In this document: piece by piece, positions 1 through 64,000 of the stretch
Position numbering within the stretch: position 1 is the first letter of the stretch
Layout of the letters: every line of letters begins with the position of its first letter
NCBI GenBank assembly: GCA_023078685.1
Contig: JALGAS010000005.1
Span: 3,534,001 to 3,598,000, forward strand
Source: Neopestalotiopsis rosae
Taxonomy: Eukaryota > Ascomycota > Sordariomycetes > Amphisphaeriales > Sporocadaceae
DNA: 64,000 bases
Direction: 5' to 3'
Notes under the pieces: generated by a model
The model's database searches: none
What the model saw: the letters and a program-made list of their open reading frames with translations, nothing else
What the model was told of the DNA's origin: nothing
Program-made: the position numbers and the translations under genes

Positions 1-390
1 GACAGCGGGGTGAGTTCGAGTAGTGTTAGAAACTAATGCGATGACGACAGAGCAATGGCAGTGTTGAGTAACATTCACGTTGATGAAAACTTGCGCAGTA
101 TAGTGTGACCCACGCTCAGCAAGATTTGCGGCCACTGTACAGTTTTGTTACGCAATGGCATCGTGTGCATTTTTTTCGCAGTATCTGTACCCGCAAAGGT
201 AAACCAACTACCACAAAGGTTAGTGACTACGAATACATGCAGCAGAATGCCTTTGCGTGCTCTAGTGCTTCCATGCGCGGAAAAACCAAAAACCACCAGC
301 CCCAGTAGTAATAACTCGCTGCCTTGGAAAATCATGTACACTTGAAACTCCAATTCCGTCGCTGAGCCCCAAGCCAGCAGCCTACGCCCT
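1..390. other. Intergenic edge, 3' flank of the Nem1-type gene
   Basis: No gene is supported here. The stretch lies downstream of the minus-strand phosphatase stop codon at 391-393, so it should hold that gene's 3' UTR and terminator. Open frames present here lack a plausible start or any conserved motif. Confidence 0.5.
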
Positions 391-2091
391 TCATATATGA
401 CTTCCATCCTCCCCTCCCCTTAATGCAAGTAGGGCTCTGACGTCGGAAACGTATTGTAACCCTTCAAGCAGGGGCACCAGATGCAAAAGATCGTTATCTG
501 TCGGATCATTGATCCAGCCCTGGATCGGAATCGCGTTATCTGCACCCAAGCCACGCACATTAGCCATCCACTCGTTCCTTGGAATAGTTGGACCGGATGC
601 AGGGGTCCGGAGTAGCTGTCTGCCTTGCCTTACCTTGATGGAACATGTAACTGAGAGGACTATTGTCTAGAATCATAACCTTGCTAAGATCCGGCTCTAT
701 CGAGCTCAGGTCCTTGATAAAAGCGCCATGTCTGAACGTGCAGTGCTGTCGATAGTACCTGGCCGTAAAGTATTTCCTCTCGGACTCGAGCCAGTCAATC
801 ACGGGATCAGCATATTCTTGAACGGACGCGGTAAAAACTACGAGGTTGAACCACTTGGATATCTGGAAAGTCCCGATTAGTATTGTTTCTGGGTTGAACG
901 GCCGGGTCAAAAGGGATCATTGCCATTCCATACCTTTCGAAGAAACTCATCACAGTGCGGTCGTTTATGCACATAATAGAGGATTGGGTGCTGAGGTCCC
1001 AAGGTCTGGTGCCCTCCTGCTCCAACATACGTCGTGTTCAGCCGGACTTCGACCATGTGCCCGGATCCCATCCTGCCACCTTTGGACATGCTGTGTATCA
1101 GGGTTTCATCCAAGTCTATTATCAGAGTCTTGAGGTGTGCAGGATCCGGGGTTTCGATCGGAATATACGATGGCTGCCGTTGTGGTATAAGGGGTCGGGG
1201 TGGAGCAGGGGTCTTGGGATACTTGGTGAGAGCGCTGACCGGAGATGTCGGAGACTTGAGCTGAGCAGAGAGGTCGGCCGGGGAGTCGCCGCCACCGGCA
1301 GATTGTGCCTTCTTGTGCTTTCGCTGTCGCAAAGCATCCTCGCTGTGGAGCTTGATCCTAATCGACCTCCTCGCCGGTGCAATCTCCTCGCTCGTCTTGG
1401 AGCGCGTGTGTCGCCCAGAAGACCCAGAACTGCGGTGAGAGGATGTATCGCTCCCGACTGCTATATCTGATTCCGATTCCGAAGAGACACCCGAGGACGA
1501 GGATCCAGAAGACGGCACGGCACGTAATGCTGCTGTCGACGCAGGCTTGCCCTTCGCGCTCTGGCTTGCGCGTCGCAAAGGGCCTTGCTTCTCGCCTCCT
1601 GTAGCTACGTGCTCGTGATAGTCTGCCGAAAACTTGTCCATGTCTCCCTCGTATAACCCAAATAATCTCCGTAGTTGCCGCAAAGGGCTGAAATTGCCCC
1701 GTTCGTCGTAGAAGCAGGCTATCAGGTAGACCCCTGGAGCAGCAATGGTGGATAGGACCCAGCGCAGCGAATTGATAATGCTATTGGCAAAGCGGCTCGG
1801 GAGTACGTGCCACGAGTGGGAGCGGACGTTTGAGTCCTTCAAGTCGTTGTTACCTCCTAGCAAGGGGCTCTTCTCGTCGGCATAGTCGTCGTGATCGTGG
1901 TTATCATGTGTGTACTCATCCGGCTCGGCCGTCAAATGGATTGTGTCGCTCTGCGAAGCACCGTCTTGCGAAGTCGTCAGATGGTCCGAGGATGACGCGG
2001 CGAGTCCGACATGGCTCAGGGAGTTGGTACGCGATGGGGCCGGAGACGATGACGGAGAGACTCGCGCGGAGATGATGTTGAGAGAGTTCAT
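391..2091 (-). CDS. NEM1: Nem1-like nuclear envelope phosphatase (CTD/NIF family), 511 aa
   Basis: Catalytic subunit of the Nem1-Spo7 type phosphatase at the nuclear envelope/ER. In yeasts this complex dephosphorylates the phosphatidate phosphatase Pah1/lipin and so sets lipid storage and nuclear membrane growth. Three exons: 2091-934, 862-634 and 539-391, with introns of 71 and 94 bp (donors GTATGG and GTAAGG); the frame is continuous to TGA at 393-391. Seen: a serine-rich N-terminus, a hydrophobic stretch at about residues 107-127 (membrane anchor), a long Ser/Arg-rich linker, then the HAD-type DLDET motif at about 326-330. The conserved SKWFNLVVFTASVQEYADP block follows just after intron 1, and LDNSPLSY and GWINDPTDNDLL lie near the C-terminus. 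The DxDx(T/V) nucleophile motif is intact. It is divergent from the eIF2B gene across about 1.27 kb. Length and order match fungal Nem1; a general Dullard/FCP-like phosphatase is the only alternative. Confidence 0.93.
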
Positions 2092-3357
2092 CGTATGGCA
2101 ATGGGCGTCGCAGCCATCAAGGGGGACGGGTTAGCTGGTCGCCAAAGCCAGGAGATGGGAGGAAACGATCAATATGGCATCAGGGTCATCAGCAGGCCAA
2201 AAAAAAGAAGACTCTAAAAATTCCAAGGCCGGGGTCGGTGTCTCGCCCGTCGCACGTTTGTCCGGAAGGCGGATCTGACGATGGGGTGTGCGTGTGCGAA
2301 TGGATGGGTAAAAGTTGGGGGTCTGTCTACTTATCCCCAGCCTCGGTTGGGTTGGGGAGAGATCTAAGCCAACAACGACTCGCTCCTTGGGTTCGCCGTC
2401 GTCGATCGACAATGGTGATACTTGGCAAAATGATTTCTATTCTTTCCCTTTTTCTTTTCCCTTTATTTGATGGAACAATCTTATGCCCACCCGTGTACCG
2501 CGATATTGCACCAAGAAAAGAAAGGAAAAGAGAAACAATCCGGCCTAATTAGAGTTGGGAGCTTGGCGACTTGAGTTTCAGGGCGCAGCGTGAAAGAATT
2601 CAACAGTGTTCCTTTCGGCTTGCTCAACCTCGTAAGCTGGGCCAAGTGCACTGTCACTCTATTGGCGGCCACCAGTCATTCAGTGGCCATTGCACTTACG
2701 CCTCACCCAAAAGAGAGTCGCTGGGGGGCCTGGGGCATGTCTAGCGTCATCGTAGCAGCCGTAGTCGACTTCTCAATTCTTCTTTGGGCTTTGGGGGGTC
2801 CCGCTTCACATGCTGAATTGCGGTTGGTCGGTTTGTGCACTAAAACGGACTGCTTAACGCATATTGTTACGGACAATCCAGGACAATCCGCGTGCCCCTC
2901 CAATCCGTATCGGAAATCGTTATAATGAAGTTTACTCTTTTCGGCATTCCGTACTCACCCCGCATTCAATGCACTTTACCAACAATCATACGTAGTAGGT
3001 TTTATTTTTTTGCAGCTGCCCATTGTTCCGTATCCGCTGGAACAAGCTTGACAGGCCTGACTCACATTGGATTTATTTTCCATATTCAATTCACGCCTGG
3101 AGCACCAAAACGCATTTTGCGCAAATCGACATTTACACACTCTGAGAAACCCCCCGACTTTGTGAACCGACAAAAATCATCTACACTCTTCCGACGAATT
3201 TTTGCCATCAAATCACCATACTGCCTGAACGTGCAATCGCGACATATTTCACCACCACTCCCCGCGCAAGCCTAGCAAAAAAAGCATCTCTAGCGACACC
3301 TTCAGTCTCCTACGACACTCGTCCTTGTGCGCAGAGGAGCGTACATCGTTCTTGGAC
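2092..3357. other. Divergent promoter region, NEM1 / GCD7
   Basis: About 1.27 kb between two divergent start codons. It contains pyrimidine-rich tracts (around 2445-2465) and no open frame with family motifs. I see no TATA box close to either start, as is common for housekeeping genes. Confidence 0.5.
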
Positions 3358-4726
3358 ATGGCACCACCCAAGGGCGGCTATGCGCCAACCCTAGAAAAGT
3401 TTCTAGACACTCTTAAGAGCAAACCCGTCGAGGCTTCCGTCGAGTCTCTCATCTCGTAAGCGTCAAATTCCGTCCGGTGTGCAAGATTGCGCCCGCTCTT
3501 GCAAGGTCCTAACGTTTGTCGCAAATAGGTTGTTAAAGCGAAGACAAATACAAGGTGCAGAATCATGTGCCCTCGCGACTGCCCACATCCTCCTCCAAGT
3601 TGTAGCAAGAGACAAGTGGCTAAGCGTGGAACAACTTTTGGAGCGCATTCAGTCGGTCGGGCGCAGACTGGTAGCTGCCTCTCCCCGCGAGCTCACTATT
3701 GGCAATGTCATTCGCAGAATCCTTGGTCTCATTCGCGATGAAGCCGAAGAGGACCGAAACGAAGAGACGGGCAATGCCACACCAGCAGATTCTCCCGATC
3801 AACCCCCAGCAGTGGCATCGCCCATGACCATCGACAGTGCTGTTGCCAAAGTCATCCGGCCCGCTTTCCCGACTGCTCAGAGCACCTTGACCAGAACACA
3901 GTCAATGTTCAATATTCTTGCCGATCCCGACTCTGTTCCCCCGGGATGGATGAACAGCACACCTCTCGCAAGCTCCGGCGCCTCTACACCTTTGGGCCAC
4001 AGCTTTTCTACAAACACCTCTGCCCTTAGATCCGAGGTGCTCGACGGTATCGAGGAAATTATGGACGAGATCAAGCAGGTAGATGATCAACTTTGCAGTT
4101 ACTCCGACATCATTATCCACCCTGGAGACTACATCCTCGTCTACAAGCCTTCTAGGACGGTGCAGAGGTTCTTGACCCGTTCCAAGAGAAAGTTTACCCT
4201 CTTTGTGGTTACAGATCCCACAGCACAGTCCGGCCCTGACCCGTACGCCTCATTACGCAAGTCCTTGGCCGCCAATGGCTCGATTCTGATCAGCATCCAC
4301 AATGCTGGTTTGATGGCGTATATGACCAAGGTCAACAAGGTCATTCTCAGTGCACGGGCAATTACAGGTACGGCTGGAGTGACGGCAGATGCTGGCGCAG
4401 CTTCTGTAGCACGCGCTGCTCGGTCCCAAGGTCGCACCGTAATTGTGTTGGGAGGCGTCTACAAGCTCAGTCCAGACAGTCAAGTTACTCAGAGCATTGC
4501 GACCGAATGGGGCAATCCATCGGCATACGTTGATTTCTCTGATGGTCAGCTGGTTGGCAAAACCACCGTTAAGAACGCTGTATCAGAGTTCATCCCAGCT
4601 GCGGATATCAACGTCTATATTACCAATTTGGGTGCTCATTCCCGGGAGCATCTCCATACTGTGATCAACGACCACTATAAAGAGGCTGATGTCGCTCTTG
4701 ACTTGTATGCCAAGATCCGGAAATGA
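3358..4726 (+). CDS. GCD7: Translation initiation factor eIF2B, beta subunit, 431 aa
   Basis: Regulatory subunit of the eIF2B guanine nucleotide exchange factor, which recycles eIF2-GDP to eIF2-GTP in the cytosol and, with the alpha and delta subunits, senses phosphorylated eIF2. Two exons: 3358-3455 and 3529-4726, with a 73-bp intron (GTAAGC...AATAG; branch CTAAC). The ATG at 3358 opens with MAPPKGGYAPTLEKFL. Joining gives the continuous block ESLISLLKRRQIQG, typical of the N-terminal helical domain. The beta-type motif TIGNVIRRILGLIRDE follows at about residues 105-120. The C-terminal Rossmann-like IF-2B domain carries VLGGVYKLSPD and ends in INVYITNLGAHSREHL. Length is a little above yeast Gcd7 (381 aa) because of a Ser/Thr/Pro-rich insert. 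The alpha and delta subunits are less likely because of the VRRVL-IREE signature. Confidence 0.92.
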
Positions 4727-5711
4727 GCAGACGACTCCCATCAGTGGTCGCGCCCAACTATTTGGCCCAGCGGCTGGTTGCATTGAGCGGCGTTCAAAGA
4801 ACCCAAAGACAGTCGTCGCCCGATTCAGGCTGTATTGGATCGTTAATATGATCAGGTCCGGCAGAAGAACAGCTGCCCGTCTTTTTGCTTTTGAAAGTAC
4901 TGAAAGATGGACGACACGGAATCGAAAAATGCAAGATGTTGCAGTTATGCGCTCTTGTGGTATCTTCTCGGACAGATTGGACCCTATTGCCTGCTGCGGC
5001 TCAGCTACCGTGGCACAAAGACAGGTCTCAACACACGATTTAGGTTGTTTATTGTGTGCAGCAAAGCCGCGTCAGCGCGAGGCTGGTTGTTCACCGGGCG
5101 CTCTCTGGATGGCTACAAAAAACTGGCGATGGAGGCGGGGTAATAGGCAATATTGGTTGATGGGACATTTTGCAGCGGCGCGTGGCTGAGCACGTTTAAG
5201 CGAGAATGGGGGGAAGATTATTGTGCTAAGAGGCGTCTGGCGTTTAGATAGAAGGCCTTCTAGCATCCTTCCAGCGGATTCTCCCACTACCTGTTACCTA
5301 TGTCTAGGACTCGGGGTCATGTTCATCCAGCGGCCAGTTGTTCTTGGATCGTCGTGGTCGGAGGCCGTCCATAGCCCGAAGCACCCCAGCCAGCAACCAT
5401 AGTCTGACCTACCTTAGCAATGGATTTTGGCGCATGATTGGAAGCTCTTAGTTAAGGTGTATTGGCACAGCTCCAGGCAACCACATTTCACCACTTTATG
5501 TTTTATATGTGATTTTTATGCAGTGTCGACTGTCTTTTGAAATACAGTCGACCCAGCCTTGCGACTTGCATTCCATTCATTCCATCTCAATCTATTCAAA
5601 ATATATAAACCTCACAATATATCTCTAAAGTCAAACCTTTAGCATCCATACCTAGTTAAACTATTTGTAGTACAAGACACAAGCTTTTTTTCAGTGGAGC
5701 GATTCCCCAGC
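4727..5711. other. Intergenic, GCD7 to hypothetical protein
   Basis: No gene supported. It holds the GCD7 3' region and the promoter and leader of the next gene. A TATA-like TATATAA sits at 5602-5608, about 105 bp before the ATG at 5712. Confidence 0.5.
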
Positions 5712-8105
5712 ATGGAGCCTCATGATGTCCCGCCTCCACCATATTCCGAAACGGATATATATGCATCTTCTTCGGTAGACAACCAGTCCAATGCAGCATC
5801 GACACGGCCACATCTCTCACAAGCCGACGATGCCTCATCTTCGCGCAGCAACATCATCTATACGCCCCCAGATACTCCTCAGGACTCCCATCATGCATTC
5901 ACAGGCGCCGAAGATTGCCAGACCACGGCATCGGCCCAGGTCTACTTTGACACCCGCTCTGCAGCTGATCATCTGATGGCTTCGGCGCCCATTGTGCACA
6001 CCATCAGCGTCTCGGACGATCCTTCTCCTGTAGATTTCCCGTATCCCAGCTGGGCAGCTTCTCGGGACGTGAATCAACAAGACTGGCGCACATTTATCAA
6101 TTACCTGATTCCGGATTATGCGGACAAGGCCAATATCGGCATCATGGACCGCAAGTTGCGGTCCTCGGAGACTGGCAGCCCGACACCGTCCACTCCAGCA
6201 GCAGCAAGAGAGGCCGCTCCCGAGCCTCAGCTGGACGAACTCAAATCCTCAAGTGTGAGGCGGCGATTGACCAATACGGTCAAGGAGTGGAACGGCGGAT
6301 TCTTCGGTCCCAGGGCCGTGAGCATCAGGCTTCTCGAGGAGACCTCGACCAGTGAGCCAAAGGCGCGTATGCCAAGCGACGCCGGTTCCGCGGAGAGGGG
6401 CTTAGGAGTCGCTTCTTCTTCTCCAGCAGCTGCCCAGGGACGAGGAGGTTGGAGAGAACAGCTCGCCCAGCGACTGGGCATGGATATCAACGAGCGCGGC
6501 CTGCGGATGGGCCCGCTCACTATTGACGGCGACCGGGTGGCCTTTGGGAGCACCCTGGAGATGGACAGCCGCGGCGTGCGCTGGAACGGGCGCGACATTG
6601 CCGAGCAGTGGTCGGGAGGGGACCGCCACCACACGGCCGGCATGTCGAGAGGCCGAGGGACGGGCCGCTGGTGGCAGCACGACGGTATCGGGCATCCGGC
6701 TCGCCGCGGCGGGGGTGGTGGTGGTGGTGTCGGGCCTTTTGATCACAACACGTACGGCCATGCCCGTCGACGATCGCAGTCTCGCTCGTCCCAGTCCTCC
6801 GACAGCAGCAGCTCGTCGTCCGACTCCAACTCGACGATGTCGTCCATTGGCTCTCTGCCGGACTGGGACGACCTGCGCGACTCGCAGATCCCCGTGGTCA
6901 AGCAGTCGGTCGAGGCGTGGCTGGCGCGTCCCGACCACATTGTGACCAAGGCCGAGCTCAAGCGCGCCAAGTCGGAGATCAAGGCCGCAAAGTCCCTTCC
7001 GCAGCCCGCCGTGGCGTCGGACGCTCGGCAGCGCGAGGAGATCAAGAACCTCCTCTCCCGGTTCAGCGATCTCAAGAAGCACCAGGCCACCAGCGTCAAG
7101 AAGGCGAGGAGAGAGGCCAGGGCCCAGAAGAGGGCCGAACGCCGATCGAAAAAGGCGAGGAACCGGGGCGAGAAGAAGGAGCAGCGCCGGCACAGACGGG
7201 AACACCGGCGCGCCGAGCGCGAGCTGGGCAGGCAACAGCGACGTCAGGGCAAGACGCCCGAAGTGCCTCTCAGAGATCAGCAAGCTCAACCACAGCAGCC
7301 ACCAGCTCCCCCGATCCCGCCGTTCATTCCCGGTCCTCATCCAGTGTCTCCGTTCCCCATGGCCCCTGACCACCCGTTCGGACCGGGTCGTTCTGCAGGA
7401 GGAGGTCCCGGATTTTCTCTAAGTGGTGGTGGCGGCGGCGGCTGGGGCCGGGGCTATCATCACCAGTGGCCACCACACCAACACCAACACCACCATCACC
7501 AGCACGCCGCAACAGCCGAGAGCAGCCGCGCCCAAGCCGAGGCCGCGCGGGAACAGGCCTTTGAGGCGCGCGTGAGGGCGCACGAGCAGGCCGTCCAGGC
7601 CCGGGCCCACGCCCACGAGATGGCCGTCCACCAGCGGGCCATGGCCCACGAGCAAGCCGCGCGGGCGCGGGCGCAGGCCGCGGTGCAGAGGGACCTCGCC
7701 CACTCGCAGGCGGCGGCCGCGGTTGCGTCGGCGACGCGGCAGCAGATCCAGACCCAGACGCAGACGCAGTCGCAGGCGCAGGCGCAGCAGGAGCGCTACG
7801 CCGCCAAGTACCGCGCCGCCCAGGCGCTGGAGCAGGAGATGGAGGCCAAGCGGGTGGCGCTCCGGTCCCTGCAGGAGAGCGCCGAGGCCGAGGCCATTGC
7901 GGCGGCCAAGGCTGGGAGGGGAGACGAGAAGAGGGCGGGCGGCCCGAGCCAGACTGAGTCCAACGCAGAAGCGCTGGAGAGGGAGATTGAAGACCTGGGT
8001 TGCCGCATCGAGGAGCTCATCTTTAAGGCAGACGAGGAGTTTGCCAAAACTCTCGAGCAGGAGGATGGTAGGGACGAGAAGTCCAAGGTCAGGTGGTTGG
8101 AATAA
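5712..8105 (+). CDS. Hypothetical low-complexity, coiled-coil protein with PPPY motif, 797 aa
   Basis: Single exon. I start it at ATG 5712 (MEPHDVPPPPYSETD); the frame is open 18 nt further upstream but without an ATG. Order of parts: a PPPPY motif near residue 10, which is a classic binding site for WW domains such as those of Rsp5/NEDD4 ubiquitin ligases; a short conserved-looking block (WRTFINYLIPDYADK, about residues 122-136); a Gly/Ser-rich middle; a very basic Lys/Arg stretch (about 465-515); a Pro- and His-rich stretch; then a long helical Ala/Gln/Arg coiled coil with repeated AHEQA-type units; and an acidic tail. GC is clearly raised in the second half. Many Pezizomycotina have an orthologue-like protein of this shape, but I recognise no enzymatic domain. 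A role as a ubiquitin-ligase adaptor is inference from the PPPY only. Confidence 0.8.
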   Translation: MEPHDVPPPPYSETDIYASSSVDNQSNAASTRPHLSQADDASSSRSNIIYTPPDTPQDSHHAFTGAEDCQTTASAQVYFDTRSAADHLMASAPIVHTISVSDDPSPVDFPYPSWAASRDVNQQDWRTFINYLIPDYADKANIGIMDRKLRSSETGSPTPSTPAAAREAAPEPQLDELKSSSVRRRLTNTVKEWNGGFFGPRAVSIRLLEETSTSEPKARMPSDAGSAERGLGVASSSPAAAQGRGGWREQLAQRLGMDINERGLRMGPLTIDGDRVAFGSTLEMDSRGVRWNGRDIAEQWSGGDRHHTAGMSRGRGTGRWWQHDGIGHPARRGGGGGGGVGPFDHNTYGHARRRSQSRSSQSSDSSSSSSDSNSTMSSIGSLPDWDDLRDSQIPVVKQSVEAWLARPDHIVTKAELKRAKSEIKAAKSLPQPAVASDARQREEIKNLLSRFSDLKKHQATSVKKARREARAQKRAERRSKKARNRGEKKEQRRHRREHRRAERELGRQQRRQGKTPEVPLRDQQAQPQQPPAPPIPPFIPGPHPVSPFPMAPDHPFGPGRSAGGGPGFSLSGGGGGGWGRGYHHQWPPHQHQHHHHQHAATAESSRAQAEAAREQAFEARVRAHEQAVQARAHAHEMAVHQRAMAHEQAARARAQAAVQRDLAHSQAAAAVASATRQQIQTQTQTQSQAQAQQERYAAKYRAAQALEQEMEAKRVALRSLQESAEAEAIAAAKAGRGDEKRAGGPSQTESNAEALEREIEDLGCRIEELIFKADEEFAKTLEQEDGRDEKSKVRWLE

Positions 8106-8563
8106 GAAAATGGGAATTAACTGGGTAGAATGTACAAGTTCTCGGTTGAACGATTTCATGACGTATGGTAGATAGTCCAACACTACAGCTCAATCTTTTT
8201 CCTTGTGGACTTTTGAATAAGCCCTTGATGAATCTGGAAATCTACATTTGATTGCCATTAAAACACATCTTCTCTATTTTGTGGTCATAATGCATGCTGC
8301 CCTTTCTAGGACTGTTTCTCCTTTTTGATTTTCCCCGTCCACGCCGAGCCATGCCAGGCAATGCAAAAACCATAGATTGCGTTCGGTGAAGGGATGACAG
8401 CACAAGCCGGTTCTCTTCGTCAGTTCTTGGGCCTTGTCTCGCCCCCATCAGGGCACAGACGCCGCCTTCATCTCAGTTACTCAGAGAAGAGGGTGGCCTT
8501 GCCGGTACTATGTACCAGACCTTAGCTACTATCGCAGGTCTTCCCGCAGCCAAGTGAATTGAC
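8106..8563. other. Convergent 3' intergenic region
   Basis: Between the convergent stop codons of the coiled-coil protein and the NatA catalytic subunit. Only 3' UTR and termination sequence is expected; no gene seen. Confidence 0.5.
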
Positions 8564-9330
8564 CTATGCCTTGCTCTCATCCTTTTCGACCAGGGCAGAG
8601 ACGCCAAGAGCGCGGCCGACCTTGACCTTGCGCTTGACGTCCTTGCCCTCGCCCTCCTTGCCGCGGAGGGCCAGGTCCTTTTCCTCGCCGGCCTTGCCCA
8701 CGTCACCGACGGGCTCGCCCTCGTCGTCGGGGTACTCGAGCTCGCGCTGGTCGCGGATCTGCTCGCGGATGGTGCTCAGGTCGAGCTTCATGCAGTAGGC
8801 GTCCTCGCCGTCGGCGTAGTACTTGGCCTCGGTCTTCTCGCGGTCAAAGCCCAGCGTCTTGCTGTACAGGTGGATGGCGGCCTTGTTGGAGACGCGGACG
8901 TGCAGGGAGACGTAGTGTGCGCCAAAGGTCTCTACCATGGCCAGTTCTGCGAAGAGGTGGGAGGTCAGTACACTACTCTTTCGTGGCTTCTAATTCGAGA
9001 TTCTCAGAATTACATACGGCTTTGTCTCATGAGCTTCTCAGCAATACCCAGTCGCCTGTGTGTCCGCATTACCGACAAACTAGTGATGTGTCCATGTTGA
9101 ATTCCGTCGGCGGGGTCCTCTTCCATCTTTGCCAGTACGTAACCAACGATCTTGGGGTAGTCGTAGGGAGTCTTCTTGGGCCGCGACACATCGACGGCGA
9201 CAAAGGAGAGCTGAGGCCATGACAGGGCATGGTAGAGGTAGTACTTCATAAAGTAGTTTTCGGGCAAGTTCTCGAGGTTGGCATGCTGGATCAGCGGAAT
9301 GTCGCTGGAGCGCAGGAGACGGATATCCAT
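8564..9330 (-). CDS. ARD1: N-terminal acetyltransferase A catalytic subunit (Naa10/Ard1), 231 aa
   Basis: Catalytic subunit of ribosome-associated NatA, which acetylates the alpha-amino group of nascent proteins starting with Ser, Ala, Thr, Gly or Cys, together with the scaffold Naa15/Nat1. Two exons: 9330-9018 and 8946-8564, with a 71-bp intron (GTATGT...CGCAG). Seen: start [19 protein letters not shown]; substrate-loop residues [15 protein letters not shown]; acetyl-CoA loop RRLGIA (the R-x-x-G-x-A/G form of GNAT enzymes). The splice join restores QSQLAMVETF followed by [13 protein letters not shown], the family signature. The C-terminus (after about 165) is charged and variable, as in other Naa10. 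The upstream frame is open for 77 more codons but lacks a conserved start, so ATG 9330 is chosen. Confidence 0.96.
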
Positions 9331-10345
9331 GATGACCGGGCTATTGACGATGTCTCTCTGGTTCTGGAGGGGGTATAATCGGAGGCGGACTCGTCGTCTA
9401 ATGCAGGGGCAGGGCCGGTAAAGTGTGCGGCTCCGGATCGGGGGTGTGGATGGTCGTCGGAAGGCGGCTCGGCGGGCTGGTCCAGATTGCGAGGCTACCT
9501 TGTTAGGTGAATTGAGGGCGTCGTGAGTTTCTGTGAGAGGTGCGGCTAAGTAAACCGACAATTTGGAGCCTGCAGCCAGGGTTTAAGTCGCTAGCTCCCG
9601 CAATAGCTATCGGATGACGGGGCGTATTCACCCGAGCGAGTTTACGTCAGTGAGCTGCAAAACCGTGGAAAGCTCGTCAATGTCGCATATGACTTGTGGT
9701 AATTTGCGAGGGCTTTAATCAATTGGATAGCTTGTATTTGAAAAATCTGCAGCTATGTTCTCTTGTCAAGATAAGCTTCCATCATGCCGAGAACTGACGG
9801 GATGCGCATGCAAGCCTCCAGCTTCATAGCGTGCAAGCGCATACCTACCTACCCAGTACTAAGGTGGGGGTCCCTTCAAGCCTGGGCGCGGGGCAGATTG
9901 CCAATAGAGCATACTAAGGGTAGCTGCTAGGTAGCTTTCAGCGCTTCTCATTGCCGCCCCAAAGGTCACGATCAATGAATTGTCCTTAGCAATGCCCCGC
10001 AGCTCGGTACAACTGCTTGCTCTCACTGTAATAATGAAGGTAACCCAACCCGCTACCTATTTCGTACTTACAAGCGACAAGCCACGCCTCGTGCCAGGAT
10101 TGGAGGAATTTCGGCATATATAAAACACTTGAACCCAGTCTCCAGGGGCCGTTGATCAAAACCACGATCATGATCTGGCTGATCTCTATCACTTGTCTTC
10201 ATCGTTGTATTTGTTGTAGTTGCGTGCTTGATTTGGGCTGAGACTTGGTTACTATATTTCAAGTTCATCTCATACCATACACAGCAGTGTCCACAACTCG
10301 AACAAGCATTGCAAGAACAACAACTCCAGATCACCTGTCGTCAAG
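9331..10345. other. Divergent promoter region, ARD1 / SDR
   Basis: About 1 kb between divergent starts. No gene seen. It contains the TATA box annotated at 10117-10125. Confidence 0.5.
10117..10125 (+). promoter_or_regulatory. Candidate TATA box of the SDR gene
   Basis: TATATAAAA lies about 220 bp upstream of the SDR start codon. Position and match suggest a core promoter with a long leader; no transcription start is known. Confidence 0.4.
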
Positions 10346-11247
10346 ATGTCATTGCCGCTCGCGGGTAAATTGGCCATCGTCACCGGTGCATCACGAGGTA
10401 ATAGAGTCTCTTCATGTCATTGTTGTGCACCTTTGATTAACCGCATACAGGCATTGGAAAGGCGATAGCAACAAAGCTGGGCTCGAATGGCGCAAATCTG
10501 GCTCTGGCTTATACTTCGCCCTCCTCAAAGTCGTTAGCAGAGAGTCTATCACAAGATTTGCAAGCCAAGCACAATATCAAGGCTTTCACTTTTGCTGCCG
10601 ACCTGGGCACACCCGAGGGTCCAAAACAACTCATTGATGCAGCCAGGGAGCACTTCTCCAAGGATGGTGCCAAGTTCCAGATTGATATTCTGGTAAACAA
10701 TGCCGGAATCGCCGCCAACAACCCGCTGCCCCAGATCACCATAAACGATTTTGACTCGTCCTACAAGGTCAACGTCCTGGGCCCTCTGCTCCTCACCCAG
10801 GCCGCGGAGCCCTTTCTCCCGCGCGACCGATCTGGCCGCATCGTCAACCTGTCGTCCGTCTCGTCGTCGACGGGCTTCATCGAGCAGTCCGTGTACGGCG
10901 GCACCAAGGCCGCGCTCGAGGCCATGACGCGGACGTGGGCGCGCGAGCTCTCGGAGCGGGCCACGGTCAATGCCGTCAACCCGGGCCCCGTCCTGGGCGA
11001 GATGTACTACAAGAACAGCGACGAGTTCAAGCGCGAGATCAAGGGCTGGATCGAGCACTCGCCCCTCATGAAGGTCCGCCAGGGCGTCGACAGCGACGAG
11101 CTCGTCGAGGACGCCAAGACCAGCGGTGGCCGCCCGGCCTACGTCGAGGAAGTTGCTGGTGTCGTGGCCATGCTGTGTGGACAGGACGCTGCTTGGGTCA
11201 CAGGGCAAGTCATTTGTGCCAACGGTGGCATGCTCATGTTGCACTAG
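10346..11247 (+). CDS. Short-chain dehydrogenase/reductase, 282 aa
   Basis: Classical SDR oxidoreductase using NAD(P)H; the substrate cannot be told. Two exons: 10346-10397 and 10451-11247, with a 53-bp intron (GTAATA...TACAG). The intron splits the cofactor loop: exon 1 ends in TGASR and exon 2 opens with GIGKA, restoring the TGxxxGxG dinucleotide motif at residues 13-20. Further on are the NNAGIA motif, the catalytic Ser in the VNLSSVSSSTGF strand, and the YxxxK pair in SVYGGTKAALEAM, followed by VNAVNPGPV. Best described as similar to 3-oxoacyl-[ACP] reductase/FabG-type fungal SDRs. The TATA box and the gap to neighbours suggest an independently regulated gene; no biosynthetic cluster is visible around it. 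Two neighbouring cytosolic roles (secondary metabolism or detoxification) cannot be separated from sequence. Confidence 0.9.
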
Positions 11248-11360
11248 ATATGTAGGCAATGCACCATCATTTTGCTCTGCGGATGTCGGGTTATGTGTCT
11301 TGATTGCGGTTAGATGTTGTAGCCGCAGAATGATTCGTCTTCATTTTAGAGGTCCCTATT

Positions 11361-12088
11361 CTATGCGGAAGAATCAGGTGTTTGTTTATCAGATACGCCT
11401 CCCACGGACTGTGTAGCCTCTTGCTCATTTCGCTTGTCCCACGCAAGTTTGTGATGCCATAAATTGCCAAACAAGGCCCATTTCTCCCTGACAATATTGT
11501 CCGCGTGTTCTTGGTAACTTTTGGTGTAGAAATAGCTGGCATATTTTTCGGTATAACGTGGCTCACTCTCATGCAGCCCGCAGAAGATTGCATACTCAGG
11601 TCGGAGGCCTTGAGTTAAGCCGCCCCGGATGCATGACTCTACGGTTAGCATTAGTACTCTTTTCGTTTAAAACTTTTATCTTTTGTTTGCGTATACATAC
11701 CGTAGCCCTCGTCTGGATCGCCCTCGTCCCCGGCTTCACGTTCTAGGTATATTTCCAACAGCCTTGACATGATGGGGAAATCATAGACTTGCTTGCTGGG
11801 ATCGTCCGGCTTAGGAATAAGCTCACACGGCGGGAGTGAGTTTGTCCCGCTGAACTTCTCCTCGTACTTGCGCAGGACTTGCGTACTCATTGTTCCGTCA
11901 AGTCCCAAGTACCAAACCATGCCAGGGATGTCATCCAGGGCAGGAAGGACATCTAGGAGATGCTGAGGGGGCTTCACACTCGTATCTGAAGTATCTCCTT
12001 GGGCCCATGCATCGTGATCCCGACCTCTCGAACGAAGTGCCTCAAGCTCCGCGGTCATGACAAATTTTGGCATCAAGTGGTTCGCCAT
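11361..12088 (-). CDS. Hypothetical protein, 221 aa
   Basis: I do not recognise this protein. Two exons: 12088-11701 and 11638-11361, with a 62-bp intron (GTATGT...CGTAG; branch CTAAC) whose removal joins two frames cleanly at GDPDEGY|ESCIRGG. The ATG at 12088 (MANHLMPKF) is the first in-frame ATG; the frame stays open about 15 codons upstream without one, so an additional 5' exon is possible. It has no signal peptide or membrane segment. It is acidic in the middle with a Trp/Tyr-rich second half (YTEKYASYFYTKSY, WALFGNLWHHKLAWD). It is convergent with the SDR gene, with only 113 bp between stop codons. Confidence 0.65.
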
Positions 12089-13182
12089 TTTGATTGCAGC
12101 GTGCCGAGATCCTGGAATTTCAGTACTGATCAAGGAAAGAAGCGACTAGTACTCCTGAACGGTAGGTGGTGAAAAGAGAGTATGACAGTCGATTCTCGTT
12201 GTCTGATGGTCCTTTCAATCAGACAGTCTCAAGAAAGAAGGAATGATCATTGTGTTTTGTGCAGTTGCTCAGCGGCAGTTATGTAGGCTACGTGGGGTTC
12301 CATGCAGATCGCCTCAGTTGGTAGCCGCCAGAATACGATCCTGCCTGGCGGCAGCGTTCGCTAATAATAGCCAGTGTCATACTGCCCCACTTTCGCAAAG
12401 AGTATAGCAAACTAAAAGCAAGACATAAAGCACCCGAGAATGGTTGCAGCTATCAACTTTACTGTCTTTCAGCTTTGCCAGCACCAACAGTTTCTCGCTT
12501 TATCGGCAGTTCCAAGGCAGAGTTACAATTGCACTTACGCTGCGCGAAGCGTTTCTTAGACGCCGGACAGGGTGCATTTCTGGTATCGATTCTCATTGGC
12601 GACCCGGCAAACTGGGCAGCGCTTGACAACCTGAAACGTATCTGGCTCTCATGCCGAGCCAACATAAATGCAGTTGGTCTTCGAGCCGTGAGGCTGACAT
12701 ACGACACCAGGATTTCCGATTGGATAGAGACATACAAGAGAAACTGGGATACCAACAAAATGGACCGAGTATCATTGCACGGTCATGATTGGTCCCGCGC
12801 GTGCTTAACGCCTAGATCATCACATTAGCCGACCTGGCTCAGTCAGCTTCGGTCATATCATTTTTATGATTTGGCCGTTCTACACTGTTCGGCCATTCTC
12901 AAGGGAAAGACGAACAATCTACGGCCGCCTGTTATCGGTCCAATAGGGCGCTTAACAGCGCTTTCAAACATAGCAGCAAGACATATGTTGAAGCGTCTAC
13001 GTCGGGGTATCCTAGTAATAGAGATATAGAGGAGATATATAGCCACGAAGCTGGCCTCATTGACAAAGTGCCATCCATAACCGCCCACTCATTGCCTTCT
13101 CAGATATTGTAGGCCTGTTCGATTCAAATTACCCATCCCATCTATCATCTAGTATTTCTGAGGTAGAAACACTCTCACAACC
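12089..13182. other. Intergenic region before the ART-like gene
   Basis: No gene with motifs. A 117-codon open stretch at 12475-12828 (+) has no ATG start and no recognisable domain. It might be an exon or relic but I cannot support it. The right end carries AT-rich TATA-like sequence (13030-13040) ahead of the next start. Confidence 0.4.
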
Positions 13183-13929
13183 ATGGGCTGCGGTCAATCA
13201 GTACCAGCATCAGACAAAGGCAAGAACTAGTAAGCTCAGAGTCTTTCCTGTAATAGCTTTGATAGATTCGGGCTCAATATCTGATATGAACGTGGGGTGA
13301 TTTCTGACGTTATCCAGTGCGCCGCAGGGTATCACACGGCCAATCTACAGAGGAACCGATGCCGCCGCCGCGGATAGGTACATTTCGGGAAACAACCCAC
13401 TAGCTATTACAACAAAGCGCCCTGGCGACTTTCACCGACAGAACGTGGATTCGGCGGCTTACTTTTCGTTGGACAAGGAATACGCTCGGAAGTGCAGTCC
13501 GCCCGGTGGCAAGATCATCAGGCAAGACATCCCACGAGAAATGCTGCACTCGAACCGAGCATACAAATTTGACGACGTGCCAAATGATGACTGGCGGCAC
13601 GTAAGTAATCACTATCTATTATTCACCCAGCATAGCTTGAGTTTGGCTTCCTGTTCTGACCCAGATTCTTCACCTAGTTCGTGGAATCAAATCGCAGGCA
13701 AGAGAGGGTTCAACATGGCAAGATGCGAAAAGTGCAGCACATGGACATTATCGAAGGGCCGATCTCACATACAAGCACGTATAACTTCACAAAAAATAAG
13801 CCGCCTATCCCAGCAGACAGATTCAAGCCTGCCGTAACCCAGCGGGGCGATGAGTATGTGCAGCAGATTGCATTCAAGAACGAAATGATTGAGCAAGTGG
13901 CAAGACTTCCGAAGAGACTTACAAAATAG
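13183..13929 (+). CDS. ADP-ribosyltransferase-like (DUF3990-type) small protein, 193 aa
   Basis: Three exons: 13183-13229, 13318-13600 and 13678-13929, with introns of 88 and 77 bp; the frame is continuous to TAG. The start is MGCGQS in a strong context (ccATGG). Gly2 and Cys3 form the classic pattern for N-myristoylation plus palmitoylation, so membrane attachment is plausible. The body has the ordered motifs of ART-fold families such as DUF3990: IYRGTD (residues 25-30), a GDF element (52-54), YFSLDKEYA (64-72), a DIIEGPIS strand (133-140) and a terminal QQIAF (172-176). In bacterial relatives the order HGT...DFG-GFY-T...A...GP(I/V)A...QIAF is typical. What is seen: these motifs and their order. 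What is inferred: an ADP-ribosyltransferase-like fold; whether it is catalytic is unknown since the usual R-S-E or H-Y-E triad cannot be assigned with certainty. The head-to-head flank faces unknown genes rather than an operon. Confidence 0.72.
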
Positions 13930-14331
13930 AACCCCTGTTAAATAATTAATACTTAAAATCGATGACTCACTCTAAAGAGACACTTGTCTTTTAGTACTCT
14001 CAGGACGTGAAAAGCAAAAAGATGGGAATGAAACACAAACACTGTATCGAATGTCATGACTTGTAGGAACATTTTTATTCATCGAGCTTTAGTGCTGCCC
14101 TTGCAGTGTTGAGGTTCCTCAAGAACCCATCTAATCCGTACTCCGTTTCCCAAACAATAACCAGGGCGTCCTCTTTCTAATTCCCATCCGTCAGCATCCC
14201 TGGTAATATTTGACCCGGCGTCCTCGCGTAAACCATATAAACCGTGCACATCTTTCGCTAAAATCATGCCGCGCCGGCGCGGCTATATCCTTTCACGGAC
14301 CACCACCATCTAAAGGCCTCGAAATATTTTA
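13930..14331. other. Convergent 3' intergenic region
   Basis: 402 bp between the stop of the ART-like gene and the stop of the secreted multi-cysteine protein gene. Nothing else is seen. Confidence 0.5.
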
Positions 14332-16369
14332 TCAAGGCATATCTAGCAAGGTCTCGTTGACATCTCGGCGGTCCTGGCTGGCTCCTTCACACAGGATGCC
14401 AATGGCCTCCTCCAAGCCGACATCTCCGATGGCAAACTCGGGAGCAATGACTGCCAGGGCGCCGGCCGCCCCCTCAAGGATTGCACAGTCAAAGTCTCCG
14501 CCACTGCTCTCGTGGAACTGAAAGTGTACGTCCATATAGTCGGTAGCACCGGGGTTCTCCTGCATTTTCCAGTATGGGTTGTAATAGTGCGGACCAGAGA
14601 AACCTATGAATGACTTGTTAGAAAAGAATCAAACAGAGAAAATCTTCCTTTCTCTATTTCATCTCGTTGCAGGTTTGGGCTGGAGCTTTGATGTACTTAC
14701 CAACCGTGTTACACCACGTGCCCTTCTCCTCCTGTGGTGGTTGAATGTCGCTTCTTCGCAAGAACCCAGGGAGCCACGACGACCAGCCTCGCTTGCCCAG
14801 CGGTCCCACCAGGTACTTCTGCTCGTAGCAGTTCTTGTCGGTGGCAGCCTGCTGGGCCGCCTTTGCCGCCGCCATTATGAGCGCGTTGCGGACCGACGTC
14901 ACATTGTACGTGCTGCTCTCGACCGAGACCTGCAGCTCTCCGTCGTGGGCGAGATACTCGGCGGACACGTAGGGGATCTTGCCGATGGAGACCGTGTCCG
15001 TCTTGCAGCTCGCGAAGCTCGAGTCGGTCGGGGTGGGGCAGATCTTGTCCAGCGCGCTCGACACGCTCGTGTAGAGAGCGTCGCCCGTCAGGGTCCCCAC
15101 GTGGACGGACGACGTCCCGGCCTCGATGGTCACTTGGCCAGTCTGCTTGATGCAGTTGTCTAGACTACTGCACGAGTCCTCGTTGTTCACAACCTGAGTG
15201 CAGACCTGACACATTTTGGTATCTGTGGTTGGGGGTCCAAACCCATTCGAGATAGTCAGGTCTCTTTGATCAAGAGTGGCTGGTGGCGTGATGGTAGGGA
15301 CAGACGGCGACGGCGTCATGGCGGCTGCAGCTGCTCGCTTGGTATCTTTTGGCGGTAGAGTAGTGTAATCGCAGCTCTTTGTTCTTTCCACCTCGGGCGT
15401 AATAGTCAAGAAGGGCAAAGTCCTCGTACTGTCACAGACGCAGTACTGAGTATTTATACCCTGATCCGGGTCTTCGTTTTGCATAGTGCAGCTTGGCGTT
15501 GATGTTGGCGCTGATGAACAGGCGTCCCGTACACCGAGTTGCACCCGGCGCCCCTTTATCGACACAGTACGGCGTTTTGGGCCATTTCCTTCTGCGCAAA
15601 GTAAAGCGTCAATTTCGGCCTGTGTCAAGTCTCCGTATTCGTTATCTGCGATCTCCTCAGCTGCGTCTCCAGCCGTGTCTGCATCGGCAGGTGGGTCTTT
15701 GCTGTATTGAACACCCAGAGCATCTGCTATCTTCTGACACGATGGCGCCTTTCTGCCGGATGAACAGGACGCTATCTTGTCTGGGCCAAACTTGTCTTCG
15801 CCGTTGACCTTGTGATGTCCATATGCCGCCACAATAGTGCCGGCAGGATAGGGTTTCGTATTTGCTTGATCTGTAATATGGGCTTGATCCGAGATCTCGT
15901 AGTTGAAGTAGGTTCCATCTTCGGCGTGCAGCTCAAGTGGTTGACCATCGGCCTTTGCCGCAGTATACCACTTTGGCGCCTCGGCCTTTCCTCCCCACAT
16001 CAATGATGCCCTTGGCCCTCTTGGTACTGTCGATGCAAAATGCCACTTAGATATAGGATCATACATGACGGCAACAACAAGCCAACCGGAGTCGCTATAC
16101 GTGTTCCTTTGACCGTTTGCCGGGTCTGTCAACCACTTGAAGTGTGCTTCTGCTAGAGCCACATTGGTGTCGTAAGAATCGGAATTCTGCAGACCGGTAT
16201 CCTCAGATTTGTAGTCTGCGTACCATGTCGGCTTGTTCTTGGCATCGTCTTTGAATTTTTGAGGACCGTCAGGAGGTTCATATTGGGTCATGCTGTCTAC
16301 AGCTGCAGCCCCTCCAGAGATAAAGGCTAACAGCACCGGTAAATGAGATAAGAGTGTTCGAGGATGCAT
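14332..16369 (-). CDS. Secreted multi-cysteine protein, deaminase-like N-terminal region, 646 aa
   Basis: Two exons: 16369-14701 and 14603-14332, with a 97-bp intron (GTAAGT...CATAG); the frame is continuous to the stop. A signal peptide is clear (MHPRTLLSHLPVLLAFISGG, cleavage near residue 23). The region 40-225 has a hydrophobic-strand layout with LHAED (H148-A149-E150) and, later, CSSGRKAPSC (C202, C211) followed by QKIADALGV. This ordered HAE...C...PSC pattern recalls zinc-dependent nucleic-acid/nucleotide deaminases of the polymorphic-toxin class. The spacing is longer than in cytidine deaminase, so this is inference. The middle has Cys-rich and Ser/Thr/Pro linkers with KR sites. The C-terminal part (CQVCTQVVNNEDSC, LTGDALYTSVSSALDKICPT, then MDVHFQFHE and APEFAIGDVGLEE) looks like the C-terminal module I associate with fungal killer-toxin-like GH18 subgroup C chitinases. 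No GH18 domain is present. Role: probable secreted effector or antagonism factor; activity unknown. Confidence 0.75.
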
Positions 16370-17906
16370 ATTGATAGCTATTCACTTGGAGTTGTTTTTT
16401 GTTTAGATGCTTTCATATGGATAACAACACCTCATTGAATCATTCTGATGGTCAATATATATCCGTTTTTCTGCTTGAATGATCGGCAGGTCGACCTCCT
16501 CTGTCGAAATCTGCCTCAAGTTCTAAAAATGTAGTAACAGATGTCACAAAGATCATAATGTTGTCATGGTATTTAGTCCTTGGCGTCGTTTATGATGCAT
16601 TTACTGATAGAAAAATGTTCTACAGCGATCGCTTCGGAGTAGCGACAACCCACCTGTGGTGGACAATCTCCTAGGATGGACTATGATAAAAACATACTTC
16701 AGGGACTGGTACACTGAGAGCTAGATCACTGTGGGAATCTCGCAGGATCTATTGGGGATTGGTAAGTGATGTGGTCGTCAGATTTCGTATAGAAGTGAGA
16801 AGTAGTTTGCATCATCGCCCAAAACTCCAGATAATCCATCCGCTTCAAAGGCGGTAAATCTGGTGAGCAGGATTTTCTCGGAACGAATCGTCATAAACAA
16901 ATCACTTGTATGAAGGAGCGGAGAGATTACGCAGTCTTCCTTCTCAATATATTAGCGCGAATCTATCATCCATCCACAGGCAGCGCCTCATCGCGGGCGG
17001 TTGTCCACGACCTGGATAACATGGTCTTATTTCTAAATCTACAGTCATGCTGATCGAAGAGGTAGATATTCCCTCTTCACGCAGCCAATATCAGCCAAGC
17101 TGATATTGGCATCGTGGGACACTATCATACCTTTTAAAAGGATAGGAGAGCCGCAGGTCTTAGCGTACGTTTTGCAACAAGTTCAAATCACGTATGAGAC
17201 CAGTTCGAAATCAATATAGTGACTAACAACGGCGAGAGTCAGCTTGTGATACTTGGCAGCCAGAAGGATTTTCAGGGGTCAACGAATGCTTATCTTTGAG
17301 CCAAGTTAACACAAGCTTTTGCGTAATCCCTCGCCTCATCCGCTGACAAAAGAGCCCCAGTAAATCCTTGCAGGCTAACATCGTACGTCGATGGAGGCGC
17401 GGGTGGCCTATAGACGAGATGGGCATTGACCCGATTACAGCAAAGCTCCACATTATGATAAGTGGCCAATCAGTATCCCACGCGTCTAGGCTGCACCTGG
17501 TGCCTGGGCGTTTGCTCAGGTATCTAACCTAAGGTTAGGTAGTTACCCAGGTAGGTATAAATCTCGTCATCCAACTGGATTCCAGGCATACAAGGTGTTG
17601 CTTCCTCAGAGCCTGAGCAAAGACGATCAAGACAACCTCCTAAGCGAACCGTCCCAGACCAGCCGATCCTGACTACGTCATCGCCCCCAAATATTCAATT
17701 ACCCTTCGCGTGACCAAGATAACCACAGTTGCTGTATTGCAACGACAGCCGTGATAACGGACGCAGGTGCATGCTTGCCGACTGAGTTGGCTGCAATGGA
17801 AGCCACCACATTATGACAGCAGTCCCGCATACCAGATTCACTCATATCACACTATACAGACCGACACCTGTCACCATTCGGACATTCCAGAATCTTTAGC
17901 GGCATC
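16370..17906. other. Divergent promoter region with palindromes
   Basis: About 1.5 kb between the secreted-protein gene and the F-box-like gene. No coding region is supported. It holds a TATA-like run on the minus strand at 16455-16462 (about 90 bp before the ATG at 16369) and an 11-bp perfect hairpin at 17084-17110. It also holds a small palindrome near 17523-17538 (ctaacct-a-aggttag) and a TATAAAT at 17556-17562. Confidence 0.5.
17084..17110. repeat. Perfect 11-bp inverted repeat, 5-nt loop
   Basis: gccaatatcag at 17084-17094 and its exact reverse complement at 17100-17110, separated by five bases. It contains CCAAT in both orientations, so it could bind a CCAAT-binding complex or simply form a hairpin. 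Function is unknown. Confidence 0.6.
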
Positions 17907-19637
17907 ATGTGCAGTTTGCTTGATCTGCCGAAAGAGGTCCGGCACAGCATCTATGCGGCGGCAGGTCTCGTATCTGGCATCACCATAAGACTGGCACCAA
18001 AAGGTACAGCTAAATGGGACATACGTCCACCTGCCGAGTCACTTCATTTCACCTTCAATATCCTACAGACTTGCAAGACCGTACATGACGAGGTAAAGAG
18101 TCTCATTTGCGCTCGCAACACCCTAGTCGTCGTCTTCGAGCACATAGAGTACGGGCTGGATTTGCTTCGTCGTCTGAGCCCTCAGCAGTGTTCGGTTCTT
18201 ACCCATGTGTTCGTCCAACTCCAATTCGAAATAATTGTCCCTCCAAACAAGGAGCCAAGATACGATGAATACAATGAGTACCGACCGGACGGACCGGACG
18301 GACCGTTGCCGCCGCCGAGCTCCGCACGACTCAGATCCTGGCAAATGTCTGCAAGACATATCCTAACCAATGCGACACCTCAAACATTGCACCTCGGTAT
18401 TGTCTGTGAGACGGGAGTGAGCGATACAACCACGGCTGTCCTGCAACCCCTCAATGACCATCCAGGCGTCCTGAGGGTATGTGAACTTCAACTTGGCCAC
18501 CAAAAGCAGGACAGTGCAATTCGCGCCATTGCATGGGAGACAGTCGCCCGTGCTCGTGGGGTCGACCCTGACCTGAGGTCTCGTCCTTTTCCCCTATTTG
18601 ACCTTCCTGTTGAGGTCCGACGACATATTCTTGAGTACACGGATCTCGTCACACCAGATAATGAAGTCTACTGGTCCGCCAGCCCAGGGTTTCGCATTCT
18701 CACTGACCAGCGCGAATGTGACCAGTATGGTGCCGATTACGATTATGAAGACTGGCATTTGCAAGTCAACCGCGTTTGTCGTTTGCAAGTCAACCGCGAT
18801 TCTCGTTTTGGGTCCTGCAATTCAGCGTACTTGCCTTGGAAGCCAACTATCTGCCTTAAGCACCGAAGCGGATATTCATCGCGTTGCCACTGCTGGGTTC
18901 CGCCACGGTCCATTTTCACGGTCTGTCACGCGCTATACCGAGAGGCCATACAAGTTCTCTACTCGTGTAACCGCATCGTTGTTGTCCCATCAAATGGGCT
19001 ACGGTACTGCCTGGGCAATGAAGATAGAACGAAGCGTCTCGATGTGTCTAGATTCATCACAAGACACATGTGGCCAGATGCCCTTCGCAGCCTTCGAGAA
19101 TTCGAGATCGTGTTCCCCCCCATCAACACTCAATGTGTTGCACCCTCTGATGAGCCCTACTATCTTGACTGGTGCTTCGCTGTTAGCTTCCTAGCATCGC
19201 ATGCCCGCGTTGGCCAATTGAAGGTCATTGTAAACATGACCTCGGCCAGATCAGTAAGCCACGGGGAGGACTTCTTCGCTGGTCGCAAAACACCTTTATC
19301 GGAAGGGTATCGGTCATTGATTCTTCGTGCCCATGGTCATCTTCTCGTCCCTCTGATAGCTCTGCGTTGTATAGAACGATTCTTTGTTCATGTCGAATGG
19401 GCATGGAATTGGAGTCCTGAGCACCCAGGCATAGGTTCTGGTCGCGACCCAGAAATAGCTGCTGAGGTTGACAGCATAGAGTCACATTTGGAAAAGATGG
19501 TCATGGGCAATGAGTACGATAGTCTGGCTGTGGGAAGGTCGAAGGAGTGCCCAAGTGTTTGGCTACATGGCGTCCACAATTTTACCGAGTATGTATGGTG
19601 GGATCGTATTCCAGCTAGTAACATGTTTAGAATATAG
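17907..19637 (+). CDS. Doubled F-box-like / 2EXR-type protein, 576 aa
   Basis: Single exon, ATG 17907. Two related halves each open with an F-box-like element: LLDLPKEVRHSIYAAAGLV at about residue 4, and LFDLPVEVRRHILEYTDLV at about 230. Each is followed by the FNILQTCKTVHDEV or VCHALYREAIQVLYSCN type motif ('L-x3-C-R-x2-EA-x3-LY') seen in the large fungal family usually annotated as F-box or 2EXR domain proteins. F-box proteins recruit substrates to SCF ubiquitin ligases; no substrate can be inferred. A 22-bp near-tandem duplication at about 18758-18804 gives LQVNRVCRLQVNRDSR in the protein. It belongs to a lineage-expanded, fast-evolving family, which fits the accessory character of 13-24 kb. 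Confidence 0.78.
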   Translation: MCSLLDLPKEVRHSIYAAAGLVSGITIRLAPKGTAKWDIRPPAESLHFTFNILQTCKTVHDEVKSLICARNTLVVVFEHIEYGLDLLRRLSPQQCSVLTHVFVQLQFEIIVPPNKEPRYDEYNEYRPDGPDGPLPPPSSARLRSWQMSARHILTNATPQTLHLGIVCETGVSDTTTAVLQPLNDHPGVLRVCELQLGHQKQDSAIRAIAWETVARARGVDPDLRSRPFPLFDLPVEVRRHILEYTDLVTPDNEVYWSASPGFRILTDQRECDQYGADYDYEDWHLQVNRVCRLQVNRDSRFGSCNSAYLPWKPTICLKHRSGYSSRCHCWVPPRSIFTVCHALYREAIQVLYSCNRIVVVPSNGLRYCLGNEDRTKRLDVSRFITRHMWPDALRSLREFEIVFPPINTQCVAPSDEPYYLDWCFAVSFLASHARVGQLKVIVNMTSARSVSHGEDFFAGRKTPLSEGYRSLILRAHGHLLVPLIALRCIERFFVHVEWAWNWSPEHPGIGSGRDPEIAAEVDSIESHLEKMVMGNEYDSLAVGRSKECPSVWLHGVHNFTEYVWWDRIPASNMFRI

Positions 19638-20071
19638 TGAACCCATTACGCTCGAAAGATCAACACAGGTTTCCACATGCCCCTTTCGTGCATTACTCCA
19701 GTTATGTGCAAATGGGTGTAGACTGGTATGTGTGTGTTTTCAAAGTAAGCAGGCTCTGTTCTGGAGAATGCTGTTAGCTGGAGTATAGCTTTATCTGCGA
19801 TTCCACTTGCCCTTTTATGGCTTGGATGTTACAGATTTCGTTATTATCATCATTATCATCATTATCATCATTATCATCATTATCATCATTATCATCATTA
19901 TCATCATTATCATCATTATCATCATTATCATCATTATCATCATTATCATCATTATCATCATTATCATCATTATCATCATTATCATCATTATTATTATCAT
20001 CTGGTATATCTATATATATATATATGTAGATTAATCCCATTCGACCGGTCAACAGAATATGAAAGAAAAGG
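19638..20071. other. Convergent intergenic region with microsatellite
   Basis: Between the stop of the F-box-like gene and the stop of the HET gene. Most of it is the hexanucleotide repeat annotated separately; the repeat lies within about 70 bp of the HET stop codon, probably in its 3' UTR. Confidence 0.55.
19841..20027. repeat. (TCATTA)n microsatellite, about 24 copies, with (TA)n tail
   Basis: Nearly perfect hexanucleotide TCATTA (equally ATC-ATT) runs from about 19847 to 19990, with small TTA/ATC variations at both ends, followed by a (TA)n run at about 20008-20025. Frames across it are open in several registers only because the repeat lacks stops (poly-Ile, Asp/Asn or Ser/Leu); these are not genes. 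Confidence 0.95.
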
Positions 20072-23000
20072 TTACCAAACGTTCTCCTCACGATCACTCA
20101 TCACTCGGGTTTTCACACTTTGAATCCATTTAAGCTCCCACGACTGCTTCTCCGGAGTCCAAGCGGGGTCAAACGTTTTCATGTACTCTGCGGACAATCT
20201 GGATTTGGCCACTCTCATGATCAGTGGGCTCAACACCATCATGGCTGCATGAATGACGAATCCGTAGTACACAAATACGCGGTCCAGAACCGTCAGATTG
20301 CCATCCCCTCCCCCGGCCGGGAAGCGCCCGATCGTGAAGAGGGCGAGCGTGACGAGATGCGCGAGGTTCCACACCCAAGCGCGGTGAGCGAAGACGAACT
20401 GGACCATGACGAAAAAGTTGATGCCGAGTTTGAGGATCACGCCGGCTCGCGCAAGCGCCGATAATTTTCCGTACGTGGTTGCGAGAATGGCGATACCGAG
20501 GCCGGTGGTGCCGAGGTGTAGTAGAAAGGGGACCATTATGTTGCATAGGGCTGACAGACCAAAGAGGGCGGTGGTAGCTTCTACGGGATCAGGCCGTTGC
20601 TGTCCCAGTATATCATCTTCCACTAACTCTATAATCACGCAATCAATACCGGAAACATTCTTTTCAGAGATGATGAAGGGTATTAGATGCTTACCTCTCT
20701 CGATATGTATCCCCCAAGATTCAGGCAGAGCCTTGACTTTTATAACTGGCGTCTGGGCTAGATCGCGAGAGACGCCCAGTACATCTTGGACATCACGGTC
20801 TACGAGAGTCACCGTCATGGGACAATCGTACACGATCCGTAACTTGCCAAATTTCTTTTCTAGCAGGTCGCCCAGCGCGTCAGAGTCTGGTCGAGTAGAG
20901 ACCAAGTCTACCTCGTCAGCACGTGCTGTGTGATCAGATTTGGAGACCTCATCTTCAGAGTCCGACCTGTCCAATTGTTTGTACGTGATTCGATTGGCGC
21001 GAAATACCGCACCAGACACTTTTTGACACGTAATATCCGTTCCCTCTAGGAGCTCACAACACGCTCGATCGTTGGTTACTTGGAAAGAAAAGCAAACAAG
21101 ACCAGCTTCCTGCACAGTGAATGAGTCTCCTGGTGTCCGATGAAGCTCGATAATGGCTGCTTTGGCCTGCGAAGGATACCGCAGAATGAATCGAGTTGGT
21201 GGGGACACTTGGCGATTGGTCATGAGAAACTCCACCCCATTCTCTTGACCTTCGCCGGGCCGTAGATGATAGCCCTCCTTCGTAACCCGGAGCCGAGGTG
21301 CGTCTGATAGCAGGTCTCCTGCAGGGTAGAGAGGGAGCCAGCGGTCTCGATGAAAATCGGTGAATTTTGCCCTGGGAATTGTGGGGTTGAGAAAAAGCGA
21401 AAGGGGCAAGTATTTCAGGCTGTTTAGAAGAGCACGCATCCGGTCTTGCGGCTTCTCCATCTGGAGTATGGTGTGGGCGCCAAGACGGAGCATATTTGCG
21501 AGAATAACGTGGATGTCCTCACGCTTCGTCGTTGTTCTAACGGCCAGTTCGTTCCAGCATCGAACAAGCTGGTCACATGTCATCTGCGCCTCGGAGCTTG
21601 TGCCCGGATCCAGGAACGCTTTTGATGTGTTATTAGTACTCGCCGACAGACGCGCAATGAGCGGCCGCGATATTGCTGCAATGATTGCAGTCTCGACATC
21701 ATATAGCATGGACGCGTTGAACTTCATTCTTCTCTTGATGAAGAGCTTAAAGAGTATCGCGCTCACCAATTCGCGGACGAAATGCGAAAATGTGGAGTCG
21801 AGCTCTTCGCCCATCCAAGTGCTATATCCAGCCTTGATTCGTGAAGGGTTCAGTCGACCGTCTGAAAATTGGAAGTTGAGGACCGCCGCCAAGCAGCCTT
21901 CTTGAAATGTCCAACATCTCCCCATCCATGGACTGACTTCTAGTCGCGCAATTTGCTCGCAGATCTTTGTGTCCTGAATTGAAGCCTGAGCGAAAGATGA
22001 ATCGAGCACAAGAACTTCATACGCAGAGCTGTATATTGCAGCCATTTGATTGATGGCACGGAATTTGAGGTCGTCGAACTCTTTTCCAACTGGAATGCAA
22101 AGAGTGTCAAGCCAGAAATGCTTGACAACTGTGTTTTTCACGCTGCCTGTTCTCCGAAAATCAAAATTGAAAGCGGGATACGAAAACCACGATGATTCTA
22201 CCGGAGGCTTCGAATCATCAACGTAGCCTTGCAGTCGTCGTATCTGGCATTCGGGAAGCGTATTGGCTTTGGGATTACCCAAACCATCAGACCAGACGTG
22301 AGAGAATGCAACGTAAGGCGTGTCTATGTTCATCCGGACCACTTCAAGAACCGGGGGTTCACCCACGGCAACCTCTTTTGCCCTCACCAGTGGTATTCCG
22401 CCTGCTCTGATGATCTGGCGCATTTCGTCGTCGGGGAAAGAAACATGCGAGCATGAACAGCCCTGCTCGACATGTTTCGTAATATAGTTGTTCATATCCA
22501 CATTGTTGGCCACACACTCTGTCTCCGTGCATGAACCATGATCGAGCTGGGATGACTTCTTGAACAATCGACTGAGGTAATACGTAGTTGCATAATCATG
22601 CGACGACAAGATGTGCTGAATCTTGAAGGGGCACCATCCTTGTTGTCCCATCTGCTCTCGGAGTAGTAAGTCAATCGACGACTGTCTACTTGGCATCGTC
22701 GACACCGGGAGGACTTTTTCCATTTCATTTTCTTCATCTCCGCGATCCAGGTCAACTCGCTGCCCTATCTTACCCGCCGCCGAGAGTGTGACCATGCCAG
22801 GGGAGGGATTCAGGATTTCCATCAGAATGCCACGCAACGTGGTGCACAAGACTGTGACCGACAATGCAACACGTGGTATTGTATCAAGCTCCAAGGCCTG
22901 TGGTAATCGTTGAAGCTCATCACAGGTGTTCAGAACTTTGCCGAGAAATCCATAAAGTCTTTGAAAATGGCCCTGCAAATCACCTTCAATCAGGCCAGAA

Positions 23001-23392
23001 TCCATTGTCGCATTTCCATCCATAAACCACGGATTGAGAACGGGCGCAACCGTAAAGCGCAGCCATTCATCTAGCAAGGTCTGAAACGGTTCAGCTGTCA
23101 CAAGCTTCGTCGCAAGGACTTTGCTCGTATCTACTTGCGTCTCTTTAGTCTTTGTAAAGTGCCAAAAATCGATAGGTTTCCCGAGGAACTCGGCCATCAC
23201 GCCAAAATAAAGCCATGATTGAGCGAGTGCCGCGAGATCGTGTGCTGGCAAGTCTCGCCAGTCGCCGTTGTGGGCAGCACCATATGCTTGAGGAAAAGAC
23301 CAAAAATCAGTGTCGTATACATATTGCAAGTTGGCCACAAATGGTACGTCCATTGGCTCCAGGCCGTCGGTCGGATGTGGGAGGAAATCCAT
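20072..23392 (-). CDS. HET-domain protein with C-terminal membrane segments, 1106 aa
   Basis: Heterokaryon-incompatibility (HET) domain protein; HET domains are related to TIR domains and drive non-self-triggered cell death in filamentous ascomycetes. Intronless from ATG 23392 to TAA 20072. The N-terminal about 300 residues form the helical, Cys-containing region of the large HET class (GWCPFKIQHILSS..., then CTETECVANN and GCSCSHV). The HET core opens with YVAFSHVWSDGLGNP (about 360-374) and continues with WLDTLCIPV (about 427-435), YSSAYEVLVLDSS and WMGRCWTFQEG. An acidic/Ser region follows, then hydrophobic segments between about 960 and 1060 (probable transmembrane helices). The 3' end abuts a microsatellite. 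Which partner activates it is unknown; no NLR gene is adjacent. Confidence 0.9.
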   Translation of the reverse strand: MDFLPHPTDGLEPMDVPFVANLQYVYDTDFWSFPQAYGAAHNGDWRDLPAHDLAALAQSWLYFGVMAEFLGKPIDFWHFTKTKETQVDTSKVLATKLVTAEPFQTLLDEWLRFTVAPVLNPWFMDGNATMDSGLIEGDLQGHFQRLYGFLGKVLNTCDELQRLPQALELDTIPRVALSVTVLCTTLRGILMEILNPSPGMVTLSAAGKIGQRVDLDRGDEENEMEKVLPVSTMPSRQSSIDLLLREQMGQQGWCPFKIQHILSSHDYATTYYLSRLFKKSSQLDHGSCTETECVANNVDMNNYITKHVEQGCSCSHVSFPDDEMRQIIRAGGIPLVRAKEVAVGEPPVLEVVRMNIDTPYVAFSHVWSDGLGNPKANTLPECQIRRLQGYVDDSKPPVESSWFSYPAFNFDFRRTGSVKNTVVKHFWLDTLCIPVGKEFDDLKFRAINQMAAIYSSAYEVLVLDSSFAQASIQDTKICEQIARLEVSPWMGRCWTFQEGCLAAVLNFQFSDGRLNPSRIKAGYSTWMGEELDSTFSHFVRELVSAILFKLFIKRRMKFNASMLYDVETAIIAAISRPLIARLSASTNNTSKAFLDPGTSSEAQMTCDQLVRCWNELAVRTTTKREDIHVILANMLRLGAHTILQMEKPQDRMRALLNSLKYLPLSLFLNPTIPRAKFTDFHRDRWLPLYPAGDLLSDAPRLRVTKEGYHLRPGEGQENGVEFLMTNRQVSPPTRFILRYPSQAKAAIIELHRTPGDSFTVQEAGLVCFSFQVTNDRACCELLEGTDITCQKVSGAVFRANRITYKQLDRSDSEDEVSKSDHTARADEVDLVSTRPDSDALGDLLEKKFGKLRIVYDCPMTVTLVDRDVQDVLGVSRDLAQTPVIKVKALPESWGIHIERGKHLIPFIISEKNVSGIDCVIIELVEDDILGQQRPDPVEATTALFGLSALCNIMVPFLLHLGTTGLGIAILATTYGKLSALARAGVILKLGINFFVMVQFVFAHRAWVWNLAHLVTLALFTIGRFPAGGGDGNLTVLDRVFVYYGFVIHAAMMVLSPLIMRVAKSRLSAEYMKTFDPAWTPEKQSWELKWIQSVKTRVMSDREENVW

Positions 23393-24590
23393 CGTAATAA
23401 TCGTCGCTTCAAATCAACATGACTCGTTGCTGCTGCGTTCAACGCAAATCTCCTACGGAGTCGGATTGACTGTTCTTGTATCGTACAAGTTTTGCGGCAT
23501 CCTCCTAACCGCAGGATTCTGCTCGCGACAGCGGAGCTTACACGTCGTGGGCATGTCTGCCTTTTGAGGAGCTGATCGACTGGAGGATCCCAGCGCAGTG
23601 TCGCCTGCACGTCCACGTCGAAAACCCCTGAAGGACACATCCTTGTGCAACATTGTGTCGGAGCTGTGCCGCAGGCTCACAGCCTTATGAGGGTGGAAAT
23701 TGGGAAGATTTTGTCGCTGCGGCCCGCAGGCTGCGGGCCGAACCCCAGCTTGATTTATTTGTGTCCATTGGTGACTGAGAGATCAGGTCTTGTGCAGTGC
23801 AACTGGTCCGTTGCTTTGGGTCGCAGAAGCATGGATTTGCATCGACCACGGCGGCTAAGTGCTCCATATCAGTTGTGATGGCACGCCCAGAACCAATCAG
23901 GCAGCCCGGCGCAACAGGGTTCAATTGGGGACAAGTCGTCCTCAACCAGCCGAAAGGAACGTAGGAATATAGAAACTGTAGAAGATTAACTTCCGGATAA
24001 GTCGGTCTGGATTTTAACCAGGCATACAAATCATTTTTATAACGGAGTTGTATGGGACTTATCAGTACGAGCGAAAAGGAAAGTGAGCTATCCATCAGAC
24101 GTTGAAGGCGATCAATGCCCGTGCTCAATAGCTCCGAAAATGTCGTGATGAACGGAAGACCGAATGGACTTTGGTTCACAGCGGAATGACTAATGGGCAA
24201 TCCCTCGGTGCCTGGGGTTATTCTTAGTGAATGAATCGGCTGTCTACCCGCCCATCAGAATGAAAACTGATGTTGGACAACACGTTCTCGGCTAGAGAAG
24301 CTCATTCGATCATTGTCACGATCATCTGATTTTGACGAATACCCAAAATGTCCTGCTCATGGACGCCTTTGGAAGGATTGACAAAACTTTTGCTCGTCAA
24401 CGACCACAGTTATATATGATTTTGATGCTACCACACAGCACATACGACCATAGCTCTTAGAAAACTCGGCATCCCGTCCGCTCTGCCCTAGATAAACTGA
24501 GAAGCGCCGGATTAGTACTCAGATCGGTGACGGCTGGGGAATCCCCGGTGTTGTATGTTTTGCATTTTTGGTGTTTATGATTTTTGCTTC
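23393..24590. other. Intergenic region upstream of the HET gene
   Basis: Promoter side of the HET gene. A 171-codon open stretch on the minus strand (23685-24200) starts without an ATG and has no family motif; it may be a relic. A near-perfect GC-rich hairpin sits at 23720-23740. Confidence 0.45.
23720..23740. repeat. GC-rich 10-bp inverted repeat
   Basis: cggcccgcag at 23720-23729 is exactly inverted at 23731-23740 with one base between. It lies about 330 bp upstream of the HET start codon. It could be a binding site or chance; no factor is assigned. Confidence 0.5.
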
Positions 24591-24592
24591 CT

Positions 24593-25334
24593 TCATCTAC
24601 CCTGGATTTCTAGGGATATTATCCTGTGCGGCGAGTTGGCATACAAATGTGATTGCTTCACAGAGGCGGCGGCAAGTCGCGGTAGCTATGGTAAACTCCA
24701 CAATAAACTGGTTCGTGAATAATGAGCCTGGTCGAATCTTCTCACCAGTAAATTGATAGGTATCTTGGAATCGCTCCATTGTTGCCATATCAGCTGAAGT
24801 CGTTGAGTCTTCGGCAAAGTCCCGGATGACTAGATCCCCGATCGTCCTTCTCAGAGTCACGGGGCGCTGAAGAAGCTTATTGGATATCTCTGTGCTTTTC
24901 TCGAAGGTTGGGTGGGGCGTGTTGAATTCTACTCGAAGGTAGAAATCTGCAAAGGAGGTCTCTATTCATACGCTTGGGCTGTTCCGGAGGGTGCGAGCGC
25001 CTTCAGGATCTTGCCCATGATTCAGCCCTCTCCGGGAATCCGTTGGCTGAAACTACGGCTTCTTTCACTTTGCTGGTTGATTCAACGGAACCCGCGGTTA
25101 TTTTCATGAGTCTTAATATAGTGCCTCTGACTTCCAACAAAAAGCGTAGGCAGATTGATGACTTTATGTCGCAGGGGTCTCTCCAGGTTTCGACTGCGTG
25201 GCACGATAATGAACCAAGTCCGCATCTTCGATGTTAGATAAGAAGTTTTCGATCATATTGTCGAGCAAGTCCCGACTATCGCTCAATTTGGATGTGCTGA
25301 TGTCGTCTTAGTCTGTGCTTTCCGTTTCGGCCAT
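24593..25334 (-). pseudogene. Decayed protein-coding gene, family not recognised
   Basis: On the minus strand a coherent, natural-looking protein sequence runs across three reading frames. ATG 25334 gives MAETESTD, then an in-frame TAA (25310-25308), then about 49 codons in the same frame (DDISTSKLSDSRDLLDN...) to another TAA. The next frame carries SSICLRFLLEVRGTILRLM, a third gives MGKILKALAPSGTAQAYE, and the last opens at about 24940 with TSFADFYLRVEF and runs to about 24593. No splice sites explain the breaks, so at least one nonsense change and two or more frameshifts are present. The first TAA could come from CAA by a C-to-T change, but one site does not show repeat-induced mutation. 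No known domain is recognised. It sits between the HET and GH71 genes. Confidence 0.5.
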
Positions 25335-25345
25335 CTTAATCGGAG

Positions 25346-27484
25346 TCGTCGCACATGACACAGTTCATGGCGCGACAAGAAACCGAGCAGGAGATCGACT
25401 CATAGCTATGGCCAAATGGCCTTGGCCGTTCAGATGGGATTGAGCCTGACGTGCGGGGGTCAATGTCACCCAGATTCTATATGTAGGTATGCAAGTACAA
25501 ATTGAAGATGCACATGTGGCTGCAGCCAACACGGGTGTAGAACAGCTGCTACAATAATGATACACCGTTAGGTAGGTACAGCCACGCCAGTCTAAAGGTT
25601 TGGAAGGCGCGTGCCCCTGTAACCATTGATTATAGTACGGAATATGATAATCTTGAGATGATATCATGGTCGTCATAACTAGGGGCAAATCATATGAGAT
25701 ATATAAATACATAGATGCTTCGCCACACTATCTGTAATTGATCAGATGAGATGCTCATGAAGTTATTCCGCAATGATACCGAACCACTTTACAACCTTGG
25801 AAATTCAGGGCCATGAACAAGATTAGAGAATCAAAAATTTCACTTGCGCATAGCGGGAATTGGCGACGAAACTCTACCACCCAACATTATCAAATCACCG
25901 AAACCCGAAGTTGTTTATGGAGACATTGTAGCCTTCTCTGAAGGAGTGTCGAGCAGGTGGCGCCATTGATGGGCGGCTACTTCAGGGCATAGGACTGACT
26001 ATACAGTATCGATGCAGCAACATGACTTTGATGCTGAATAATCTCCCTTAACATTATGTATTCATGATGCGTCCTCTTTAAAAGTTGGAACTATCATTAT
26101 TTTGATCTCGAATAAGTGGCCTTCCTTTCGGACTCGATTTAATATCCTACACTCCTGCGAAACATACCTAACGTTATGTGATCATTGAGTCAAGCGTACG
26201 AGCACAGCTCCTGGGAGTTCTGTGCATTTGCAAGCATGCATGCCGATCAGCACAGTGAGAGATTTGACAAGACTTCATTCATGATCGATGAAACTGGTCA
26301 AGCGGCCGCTTCTCTAGGTTTCTTCAAAGCTTCGACAAGGATCAATAAGTACACAGGAGTTTGACGTGGACCTCAGGACTTCACAACCACTACTTCACAG
26401 GTACGATATTTCAATATTACGAGGCTCACCGCATGTACGAGGCTCCGCATGGCTGACGAAATTTATAGAAATGGCCTGTTCGCTGTCAGACATTCAAGTT
26501 TCCTACAACATTGGCAATGAGGATGCTATCGGCCCCATCCAGATGACGCCTGATCGAGTATGTGAGTATACAGGAGGTAGCAGGCATTCCGTTCTAGGAA
26601 TACTATTCTCGCTTCCGCGTCTACACTTGAAGTGCGACGGGTTTGTCTCTTCTTATTGTCTGGATGAAAAGGAAAATCAATAGTATATTCGTTGCAGCAC
26701 GGCCAGTCGTAATCGTCGCCGAGGGCCGATGTGTATAAGCCTATTTATAGCCTCAGGTGTGAGTAGGTGGATCCTGATGCCCTGGAAAAGACAGGGTTGT
26801 TTTTATCAGGGCGACCGGGGATGGTTCGTTCGCTTCAACGGTATCTCTAGCGGCCGATTGAGTACAGGGTTGTTAGCTTTTCTTGGGGGAAGTCAGTAGC
26901 GAAGGATTCTGCTTTTCGGCGCATCATTTGCAATGTTGAGAAAGGCTTCAAGTGCTGTTACGTTGCTCTACTGCTCTCGAGCTCTACCTGAGCGTATTCC
27001 TGAAGGTGGTGATGATGTCAAGGACTTCGCTTCCCTGACCATAGTGGTGCAGATTGCTTTGGACGCCTTCAATGCTGAAGAAGCAGGCGTGCGGCACGGA
27101 AAAGGTGCTAATTCCAGCAACCCCTGGCCTCGCTATGGATTTTTCCCACGATTGACAGCGATCGTGGTGATTCGCTAGTTCGGACTCTCGGTAAGCCCCC
27201 TTTCAGCTTCTGCGTTCTTTTTCTCGTCATGGTATGATTCCAAGGTTCTCTTTGATGTATAGTAGAATCTCCTACTCCATCCAGCTGAAGTCCCACGCTG
27301 ACATCCTGCTCGTACCACAGCACGTAATCCCTGGGTCGGTCCCAATCGGCTGTTAGCTCGTGCGCAGTCTTCCAGGGAAGGGTGCGCGACTGTCATATAT
27401 ATACTTTGAAGGCGCGCCTTCATAGAGTTGTTTGGCTGCATATCACACTCTGGTCTCCCAAAGGATCGCACAAGTTCGACCAAG
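25346..27484. other. Intergenic region upstream of GH71
   Basis: No gene supported over 2.1 kb. Open stretches at 26366-26683 and 26933-27178 (+) have no convincing start, splice context or motif. The right end is the GH71 promoter with a TATA box. Confidence 0.45.
27396..27403 (+). promoter_or_regulatory. Candidate TATA box of the GH71 gene
   Basis: TATATATA lies about 82 bp upstream of ATG 27485, a normal distance for a regulated fungal hydrolase gene. Confidence 0.5.
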
Positions 27485-28982
27485 ATGTTGACCAAAACAT
27501 GTACCGCCCTCCTGCTGGCGGCCACCCAGGTGATGGGCTTGGCCTACAAGCGCCAGAGCAGCGATCGCAAGGTCTTTGCGCACTACATGGTCGGCCTCAC
27601 GTCCGGCCAGTCGTCGGATCAGTGGGCGCAGGACATTAGCGACGCCAAGAGTGCCGGCATCGACGGCTTTGCCCTCAACATTGGTAACGCCGATAGCTGG
27701 ACCGACACGCAGTTGCCGCTGGCCTATGCCGCAGCCGCGGACGCTGGCTCTTTCGTCCTGTTCATCTCCTTTGACCAGGGCACCTGGGACGCATTTACTG
27801 TCGACCAGGTCAACACCTTTATCAACACCTACAAGGACGAGTCCGCGCAGTTCAAGGTCAACGATTTGCCCTTTGTCAGCACGTTTGAAGGTCCGAATTG
27901 GTCAGGTAATTGGTCTACTGTCAGGGCGGCGACGGGAGGTATCTACCTGGTTCCAGACTGGTCGAGTCTTGGACCTACTGGATTTGGCGATAAGCTATCT
28001 CTGATTGATGGTGCTTGTGAGTATACCTTAGACAGGCTTTTGTGTGATCAGACTACTGATACGTTTCTGCGATAGTCAATTGGGGTGCTTGGCCTTATGC
28101 GAACTCGATGACCCTTTCAGTGGATGGTGATACCCAATATCAGTCTACCCTGGGCGACAAGGCCTACATGATGGGTGTCAGCCCATACTTCTACACCGGT
28201 AATTTTTCGACAGAATTGGATTTTTGGCACTGCACTCTTACTAATAACCCAGACCTAGATCTCCCACAGTACTCCAAGAACTGGTACTCCACCAGTGATA
28301 CCCTCTGGTATGACCGCTGGTCTCAGGTGCTGGACGTTTTGCCCACATACGTCGAGATCATCACTTGTAAGTGCTGAATACGTGGCCCGCGCAGCTTACT
28401 CAAGCCGCTCAAATCAAAGAAGAAACCCGGCAGTGCTAATCAAGAACCAAAGGGAACGACTACGGAGAGTCCTCGTACCTCAACAACCCCGTCACCGCCC
28501 AGATTGTGAGCGGCGCCGAGACCTACGTCGACGGCTACGACCACACGGCCTTCCGCTTTGTACTTCCATACTTCATCGCAGCATACAAGGCCGGCACGGC
28601 TGACGTGGACCTACCAACGGGCGAGGGCGCCGTGGCGTGGTACCGTACCACGTCCAAGTCCGTGTGCTCCGACGGCGGCACAGTTTGGGGCCAGGGCGGC
28701 ACCGCGTCGGCGGCCGACGGCACCAATGACGTCGTGAGCATCATCACGCTATCCAACTCTCCCGGCCAGGACATTTATGTCTCCATTGGCGGCGGAAGCA
28801 ACGTCACCGTCTCGGCCACCGGTACCGTGGGCAAGGCCAGCTTTTACGAGACCAGCTTCACGGGCCTCACGGGCGCCGTCACGGTGACGGCGGGCGGAAA
28901 GTCGGCCACTGGTCCGTCCATCTCGGCAGACTGCCCGAGCTCTGGCCAGGTGAACTTCAATGCTGTTTCCTTCCAGGTTTAG
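27485..28982 (+). CDS. Secreted GH71 alpha-1,3-glucanase (mutanase), 450 aa
   Basis: Endo-hydrolase of alpha-1,3-glucan, a fungal cell-wall polymer; typical roles are mycoparasitism, autolysis or wall remodelling. Three exons: 27485-28016, 28076-28366 and 28453-28982, with introns of 59 and 86 bp (GTGAGT and GTAAGT donors). Both joins are phase 1 and restore family motifs: GAF|NWGAWPY and EIIT(W)|NDYGES. A signal peptide (MLTKTCTALLLAATQVMG) is followed by a KR processing site. Then come KVFAHYMVGLTSG, the DISDAKSAGIDGFALNIG strand, LPFVSTFEG and NDYGES with acidic residues expected at the active site, and a C-terminal beta-rich region. There is no carbohydrate-binding module (CBM24), so it is a single-domain form of usual size. 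Confidence 0.94.
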
Positions 28983-31900
28983 AGTGCTTTGGAACGGGTA
29001 CAGCGGCGTCGCGAGGAGCATATTGGATATTTAGCATGGATAGGATGGAGGAGAACATCGCATCTAATGAGCCGACACCGTTCATTGAAACGAATCGGCT
29101 TCCATACTTTCAAATATAATAATATCATGAATCCTACCAAGAATCAATGGGCCACAGAAATGCATTGCTGAGTGCGTAAAGTCGGCCATTTTTAGCAATT
29201 GCTCATCAGACAAGCTTGCCCGTCTTGTGCTACCCTCAAAACAAGCAATGATCGACAGCTGCATCAAACCTTTAAAAATCACAATAGGGGGTAACGGGGA
29301 TGGCATACATGAATGTCTTCATTTCGTGATCGTACTCGTGTGAACAAGCCGGACTTTTGTATGTTATGGAAAGGAAACATGATGGCTTTTAATAGAGAAG
29401 CAAACAAAAGCACCTCTCGATTGCACTCAGGGGGTGGCTGGGCGAAAGTGCGTTCCCATCGATATTTCGATCTACCACAGATCTTTTTTTGAGTTGAGGA
29501 TGTAACAAGCTACCAGATGATCTACCGCCATTGTGAGCCCAATGCGTCATCAATGGAAGGAGAATCTGTCAATCGAAAGGATCTCAACAGATTCGGGGAA
29601 TTAAAATGATTTTCGATCTGCCTTATATGAAGTGCCGGCAGTAGAAGACGACTAGCAGGAATAGAAAAGTGGAACGAGTATATAGAGATATGCACGATTG
29701 ACACCGGGACAGTGGTAAATTGTCCCTAAGTGGGATGAATAGGGAACTTGGGCACTGGTATTTGGATGTGTGCGGGGACGCTTAGCATCTTGGCGTCAGA
29801 AACATTATGGAAACTGTAGATACTGTCCAGTAGTAGTAAGTCATTGGGCGTACAACCCCGGACTGGTTTGAGATGTTTTCAGATCCTCTCCGACCTTATC
29901 ACAAGCCACTGTCTTACTCAGACATTACTGTGATACCTACACAGCAGCTACCATCCCGTCGTTCATTCGGAATTTGTCTTCTTATCACAATTTTGAGTTG
30001 CAGGTCATTCGGGATCGGGTGAGTCGACGAACCAGCAAGTGCCAGTTGTTAGCTTTGCGACTAGAAAGTCACGCACATGCCACAAAACAGACAGCAGTGA
30101 CAGACGGGACAAGTTGATGAAGCTTCTGGAGTATGACAACAAAAGGCGGGGGTGGTGTCCCTTTCTTTTGTGGATTGTGAGCTGCTGTCACTGCCATCAC
30201 TCCTCCTCCACTCGAGCAAGGGAGTCAAATGGGAGTGTGCCCATGGGATGGGTGCGCGAATGTTCTATGAATGAAGCACGTCCCACTCCATGGTATTGGA
30301 GCTCTGCCGTCACCTAGATGAGACATGCAGAGGGGGACAACAGATGTAAAATTTTCGAGCCGGAGCCACCAGATGGCTGGAAAGTTGAGCGCTTGTTCTT
30401 TTTGTTCTGGATAATCGGCTTCCATTTGTCCCACGTAAGAACGTAAGATTCCGAGAGTCAAGGAGTCAAATCAAGGCGGCACTTTTAAAAAGTTGCCGAT
30501 TTCCGGGGGTTTCTTAGCGAACCCAGGAACGTTTTCTGCCACTGAATATCAGCACTTCAGCGCCTCCAGCGCTATCACCTGCAGTGGCTTCAACCTAACC
30601 CAAGTAGCCGCTGGTGGTAGGATGGCAGGGCAGGGCAGGCAGGCAGACACCAATCCATGGCACCGATTTTTGCCCCATTACTCACGGGTTAGTACCTCGA
30701 ATCCTTGAGTGGACACTTCCTGGTGGATGATTCGTGTGTTTATGGCGTGGGTAAACGGTCACGGCAATGACGATATCTTCTAAGGAAGAAAAAAGAATGT
30801 GGCAGGTTTTGTATTCTGTTGTACTGTAGCATTCTGGATAATCGGAACTAGAATTGCCACTTTAGCGCGAACTATCGTAATGGGATCTTCAACTAAGTGC
30901 CCAGCCCGCACAGGTGATCCAGGCGACAAAAGTCACAAAACAGACTGAAGAAGATTAGAAACTGGGCTTACAAAGGCAGTTGCGACCGGGCTCATAAGAG
31001 TGGCCGGGACCTGCTCTGCCTTGGACGTGCCGGATGGCTCAACTAAAAAACGCCATCCTCTTTTGACCCGGACGAATACAAAAGTGCACTTGTTAGCAGC
31101 CGACCTGACCTATCTCACCTGCAGACTGACCTGCATCCATGATTATTATGCATTGAATAGCTCCTTTTGGCTTCCTACACGACCAACCAGAATTCAAGAC
31201 AGAGGCACAGGCACAAGCACACGCAACAGGCAAGCCGAAATCCCATTCGTGGTGAGTGAGACTTTGGCAAACCATCAGCCAGCGGCAGAAATACATATAT
31301 TCTGGACTGGGTCCCTGTCAAACCCTCCCAAGGCCCTCTCTTCCACCTTGAGCCTCCTCATAGTACCAACCAAGCCTCTAACCCCCCGGGAAATCAGATC
31401 GTCTAATTACCTTCTCCACTTCTACCACCGACCGGTATCTCGCGAGCGGCCGACGGCTGCAACACCAAATTGTGTTGGGCCAAGACAAAAGCACCGATTC
31501 ACTAGGTTGGCATTTGTTTGGAATTGTTTGAAGAGAGAGTCCTGTACGACGGAAAACAGCGGGGTTGAGGCAACAGGCAGAACACAGGAACCAAAGAAGA
31601 AGAAAGAAAAGAGAAAAAAAAGCGGCTCTACGGCACTCCCGCAAAGACTCCACCGAGGTGAAGCATTCCGATTATCCAGGTTCACCCAACGCTGCGCACG
31701 ACGCTTGTGGTGCCGCGATCCGTACGGGCTTGACGGAAAGACCAGAGCCCTGAGGCCCTGACAAATCCCCATACCATTTACGCTGTGCCTAGCGCGCGGT
31801 TGGCCATCGAACGAGACTCTTTGGTGGAGCAGCAGCTCTTCAGGCCCTTCTCGAAAAGTCAAGCCCCAGTTCTGGGACACCTCTACGATTCTCTTCAGGT

Positions 31901-32659
31901 GAGCAGGCCTCTTCTGCGCTCTTCTTGTCCAGTCATTTGTCCCTCCCATTCGTCACCCGTGGCACCTCACACCTTGCACCCACCCAACAACGGCTTCTCC
32001 CGCCGCAGACGTGCGCAATGCAAAGCTACTATGGCTAGCTTTGGGGGGAACAGACCCCCCGGCACTATCCATTTGATTGTTGAGCGCGAGCACTCTTAGT
32101 TCCCTTCTTGCACCGCAGCGCGTCTCATAAAAGTGCGCCAATATGAAATATGCCCAATATCATAAAATGAGCTCTCGACCAATGTCGCTTGGGCTGGTCG
32201 GAAATATAAAGCAATACCAACGTGGGACCTCCACAATGGGTCCTCTTAGTGGAGGGATCCCATCGTCAGGAGAAAATCCCCCAATTGATCATAAACGGTC
32301 GATGCAGACAACGCATCTCTAGTTTTGCCTCATCCACTGTCGCACCACTTTCTTCACCACAAATTCAGATATAAACCATCCGATCTATCTCGCTCACCCA
32401 CGGCCCGGTCTTGTTAGCCAAGACTCTCGACCACACAAATCCACATCTTTCTCTTTTCCTTCACTTCTCTTCTTATACTACATCTTATAGAGGTGATTGA
32501 CTATCATCTACATCTCGTCTACCTATTTATTAGGCAACTGGAAAGTTTCCCAGGCACTGCCACCAGTAAGCCTTAAAGCTTAACTACATCCGACTCATCC
32601 TTTATGTTTCCACCTTAACGCCTTTACGAACATAACAACTGTTACACCCTTTATACAAA
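28983..32659. other. Long gene-free region
   Basis: 3.7 kb without a supported gene. The longest open stretch (31000-31761, +, 253 codons) begins with GTG, is Lys/Arg and Pro rich, has no motif and is most likely part of the leader or upstream region of the gene at 32660. No repeats, tRNAs or transposon ends were recognised. Confidence 0.5.
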
Positions 32660-33247
32660 ATGGCTCGCTTCCGCCCGCTTTCCATTGCTAAGCGCAGAGA
32701 CCGTGACAGACCCTCCACGCCAGACACGCTTTACACCATGTCGTCCATGTCTTCATCGGGTAGCCACTGCAGCAGCGACGGCAGACCTCTGAGCCGGGAT
32801 TATGATACTGGCTTCCCAGATCTGCCAAGGACAACAACATGGAGACATCCCGAAGCAAACACCTCACCGGATGCCTGCATCTCGGCCGAGGACATTGATC
32901 CCGCTAAGGCACTCCACCGACACCACTCGCGCTTCCTCCACAGCAAGTACAAGCGCACGACGAGCCACGGCAGGATCACGTCCGAGATGGAACTCGAGTT
33001 CCTCAAATCTCAGGAAGCCCTCAACTCGAGGGACAGTGCAATTGGCATGGAGGACCACCAAGGTCTGATTGTCGACGATGGCGCGGCCAGACAGTCCAGG
33101 GACGGTGCTGAGAGCATTATCATTCCCAACGACGGCTTACTGAAGCCGGTCGAGCGACCAACCAGCCGTGACTCACAGTATAGTCAAAGTGGAGAGTCCA
33201 CCCGGAGGAGGAGTCTCTTCAGCCGGATACGCCACCACAAGCATTAA
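32660..33247 (+). CDS. Hypothetical Ser/Arg-rich protein, 195 aa
   Basis: Single exon; ATG 32660 sits in a good context (acaaaATGGC) after a pyrimidine-rich leader. The protein is basic and disordered-looking, with Ser-rich stretches and a C-terminal RRRSLFSRIRHHKH that resembles a nuclear localisation signal. Several RRxS and SRDS-type sites could be kinase targets. No domain is recognised. The very long region upstream suggests a heavily regulated gene. It is judged real because codon use, start context and an uninterrupted frame agree, but function is unknown. Confidence 0.6.
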   Translation: MARFRPLSIAKRRDRDRPSTPDTLYTMSSMSSSGSHCSSDGRPLSRDYDTGFPDLPRTTTWRHPEANTSPDACISAEDIDPAKALHRHHSRFLHSKYKRTTSHGRITSEMELEFLKSQEALNSRDSAIGMEDHQGLIVDDGAARQSRDGAESIIIPNDGLLKPVERPTSRDSQYSQSGESTRRRSLFSRIRHHKH

Positions 33248-36200
33248 AAGCAGACCGAAGTTTTATTCAGTCGGCAAAATCAACATAACCACATTCGTTT
33301 TCTGGGAGCGCGGCATTTTGCATTTTTACATTAAGGAATTGGGAAAACCTATCATCAGCGCGGAGTTTTTGAGTTTCTTTTCTTTCCTTCTCGTCTCGTC
33401 ACTATGTTGACAAATCACGAATCACGACAAATCGGTAAGACGTAGGCGTTGAGGCCTCGTTCTAGCCTTCCGCTACTCCTCAGACCTAAAAGAATCTACT
33501 GGTCGAGCAAATCATCTAACAAACAAAAAGAAACCCTACTATCAATAATTGAATTTTTCAAAATGACATTACATTTGACCGCTCTTGCAGTGTGATTGTG
33601 AGTGGGGAGGAATCTGGCAAACTTTGAAACTGTAGCCGTCAATCGGGTTTATGCCTCGGCTAGACACTGCTTTCAGTTGGGTGCGACTTTGACACCATCG
33701 TAAACGAATCTCCTCATGCCCCCCTTTTTGGATAAGTCTAATTACCGCGATGCCGACTGTGGCTGGCTTGAGCATAGCAACCGTGTCCTCTGTCGCTTTG
33801 TTTGCGCACGCACCTGTAGCAAACCGTCGAGCTGTAATAGACACGAGGGCTCGCGCATGGGCAGAAGCTGTTCTTTGAATATTCGAAGTAAAAGACAAAG
33901 TAATTTGACAATTTTTCCCCCTTCGCGGAGCACCATATAGTTGATATATATACATTTAGCTTATAGCACCTATGTATACTAGGAGAGGGCTACTCCATTG
34001 AGCTGAGATCATAGAGACTTGGCAAATGGCCTAGGTGGTCAAGATGCATGACCGCCTATCATTGCCCCATATATGTATACTAGACAGCAATTAAGGGAAG
34101 AAATCTTCTAAAGATAGTTTTTAGACTTATTATCATCGATACTGATTCCGGCAGCTAATGATTGACTTGGACTCATTGTATTTGATAGATTTCAAGGTGT
34201 CCTGAACAAGCTAGCCTTTTGAGCCTGAGCCGTAGTGTATGCAATGGCCAAAGCCAAAATGGTAGCCTGCGAGGGGGATAGCGCGATCCCTATGACTTAC
34301 CCAGATGCTGGCAAGGTAGTACATTTTCCAGAGAATCACGAATGAAAATAGATGAACAATGCAAGCAGTGCCTAACGTCCATTGACTTTGGGCTCTCCGC
34401 CCCGGATATCGATCACTCAGTGCGTAGGTACTGAAACCGGCTGCCTAAGAGTGTATCAAACACGCGCCACAGCGAATTGCGTACTCATGATGCCTTGGCA
34501 GTCGACTATAAGGTTCAAGGCCACGAGCTACTAGAATCTACAGATCTTATTATAGCTAGCGGCGCCTGCCGAGAGCGAATACTAGAAAAGAAACAAAACT
34601 CAATTTATCGTTTGGAACAGAGTTCGATGGCAGTCTCGACCTCCTATGCAAGCCATGTAGACTGGTAGCCAATTGGCTGCCAAGCAAGAAAGGCAAAGGA
34701 GCATGCTCTCCGCAGCTTGGCAGCCAATTGGCAGGGCATAACGACACTCGATCTTGATCATGTCAAACACTTTAGCCATAAGCCCGGACGAGCTGAGATG
34801 TTGACGAATCAGCGGCTGTGAGGTAGAGGCGAGCGCCACAGACTGGATTGAAGTTGCTGCGCACATAGCCACGATAGCCACAACAGGTGACGTCAAATTG
34901 CGAAGGCTAGTGCAGAAAGCGGCAGCTCCCCACTTTTCTGATCGAATACGGTAAAGAGGGAAAAGAAAATTGAGTGAAGAAGAGAGCTTGTGACGTAAAT
35001 CGTCTCGTCAGATTAGGCGCCTTGGACGAACCTGGCTGGATTGCCCATACAAAGCAACTCTTAATTGCTGAGCCGGAACTTCGGCACTGGTTGGAGACCG
35101 CCGAGCTCACCACGGACATTGTTCCAAATGTTGACCAATGCTAGGTACGCGCCCTGGTAAAATTTTGTGGTGGTAGGACGAAAACCAGATGAAGTGAACA
35201 TGGTGAAAGATCACAGAGAACTGGGAACGTGGCTGACCATGTGACGGAAACATGGTTGTATCATATTGTTGGACGGATTTGATTCCTGTAGGCCTCTTGC
35301 CGGGGGTTGTCAGACCGAGCTATGCCAGACAGAGAGCTCTGTACACGGCGGTAGCAGCATGCAGTTCTGTTGGGGTTTCCATCATGTATGCAAGCTTACG
35401 CTGCCAATGATTACTATTGTGAATTCCCATCAGAGGGAGCCCAGAGGCGGAAAGGAAAGGTCAAGACATGCATGCTATGCAAGTTCTGAGGGCGGGCGGC
35501 GAGTTAAGCTTGTCCGTTTGTGACAGCATGGGAAGTGGGTAACAACAAATCCTTGAACTGCTGGGGAGATGCCGGTTATCCTATCCTCATGACAGTCCCG
35601 CTTTCGCTTTCTCTGCGAGTTTTGCGAAAAAAGAAGACCCTGGATATTGCAATTGGGGCTGAATAGCGACCATAGAGGAATGGTATGGGCGAACCATCAC
35701 CAGATAAGCATGGGTTCGCACGCCAGCAGCCTTGATTGATCTTCTCGCTGACTAGCCTGGCGAGCCTGGCACCTTGGGCAACTCGTCTGGCCGAGCCTGG
35801 CTTTCCCTGGCCTGCCCTGCCCTGGAGAGAGAGAGGGACCCCTTGACGACAATTCTTCGCGACTCGTTACAGCATGTGCATGTATGACGCAGCAATCTCG
35901 TTGGCCGGGTTTTCCTGCTGGGTGCTTGTCTCGTGCCTTGGCCATTGGGGAAAAAGGAATCGTCATTGTTCGATGCTCTTTTTAGCTTCCCCAGTTAGGT
36001 AGAGCTCTTGGCCGGTGCGCGCGCGTCAACGGGTCCTTGGTCCTGTCTGATCATAGTAGTACGTATTGATTGACGGACTGGACGGTACGAGACGTACGAC
36101 CAAGGAAGGCGTGCGCACCCATACTGCTTGAATGTACTTGCTCAGTGCTGCTGCGGTCTGCGGTCACTGCCTTCAGTCTGCTGCTGCTTCGCATGACCCT

Positions 36201-36434
36201 GCCACTTTGATCGACGCAACGCCTTTTTCTCGATTCCATGCCGTACGTAAACTTGGAAGACAGCTCGTATTTATTAACCTTCCTCTCCCCCCTTACTTTA
36301 CATCCCTTTTACCTCTGATTCCTTTCATCCAACCATCTATCCAATCACAGATAATCAGTCTTTGCGACTATACCAACTATATCCACAACAACAGACAAAC
36401 TTCCTACAAGAAGCCTACATAACCAACCGCCAAC
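33248..36434. other. Long gene-free region upstream of PMP3
   Basis: 3.2 kb without a supported gene. It includes the long hairpin at 34668-34732, a stretch of repeated GCCTGG/CCTGCC units at about 35755-35825, and the pyrimidine-rich PMP3 leader just before 36435. Two copies of tatgtatactag occur about 100 bp apart near 33970 and 34073. Nothing coding. Confidence 0.5.
34668..34732. repeat. 18-bp perfect inverted repeat with 29-nt spacer
   Basis: The arm gccaattggctgccaagc (34668-34685) is exactly inverted at 34715-34732. The spacer itself contains the palindrome gagcatgctc. The stem would be stable in DNA or RNA. It could be a small structured element or the remnant of a MITE-like element; no target-site duplication was identified. 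Confidence 0.7.
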
Positions 36435-36681
36435 ATGCCTTTCACCGGAAGCGACATCTTCAAGATCATTCTTGCCATCATTCTCCCGCCCGTCGGTGTC
36501 TTCCTGGAGCGCGGATGTGGTGCTGATTTCTGCATCAACGTTCTGCTCACCATTCTGGGTTACATTCCCGGTATCATCCACGCTCTGTACGTCATAACCG
36601 CCCTCACATCATAAATGTTACACAATTGTTTTTGCGCATAAGCTAACAAACCCCTTCAGCTACATCATCCTGAAATATTAG
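36435..36681 (+). CDS. PMP3: Plasma membrane proteolipid 3 (Pmp3 family), 57 aa
   Basis: Small two-helix membrane protein (UPF0057/Pmp3 family) that tunes membrane potential and salt/cation tolerance in the plasma membrane. Two exons: 36435-36586 and 36660-36681; the second exon is only 22 nt and adds YIILKY. The intron is 73 bp with branch GCTAAC and acceptor TTCAG. Seen: helix 1 IFKIILAIILPPVGVFLERG with the invariant PP-GV-E/R pattern, a loop with GCGADFCIN, and helix 2 VLLTILGYIPGIIHALYII. Full length for the family. In related fungi the gene is stress-induced; the long upstream region here would allow that, but no element is assigned. Confidence 0.97.
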
Positions 36682-37532
36682 AGTAGCAATGTCGTCAACC
36701 GCAGATAATGCCAACACAACTACAATAATGTCGGCAAAATCTACGGATCCATCGCCACGAGCATTGACTCTTAATTGAGTCGCTCGGGGCGCAGCCGTGA
36801 TGCACAACCCAGTATCTTCAGCGACAAATGCAACAAAATCCCAAGACGGACACCCGGCACTTGAGAGTGGGGCTTTGTCGATCGCAGATGCAAGGTTGTG
36901 CAAGCACGGGCTGGCACTTCACACCTAGTCACACACTCACACCATCATACCCAACCAACCTCCGTCGCATTCTTTGGATTTTCTCTGTTTTACTGTCCGG
37001 CTTGTCCTTCGATAGGAAAGCTGAGGAACTTGGGTATTAGGAGCCTCGAGCAGTTTTAGGATATTGCATGCTTGCGAGAGCTATGGATACTTTTGTTTTA
37101 TAATGATTCCCCCGGGTTAGCGAGACGGATATGCGACATAAAGAAAGTCAGCGCGGCTTCTCTTGGTTCTGTACTATAGCACCATACGCAAATCGCGACC
37201 TCTTAATGATGATGAATCTCGATACCCCCGCAAAATATTGTCTTCAATCATTTTCTTCGTGATGTTTTCATTTTTCTACTGACAGTACTGCTTAATCGTT
37301 GTCACCCCTAACACTGGCAGTTCTACGGGAAAGGCTGCACATATCATAGCTATGGTCAAATCTTCACTTGATCACGAGTGAGCCAGAATTACTGAAATGC
37401 CAGGGTGGCCACGATGCAGCAATTTCGCTGTACGGTACAATATATTACATTTGTACAGTGATCATCAGCCTCGCGGAGTAGGCGTGTCTAATAGTATACA
37501 TCATTTTCTTCATTTGCCCAGACCACTGTCTC
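36682..37532. other. Convergent 3' intergenic region
   Basis: About 850 bp between the stop codons of PMP3 and the mS35 gene. No gene or repeat seen. Confidence 0.5.
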
Positions 37533-38951
37533 TTACCGTCTCCTCTGGGATAAGCTGGGCGCAGCTCGAGATCGTGCGGATAACGCAATCATCTCAGGCT
37601 TGTTGAAGTGTGTCTCAATCGCTCGGGTGCCATCAACAAGCGAGCCCGCATCCTCCTTGGACTGGTCCAGCAGCAATGCCCTTTCCCTCTGACCTTCAAG
37701 CTCCTTGACTCGTTCCGTCGTCATATACCACTGCTTGGGGAACTTGGGCTTCGTCTTGATTTTGTGGTGTCTAGTGTCGAGCGGAATGTCGGCAAAAGTA
37801 TCGGTAGGGTCCTGTCAAGCAAGGGGACTAAAGTTAGTAATCTGGGAAATATAGTCGGCGGGGATGCACCATGACTTACCTTTGCCTCTACGACCAGCTT
37901 GTTCACGAGATCGGCCAGGTATCTCTTGTTTTGTGCCTGGTGATCAAACTGCTCGCAGCTCATCTTGGCAATATTTGTCTCTGGGTTCCATCGAGCGCCC
38001 AAGAGCTTCTTGAGCTTCAATTGTTGTGCTGAGGTGAGACCGAGATCTTTCGGCGAGAACTCTACTACCACCTTGCTCGCTGCCGGGTGGTTCTCGCCCA
38101 TATACGAGGTGTATCGGAATCGGAGACATTGCTCCTTGGTCGGAGGCTCGAATGGCTGTGCCAATTCTGTAGAGAGATAGTTGTAAGTAAAAATCGAACA
38201 CAGACGCTGTTTTTGTGTTGGATTGGCAAGGTTCATGCAGGTATCACTCACTTGAAAGCAGCGGCATCTGCCAAGCTGCAATGCGTGCGTACTCTCTGTA
38301 CTCTCGGTGCTCATCGAGCTTGCCGTGTGCAATACTCAGCATATCCTCCTCGTTGTAGTCCTCCTCATCAATGGTACTGGAGAGGTAATCCGGGTCTTCC
38401 TCGTCCTCTCCCCAGAATGACTTCTTGGGGGCCTTGGCGGACATGGAAGACGAGACCGACTCGTCAAATTGAAAGAATGCCTGCTCCAGATCTCTGAATG
38501 CTGCATCCACCTCTTTGGGCAGTCTCTCGACAGTCTCAAAGTATTCCTCAATCTTGTCTGCTTGCGCTTCGAGTGCTTCTTCGTCCATGTATTCACGCTG
38601 TGCCTGGCGCGATGGCACCTTCAAGTCGTGCGCGTCGGTGTACTCCAGAATCCGCTTGAAAGCATCCTTTTCATCCTCGTTCATGCCCTCCTGGAGAGCC
38701 AGCACAACCTTGTCAGACCTCCTGAGCTGGGGCCTTTCTGTTTTGTGTGCGGCAGCAGCTTTAGAGCCCTCGGGTTTGCTAGACTGTTGCTCGCGGTCAA
38801 CGTCGTCGGAGCGCCATGCTCGTGTCGAGGAAAAGGGCCGCCTCGAGCTCGCGACTTGGGATGCGGCTGCTACCCTCTGTGCGGTGGTGGTAGTGGGCGC
38901 CCGGCTGCACGCCCGCGCACACAGCCTCAGGGACTGTACGGCGGCGACCAT
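37533..38951 (-). CDS. RSM24: Mitochondrial small-subunit ribosomal protein mS35 (Rsm24 type), 421 aa
   Basis: Structural protein of the mitochondrial small ribosomal subunit. Three exons: 38951-38252, 38166-37880 and 37811-37533, with introns of 85 and 68 bp; all joins keep frame (PLLS|K-LAQPFEPP and VEAK|DPTDTF). The N-terminus is a mitochondrial targeting peptide rich in Arg, Ala and Ser without acids (LRLCARACSRAPTTT, RRPFSSTRAWRS). The body has the family core: LRFRYTSYMGENHPAASKV, LTSAQQLKLKKLLGARWNP, and IKTKPKFPKQWYMTTERVKEL near the C-terminus. ATG 38951 is the first in-frame ATG. It faces the ALG13 gene head-to-head. Confidence 0.9.
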
Positions 38952-39664
38952 GGCTGTCAATGGCTCATAAGCAGTCTTCGCCGCGAAAGAGAAGGTGAAT
39001 GCTTGGCTGGGCGATTCCGTTCACCTAGCTGTATCGCAAGCTTTCCGTACCTGGACAAATTTCAGGCTGGCGGCGGGTGAGAAATTCCGGGGCCCGAGCC
39101 ACAATTGGATGGCTCTAACTGATCCCAGCGAGACGGGATGGGATGAGTTTTGCGAGTTTTGATTCGTCAATGCACCAAAACCACGCGACCCCAGACAGCG
39201 ATCTGCACAGCCACATCTACAAACAGTCAAGACATGATACTACACCGCCACAAGGCGCTAGTAACTGGTTATGATCCACCCAAACCACCCCAGAAAGATG
39301 GTAAGTACCTACTTTGTTCCAATACTTTGGATTGTCGGAGCTTGTGAATACTTCATTTTCGAACCTTCCAAATTCACTACGCCATTCATCAATTCTCGAA
39401 CACCGCATTATAGAGAGCTGGGAGGACAAAGAATCACCGCCAGCCTATCGCCTTCTCTCATTGTCTTCCAACTACTCCAGCCAGAATATTAATCTGATCG
39501 ACGTTTACTAGGCCAACTACCTGACAAATACATCCATAGGAGGGGATGAACAGCTGGATCTCGAGTCATTCTTGAGGGAGGGTGTAATTCAACGTCCACC
39601 TCAATCCAATTGGATCGTCAAAAGTCCCTACGAAAGGCAGAAGAGGACAGAAGACAGTCGCATC
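38952..39664. other. Divergent promoter region, RSM24 / ALG13
   Basis: 713 bp between divergent starts. Several short open frames occur on the plus strand (39217-39511) without motifs; part may be a spliced ALG13 leader. No gene supported. Confidence 0.5.
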
Positions 39665-40686
39665 ATGGCAGACCCAGCTATTGCGGCTGCTGAGCCAGCG
39701 CACCGCCAGCCTTATCGCACCATGTTTGTAACCATCGGGTCTATTGCCTCTTTCAAGAGCCTGATTACCGAGGTTCTTTCTGAACAGTTCCTGGAGAGCC
39801 TCTCAAAGCTCAAGTTCGATCGACTAATCGTCCAGTGTGGCCCAGATCTGAGCATCTTTGAGAGCCTTTGTCCCCAGAGGGGGTTTGAAAGCCATTGGAT
39901 TGATATTATAGGCTTTGCCTATACAGACAAGATGAAGGATCATTTCTTGAAATGTGCACCTTCCTCTGGAAAAGCGGGTGAAGCCCCGCGTGGAAGGGGC
40001 GTTATCATGGCGCACGCTGGTTCGTACTTGGCCATTTGTCCCGATTGTGCGTTATGAATATCGGTGCAACTAACACAATTCCTAGGTGCTGGCACGATAC
40101 TGGAAGCCCTGGAAATTGACGCCAGAGTCATTGTGGTTCCCAACACATCTCTTATGGACAATCACCAACTCGAGCTTGCAGAAGAGCTCGAGAGACAAGG
40201 CTATTTGCTTCAAGGCCATCTCGGGTACGTGGGAGAACTGTGAGCTCTGCTTGAAATATCATTTCAGACTAATAAACACCATTTAGCGCCCTCCATGAGG
40301 ACCTGGAACGCATGGAAAAGTTTGAGCCTGCCAACTGGCCCCCCAAGCCCCCTCAGGATTCCAAGTATCGTCACGTTGGCGATATCAGCAAGAAGTTCTT
40401 TCCTTACAGCAGGCACATTTCCGAAGCGACTGAACAGGATGCCAAGCAGATTCCACTGGAAAAGCAGATGTGGCGAGACATGCTCGCTGGACAGCCATTT
40501 GCCGATGATGACCCACGTCATGTCTTTCTCAGCGGCCACCTCTCGCAGGAAAAGGACAACATGTTCCAAGAGTGGCGTAGTAACTGGTACGCACAACGCA
40601 AAATCAAAGATGATCTGGAACAGGAGAGAAAACGTCAAATTGATGAGGTACCTACTGGGATGGAGTCCAAAGTCGAGAGTGGTTAG
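39665..40686 (+). CDS. ALG13: UDP-N-acetylglucosamine transferase subunit Alg13, 297 aa
   Basis: Catalytic cytosolic subunit of the Alg13-Alg14 transferase that adds the second GlcNAc to dolichol-PP-GlcNAc on the ER face in N-glycosylation. Three exons: 39665-40019, 40086-40224 and 40287-40686, with introns of 66 and 62 bp. Joins restore family motifs: [16 protein letters not shown] (the HAGAGT UDP-sugar loop) and [13 protein letters not shown]. Also seen are [15 protein letters not shown] at the start and [19 protein letters not shown]. The protein carries an extra charged C-terminal region (about 185-297) compared with yeast Alg13 (202 aa). Odd: after the TAG at 40684-40686 the same frame stays open for 98 more codons up to TAA at 40978-40980 (separate entry). 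Confidence 0.9.
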
Positions 40687-40980
40687 GAATCGCTCAGCTC
40701 ACCCAGTCGTTCATATTCTCATCTCTACGACAACGTTGCATCGCAGCTAACACCCTCTGAGTATGGACGACTTCAAACTTCTGCTCCGGTTAGCGAAAAC
40801 GTAATTGAAGCCCATGCTGTAATCTATGCAGCCTCTGCTACCATACCCAGGGCCATAGGAGCCGGAGATGGGCGCATTCCAAGTTTGGATGAGGCAAGCT
40901 TGGACGAGGCATTAGAAGTTTGGAATGAGGCAAACATGGATGAGCCATTGGACTCTCGGTCTCGCCTCTGGATTGAATAA
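40687..40980 (+). other. In-frame open extension after the ALG13 stop codon
   Basis: Directly after the ALG13 TAG (context GGT TAG GAA) the same frame continues without a stop for 98 codons to TAA at 40978-40980. The stretch reads like protein, with LYDNVASQLTPSEYGRL and a repeated acidic unit (SLDEASLDEALEVWNEAN). Either the stop is bypassed (readthrough), or it is removed by a very short 39-nt in-frame intron (40648-40686, GTACCT...TTAG), or it is removed by a larger one. Otherwise the TAG is recent and the tail is decaying. Confidence 0.4.
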
Positions 40981-41791
40981 TATATCTCAATCCTGCGTCC
41001 TCTCGCCTTCAATTCTCCCAACCTCCCGGGAAGCACGAAGGCTGTATCAGCTCTAGGTTGGCCTCTCAATATTGGGTGATTCAACCCATTGCGAGAGACT
41101 TATACGGCGTTCTTGGCGTTTTGCAATGGAAAGATACCCGGTACTTGAAAGATAGTTACATAGTGCCAGTCAATGATACAAATGTAAAACAAGTCTGACT
41201 TTATTCATCCACACTGATCTATTGCACAATTTTCCCTGTAAATACAGCACATTATACCAAGGAAATAATGACTGTGTCGATGTATGTATGAGACAAGTTG
41301 TAGTTCAGGTTGTCAGACTTTGTGTGCGAAGATTATCTTCTAGACAGATTACCGTCGTTGTATGTACATTTGACTTGGTGGGCAGAGCCGGAGCAGTCAT
41401 ACTTACCTATACAAACATGCAAGTATAACTCTTGGTGCCTTCCCAAGTTAGGGTAGTAGGCAAACATGTACCAGGTCACAGGCAGGCGCCATTTGAATGC
41501 TAGCCTAAATACTCCATACCTCTAAGTAAGACTGCCCCGCAGATCAGGTCGCGACTCGCAAAGCATGGGCTATGCACGGCCCCTGGCAACGTGCTGCTGT
41601 AACTACCCCTCCGACGTACGTCAGGGTAAACATGGGCCTGGCCTCTTGAGTTACCGCCAATCCAGTTCCAACGTCTGAATAGGCTCCTACATTTCCCAAA
41701 AAACCCCTATTTAAGCCCAGCGAAACTCCAGAGCCACCACATCTTCAATCAACTAGGGACTGTATAAGAGGATTGAGAAGAGCTCAGCAAT
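40981..41791. other. Intergenic, ALG13 to AIP1
   Basis: About 810 bp with no supported gene; contains the AIP1 promoter. A weak TATA-like CTATTTAAG lies near 41708, about 85 bp before the start. Confidence 0.5.
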
Positions 41792-43723
41792 ATGTCCATT
41801 TCGATCGAGAGGATCCTCGCGGCCACTCCCGCAACCACGCGGGGTCAGCCTACACAGCTGTCCACCGACCCAAAGGGTGAGAGGTTAGCATATGCTGTAA
41901 GTCGTCGTTGTTGGCTTCTTGAACACTTCAGATTCAATCGCATGAGCTCGCGCTTCATATGTTTGGATTTCATTGATTCGTAGTTGCTAATACATTCTCC
42001 TCAGTCTGGCAAATCCGTCTTCCTCCGCTCCATCGACAACCCCTCCGAATGCAAGCAGTACACTGGCCACACGACGGCCACGACCGTTGCCAAGTTCTCG
42101 CCGTCGGGCTTTTGGGTGGCGTCGGGTGATGCGTCCGGCACCGTACGTGTCTGGGACGCCGTCGAAGCCGTCAATACCAAGGGCGAGTACCACATCATCT
42201 CAGGCCGCATCAACGACATTGCCTGGGACGGCGACAGCCAGCGCATCATTGCCGTCGGCGACGGCCGCGAACGTTTCGGCCACTGTATCACGGCCGACTC
42301 GGGCAACAGCGTCGGAGAGGTCTCGGGACACAGCAAGGTCATCAATGCCGTCGCCATCAGGGGTATGCGACCCCTGCGCGCCGCCACCGTCAGTGACGAC
42401 ATGGCCTTGTGCTTCCTGCACGGCGCCCCCTTCAAGTTCAACAGCAAGCACAGCGGCATCCACAAGGGATTCGTGTTCGCCACCCAGTTCTCTCCGGATG
42501 GCAACCTCTTGGTAACGGTGGGCGCCGACAAGAAGATCCAGCTGTACGACGGCAAGACGGGAGAGCCGACAAGGACCTTTGGCGAGGGTGAGCACACGGG
42601 CAGTATCTTTGCTGTGAGCTGGAGCCAGGACAGCAAAAAGATTGTCACGGCCAGTGCGGACCAGACTGTCAAGGTGTGGGATGTGGAGGCTGGACAGGTG
42701 ACGCAGTCATGGAAGCTTGGCGAAGGCGCCAGCGTAGCCGATCAACAAGTTGGTGTGGTATGGCCTCACGGCCGAAGTGATGGTCTGATCATAAGTCTCA
42801 ACCTGGATGGCGATCTGACATACCTGCACGAGGGCAAGCCGGAACCTTCCAAGATTGTGCAAGGACATAACAAGAGCATTACAGCCATGACTGCAGACTC
42901 GAGCGGACAGGGCTCCAAGCTTTTGACCGGAAGTTTCGAAGGCCGCGTGTTGAGCTGGGAGGTTTCGTCGGGTATTGGATCAGTGGTCGATGGCCAGACG
43001 CACACAAACCAAGTCAGCCAAATCTCTTCAAGCTCCGGCAGAGGATACAGTGTCGGCTGGGACGACACTCTGCGCATTATTGACGAGTCGGCAACCACTT
43101 TTGCTGGCGAGTCTCTGAAGCTTTCTGGGCAGCCTAAGGGAGTCGCTTCCGCCGAAGGACGCACGTATGTTGCGACCTTATCTGGAGTAGAAGTCTATGT
43201 CAAGGATACTCTTGCAAGCAAGCTCGATATCTCTGATGCACAGCCAACATCCATTGCAGCATACGGCTCATCTGTCGCCGTTGGTCTGAGTAATAATGCT
43301 GTTCGTGTCTACCAGGTAGACTCGTCCAACAAGCTCTCGCAGTCCGCCGAGGCAAAGAACAGCACCGCACAAATCTCGGCCGTGTCGTTCTCCAGGGACG
43401 GCTCGCATCTCGCAGCCGGCAACACATCAGGCAAGATCTTTGCTTACAAGACTTCAGATCTTTCGATTGCAACGGACAGATGGTCAGCACATACTGCTAG
43501 AGTTACTAGCATCTCGTGGAATGAAGCTGGCACGCATGCTGTCAGTGGAGCGCTCGACACGAATGTTTTCGTTTGGAGTCTGGCGAAGCCGGGAAGCCGA
43601 GTGAAGGCCCTAAATGCACACAAGGATGGAGTCAATGCTGTGGCATGGCTCACGGGTGACAAGGTCGCCAGCACAGGTGGAGATGCTGCGGTCAAGATCT
43701 GGACGACCTCGGGTTTGCAATAA
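41792..43723 (+). CDS. AIP1: Actin-interacting protein 1 (WD40), 607 aa
   Basis: Cytosolic WD-repeat protein that works with cofilin to disassemble and cap actin filaments, active at cortical patches. Two exons: 41792-41896 and 42005-43723, with a 108-bp intron (GTAAGT...CTCAG, branch GCTAAT). Start MSISIERILAATPATTRGQPTQLSTDPKGERLAYA, joined at SGKSVFLRSIDNP. Two seven-blade beta-propellers are expected. Clear WD units include ASGDASGTVRVWD, VTVGADKKIQLYD, VTASADQTVKVWD, AVSGALDTNVFVWS and ASTGGDAAVKIWT. Length (about 610 in other fungi) and order match AIP1 throughout. Confidence 0.96.
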
Positions 43724-44087
43724 GCGATGGAATTGATATAGAACAAAGCAAAGCATAAAAATTCAAAGGATACACAACCAAATATTGAGGATTTCCAGAT
43801 TTATTACGCCTCTTTCAGCTTGAGGCGCGTTTTGTTAGTGGTGATACACCATTTAAGAGGCAATCTAGGCCGGCTTTATGGACACCCTCAACCGTACATA
43901 CACGTGGGCCTTCGCCCTCTTTTCTTCAACTCATTTTAGCTACACATTGCCACACTCGCAGATTGAGAGATTGCCTTGCATTTCTCCATATGAATGGTCA
44001 TTGAGCTATCTCTACGTTTGTTTCTTCATCTCCTCAATTCTGTTTCTGTTTCAAGTGACCGTTACTTCCGCCAGGTACTCCAGCCTT
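43724..44087. other. Convergent 3' intergenic region
   Basis: 364 bp between the stop codons of AIP1 and the first kinase gene. A 78-codon plus-strand frame (43878-44114) has an ATG but overlaps the kinase end and shows no motif; not accepted as a gene. Confidence 0.5.
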
Positions 44088-46224
44088 TCAAGGCCGATCC
44101 ATACAGCGTTCTGATTGCTCATTTGTCCGAAGTAGCCGAGGAACTGGCTTGACGGCATAGATCTGGCCGCTCTCACAATTCCCAACCATTTTTACAAACT
44201 CTTGGTAGATCTGCTGTATACTAATCCGATCGATTATCCGAGGATCCTTATTCTTAACTACCAGAAGATCGTTTTCTACCATGTCTAGAAAGTCATGGAA
44301 GAATTGTGAGCAGTTCTGGTGTGCATGCAATTTGCGGATGAACTAAGCAAAAGTCCTGTTAGTAAGACATGGGATAATCCAAATTATGGTAGTTTTCTTA
44401 CCATTTTCACTGTCGGCTTTATAATTGCCTTCATTCCTCTACTGTCGTGCCGCAATTCAAAGAAGGCACTTGTGTTGTGGTAGTGACGGATGGCATCAGG
44501 CGTTTTCCGTTCCTCGGCGAATTCATCGAGCAATTGTCGGCCTCCAAGCATCCATGTGATGAATTCAAGATAGAGACAACCAAGTGTCCATATATCATAT
44601 GAGCGACCTATGGCCGCTTCTGGTGCAAGATCTGCCTCGGGCGCGCGGTAGCCTAGGGACACACTCCATTTGCTCCTCTCGGCCATGGAGAGGGTCTGGT
44701 GGACACTAAACTCGGCAAGGCCAAAGTCGGACAGTTTGAGTGTCCCTGCACTTTTGCAATCCTCCCGGCCTGGCTCAGCAAACCACAAAACGTTCTCAGG
44801 TTTGATATCACCATGATGACCGAATACTACACACTGATCTCCTTGCAGGCTTGAGCCTGGGACATGGCGAGTAGTCGGGTGCTCATGGATCTTGGCAATT
44901 CCGTGCGCAATGCCTTTGCATTGTCTTGCCAGCCACAACACTGTGTCCGTGTCGAAAGATGGGGCGGGGTTCTGCTTTCTCCAATATGCCTGCAGATCAG
45001 CTTCGGCCCAATCGAAGACAAGGAAGAAGCGATCAGACTGCTCATAGGTAGCCAAAAGGCTGATCAAGTGAGTGTGTTTGTCACTACTGAACTTTCTGAG
45101 AATCTCTACCTCCTTTATGAAGGCTTTTCTGTCCTTGGAGTGGAGTTGCTTAACCGCAAAACATCCATCATTGGCTTTGCCTGTCTTTTTGCGAAAACAA
45201 TGGTGCTCAGGGTGGATGGCGACCTTGGAGACTCTAGCAAAACCACCTTCTAGCTCTGTCCTAATGTTCCCAATGAAGGGCAATATTCTCTGACTTTCCA
45301 GCACGTGATGCATGTCATTTCCGTGTTCTAAGGGTCGACCAAATACAACAGGCAGTGTCGACCACTGCCATTCGTCGAAATTACGAATGTCAAACTGATT
45401 CCACAACTTCGAATGGAAGCAATTAGGAATCGTTTTGCTTTGTCGACTGATCCCAAGGGTGTACAAGTTCTGATTATAAGGCTGGGGCGTCTTGACAAAC
45501 GGCAAATCGAGATCGTTCACACCCGAGGGATCATTCATAAGTTCGACAATGACGCTTGTCTTTTGAATGAGAACAAGGATGGCAAGAATCTTGATGTAAG
45601 ATTTGGTTCTGGTTTGTTCGCCAGGATTTGGATTTTCATCCTCAGTTGTACTTTCTTGGCATATTGTCTTTGCGTATTCTGCGATTTTGTCTTCAGCGTC
45701 GAAGTGATCGGCAAGCTCTTGTCGGACCCGCTCTTCAGTCAATATTCTGGAGAGTTGTCCGTTGGCGAAGAAACCATGTGGTTCTTGTTGTGTCAATGTA
45801 AGGGCAGCGAAAAGCTCATCTTGTAAGCAAGTCTTCGACTGGTCGTGTTCAGGGGCTTGAAGCATTGAGTCGCAGGATTGACTGCGAGTGACTGTTCCAT
45901 GCCTACTGGCATCCGTGGTTGAATCGCTTTCTTCGCTTATTATCGTGATGATGTCGTCCTCCGTGTCTTGATCGCCACTGGAGGAAGATCCGTCGAAAAT
46001 GGACACAGGTTCGCTCTGACGATGTGAGTTAGGAAATCGGACAGCATGTATGCATTCGCGTATGGACGTACAACTAGATCGGACGCTGCCTCATCTATGT
46101 CGGTTTCGCTACGTAGACTCCGACCGTTTTCAGAAGTAGGATATGCCTCGGAATTCCTAGTGTGCCCGAATTCGAGACTGGTCGAATTCTTAGGAGCAGC
46201 ATCGGTTGGTTTACCCTCGGCCAT
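44088..46224 (-). CDS. Protein kinase, paralogue of the kinase-HET gene, 673 aa
   Basis: Three exons: 46224-46072, 46015-44402 and 44342-44088. Intron 1 (46071-46016, 56 bp) is inferred from donor GTACGT, branch CTAAC and acceptor GTCAG; it joins DEAASDLV to SEPVSIFDG in frame. Intron 2 is 59 bp. An earlier in-frame ATG exists at 46242; 46224 has the better context. The N-terminal about 290 residues form a regulatory region with RNFDEWQW...PVVF and ILPFIGNI. The kinase domain then has GGFARV, AVK (Lys about 340), HGDIKPEN (about 452-459, Gly replacing Arg of HRD), DFG (about 481-483), APE (about 509-511) and DIWTLGCLYLEF. Catalytic residues look intact. The N-terminal layout is shared with the kinase at 48037, so the two are paralogues. 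The tail (about 589-673) has no known domain. Substrates are unknown. Confidence 0.85.
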
Positions 46225-48036
46225 TTTTGCGCTCAACTGCATCCACGAGAACAAATATGGATTTTTGTACTTGGAGTCTGCTGCCAGGTTCGAAATATAT
46301 CCTTCAACAGCGATCAAACGCGTACCATGTCGATAGTATTTCGGGAATCACGAAGTATGATAAGGACAAAATGAAGGACCGAAAACATGTATGGTGATTT
46401 CTTCCTGAGGTCAGTCAGCTTTCGTACTTAAGTAGCTACGACTGCACCAAACAAATTGTGACACGAGGCGGAGTATTCGAGCCTTACTGCCCAATGGTGT
46501 ATACAGTAGGACGAAATGAGGCTTGGAGGAGGTCAAAGTAGCACAAACCTTCGTGTTAGAAAGTATATAAAGGATCCGAAATCCCATATAGCCCCCAGAT
46601 GCTAAAATGAAATATGATTGCGTCTGCTGGAAGCCGCAATCTTAATGAACCAAAGTTCGGTGAGATGTCTGAAAATTCTGTTTTTACACATCTCGTTGCT
46701 TCTTACCAAACGGTACTTAGGCCGTTGTGCGCTGTTACGGTCGCTTCCGCACTGCCCCCCACCCCTGAATCATGCTTGTGCGGCTGTGCAGGTGTGTACT
46801 CAAGTACAACCCATAAATGAGATGGTAAAGCGTTGTGCATAGCGATTATTCTACGGGCGTCTTGAAAAGTTCGAAGTATAAATGCTAATCAAATTTTCAT
46901 AATAGAAAGTGGTCTAGTAATGCTAAGTGAAGCAGAAAGCAAACTTAGACGGGTGTTAAATTAGTTTACAAGTATAGTCATTGAAGCTTATTGAGTGCTT
47001 CGTTTGTGGGTAAGATACGGTAGGTACTTAAATTGATCACTGAGGTAACGGCCGTCTTTTGAGATTTGGAGACCTGTCCTTGACTTGTGTCATCAGGAAC
47101 ATGCTGGTGAATATGACCCCTATTGTCTTGAATCTCAATGGATCATAATAATCCCCATGATACATTACCACGGATCCTTTGCTAAGAATGTGATCCTGTC
47201 CTTAGTTCTGAGACACCTGGCAAGTGTGGCTGGGTCTGGAAAGCTGGTTTGAGTCAGCCCTGCAGAGTGCCTCTCGAAGCCAGCACGCGTGCATTCCTTT
47301 TACAAGGGTACATGCTCGTTACACAACACCATGGTTGACATCCGCTTTGGGTAAGCTCAACTCACGGAGCGGAAAGTCATCCAAGTCTGTTAGGGATAAG
47401 TTTGAGCAGGCTGCTTACGATATATCTAGCCTTTCGTTCTAGATCTCATTGTTACCATCACGCAAAATTGCAAATAATGCCGGCGAATGATGACCTCTGC
47501 CAGTCGACAGCCATTGCTCGAAACATCGAGACGAGACCGGTGAGCGCGAATTCTACCACACCGTACCGACTCGAGAAGGTTTGCCAATGAGATTCAAAGC
47601 TGGGTAGTAACAGTATGCAGCAGAGCTGGCGGAGCATCTCTTTTCAGAACTGGTGGTTCGTGGTCAACATGAGCACTAACCCACGAACTGCCTTCGGGCC
47701 GCTCATCCACACCTTCCCAAAAATCAACCGTCCTATGAGAAAACATCTCGGCTTGATAGAGCTGCAGAGCCTTCTCCAAGACAAAGCAGCAGCTATGAGG
47801 TGATTCCTCGATGCGGCTCTGTTGATAGGCCGCGCACCATTGAACCCCCTCGCCCGGCCTGTGTGTGTATATTATGGCTTGGGGTGTTTGCCTGTCAGGC
47901 TTTATTTTGTCCCCCACGTTGAGGTTCTCCTCATGAACAAGCTTTTTCCGTAGTTCCACACATTGTAGCTGTAGGACATACACACGCGCGCAAACACATA
48001 CGCAAACACACACGTACCAACTCCAGCTTGGATAGC
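46225..48036. other. Divergent promoter region between the two kinase genes
   Basis: 1.8 kb between the head-to-head starts of the two paralogous kinases; no supported gene. A CA/CG-rich simple stretch (acacacgcgcgcaaacacatacgcaaacac) lies at about 47980-48013, just before the kinase-HET start. Such a layout would allow shared regulation. Confidence 0.5.
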
Positions 48037-51000
48037 ATGGGTCGCGACAATGCCTCTACTACAAGCCTTGGTAACCTCATATCGCAACGATCGCTAAACG
48101 TTTCATTCCATAGCAAATCGGAATCCTTCTGGCCTGAAGGGTGTTTTAATGACCTCTTCACGAGTGCAACAGTTTCCGCTGAGTTATGGCCAGCCAGCGA
48201 CCGGATATCGGTTGAGTCTACCACAGCTAACGCGAAGAGACGAGAATCACTTGTCGCGTTCGTTCTGAAGAATAGTAAAACCACATTTGCTATTCTACTC
48301 TCTTTCCTCAGAAGCGGGGAAGAGCTCCGACAAGCAGTGAGTCATTTCAGAGACGCCGGGTTGGACGACTCCAATCTACCTATCACCTCTCCGGACATCA
48401 AGGCCAGGATCTTCTACAAGCCCGGCAATGGCAACGAATATAGGCAACCATGGTCCGGTTTTAAAGAAAGGAATTTCTGTGATATCTGGCAGTGGAGGTT
48501 CACTGCTCCGGTATTCCATCACGGCCAAAGCTTTTTGGGACTGCGTGACGAAACCATCCTTCCTTTCACAAAGGTCAACAGTCGTGGAGCTGAGGGCTCT
48601 GGGAAATTTGATGACGTTCACGAGGTCATCGTTCATCCTGCCCATATCGGGTCTATTCTTCCTGTGAGCCTTTGCAACATCTTAATTTGTACGCACTTCT
48701 TCTCTCAACAAGCTGACATACAAAGGACAATCGCTCCGTCTCTATCAAGAGACTATACCGCCCCGAGACCGATGATCGAGCCAGACTTGCAAATCTTGAA
48801 AGATCGTGGCGGCAAGAAGTATTCGCACATGAAGAACTCGTCAAGTGTCGACACCCCAACATCATCAAGTTCATAGCGGGCATCACCAAAGGCAATGACC
48901 GCTATCTCATGTGCGAATGGGTGAATGGAGGCAACTGTAAGCGCGACCGAGAGCGAATCCTTTTCCTTTATGGCAAATTTGGAGCTGGAAAATAATTGTT
49001 CACGGAGCCACATGCCCCTATAGTCGAGCCAGCATATGAACCACAGAACAAGCAGATGAACCTGATCAGGAGATGACTGACTCACAATGTGGCAGTACGC
49101 GACTTTTGGACCAAGAACGAAAAGCCATCTCTTACGCAAGCTCTGATCAAAGATGTCATCATTCAGCTCCAAGGGATAAGTGGCGCATTGAAGGTGATTC
49201 ACGGCAAAGGCTTCCGGCATGGTGACCTGAAACCAGAGAACATTGTTCGCCAGGAAATTCTGCCTCGAAATTCTGGTTCCCCCAGGCTTGATGTTGGAAT
49301 ATTTAAAATCTGCGACATGGGCTTGACCAAATACCACATCGAAGCTACTGAACTTCGAAATAAGTCAACAGACACGTGAGTTTCCACCCAAGCGAATTTC
49401 TACGTGTGGACCTAGTCATGCCTTATCTGGCTTCTGTTTGGCCGGCGTCTGCGTGGCAATGGGACGCTGACATAGTTTGGTGATATAGCAGGTTCGCGAC
49501 CTACAGATACGAGCCGCCCGAAGCACTACCACTAGTAAGACATCAGCCATGGTCACGGCGATTTGATATCTGGTCCATCGGATGCATCATCCTTGAGTGT
49601 ATTGTATGGATGGTCGAAGGATCAAACGGACTCAAACGTTTCAATGAGACAATTGTGGACGACTTCGGTCGAGAAGGCCAATACTTCGGATGGGAAAAAA
49701 GAAGAGATAGGCCGATTGTCTTGTATATCCACACAGAAGTGAAAGAGAAGATGAAGTCACTCTCATCACACCCCGTGTGCAAGGCCGGGAAAACCGCTCT
49801 GGGCGACCTTCTCAGGATAGTCGAAACAAGACTGCTGGTGGTTGATCTGGCCAGTACTAACCCTAGATCACCAATCCGTGCAGATTCCGCAAGCCTTAAA
49901 GTGGAGATCGACAAGATCGTAGAAAGGGGGAGTAGGTACTCAGACTACTGGTTGCAAGGTAAGACTCGCGAGGATGTACCAATCCTCCACCCGGCAACGA
50001 CGGTCGCCCCTGCGGCGAGTGAGGGACATCTTGGAAATGTCAAAGGACAGCTTACGACGGGAAGGTCGTCCCTCATTGTCCCCATGCTGACAGGAAGCTT
50101 GAGAGTAGGTTGAGCCCCGGGTCTTGAACCAAAGCGCCTTGGATTTCCAACACTACGTCTGGCTTTCGACAGCTAATAATGTATTTCCAATCTAGACTGT
50201 AAGTGTCTCTGATTCTGAACTACACCGTATCCTTGCTCAGGAGTTGTGCCGCTACTGATGACACATTTGCGCATCCGAACAGGAAGTAAGTACAATCTCC
50301 AGGGGGCGTTTTTTATCAGATTAAGCCATTTCTGACATTCGTGATAGTATGTAAGTGGGACCTGGCGTTCCTACTGATTTCTGTACAACTTGGCACTGAC
50401 CATCGGTACTGCCTGATATCCAGCGTGTGAGTTTTTCGTTGGACGATTTATACTTAACGTGCTTGTTACTAAATGATTTCCAGAACGTAATGCTATCCTT
50501 CCGAAAATGAGCAATTATATACATGGCCAAACTGACCTTTGATTATATATTTATACTTCTACAGACCCAGGTATGTTTTCCTAATTAAGACAATTTGTGC
50601 CTTGTCAGACGAACATACTGACATTGGGTGACTTCTCCGGCAGCTAAGCAACATCTGGAACTTTTCAGTTGACAACATATTTGCGATCAAAGTTGTCCAC
50701 GCCATCGAGCAATCGGCATTAACACCTAACCACACAATAGCAACAAATTATTGTGAAAAATGCCAACGCCTAGAGTTTTGGGCACCTGATTTCAGGTTTG
50801 TGGAAACTTGGGAGGAATTGGAGAACAATCTTCAAGCGTGTGACTTCTGCAAAATGCGATGGGAAATCTGTCGTCATCTGGATCGAAAGGAGTTCCCTGT
50901 TGTCAGATTCCATCACGACCGATCCATGCTCAAGTTGAATGAGAACTACCTACCCGTACTAGCTGTACGCCGCGGCCCAGGTGAGCTCGACACATGCATA

Positions 51001-52715
51001 CCATACACGTGTTGAGCTATGTACTGACAGCGGATTGGTAGACGCGTCGGCAGACAAGTTGAGCCACGTCCAAATTGCATTTCCACAGCTCCCTACAATC
51101 GCAAGTCCCACATACTATGGTATCCTACGGCAGTGGTTAGGGGACTGCGATGCTGATCATCCCGAATGTTCGCCTCAACAGCTCGGTTACCAGCCCAAAC
51201 TACCCACAAGACTTATTCATCTCAGAGGCCAGGGATCTAGTGCCATCAGCATCTACGAAACTCGACCGACTGACACCTTTAACTACGTTGCTCTGTCTCA
51301 CCCGTGGGGCAAAGAGCCGCATTTCTGCACCACCTCGGCCAATGTTGACGCATACCGAAAGGGTATTGACTACGAGACGCTACCGACCACTTTCCGGCAT
51401 GCTGTCGATGCTACTCGCGGTCTTGGCCTTGAATACCTCTGGATTGACTCAATCTGTATCATCCAAGGTGAAGACGGCGACTTTGACGAGGAAGCCAAGC
51501 GCATGGAAGATGTGTTCAGCTCAGCATACTGCGTGCTTGCCACAAGCAGTGCGCGTGGGCAGAACGATGGTTTTCTAAAACCACGCAACCACTCGCGTCA
51601 GTACTTGGCTTTTGATCACGACCCAGGCATGCCTACACTTTACGTGAGCCCCTCCATGGACAATTTCAACGACGATGTGCTGAACGCACCACTGAGCAAG
51701 CGTGGGTGGGTGCTCCAAGAGAGAGCACTGGCACGAAGAACAATATTCTTCACGGAGCGGCAAACGTATTGGGAGTGTGGCAAAGGAGTCAGATGTGAGA
51801 CACTCACCAAAATGGACAAGTGAGTTCCTCTTTCTCCGCTCGCTTCTATCAAAATCATCGCATGATTCATCGTCTCGAAAGGCATTTATGGATGACTAAC
51901 TCAACTTGGCTCACTCTAGCAAGCTTGTATCGTTCCTGGGTGACGCCAATTTCCCATCCAAGCTGTCTAACAAATCAACCTCACGCGGTGAAAAGATACT
52001 CCTCTATGAGGACCTTTATCGCTCATACACGCGCCTCGAGCTCACCCGTATGTCAGACAGGCCTATCGCCATTGCCGGTCTCGAGAAGAGGATCATTCGC
52101 GACCTCGAGGCACATGGCGGCTTTGGCGTATTCGATGACCGCCGCAGCCTGTTGCAGCGCAGCCTCCTATGGCGGCGCGGACGCGAAGTCCCGGCGCTGG
52201 TCAGAATCTTCCCGGCCCCCTCTGCTCTCTCTGTCCCAACATGGTCGTGGATGGCCTACAAAGGCGGTATCGACTACCTCGACCTGCCTCTCGGAGGAGT
52301 GGACTGGCTGTCTTCCACCGAGGCCGTACAGAGTCCATGGGAACCCAAAGGCTCTGGCACGTGGCACACTGGTGACGGGAAAGAGTCCGTGGAGTTGAAG
52401 GGCTGGGCAAGACCTTTTGCAGCAGGGCTCAGCGGTCGAGGGTTGGCCACGAACCCCGAGGAGATCATGATAGTTTATGACGATCCAGATCAGATGAGGG
52501 AGGGGAGAGAGCCCATGTTCGTCGTGGTCGGCAGCGCAAGGAAGAAGAGCGTGCCCCAGGAAGACATTGTGCACTACGTCTTGGTCATTGCCTTGTGTCA
52601 GGGATCATTGCATGTAGAAGACGGAAGCCAGAGGTACGAGAGGGTGGGCGTGGGTCATATGAAGGGCAGGTTCCTCAACCTGGAGTCCCAGCCTCACGCT
52701 GTGATAATTTGCTAG
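48037..52715 (+). CDS. Protein kinase-HET domain fusion with a microexon-encoded linker, 1221 aa
   Basis: Thirteen exons: 48037-48663, 48726-48936, 49096-49375, 49489-50104, microexons 50196-50198, 50283-50285, 50348-50350, 50424-50426, 50484-50486 and 50565-50570, then 50644-50980, 51042-51819 and 51920-52715. All joins keep one frame to the TAG. Residues 1-200 resemble the regulatory region of the neighbouring kinase (RNFCDIWQW...PVFHHG). Kinase: SIK Lys about 217, HGDLKPEN 321-328, DMG 353-355 in place of DFG, PPE about 382-384 and FDIWSIGC about 398-405. After a linker, the microexons code for about residues 579-585. The HET half has a Cys pair (YCEKC, 621-625; ACDFC further on), YVALSHPWGKEP (779-790), YLWIDSICIIQ, FSSAYCVLATSSA and RGWVLQERALARR. 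HET domains drive fungal incompatibility and cell death; a kinase in front suggests signal-controlled activation (inference). Two separate genes are less likely because the HET frame has no upstream ATG. Intron 2 is long (159 bp). Confidence 0.8.
50105..50643 (+). other. Array of seven introns separated by 3- and 6-nt microexons
   Basis: Introns 50105-50195, 50199-50282, 50286-50347, 50351-50423, 50427-50483, 50487-50564 and 50571-50643 (91, 84, 62, 73, 57, 78 and 73 bp). Donors are GTAGGT, GTAAGT, GTAAGT, GTAAGT, GTGAGT, GTAATG and GTATGT; all end in AG and carry CTRAY-like branch sites (for example CTAAT, CTGAC, CTGAT, TACTAAAT). Between them stand ACT, GAA, TAT, CGT, AAC and ACCCAG. Every boundary is phase 0, so each microexon is one codon (the last is two), and skipping any of them keeps the frame. 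Six of the seven introns have an in-frame stop if retained; 50427-50483 (57 nt) has none and could be kept as 19 extra residues. Removal of the whole 539-bp stretch in one step (50105 to 50643) would also keep frame. Confidence 0.7.
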
Positions 52716-54509
52716 ACAGCTACACGATGATTTCCTTTTCATCTTGATTAAAATTCTTTTTCTTCTTCATTCGTCCCTCATTGTTTTGCTCGATCTGTTC
52801 TATGTGGCAAGGCCAGAACGTATCCTGTTCAAAGCACGAGCTACTTCTGAGCAGCACACAATTCGGACTGGCACTACTCAGTGCGCCAGTGACCCGCGCT
52901 CGACGACTTGAGTATGTACTCTTCCTCGTCACTTGAAGAGGTCGCAGAACCTCGCAGACGTCAAAATCGCACCTCAGAAGAGGAGAAAGGTGCATTAGGC
53001 CAATTAAATAAAGCAAAGAAAGTTAGGAAAAAAAAAAGAATTCCCTTTTAAGCAAAATATTTAAAGGGGTTTCATTTCAATTAAAATAATAATATACAAT
53101 ATACAGAGATAAAGGGAGAGAAATATTAATAATATAATATATATACGCAGACTTTTGCTCGGTTATTATAGCAAATCTGGTAATTAGTGAGTTTGTCCTT
53201 CAGCAGGTAGGCATATATATAGAGCCTGCTACACGGGCACTAGAGATCTAGCACTGCTTTCGTAATAAAAGTCCTAAAATGAACCACCTTGTGATCTCGA
53301 AGTGTACGTAATCCTTCCAAAGTGCATTATCTATCGTGACAGAGAGCAATATGGAAATGAAGTTCACTTTGCGTGTTGAGGCTTCGCTACTCCACAGAAA
53401 CTGGTATTCATGTAAATTTGCAGTCGTACAAGCTCGCTATCGTTTGGAATTGCATCCGCCTGCACTCGCAATCGTATACGCTGGCATTTGCAACTACCAC
53501 AGCACAAATGGAGCTGCATCTTACACCTTTTATTACACGGACAGAGACTTGTTGAATTGTGATGTGTCCCTATAATCGTCAGAAGCAGTCCTCTTTCCGA
53601 TATTCCCATCCTCAGGAGCAACGCTGTGAATGACCCTCTTTTCTTACGTACTTTCGAATGATCATCGGTGACGTCAACGGCCTCTTTTAAACTCTCATAT
53701 TCGTACGTACTTGGGAAGACATGTTCTTTTCCACCTCGGATTCTCGCAGAATGCCGAAACTCCGGCGTAGCCACGCAATCTGGCAATGGGAGTTGATGGG
53801 AAATGACAGAATAGAAAATATAGTGTAGGCGTCACGGCTCTAGGCGGACTTAAGAAGCCGCCAAATGATTCTTCAGTGTCGTGGAACGTGGGCGCAAGCG
53901 CGGCGCAGCTCTCTTTTTCCCTCGTTTTCCACATCTCACTTGCAGCGGCATGTCACCTTGTAAGAGGGGTTTTTCATATTCTCTATTGGAGGGTATATCT
54001 TGGAAAAAGTCCCCCATTTTATAGTACATAATAGGACACAGTAAAGAGCGCAATAATATGCAGTAAGATGCAAGGGATCAATCAGATCGAATGCAAGGGA
54101 GGGAGAGGGGGGTTCAACGGGACAGCGGGTTTAGGACTTCTTGGCCCGGGAATCTTGGCGACCTTAATTGCACCCCCGAAAGAATCCACAGCAGGGGGTC
54201 CCAGTTGCTTTTTGGGCGGTTTCCGGGACTCGGGGCTTTTGTTACACGCAAGAGCTTCAAGTTTTCCCACTCATCTATCGGCGTTCCCATATTCAGTGTC
54301 TTTGTTCCTTATTCATGTTTCTTGCTTTTGGCTTGTTCGTCAGTCTGTGATTCTTAGCTGATAATTTGTAATTTGAGACAATTTGGGGAAGAAAGCGTTT
54401 TCGCCAACGTTTCAAACAGCAGCGCTCATAGCGTCAGTTGAAAACCTTCTGGGCGCGCAGGCATAGGCAATCGATTTTGCAGGAGAGCAGGAAATCGGAC
54501 ATCACGACA
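52716..54509. other. Intergenic region with AT-rich tract
   Basis: 1.8 kb without a supported gene. About 53025-53230 is strongly AT-rich (poly-A, TAATAATATA, TATATATA runs), unlike its surroundings. A 140-codon minus-strand open stretch (53364-53786) lacks an ATG start and motifs. Confidence 0.5.
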
Positions 54510-55865
54510 ATGGCCGTCCCAATTGAGTCGACGCGTCTGCTCGACGACTCGAAGAATCAGAACATGGGCAGTAATACGCCAGGTATATTTTGTGTTCTTG
54601 ATCACCTTTTTTGATCTCAAGGCTAATGCGGGCCGTACTTCCTTGGGAATTTAGTAGCAGCGCCATTCGCATCGGCCTTGGACGTGTCGCAGCAGATTCC
54701 TGCCTCTGAGCCGCGAAATGTAGGAAACGGCTCGATCAATGGGACCGCTTCATCGACGACGAGGAAGCCATCTATTCGGCTGCCACAGGCCATTGCCCAT
54801 CGTGGGTACAAGGCTGCCTATCCAGAAAATTCCATGGCAGCTTTCCGCAGCGCCGTGGAGATTGGCGCTCACGCTATAGAGACAGACTTGCACCTGTCCA
54901 GAGATGGAGTCGTCGTTTTATCGCATGTAAGCTGCATATGTAACGTCTAGAAATATGATCAAATTACTAACTTGCTACGCTCAGGATGCTTCACTCAAGA
55001 GGTGTTTCGGCATCAACAAAAAGGTCGCCGACTGCGACTGGTCTTATTTGAGTACTCTGCTCACACTACGGGAGCCGAAGCAGCCGCTCCCACGTCTGGT
55101 CGACCTGCTCGAATACCTCGCAAAGCCCGAGGCAGAACACATGTGGTTATTACTCGATGTAAAGGTATGATGCCTCGAAAATAAGACCTTGCTTGTTTTC
55201 CTCTCTGAAATCCCAATATTTCCCGTCTCGTTGCATTTCTCGAAACTGACTTGCTTCAGACACACGACGACGCCAGCGAACTGCTGGCCGGCATCGCAAA
55301 AGCCATAGCCTCTGTGCAGCCGTCGCCGCAGCGATCGTGGACAGACCGCATCATGATCGGCTGCTGGGACGGCAAATACGTAAAGCTATCCCTCGAGCAC
55401 CTCGCCGGGTTTCCACTGGCCTATATCGGCGCCGACCTGGCCTACGCCAGCGCCCTGCTCCACGCCGTGCCCAACGTGAACTTCAACCTGCTGCAGACCA
55501 CGGTCGCGGGCCCCTGCGGCCGGCGATTCCTGCGCAAGGCCCGCCGCCACGGCCGCGCCGTATTTTGCTGGACCGTCAACACCGTGGGCTGGATGGAGTG
55601 GGACATTCGTCACGAGGTCGACGGCGTCGTCACCGATGACCCCAAGTTGTTTCTCGAGGTCTGCGATCGCTGGAAGGGCCAGCCTGATACGCCTGCGGAT
55701 AGCAGGAAAAAGACACAAGTGCGGACCAAGAAGTCGGCCTTCTGGACTCCGCGAATGATTTTTGACTTTGCCTTCTTCACTACTTTGGTGGTGATATTTA
55801 TATTCATCTTCAGGCTGATGTATGGCATGCCAAAGAAGAGAGTAAAGAAAGCTTTGCAAGCTTAG
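54510..55865 (+). CDS. PGC1: Glycerophosphodiester phosphodiesterase, Pgc1-like, C-terminal anchor, 376 aa
   Basis: GDPD-family phosphodiesterase. The yeast homologue Pgc1 is a tail-anchored phosphatidylglycerol phospholipase C that degrades excess phosphatidylglycerol at lipid droplets and mitochondria. Four exons: 54510-54582, 54655-54926, 54985-55164 and 55260-55865, with introns of 72, 58 and 95 bp. Motifs: AIAHRGYKAAYPENSMAAF (the HRG catalytic His, ENT/S), IETDLHLSRDGVVVLSHD (Glu and Asp metal ligands plus the second His; the join falls at H|D), and LLLDVK (third acidic site, join at K|T). The later GWMEWDIRHEVDGVVTDDP and a hydrophobic helix IFDFAFFTTLVVIFIFIFRLMYG with a Lys-rich tail fit a tail anchor. 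All catalytic residues are present. Confidence 0.92.
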
Positions 55866-56488
55866 ATGCTTGTAAAGTCAAGACTTTAGCGTCATGTACT
55901 TTATAATGTAGAGTCAAGAGAGCGGCTGCTACTGTGGGTAGAGATTTACCATTAGAAAGATGATGCTGGATGTCGACAGATAGATCTGGGTAGATATTTT
56001 AAAGATCGTGAACTTTACACTCACAAGAAATGTGTAACATCAAATTCAGAACAGATCTTGGATCAGGTGAGCGTGGCATTACCAACCAAGCCTGATCCGT
56101 CGCATACTTTGTTTCTAAGAGCCTTTGAGAAGCAGGAAGAAATCAACATTGTCAGACACAGCGCTTCGAAATCCACGACCGGGAAACCCCCCGAAGATCG
56201 TTCCACTCCAATTCATCTCAAGATGTCATATTCTTCATTGTATTCTTTTACAGCTGTACAAGTTATCTAAATATATAGTCAAAACGCCTCGCCGCCTTCC
56301 AAAATTTCTTCGGTCACATCGTTTCCCGCGCAATATAGTTGAATACCTGGCCGAAATTCGTGAAATCCATAATAGCTCCAAACCTGTATAAACTTCTGTA
56401 GCAAATGCCTCCCAATTTTCCACATTTAGATTCGCTAAGCCATCCAACCAAAGAGAACAACGAGACTCCGTTCCTTGATCGCTTAAAT
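55866..56488. other. Convergent 3' intergenic region
   Basis: 623 bp between the stops of the phosphodiesterase and the transcription factor. Short open frames without motifs only. Confidence 0.5.
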
Positions 56489-59404
56489 TCAAAGACCCAA
56501 ATCCAAGTTCAGTCCGTCCACGAGTATCAGCCCGTCTCCAGAAGGCCGATTGGGATGGAGTAAACTGCTGCGATAATCGTCGTTCATGTTGAAATACACG
56601 TCGCTGGCAGGTAATTCGTCGCCGGAACTCAAACTCTCGTCGCTGAAACTAAGTACGCTTTGCGGCGGTGGTGCGCTCGAGTTCATATCACCCAGATTGA
56701 ACCCCGACAAGTTCCACGAGTCCGGGGACCAGTCGGGGAAATTCGTAGGCACCGGCGGTGGTGTCTCTAGAGAGAGCGCTGGACCGCCATAGATAGCATC
56801 GTACAGATTGGCCTGGCCACCATCCAGAGCACCCAGTAAGGACTCCCATTCAGAATTCGACATTCCATTTGATGAAGCCCCCTTTGGCGGTGCTATCGAT
56901 GAGGTCGGATACATGGGCGATTGCGTTTGCTGAGATTGAACGGGTGGTGGCGGTGGTGGCTGTGGTTGCGAAACGGCAATCCTAGACTGGATTGGCGACG
57001 ATGGTCCGGTCGCGGCCGGTGTGTTGCTGAGCGACAGATAGTCGAGGTTTGTCCGCTTCTTATGTGCCGAGGACATCCTCATCATACTCTGCTGGATCTG
57101 AGACAAGGAGAATCTGTGCTGCCGGTGCTCATGCGGTCGAGGCGTCGAGGCATCATCAAAGGAAGCGCGAGACTGTGATCGGTAGAGTTCGGGTCGGACC
57201 ATGGTTGACTGTGGTGCCGTCATGCGGCGAAGTTTCTCTTGCTGAGATAGCAAATCGGTTTCGCTCACACTAGCTATCGAATTTCGACCGAGCGAGTAGA
57301 GGGGCTTGTTTCTGGAAAGGTTGACCTGCTGCAGTGAGGCTCGCAGAGATTGTGCCGTGGATGCAACAGACTCTGGACTGCCACGAGCAGAAGGTGGCGA
57401 CATTGGGGGCGCATCGACCGTGATAAGCAACGAGGCGACACGCTGTAGGTTAGCTGAACCTGGGGCTTTGGCTTTGATCAGCCCCTTGAGGACGCCATTG
57501 ACCAACCGCTCTGCATCTTTGACAAGCTTGCTCTCGTGCTTTAGATCGAGTGTCTGGTATAAGAGGGTCATGGAGCACAACATCAACACGTCAGTCCTGT
57601 TCAAGCAGAAAGAGAATGACATGCTTCGCTCCTCCAGCAATTGGACGATCTGAATCATGTGCTTGCTAGACTCGCCAAGCGCAATGAGCGACGGCGCAGC
57701 CTTGGGGCCTAAGCTCGACCCAACAGCTGGACGATGTATCAATGTGCGGATGTAGTAAAGTGCCAATGCGAGGACGGGCGAGCGACTTCCTGTTACATCT
57801 GTCGAAGGCTTGTCTTGAGCAAAGGTCAGTTTCAAGTGGGTAGGCAGATTGTCGCTCCACTCTGAAAGTTCCGAGTCCAGCATGGAGATTTGTTGTAATG
57901 ACAAATCGTAGGATGTGGCGGCGGGATAGTTCTTCTCCAGAACCTTGGCCAGGATGCGGGACACCTTGAACAAAGCCAGCGCACTCGACAACTTCGTGTA
58001 CTCGCCAGGCAAAGTCGGTTGGAAGCCCTTTTCAGTCACATACTCATCGTCGCAGTCCGAGGGGTATTCGGCGTGAATATCTTCCTCTTTCAACACCTTG
58101 GGGAGGCCAAGCATGGCAGCCGAGAAGCTAAATTTTGATTAGTGCTCATGAATCAATGAAAATCATCGTTATTAGCTTACCAGTCAAGAGTATACAAGGT
58201 CCAAAAGACCTTCTTCCTCGTCTCAATCGTCAAGGCGCCAAAGGAGAAACGCTTCTGGCTCTGGTGGAGACCTAGACGGTGCGACAGGGCAACGGCAACA
58301 CCCTTGTAGTGGATCAGGCGTTTGTAGTCTGCACGGATAGTGCAGTACATCAAGGCAAGAATCAAGCATTGAAGAGTATTCATGGTATTTTCCATGAGGA
58401 TAGCGTCCAAGGCCTTTTGCCACTGCATTTCGCAGGCGGCGATCTGCTCCGTGTCTGATAAATCACTCGACAGTGCGGCAATGCTGAATACCAGATATAA
58501 TTGGGCGATCTTGTGGTGGCTCTTCAACTTGTCTGCATCGGCAACAAACTCCTCATAGACATGAAGGAACGTCGGCTTGTGCAGTACCGGAAATAGTGGC
58601 GCCCATTCTTGGAAGTAGATATTGACACACCTGTCAGAAAACAGTCTTGGCGGAATCTTTATCGAGGACGATGGTGTTTGTGTCACCAAGGGATAGCAGC
58701 CTTGAATGTGTAGGAAGGCTTCGGGGTTGAAGTCGGAACAAGCCTTTCCATTCTCCTGAATCTTGCGCTTAAAGGCCTCTGTGAAGGTGGGTCAGATGGA
58801 GTGAAGCAGCAAAAGCAAGTTTAGTTTGCACACGTACCTATGAATGAGCGACCACTCGAGGGTCCCATGAAGTATGAGTCCGAGTTTTCGACTCCCAATA
58901 ACAACGGCGACGCTTGAACACGGAAAGTATCTTCCTTGATTGGCGAGGGTTCCCTCGCTGATTCCCGGGTCGCCGATGACGCTGGGCTCGTGGCCGGCGA
59001 ATGTGAGATGCGACGAATGTGATGGTGGCTATGCATCTTGGAGAGCATGTCGATTTTCTCGTCTTTTTCGTCCAACAGGTCCTTGAGTTCTCTTACTTCA
59101 CTCTCCAAGGCCCGTACTCTCTCCTCGAGGGACTCTGTGTAGCCGCGCGGGAATGCGCGACGGCTTAGCTTGTCGCTGGTGCGGCACTCGAACCCGACAT
59201 TGGCGCATTGCGAACAAGTCGGGCGGATGCCATCACAGCGAATCTTTTTACTCCGACACCGATCGCAGGCCTGGATAAATGTGAGCGGTCAGGTATGCGA
59301 TGGGTAGATGTCGCCGTTGCGGGCTGTATCAGTCTTACCTGTGCTATCCGACTCTGCGAGCTGGTGCCCACCTTGATCACTTTCATGGGTAATATGCCAG
59401 GCAT
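56489..59404 (-). CDS. Zn2Cys6 transcription factor, Cat8/FacB type, 911 aa
   Basis: Nuclear DNA-binding regulator. Four exons: 59404-59339, 59270-58838, 58778-58181 and 58127-56489, with introns of 68, 59 and 53 bp. The first intron lies just before the zinc cluster: [19 protein letters not shown], then [13 protein letters not shown], so six Cys in C-x2-C-x6-C-x5-C-x2-C-x6-C order. It is followed by [24 protein letters not shown] (linker and dimerising coiled coil), the pattern seen in Cat8/FacB regulators of gluconeogenesis and acetate use. A fungal_trans domain spans about 210-480 ([46 protein letters not shown]). The C-terminal third is Ser/Pro/Gln-rich with an acidic end, a likely activation region. 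The exact member (Cat8, FacB/acu-15 or a related C6 factor) is not certain. Confidence 0.87.
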
Positions 59405-62400
59405 CTTGGCGACGCAGTTCCTTCTCCTGTCGTTAAGTTCTTGTATCCAGAAAAGAAGTCGAAGGGGTCGAAGACGATGTCGTTCAAGACTCTCGGGCGT
59501 ATTTCAAAGCCCCGATGGCGGCCGTGAGAATATGACTTCAGTATACCGCGTCCAGTCGACGAGAGTTCAGCTAGTCCCCGCAGAAGCCGCGCATGCCCCG
59601 AAACCCGCGTATGCTTCAAAGCTGTTGCTCCTGGCTATAGACGTATAGCGCCTTTACTGTGTCATTACGCAATCACTCGTTCCTCCTTCTTGACGATGAT
59701 GGTTTCGGAAGGAAGATCCAGGAAATCCGGAGTTAGGTAAGGTGTTTCTGGTCTGGGAACGGCGACGTCGGTCTTTTGATGGGTAGGGAAACGAACAAAT
59801 TGAAACGTGGAAAGCTGGAAAAAGAGACGGGGGACTGGCGAATGTGGAGAAAGAAGACTATGTAAAGGAAAACCCACCCAGCGTCAGTCTGGTGCCAAGG
59901 GCGTTGCGCCATGGGGCCTGGGCAAGCTGGGGGGGCAGGCCAAAGGGGACCTGCCAGAACTCTCCATAATGCTGGGGCCGCCGTCGTTCCCTTGAGCCAA
60001 TCAAGTAGGCTAGATTTCAGAAATCCGGGGGAGGCCAAGGATTAATGAGGGGCGCTGCGCTCTAGTAGGTACGGTACATCTCAGCGATTGCTAGGGGTGT
60101 ACATTTCCCATGTATGCTTGCTAGGGCATTTCGCTGATGCTGATCGCAGGGGTTTGCGTCGTGGGATGGCGGACACTTGGGGGAGACGGAGAGAGGCTTG
60201 GCCATGGTAAGGCGTGCAAACTCCTCTCTTGCCTGTCTTCTATCCATTCAGTAATGTCCCAGATTATTCAAGTATGTGAATAATGAGTGTAATGTACTTC
60301 GGGCCCTACACTAAATGTAGATACCTAGGAAAGATGATGGGTGATCGACCTAACGGTAGGGCGTGTACCTTGGCGGGCTTGGGTAGGGGCCGAAGGGGCC
60401 GTGTAGGGCAATGTACTGTCCGATTCTGTACTATCGAAAATAGCTGTTATTGTCTGCCTTTAGAGTTTGCGAGATCCGGTCCCCAGTTCATCCTTTTCGC
60501 CGCACTCCAAGTCCCAAGTCCTCCTTCTAGGTCCCCGTTGGAACATGTTCCGACTTATTGTCTGACGCATAGTGGTGGTATGACCTGGCCGCTTGTAATG
60601 GTATAGTATAGGCGTCATGGTCCAATCTAATCCTCGCTAGGACTGGGGATCAACGTGGGCTCGTCTTAGTCTCAAGCCGGCATTTGTGCACGTTGGCAAC
60701 TCATCAGCGCTTTCCATGGGGGAACGAGACAATTTTCGTTGTACTGGTTGCTGGTCTGTTACAATAGCACACCAAAAGCCCATACTTGCGAGTTCCTATT
60801 CCATCCGCTGACTGGCTAGCACTTGGTTCCCCATCCCAGCTCTGCTCGCGTGGTTGGTCATTTCGCTTCCCTCCAAGTATGTCCCCCTGCCACGAGGGAG
60901 ACAAGACCAACAAGTTTTACTTACCCCAGATTTCGGGATCCTCGCCCTCGGATTTTTCTTGCCACTCGGTGACTCGAGGCGAAACTGTCAAAGCCTGTAG
61001 TACATACACATCGGCTCTTTTTGGGACGCAAGGATCGATGAATGAGAGCCGCTTCGCTGATTGGTGGCAGCACAATTCCGCTGTACAAGGTCTTGTTCGC
61101 TGAGAAGATACGACGTGTTTCCGTCGTCACTTTGCAATTGTCGTGCTCCCTACCTGGCTCCAAACCCGCACGATTTACTCCGGCGGGTTGTGCATTTTGA
61201 GAAGAACTATCACGCCCAAGTGACCACGTTTCTCACCGTTTTTTCTGCGAGGCCTGGTTTGTGGGCAAATTGGGCCTGCCAGCTGCACAATAGGCACGGG
61301 ACGCCATCAAGTCCTAGTATAGATAACTCTATCAAGTTTGACAGCCCGTCATCTCGAGGAAATTATACCCTTCCGTCACGCTGTAAGCGGCCTAATTCCC
61401 TCGCCATGAGTAGCGCCGCTACACCGATCCATGCTGCCACTTGGACGCAAGACGCTAGATTGATTGCAGGTGCATGAATCTCAATCGAGATTTGGTATAG
61501 TTTACAGCATGCAGCTGGAACGTTGGGCAGTTCACTACAGTAGCTCTCCCCTGGAGGAGCCCCCCTCTGCCACATTTCGCTAATGCCCACTTGGGCCGCA
61601 TTAAGATCATCTCCGTCGCTTCACTCTTAACCCAGCAGTTTTAAGAGACTGCGGTAGCCCCGGAGACCGTTTGTCTGCCATACATGCAGGCTTGAGTCAG
61701 CCAGTTCCATCAAACCATCCAGATGGATGTTTTCTCTGGTCTTTGTACAACAGAAAATAATATGGAGGCGTGAGCGCCGTTGCTAAATACCCTAGATTAA
61801 ATATAGGCAAGTATAGAGATGATCCACGTGGTTTCGTCCCAACATGGAACAGACGCTTGGGCCAAACCTTGTTGAAACGAAAATCCCATGAAGTCATAAA
61901 ATATGGCACTCTCTTTCTTGAGCAAGCCTGAATAGAGCTGGAGCCAATGCTGTTCACCAAGCTGTGGCGCAAGAAATGTTGCTCATTTAGGGCGCCTCAT
62001 GCTGTTAGTTGCATCAATCGGCATTGAGGCGAAAGAAGCTCGAGGTCTGTCTGCGCGGACGACGTTGGGGGGAAGGAAGACTCGCTAATTCCACTCGACA
62101 ATTTGCAATGTGAACCCCCCATATGCATCTGCTTCGACATATCTGACAGACCTCGAGAAGCAAGCAAGAAAGAAAAGCTTGTTTGTTTCTGGTAAGCGTT
62201 TTTCTTCTTCTATCCAATGTCCGAAGAATGTCTGGCCGTTTGACCCCTCCATGTTTTTGGAAGAAAATCGTCCGGGGTGTCCCGGCTAATTCGGGGCCCT
62301 ATACCGGGGTAAATTGGCGAGGGCCCAGGGCTGGACTCGTGGCTCCAGGGCTGCCCGCAATTCCATTCTGTACGCAGGTAGTATCCATATATTGCTCTAG

Positions 62401-62938
62401 GCAGGAACAGCCCAATCAGTACCGCGTCCTCTGCTGTACCACTACCGACTTGTTGGATAACACCGCATACATAGGACATTCTCAGGCACGACGGTCCGGG
62501 CATAAACACGACGAGGGCGGGAAGAGCCCGTATATTACATGTCTGCTAGGCCACAGATCATGGCGAGAAGAGAGGCAGAGACAAGGACTGGATCTGGATA
62601 GAATTGCCTCTAGAATGACACACATACGCGGCCACGCAATGCTCATGCGCGTGACCATATCGAGCAAGGTCCATGTTCACAGACAAGGTCTCTCTGTCGG
62701 TCACTCCATACTACTCAGCTATTCGCAGTCAAGTAGTGCGAGTTGGAAATCTGGGGAAAAGAGGCGTTCCGAAAAGTTATCGCGTTGTGCATGATTCAGT
62801 TCAAGCTTTTCCAGCATCTGCACTCCTTTTCTTGTCCTTTGGTCCTTTGGAAATCTGGAAGTCTTGCGGCAGCAGCCAGCCTATCTAACCTGCTTGGGTT
62901 TAGGGAATGGTGGAGGTGAGGGATTCTACCATGTAATC
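59405..62938. other. Long upstream region of the transcription factor gene
   Basis: 3.5 kb with no supported gene between the transcription factor start (minus strand) and the end of the SET gene. Open stretches at 61061-61477 and 62183-62794 (+) and 59733-60038 (-) lack ATG starts or motifs. It probably holds a large promoter and leader; no repeat or RNA gene was recognised. Confidence 0.5.
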
Positions 62939-64000
62939 CTAGCTAAAATCGTCCTCGTTATTGGCAGGCTGGCCAGGCACCTCCTCATTTGGGGATGCTT
63001 CCATCGATCCGAGATAGGCCTTGACCCTATCATCTTCCACGAGTACATCTCTCTGCAGGATGCGTTAGCAAGTCAGGTCTAATGCAAGCGTCATGTTGTT
63101 TGTCGGGGATCTACGTCTGTTGAGATGACAGTCGTAGTAGTTCAGGTGCAAGCCACACGACAAGGGAACCAATCTTACCTGCTCCTCGAGTACGGCCAGT
63201 GTCCTCGACATGAGGTCCAGCTCGGCTCCGCGTAGCTGCAGGACGCTTGCCGTGGGGAAAGAAGACCCTGGATCCGTCTGTTCCATCGCATGATCCACGG
63301 GGGCTGTCAAATTTTCAATTTGTGCACCCAGCATTGACAGGATGACCATAATGGCACGTAGACGAAAGATGGGTTCCAACTCATGCCCCTGTATGAGGCT
63401 TTCAAACTCGGCAACCTTGTCTGTCACGTCTTCTTCCTGCCAGAAGAGCTTGAGCTGACGTTCTCCATCGACTGTCTGAAGGACGCGGAACTCTATACCA
63501 TCGTCTTCGTTCAAGCACATGAGGTATAAAAATGGTGCGCTCCAATGTGGGACACCATTTTCCGAATCCTCTATCTTTAGTCGTGGTGCTCCTTCACGAT
63601 TGCGATATAAAAGCAGTTTGGCCTTGGCGAGAGGATCGTCGTCCATGGCTTCCAATGAAAGCATCAGGCTCGTCGCTGGGGTCCTGGGCTCGATGAATCC
63701 GTAGCTGAACAACATTTCTGCTGCAGACTTGCCCTGACCATAATCAATGGTGATCTCATCCCCACTGCCGGTACCCAGCGTGGATGCTTTGATGGTGTGA
63801 CCCCTTCGTACAAGCAGCTTGACCTCGCCATCCTCAGTCTCGTCAAAATACGCATTGGCATTCGCCGAGTGGTTGACCATGTCTAAGATCGGGACCATGG
63901 ACTCTCCAGATTTAGGAAGCTCCAGTGAACGTGATCGATATAGTGCATCGAGATAGACCCAGTCTTCAACTGTAACGAGTTCCTTATCATGAATAAACTC
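62939..64000 (-). CDS. SET-domain lysine methyltransferase, N-terminus beyond window
   Basis: Partial: the start lies outside the right edge. Exons in view are >64000-63179 and 63052-62939, with a 126-bp intron (GTAAGA...CTGCAG; branch GCTAAC). The join LEEQ|RDVLVEDDRV keeps frame to TAG. Without the join the reading would run on into unrelated sequence. Seen: VPILDMVNHSANANAYF (the SET motif DMxNH) and GDEITIDYGQGKSAAEMLFSYGFI (the Tyr-containing catalytic motif and the YGF element). A helical C-terminal part of Rubisco-LSMT type follows. This class (RKM/SETD6-like) methylates lysines of non-histone proteins such as ribosomal proteins or elongation factors; the target cannot be told. The acidic C-terminus ends in PANNEDDFS. 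Confidence 0.88.

Follow-up and report, generated by a model that had tools for sequence, protein, structure and literature searches.

Codon-sized microexons in fungi are known from the nank (NACHT-ANK) genes of Tuber melanosporum (Iotti et al. 2012, cited through Dyrka et al., PMC4986451). In the available part of that source they are presented as a diversification device acting through alternative splicing. Iotti is also listed among fungal microexon work in the accessible portion of PMC11121469. Very short exons were described for P450 genes of P. chrysosporium, with 6 bp for the shortest exon (PMC1184071), and for Trichoderma Xlr2 (PMC11121469); runs of single codons are not described in the available sections of these papers. 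With recursive sites and RS-exons, the junction itself contains the donor; either this donor is repressed or the exon is skipped (PMC6224609, in part). Stwintrons are nested introns of Pezizomycotina (PMC6616335 and PMC12403724, excerpts).

Judged by its sequence signals, one gene of Neopestalotiopsis rosae, located in a window of 64,000 nucleotides (the whole stretch of DNA analysed), has a series of six microexons, five of 3 nt and one of 6 nt. A sequence-only reading knew of no described gene with such a run of single-codon exons. This was too strong in view of the truffle nank family (PMC4986451, available part). Both cases are fungal genes of the non-self recognition and cell-death type with several exons of codon size. 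Unlike nank, as far as the accessible text goes, the gene investigated here encodes a kinase-HET and not a NACHT-ankyrin protein, and its distant paralogs have positions and motif in common. The Pfam search of the 1220-aa protein at E 1e-3 or better gave two kinase families and HET only. What looks new, judged by a limited literature search, is a second fungal family with codon-sized microexons, at conserved positions and with a conserved motif.

Schistosome micro-exon genes, going back to work of DeMarco and colleagues in 2010, reportedly contain microexons of 6-36 nt, encode secreted proteins and generate variation through skipping. Frame-neutral microexon runs within one gene are common to both systems. 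The difference lies in the single codons inside a kinase-HET linker in the fungal gene. A secreted product of the schistosome type is unlikely here, because the architecture is kinase-HET.

As with recursive sites, acceptor and donor are nearly adjacent and stepwise removal is expected. Unlike the sites described in the available part of PMC6224609, a 3-nt coding exon lies between them; no zero-length exon was found, and each of the six sites has a spacing of 3 or 6 nt. Stwintrons, in the excerpts available, share with the locus a complex intervening sequence, consecutive intron-defined reactions and the occurrence in ascomycete fungi, but here neighbouring introns are separated by coding codons. 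None of the seven introns interrupts the signals of another, and each has its own donor and acceptor.

Structure of the gene and its microexon chain

The gene model comprises the following parts.

48037-52715, + strand: kinase-HET gene; uninterrupted predicted product of 1220 aa
48037-48663, 48726-48936, 49096-49375, 49492-50104, + strand: kinase half, four exons
50644-50980, 51042-51819, 51920-52715 (stop), + strand: pre-HET and HET half, three exons

In the 1220-aa protein, Pkinase (PF00069) was found at residues 210-410 (E 2.8e-26) and HET (PF06985) at residues 778-923 (E 1.9e-26). As its HET domain lies C-terminal to the kinase domain, the protein belongs to the kinase-HET family. A homologue search with residues 420-780 gave 19 proteins among 4,681 candidates, and kinase and HET Pfam domains were present in every one of them. 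Because all 19 homologues found carry both domains, kinase and HET as two separate genes were rejected, and independent genes at 48037-52715 appear unlikely. The N. rosae genome has at least 150 HET-domain matches (150 of 350 candidates scored, all above the cut-off).

Between both halves, the chain is arranged as follows.

50105..50195, + strand: intron 1, 91 nt, donor GTAGGT, branch GCTAAT 19 nt before its end
50196..50198, + strand: microexon ACT (Thr), 3 nt, gene model
50199..50282, + strand: intron 2, 84 nt, donor GTAAGT, branch ACTGAT
50283..50285, + strand: microexon GAA (Glu), opening the EYRN match to homologue P0004
50286..50347, + strand: intron 3, 62 nt, donor GTAAGT, CTGAC 12 nt before its end, not a strict RYTRAY
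50348..50350, + strand: microexon TAT (Tyr), the conserved Tyr
50351..50423, + strand: intron 4, 73 nt, donor GTAAGT, branch ACTGAC
50424..50426, + strand: microexon CGT (Arg), 3 nt, gene model
50427..50483, + strand: intron 5, 57 nt, donor GTGAGT, without strict branch site
50484..50486, + strand: microexon AAC (Asn), 3 nt, gene model
50487..50564, + strand: intron 6, 78 nt, weak donor GTAATG, branch ACTGAC
50565..50570, + strand: microexon ACCCAG (Thr-Gln), 6 nt, gene model
50571..50643, + strand: intron 7, 73 nt, donor GTATGT, branch ACTGAC

Thus, the six intervals of 3, 3, 3, 3, 3 and 6 nt are present exactly where the sequence-only reading had placed them. Its intron range of 57-91 nt agrees with the measured 91, 84, 62, 73, 57, 78 and 73 nt, and the gene model of 48037-52715 bears out phase 0 for all boundaries. 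The donors, described there as good, are so in five of seven cases; GTAGGT (50105) and GTAATG (50487) deviate from the GTRWGY consensus. Likewise, branch-like sites were confirmed as strict RYTRAY in five of the seven introns, and the other two have looser ones (CTGAC or TTAAC). In the gene model the spliced microexons read TEYRNTQ. The six intervals are very probably true coding microexons within a single kinase-HET gene, and the seven introns would be spliced separately. The earlier view of a chain of genuine single-codon exons is supported by tests against chance, by the motif in homologues and by paralogs.

Tests against chance and the encoded motif

Splice-like sites might have arisen by chance, either within a single long intron or in the space separating two genes. 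Single AG-NNN-GT sites are common, and 11 of the 19 predicted homologue proteins, among them the nearest one (P0001), are without [D/E]Y at the microexon place. For the stretch 50105-50643 dinucleotide shuffles (n=20,000) were examined with a donor list that was drawn up once the observed donors were known. The longest chain was 0 in 18,385 shuffles, 1 in 1,607 and 2 in 8, and none exceeded 2; the observed chain is 6. The stricter test used the published A. nidulans consensus (GTRWGY and YAG, from the available part of PMC12403724) with a spacing of 40-160 nt and no branch site required. It kept five of the six microexons as a chain of 5, and none of 5,000 shuffles gave more than 1. Chance was rejected on both sets of shuffles. 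Paralogs with matching microexons and the fusion of kinase and HET in the 19 homologues found also speak against it, and we regard it as extremely improbable.

Under the rules of the 20,000-shuffle test, the chain of the kinase-HET gene was the only one of at least 2 on both strands of the window. Chains of at least 2 were absent from eight HET loci (L001-L008) used as controls. In a non-family control of 215,200 nt, both strands, a chain of 2 occurred in one of 26 strand scans and none was longer. Two adjacent 3-nt exons with GTRAGT donors and 40-70 nt between them were searched in the 53.8-Mb genome; 10 matches were found versus 2 in the backward control. Two of them fall in the window gene, five in the gene at L011 (one pair listed twice) and one in the gene at L017, hence 8 of 10 within three kinase-HET genes. 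One match (L018/L029) lies in AT-rich, repeat-like DNA. The remaining one (L014/L024; L024:4449-4451; G000:C11, about 5079948) lies in an amino-acid-permease-like gene. It was rejected as a two-microexon chain, since by reading it has one 3-nt exon GAT in phase 2, spliced by eye as ..YAYSMMIFVAAD...

The spacing between acceptor and donor was also counted. In the nine family linkers (3,039 nt), YAG-N(k)-GTRNGT was counted 18 times for k=3; k=1, 2, 4 and 5 did not occur, and the other k up to 15 gave 0-2 cases each. Spacing 0 was seen in one case. As the linkers were selected as known microexon carriers, this count shows codon-length spacing and not rarity. On both strands of the whole window k=3 occurred seven times, four of them from the microexon chain, and is not special.

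The encoded residues were compared with the homologous proteins, anchored by the post-linker stretch W..xVDN.FA.

P0001: Neopestalotiopsis clavispora G7054_g9799, nearest, 71%
P0002: Diaporthe J7T55_015422, RKYVLVQ at the microexon place
P0004: Oculimacula VTL71DRAFT_10655, DEYRNAE at the microexon place
P0009: VDYGNYE at the microexon place
P0011: FDYGNTD at the microexon place

TEYRNTQ aligns without gaps with the latter four. E, Y, R and N, separate 3-nt exons in the window gene, form one run in the Oculimacula protein. With P0001 excluded and one-residue shifts permitted, 5 of the 2,520 distinct residue orderings of TEYRNTQ (among them the true order) reached its score against 18 homologues; random 3-mer sets from the same stretch scored as well in 2 of 20,000 cases. 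[D/E]Y was found at the microexon place in 8 of 19 homologues, against a mean of 0.85 and a maximum of 5 for shuffled linkers (5,000 trials). Homologues lacking it are read as cases of missed microexons or losses. The model of P0001 reads MLTESVR-IQ-MSDVWN, with IQ alone in place of TEYRNTQ; our guess is that the gene finder retained the last microexon only. In the predicted structure of P0010 (mean pLDDT 66.5) the motif region is unstructured and falls in a stretch (370-413) of confidence below 50, so the motif linker is apparently disordered in this model. The model gives no hint of a binding partner.

Kinase-HET paralogs in the same genome

With the kinase part as query (E 1e-12 or better), 12 places besides the window gene were found: eight kinase-HET genes, three kinase genes and one copy with stops. 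The eight match both parts of the family profile, and family counts therefore cover nine kinase-HET genes. In the fetched stretches of the kinase relatives L060, L061 (+ strand) and L062 the HET part was not found. L063 (G000:C16:592570-593430, - strand) is a broken kinase relative with three TGA and one TAA inside the match. The L011 gene lies near it, and about 7 kb beyond starts the L059 gene.

The linkers were read and aligned by eye from sequence and splice signals, the splice signals of L057 not included. Slashes mark the boundaries.

Window gene: R/T/E/Y/R/N/TQ/LSNIW
L011 gene: R/SSTQN/DD/Y/D/H/P/P/LNKIW
L061 gene: E/Y/Q/F/P/M/LTDIS
L017 gene: E/Y/N/F/LQSESLHESW
L059 gene: T/Y/N/P/QQQDRHNINDVW
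L058 gene: N/Y/(QSHTIKN or N)/P/RTSNLQDTW
L057 gene: T/Y/(read no further than the TAC exon)/QARTIKDAW
L013 gene: Q/T/QSNRPTDAW
L012 gene: DEYDE/IQRRTMKDVW, without microexon, DEYDE in an ordinary exon

By this reading, eight of the nine genes have at least one 3-nt exon at the linker place and seven a lone Tyr-codon (TAY) exon. The acid-Tyr core of TEYRNTQ recurs in the family. Aligned by eye, the window and L011 genes have six boundaries in common at 32% identity: before T/DD, E/Y, Y/R, R/N, N/T and before L.

In strict-consensus shuffles (5,000 each) the chain was reached in none for the window, L011, L017 and L061 genes, in 272 for L059, in 93 for L013 and in all 5,000 for L058. These shuffles back the first four genes but neither L059 nor L058. 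The strict consensus leaves one microexon in L059 and none in L058, and supports the putative chain of L013 weakly. For the candidate microexons of L059, L058, L013 and L057, homology of place is the main argument. Weak donors (GTTCGT, GTAAAT, GTAGGT) follow several of the paralog microexons, and no branch-like site was found in the second intron of L011, the third of L058 and the second of L013. The unusual donor GTTCGT would be needed after CCG (L061:6648-6656) and after AAT (L059:3199-3207), both given in gene-oriented reverse-strand coordinates. For the middle exon of L058, either 21 nt (QSHTIKN) or a 3-nt AAT can be read, the latter preceded by CAAG as acceptor and, at a distance of about 20 nt, by CTAAC; by eye the 3-nt AAT, equal to that of the sister L059, seems to fit better. 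Similarly, the 15-nt exon of L011 could be a 3-nt AAC instead.

The linkers also bear on recursive splicing of one 539-nt intron, in which the 3-mers would be re-splice sites absent from the mRNA. In its favour, hardly any sequence separates acceptor from donor, which also holds for recursive sites. Ordinary ligation, however, would retain a 3-nt exon, and the family linkers prefer spacing 3 (18 cases) to spacing 0 (one). Moreover, the 3-mers encode a motif that is found in homologues and, as DEYDE, in one ordinary exon of L012. Hence this suggestion of the sequence-only reading is disfavoured, and recursive splicing is considered very unlikely.

Proposed splicing of the chain and history of the array

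Two adjoining recognition complexes do not fit on a 3-nt exon at the same time. Short-intron splice sites of Pezizomycotina pair across the intron (PMC6616335, available part). For the coding microexons preferred here, splice sites would be paired across each short intron by intron definition, and the seven introns would be excised as separate ordinary reactions. Adjoining introns would be removed in succession, since a 3-nt exon cannot have both neighbours engaged together. The product would gain T-E-Y-R-N-TQ in a disordered linker just upstream of the pre-HET domain.

All microexons are multiples of 3 nt and in phase 0, so any subset could be skipped in frame. Varying subsets of the six frame-neutral exons might therefore give many linker variants, an alternative that is compatible with coding microexons and that we consider possible, with less than even probability. 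It is in line with the alternatively spliced codon-sized microexons of the Tuber NACHT-ANK genes (PMC4986451, available part) and with the range from 0 to about 7 microexons read in the paralogs. On the other hand, motif and positions recur among paralogs instead of varying freely, and the chain introns are little alike, which gives no sign of recent expansion.

Retention of any single chain intron except the 57-nt one is predicted to lead to a stop at residue 579-597 and to a kinase-only product. The 57-nt intron (50427-50483) has no in-frame stop; its retention is predicted to add 19 residues and to keep the whole protein. HET output could, as a hypothesis, depend on complete splicing. The chain would then act as a gate that slows formation of the death-domain protein, with many transcripts kinase-only or decaying until fully spliced. 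This would also be compatible with coding microexons. The seven required reactions and the predicted stops just past the kinase in six of seven cases favour such a gate, but we purely infer it, and many ordinary introns would truncate the protein similarly; the idea is thought rather unlikely. Only tentatively, and with more doubt than confidence, a Pezizomycotina-wide, ancient and largely unannotated single-codon array spelling a Tyr motif may be proposed, the ordered splicing of which would serve as tunable gate or as generator of linker variants.

With runs of 3-nt exons, the spliceosome is close to its recognition limit, and gene finders and read aligners are likely to lose such exons. A conserved case in several genes would open the order and fidelity of intron-defined splicing to direct tests. 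It would suggest frequent misannotation of kinase-HET genes, as in the P0001 model without the motif. Furthermore, it would raise the question why, in a family of death-domain genes, introns cluster so as to separate the codons of a single motif; a similar clustering of introns is reported, in the part of the literature available, for another fungal self/non-self family.

The history of the array was examined with a midpoint-rooted tree of the nine kinase-HET genes and 19 homologues. The eight microexon-bearing genes, all of one genome, are found in four places: the window gene with P0001-P0007, L011 with P0017 (97/97), L061 by itself on a long branch, and a group of five together with L012 and P0018. 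Microexon labels change 4 times on the tree versus a shuffled mean of 7.1; values as low occurred in 6 of 500 trials, so the labels are less scattered than shuffled ones. Intron positions are common to genes that are distant in the family tree. Together, tree and matching positions argue for either an old array that was lost in places (L012, perhaps the homologues whose motif is contiguous) or parallel gain.

Comparison of the chain introns gave 15 of 630 pairs at the shuffled 99% score, with about 6 expected, and a best score of 24 versus 23 for the top shuffled one. The slight excess could stem from common splice signals. Recent tandem intron duplication and a spreading intron family were considered; they found little support in the 630 pairs.

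No relative was detected in the scan of viral contigs. The scan of genome contigs gave 51 loci, of which L064 (NYXK01000079.1) is the sole one matching beyond the kinase. In this contig, filed as a Deltaproteobacteria MAG, the family's N-terminal part and kinase match in three pieces, as an intron-bearing fungal gene would. By its sequence L064 looks like a fungal kinase without HET domain, and its presence in the MAG is probably due to contamination.
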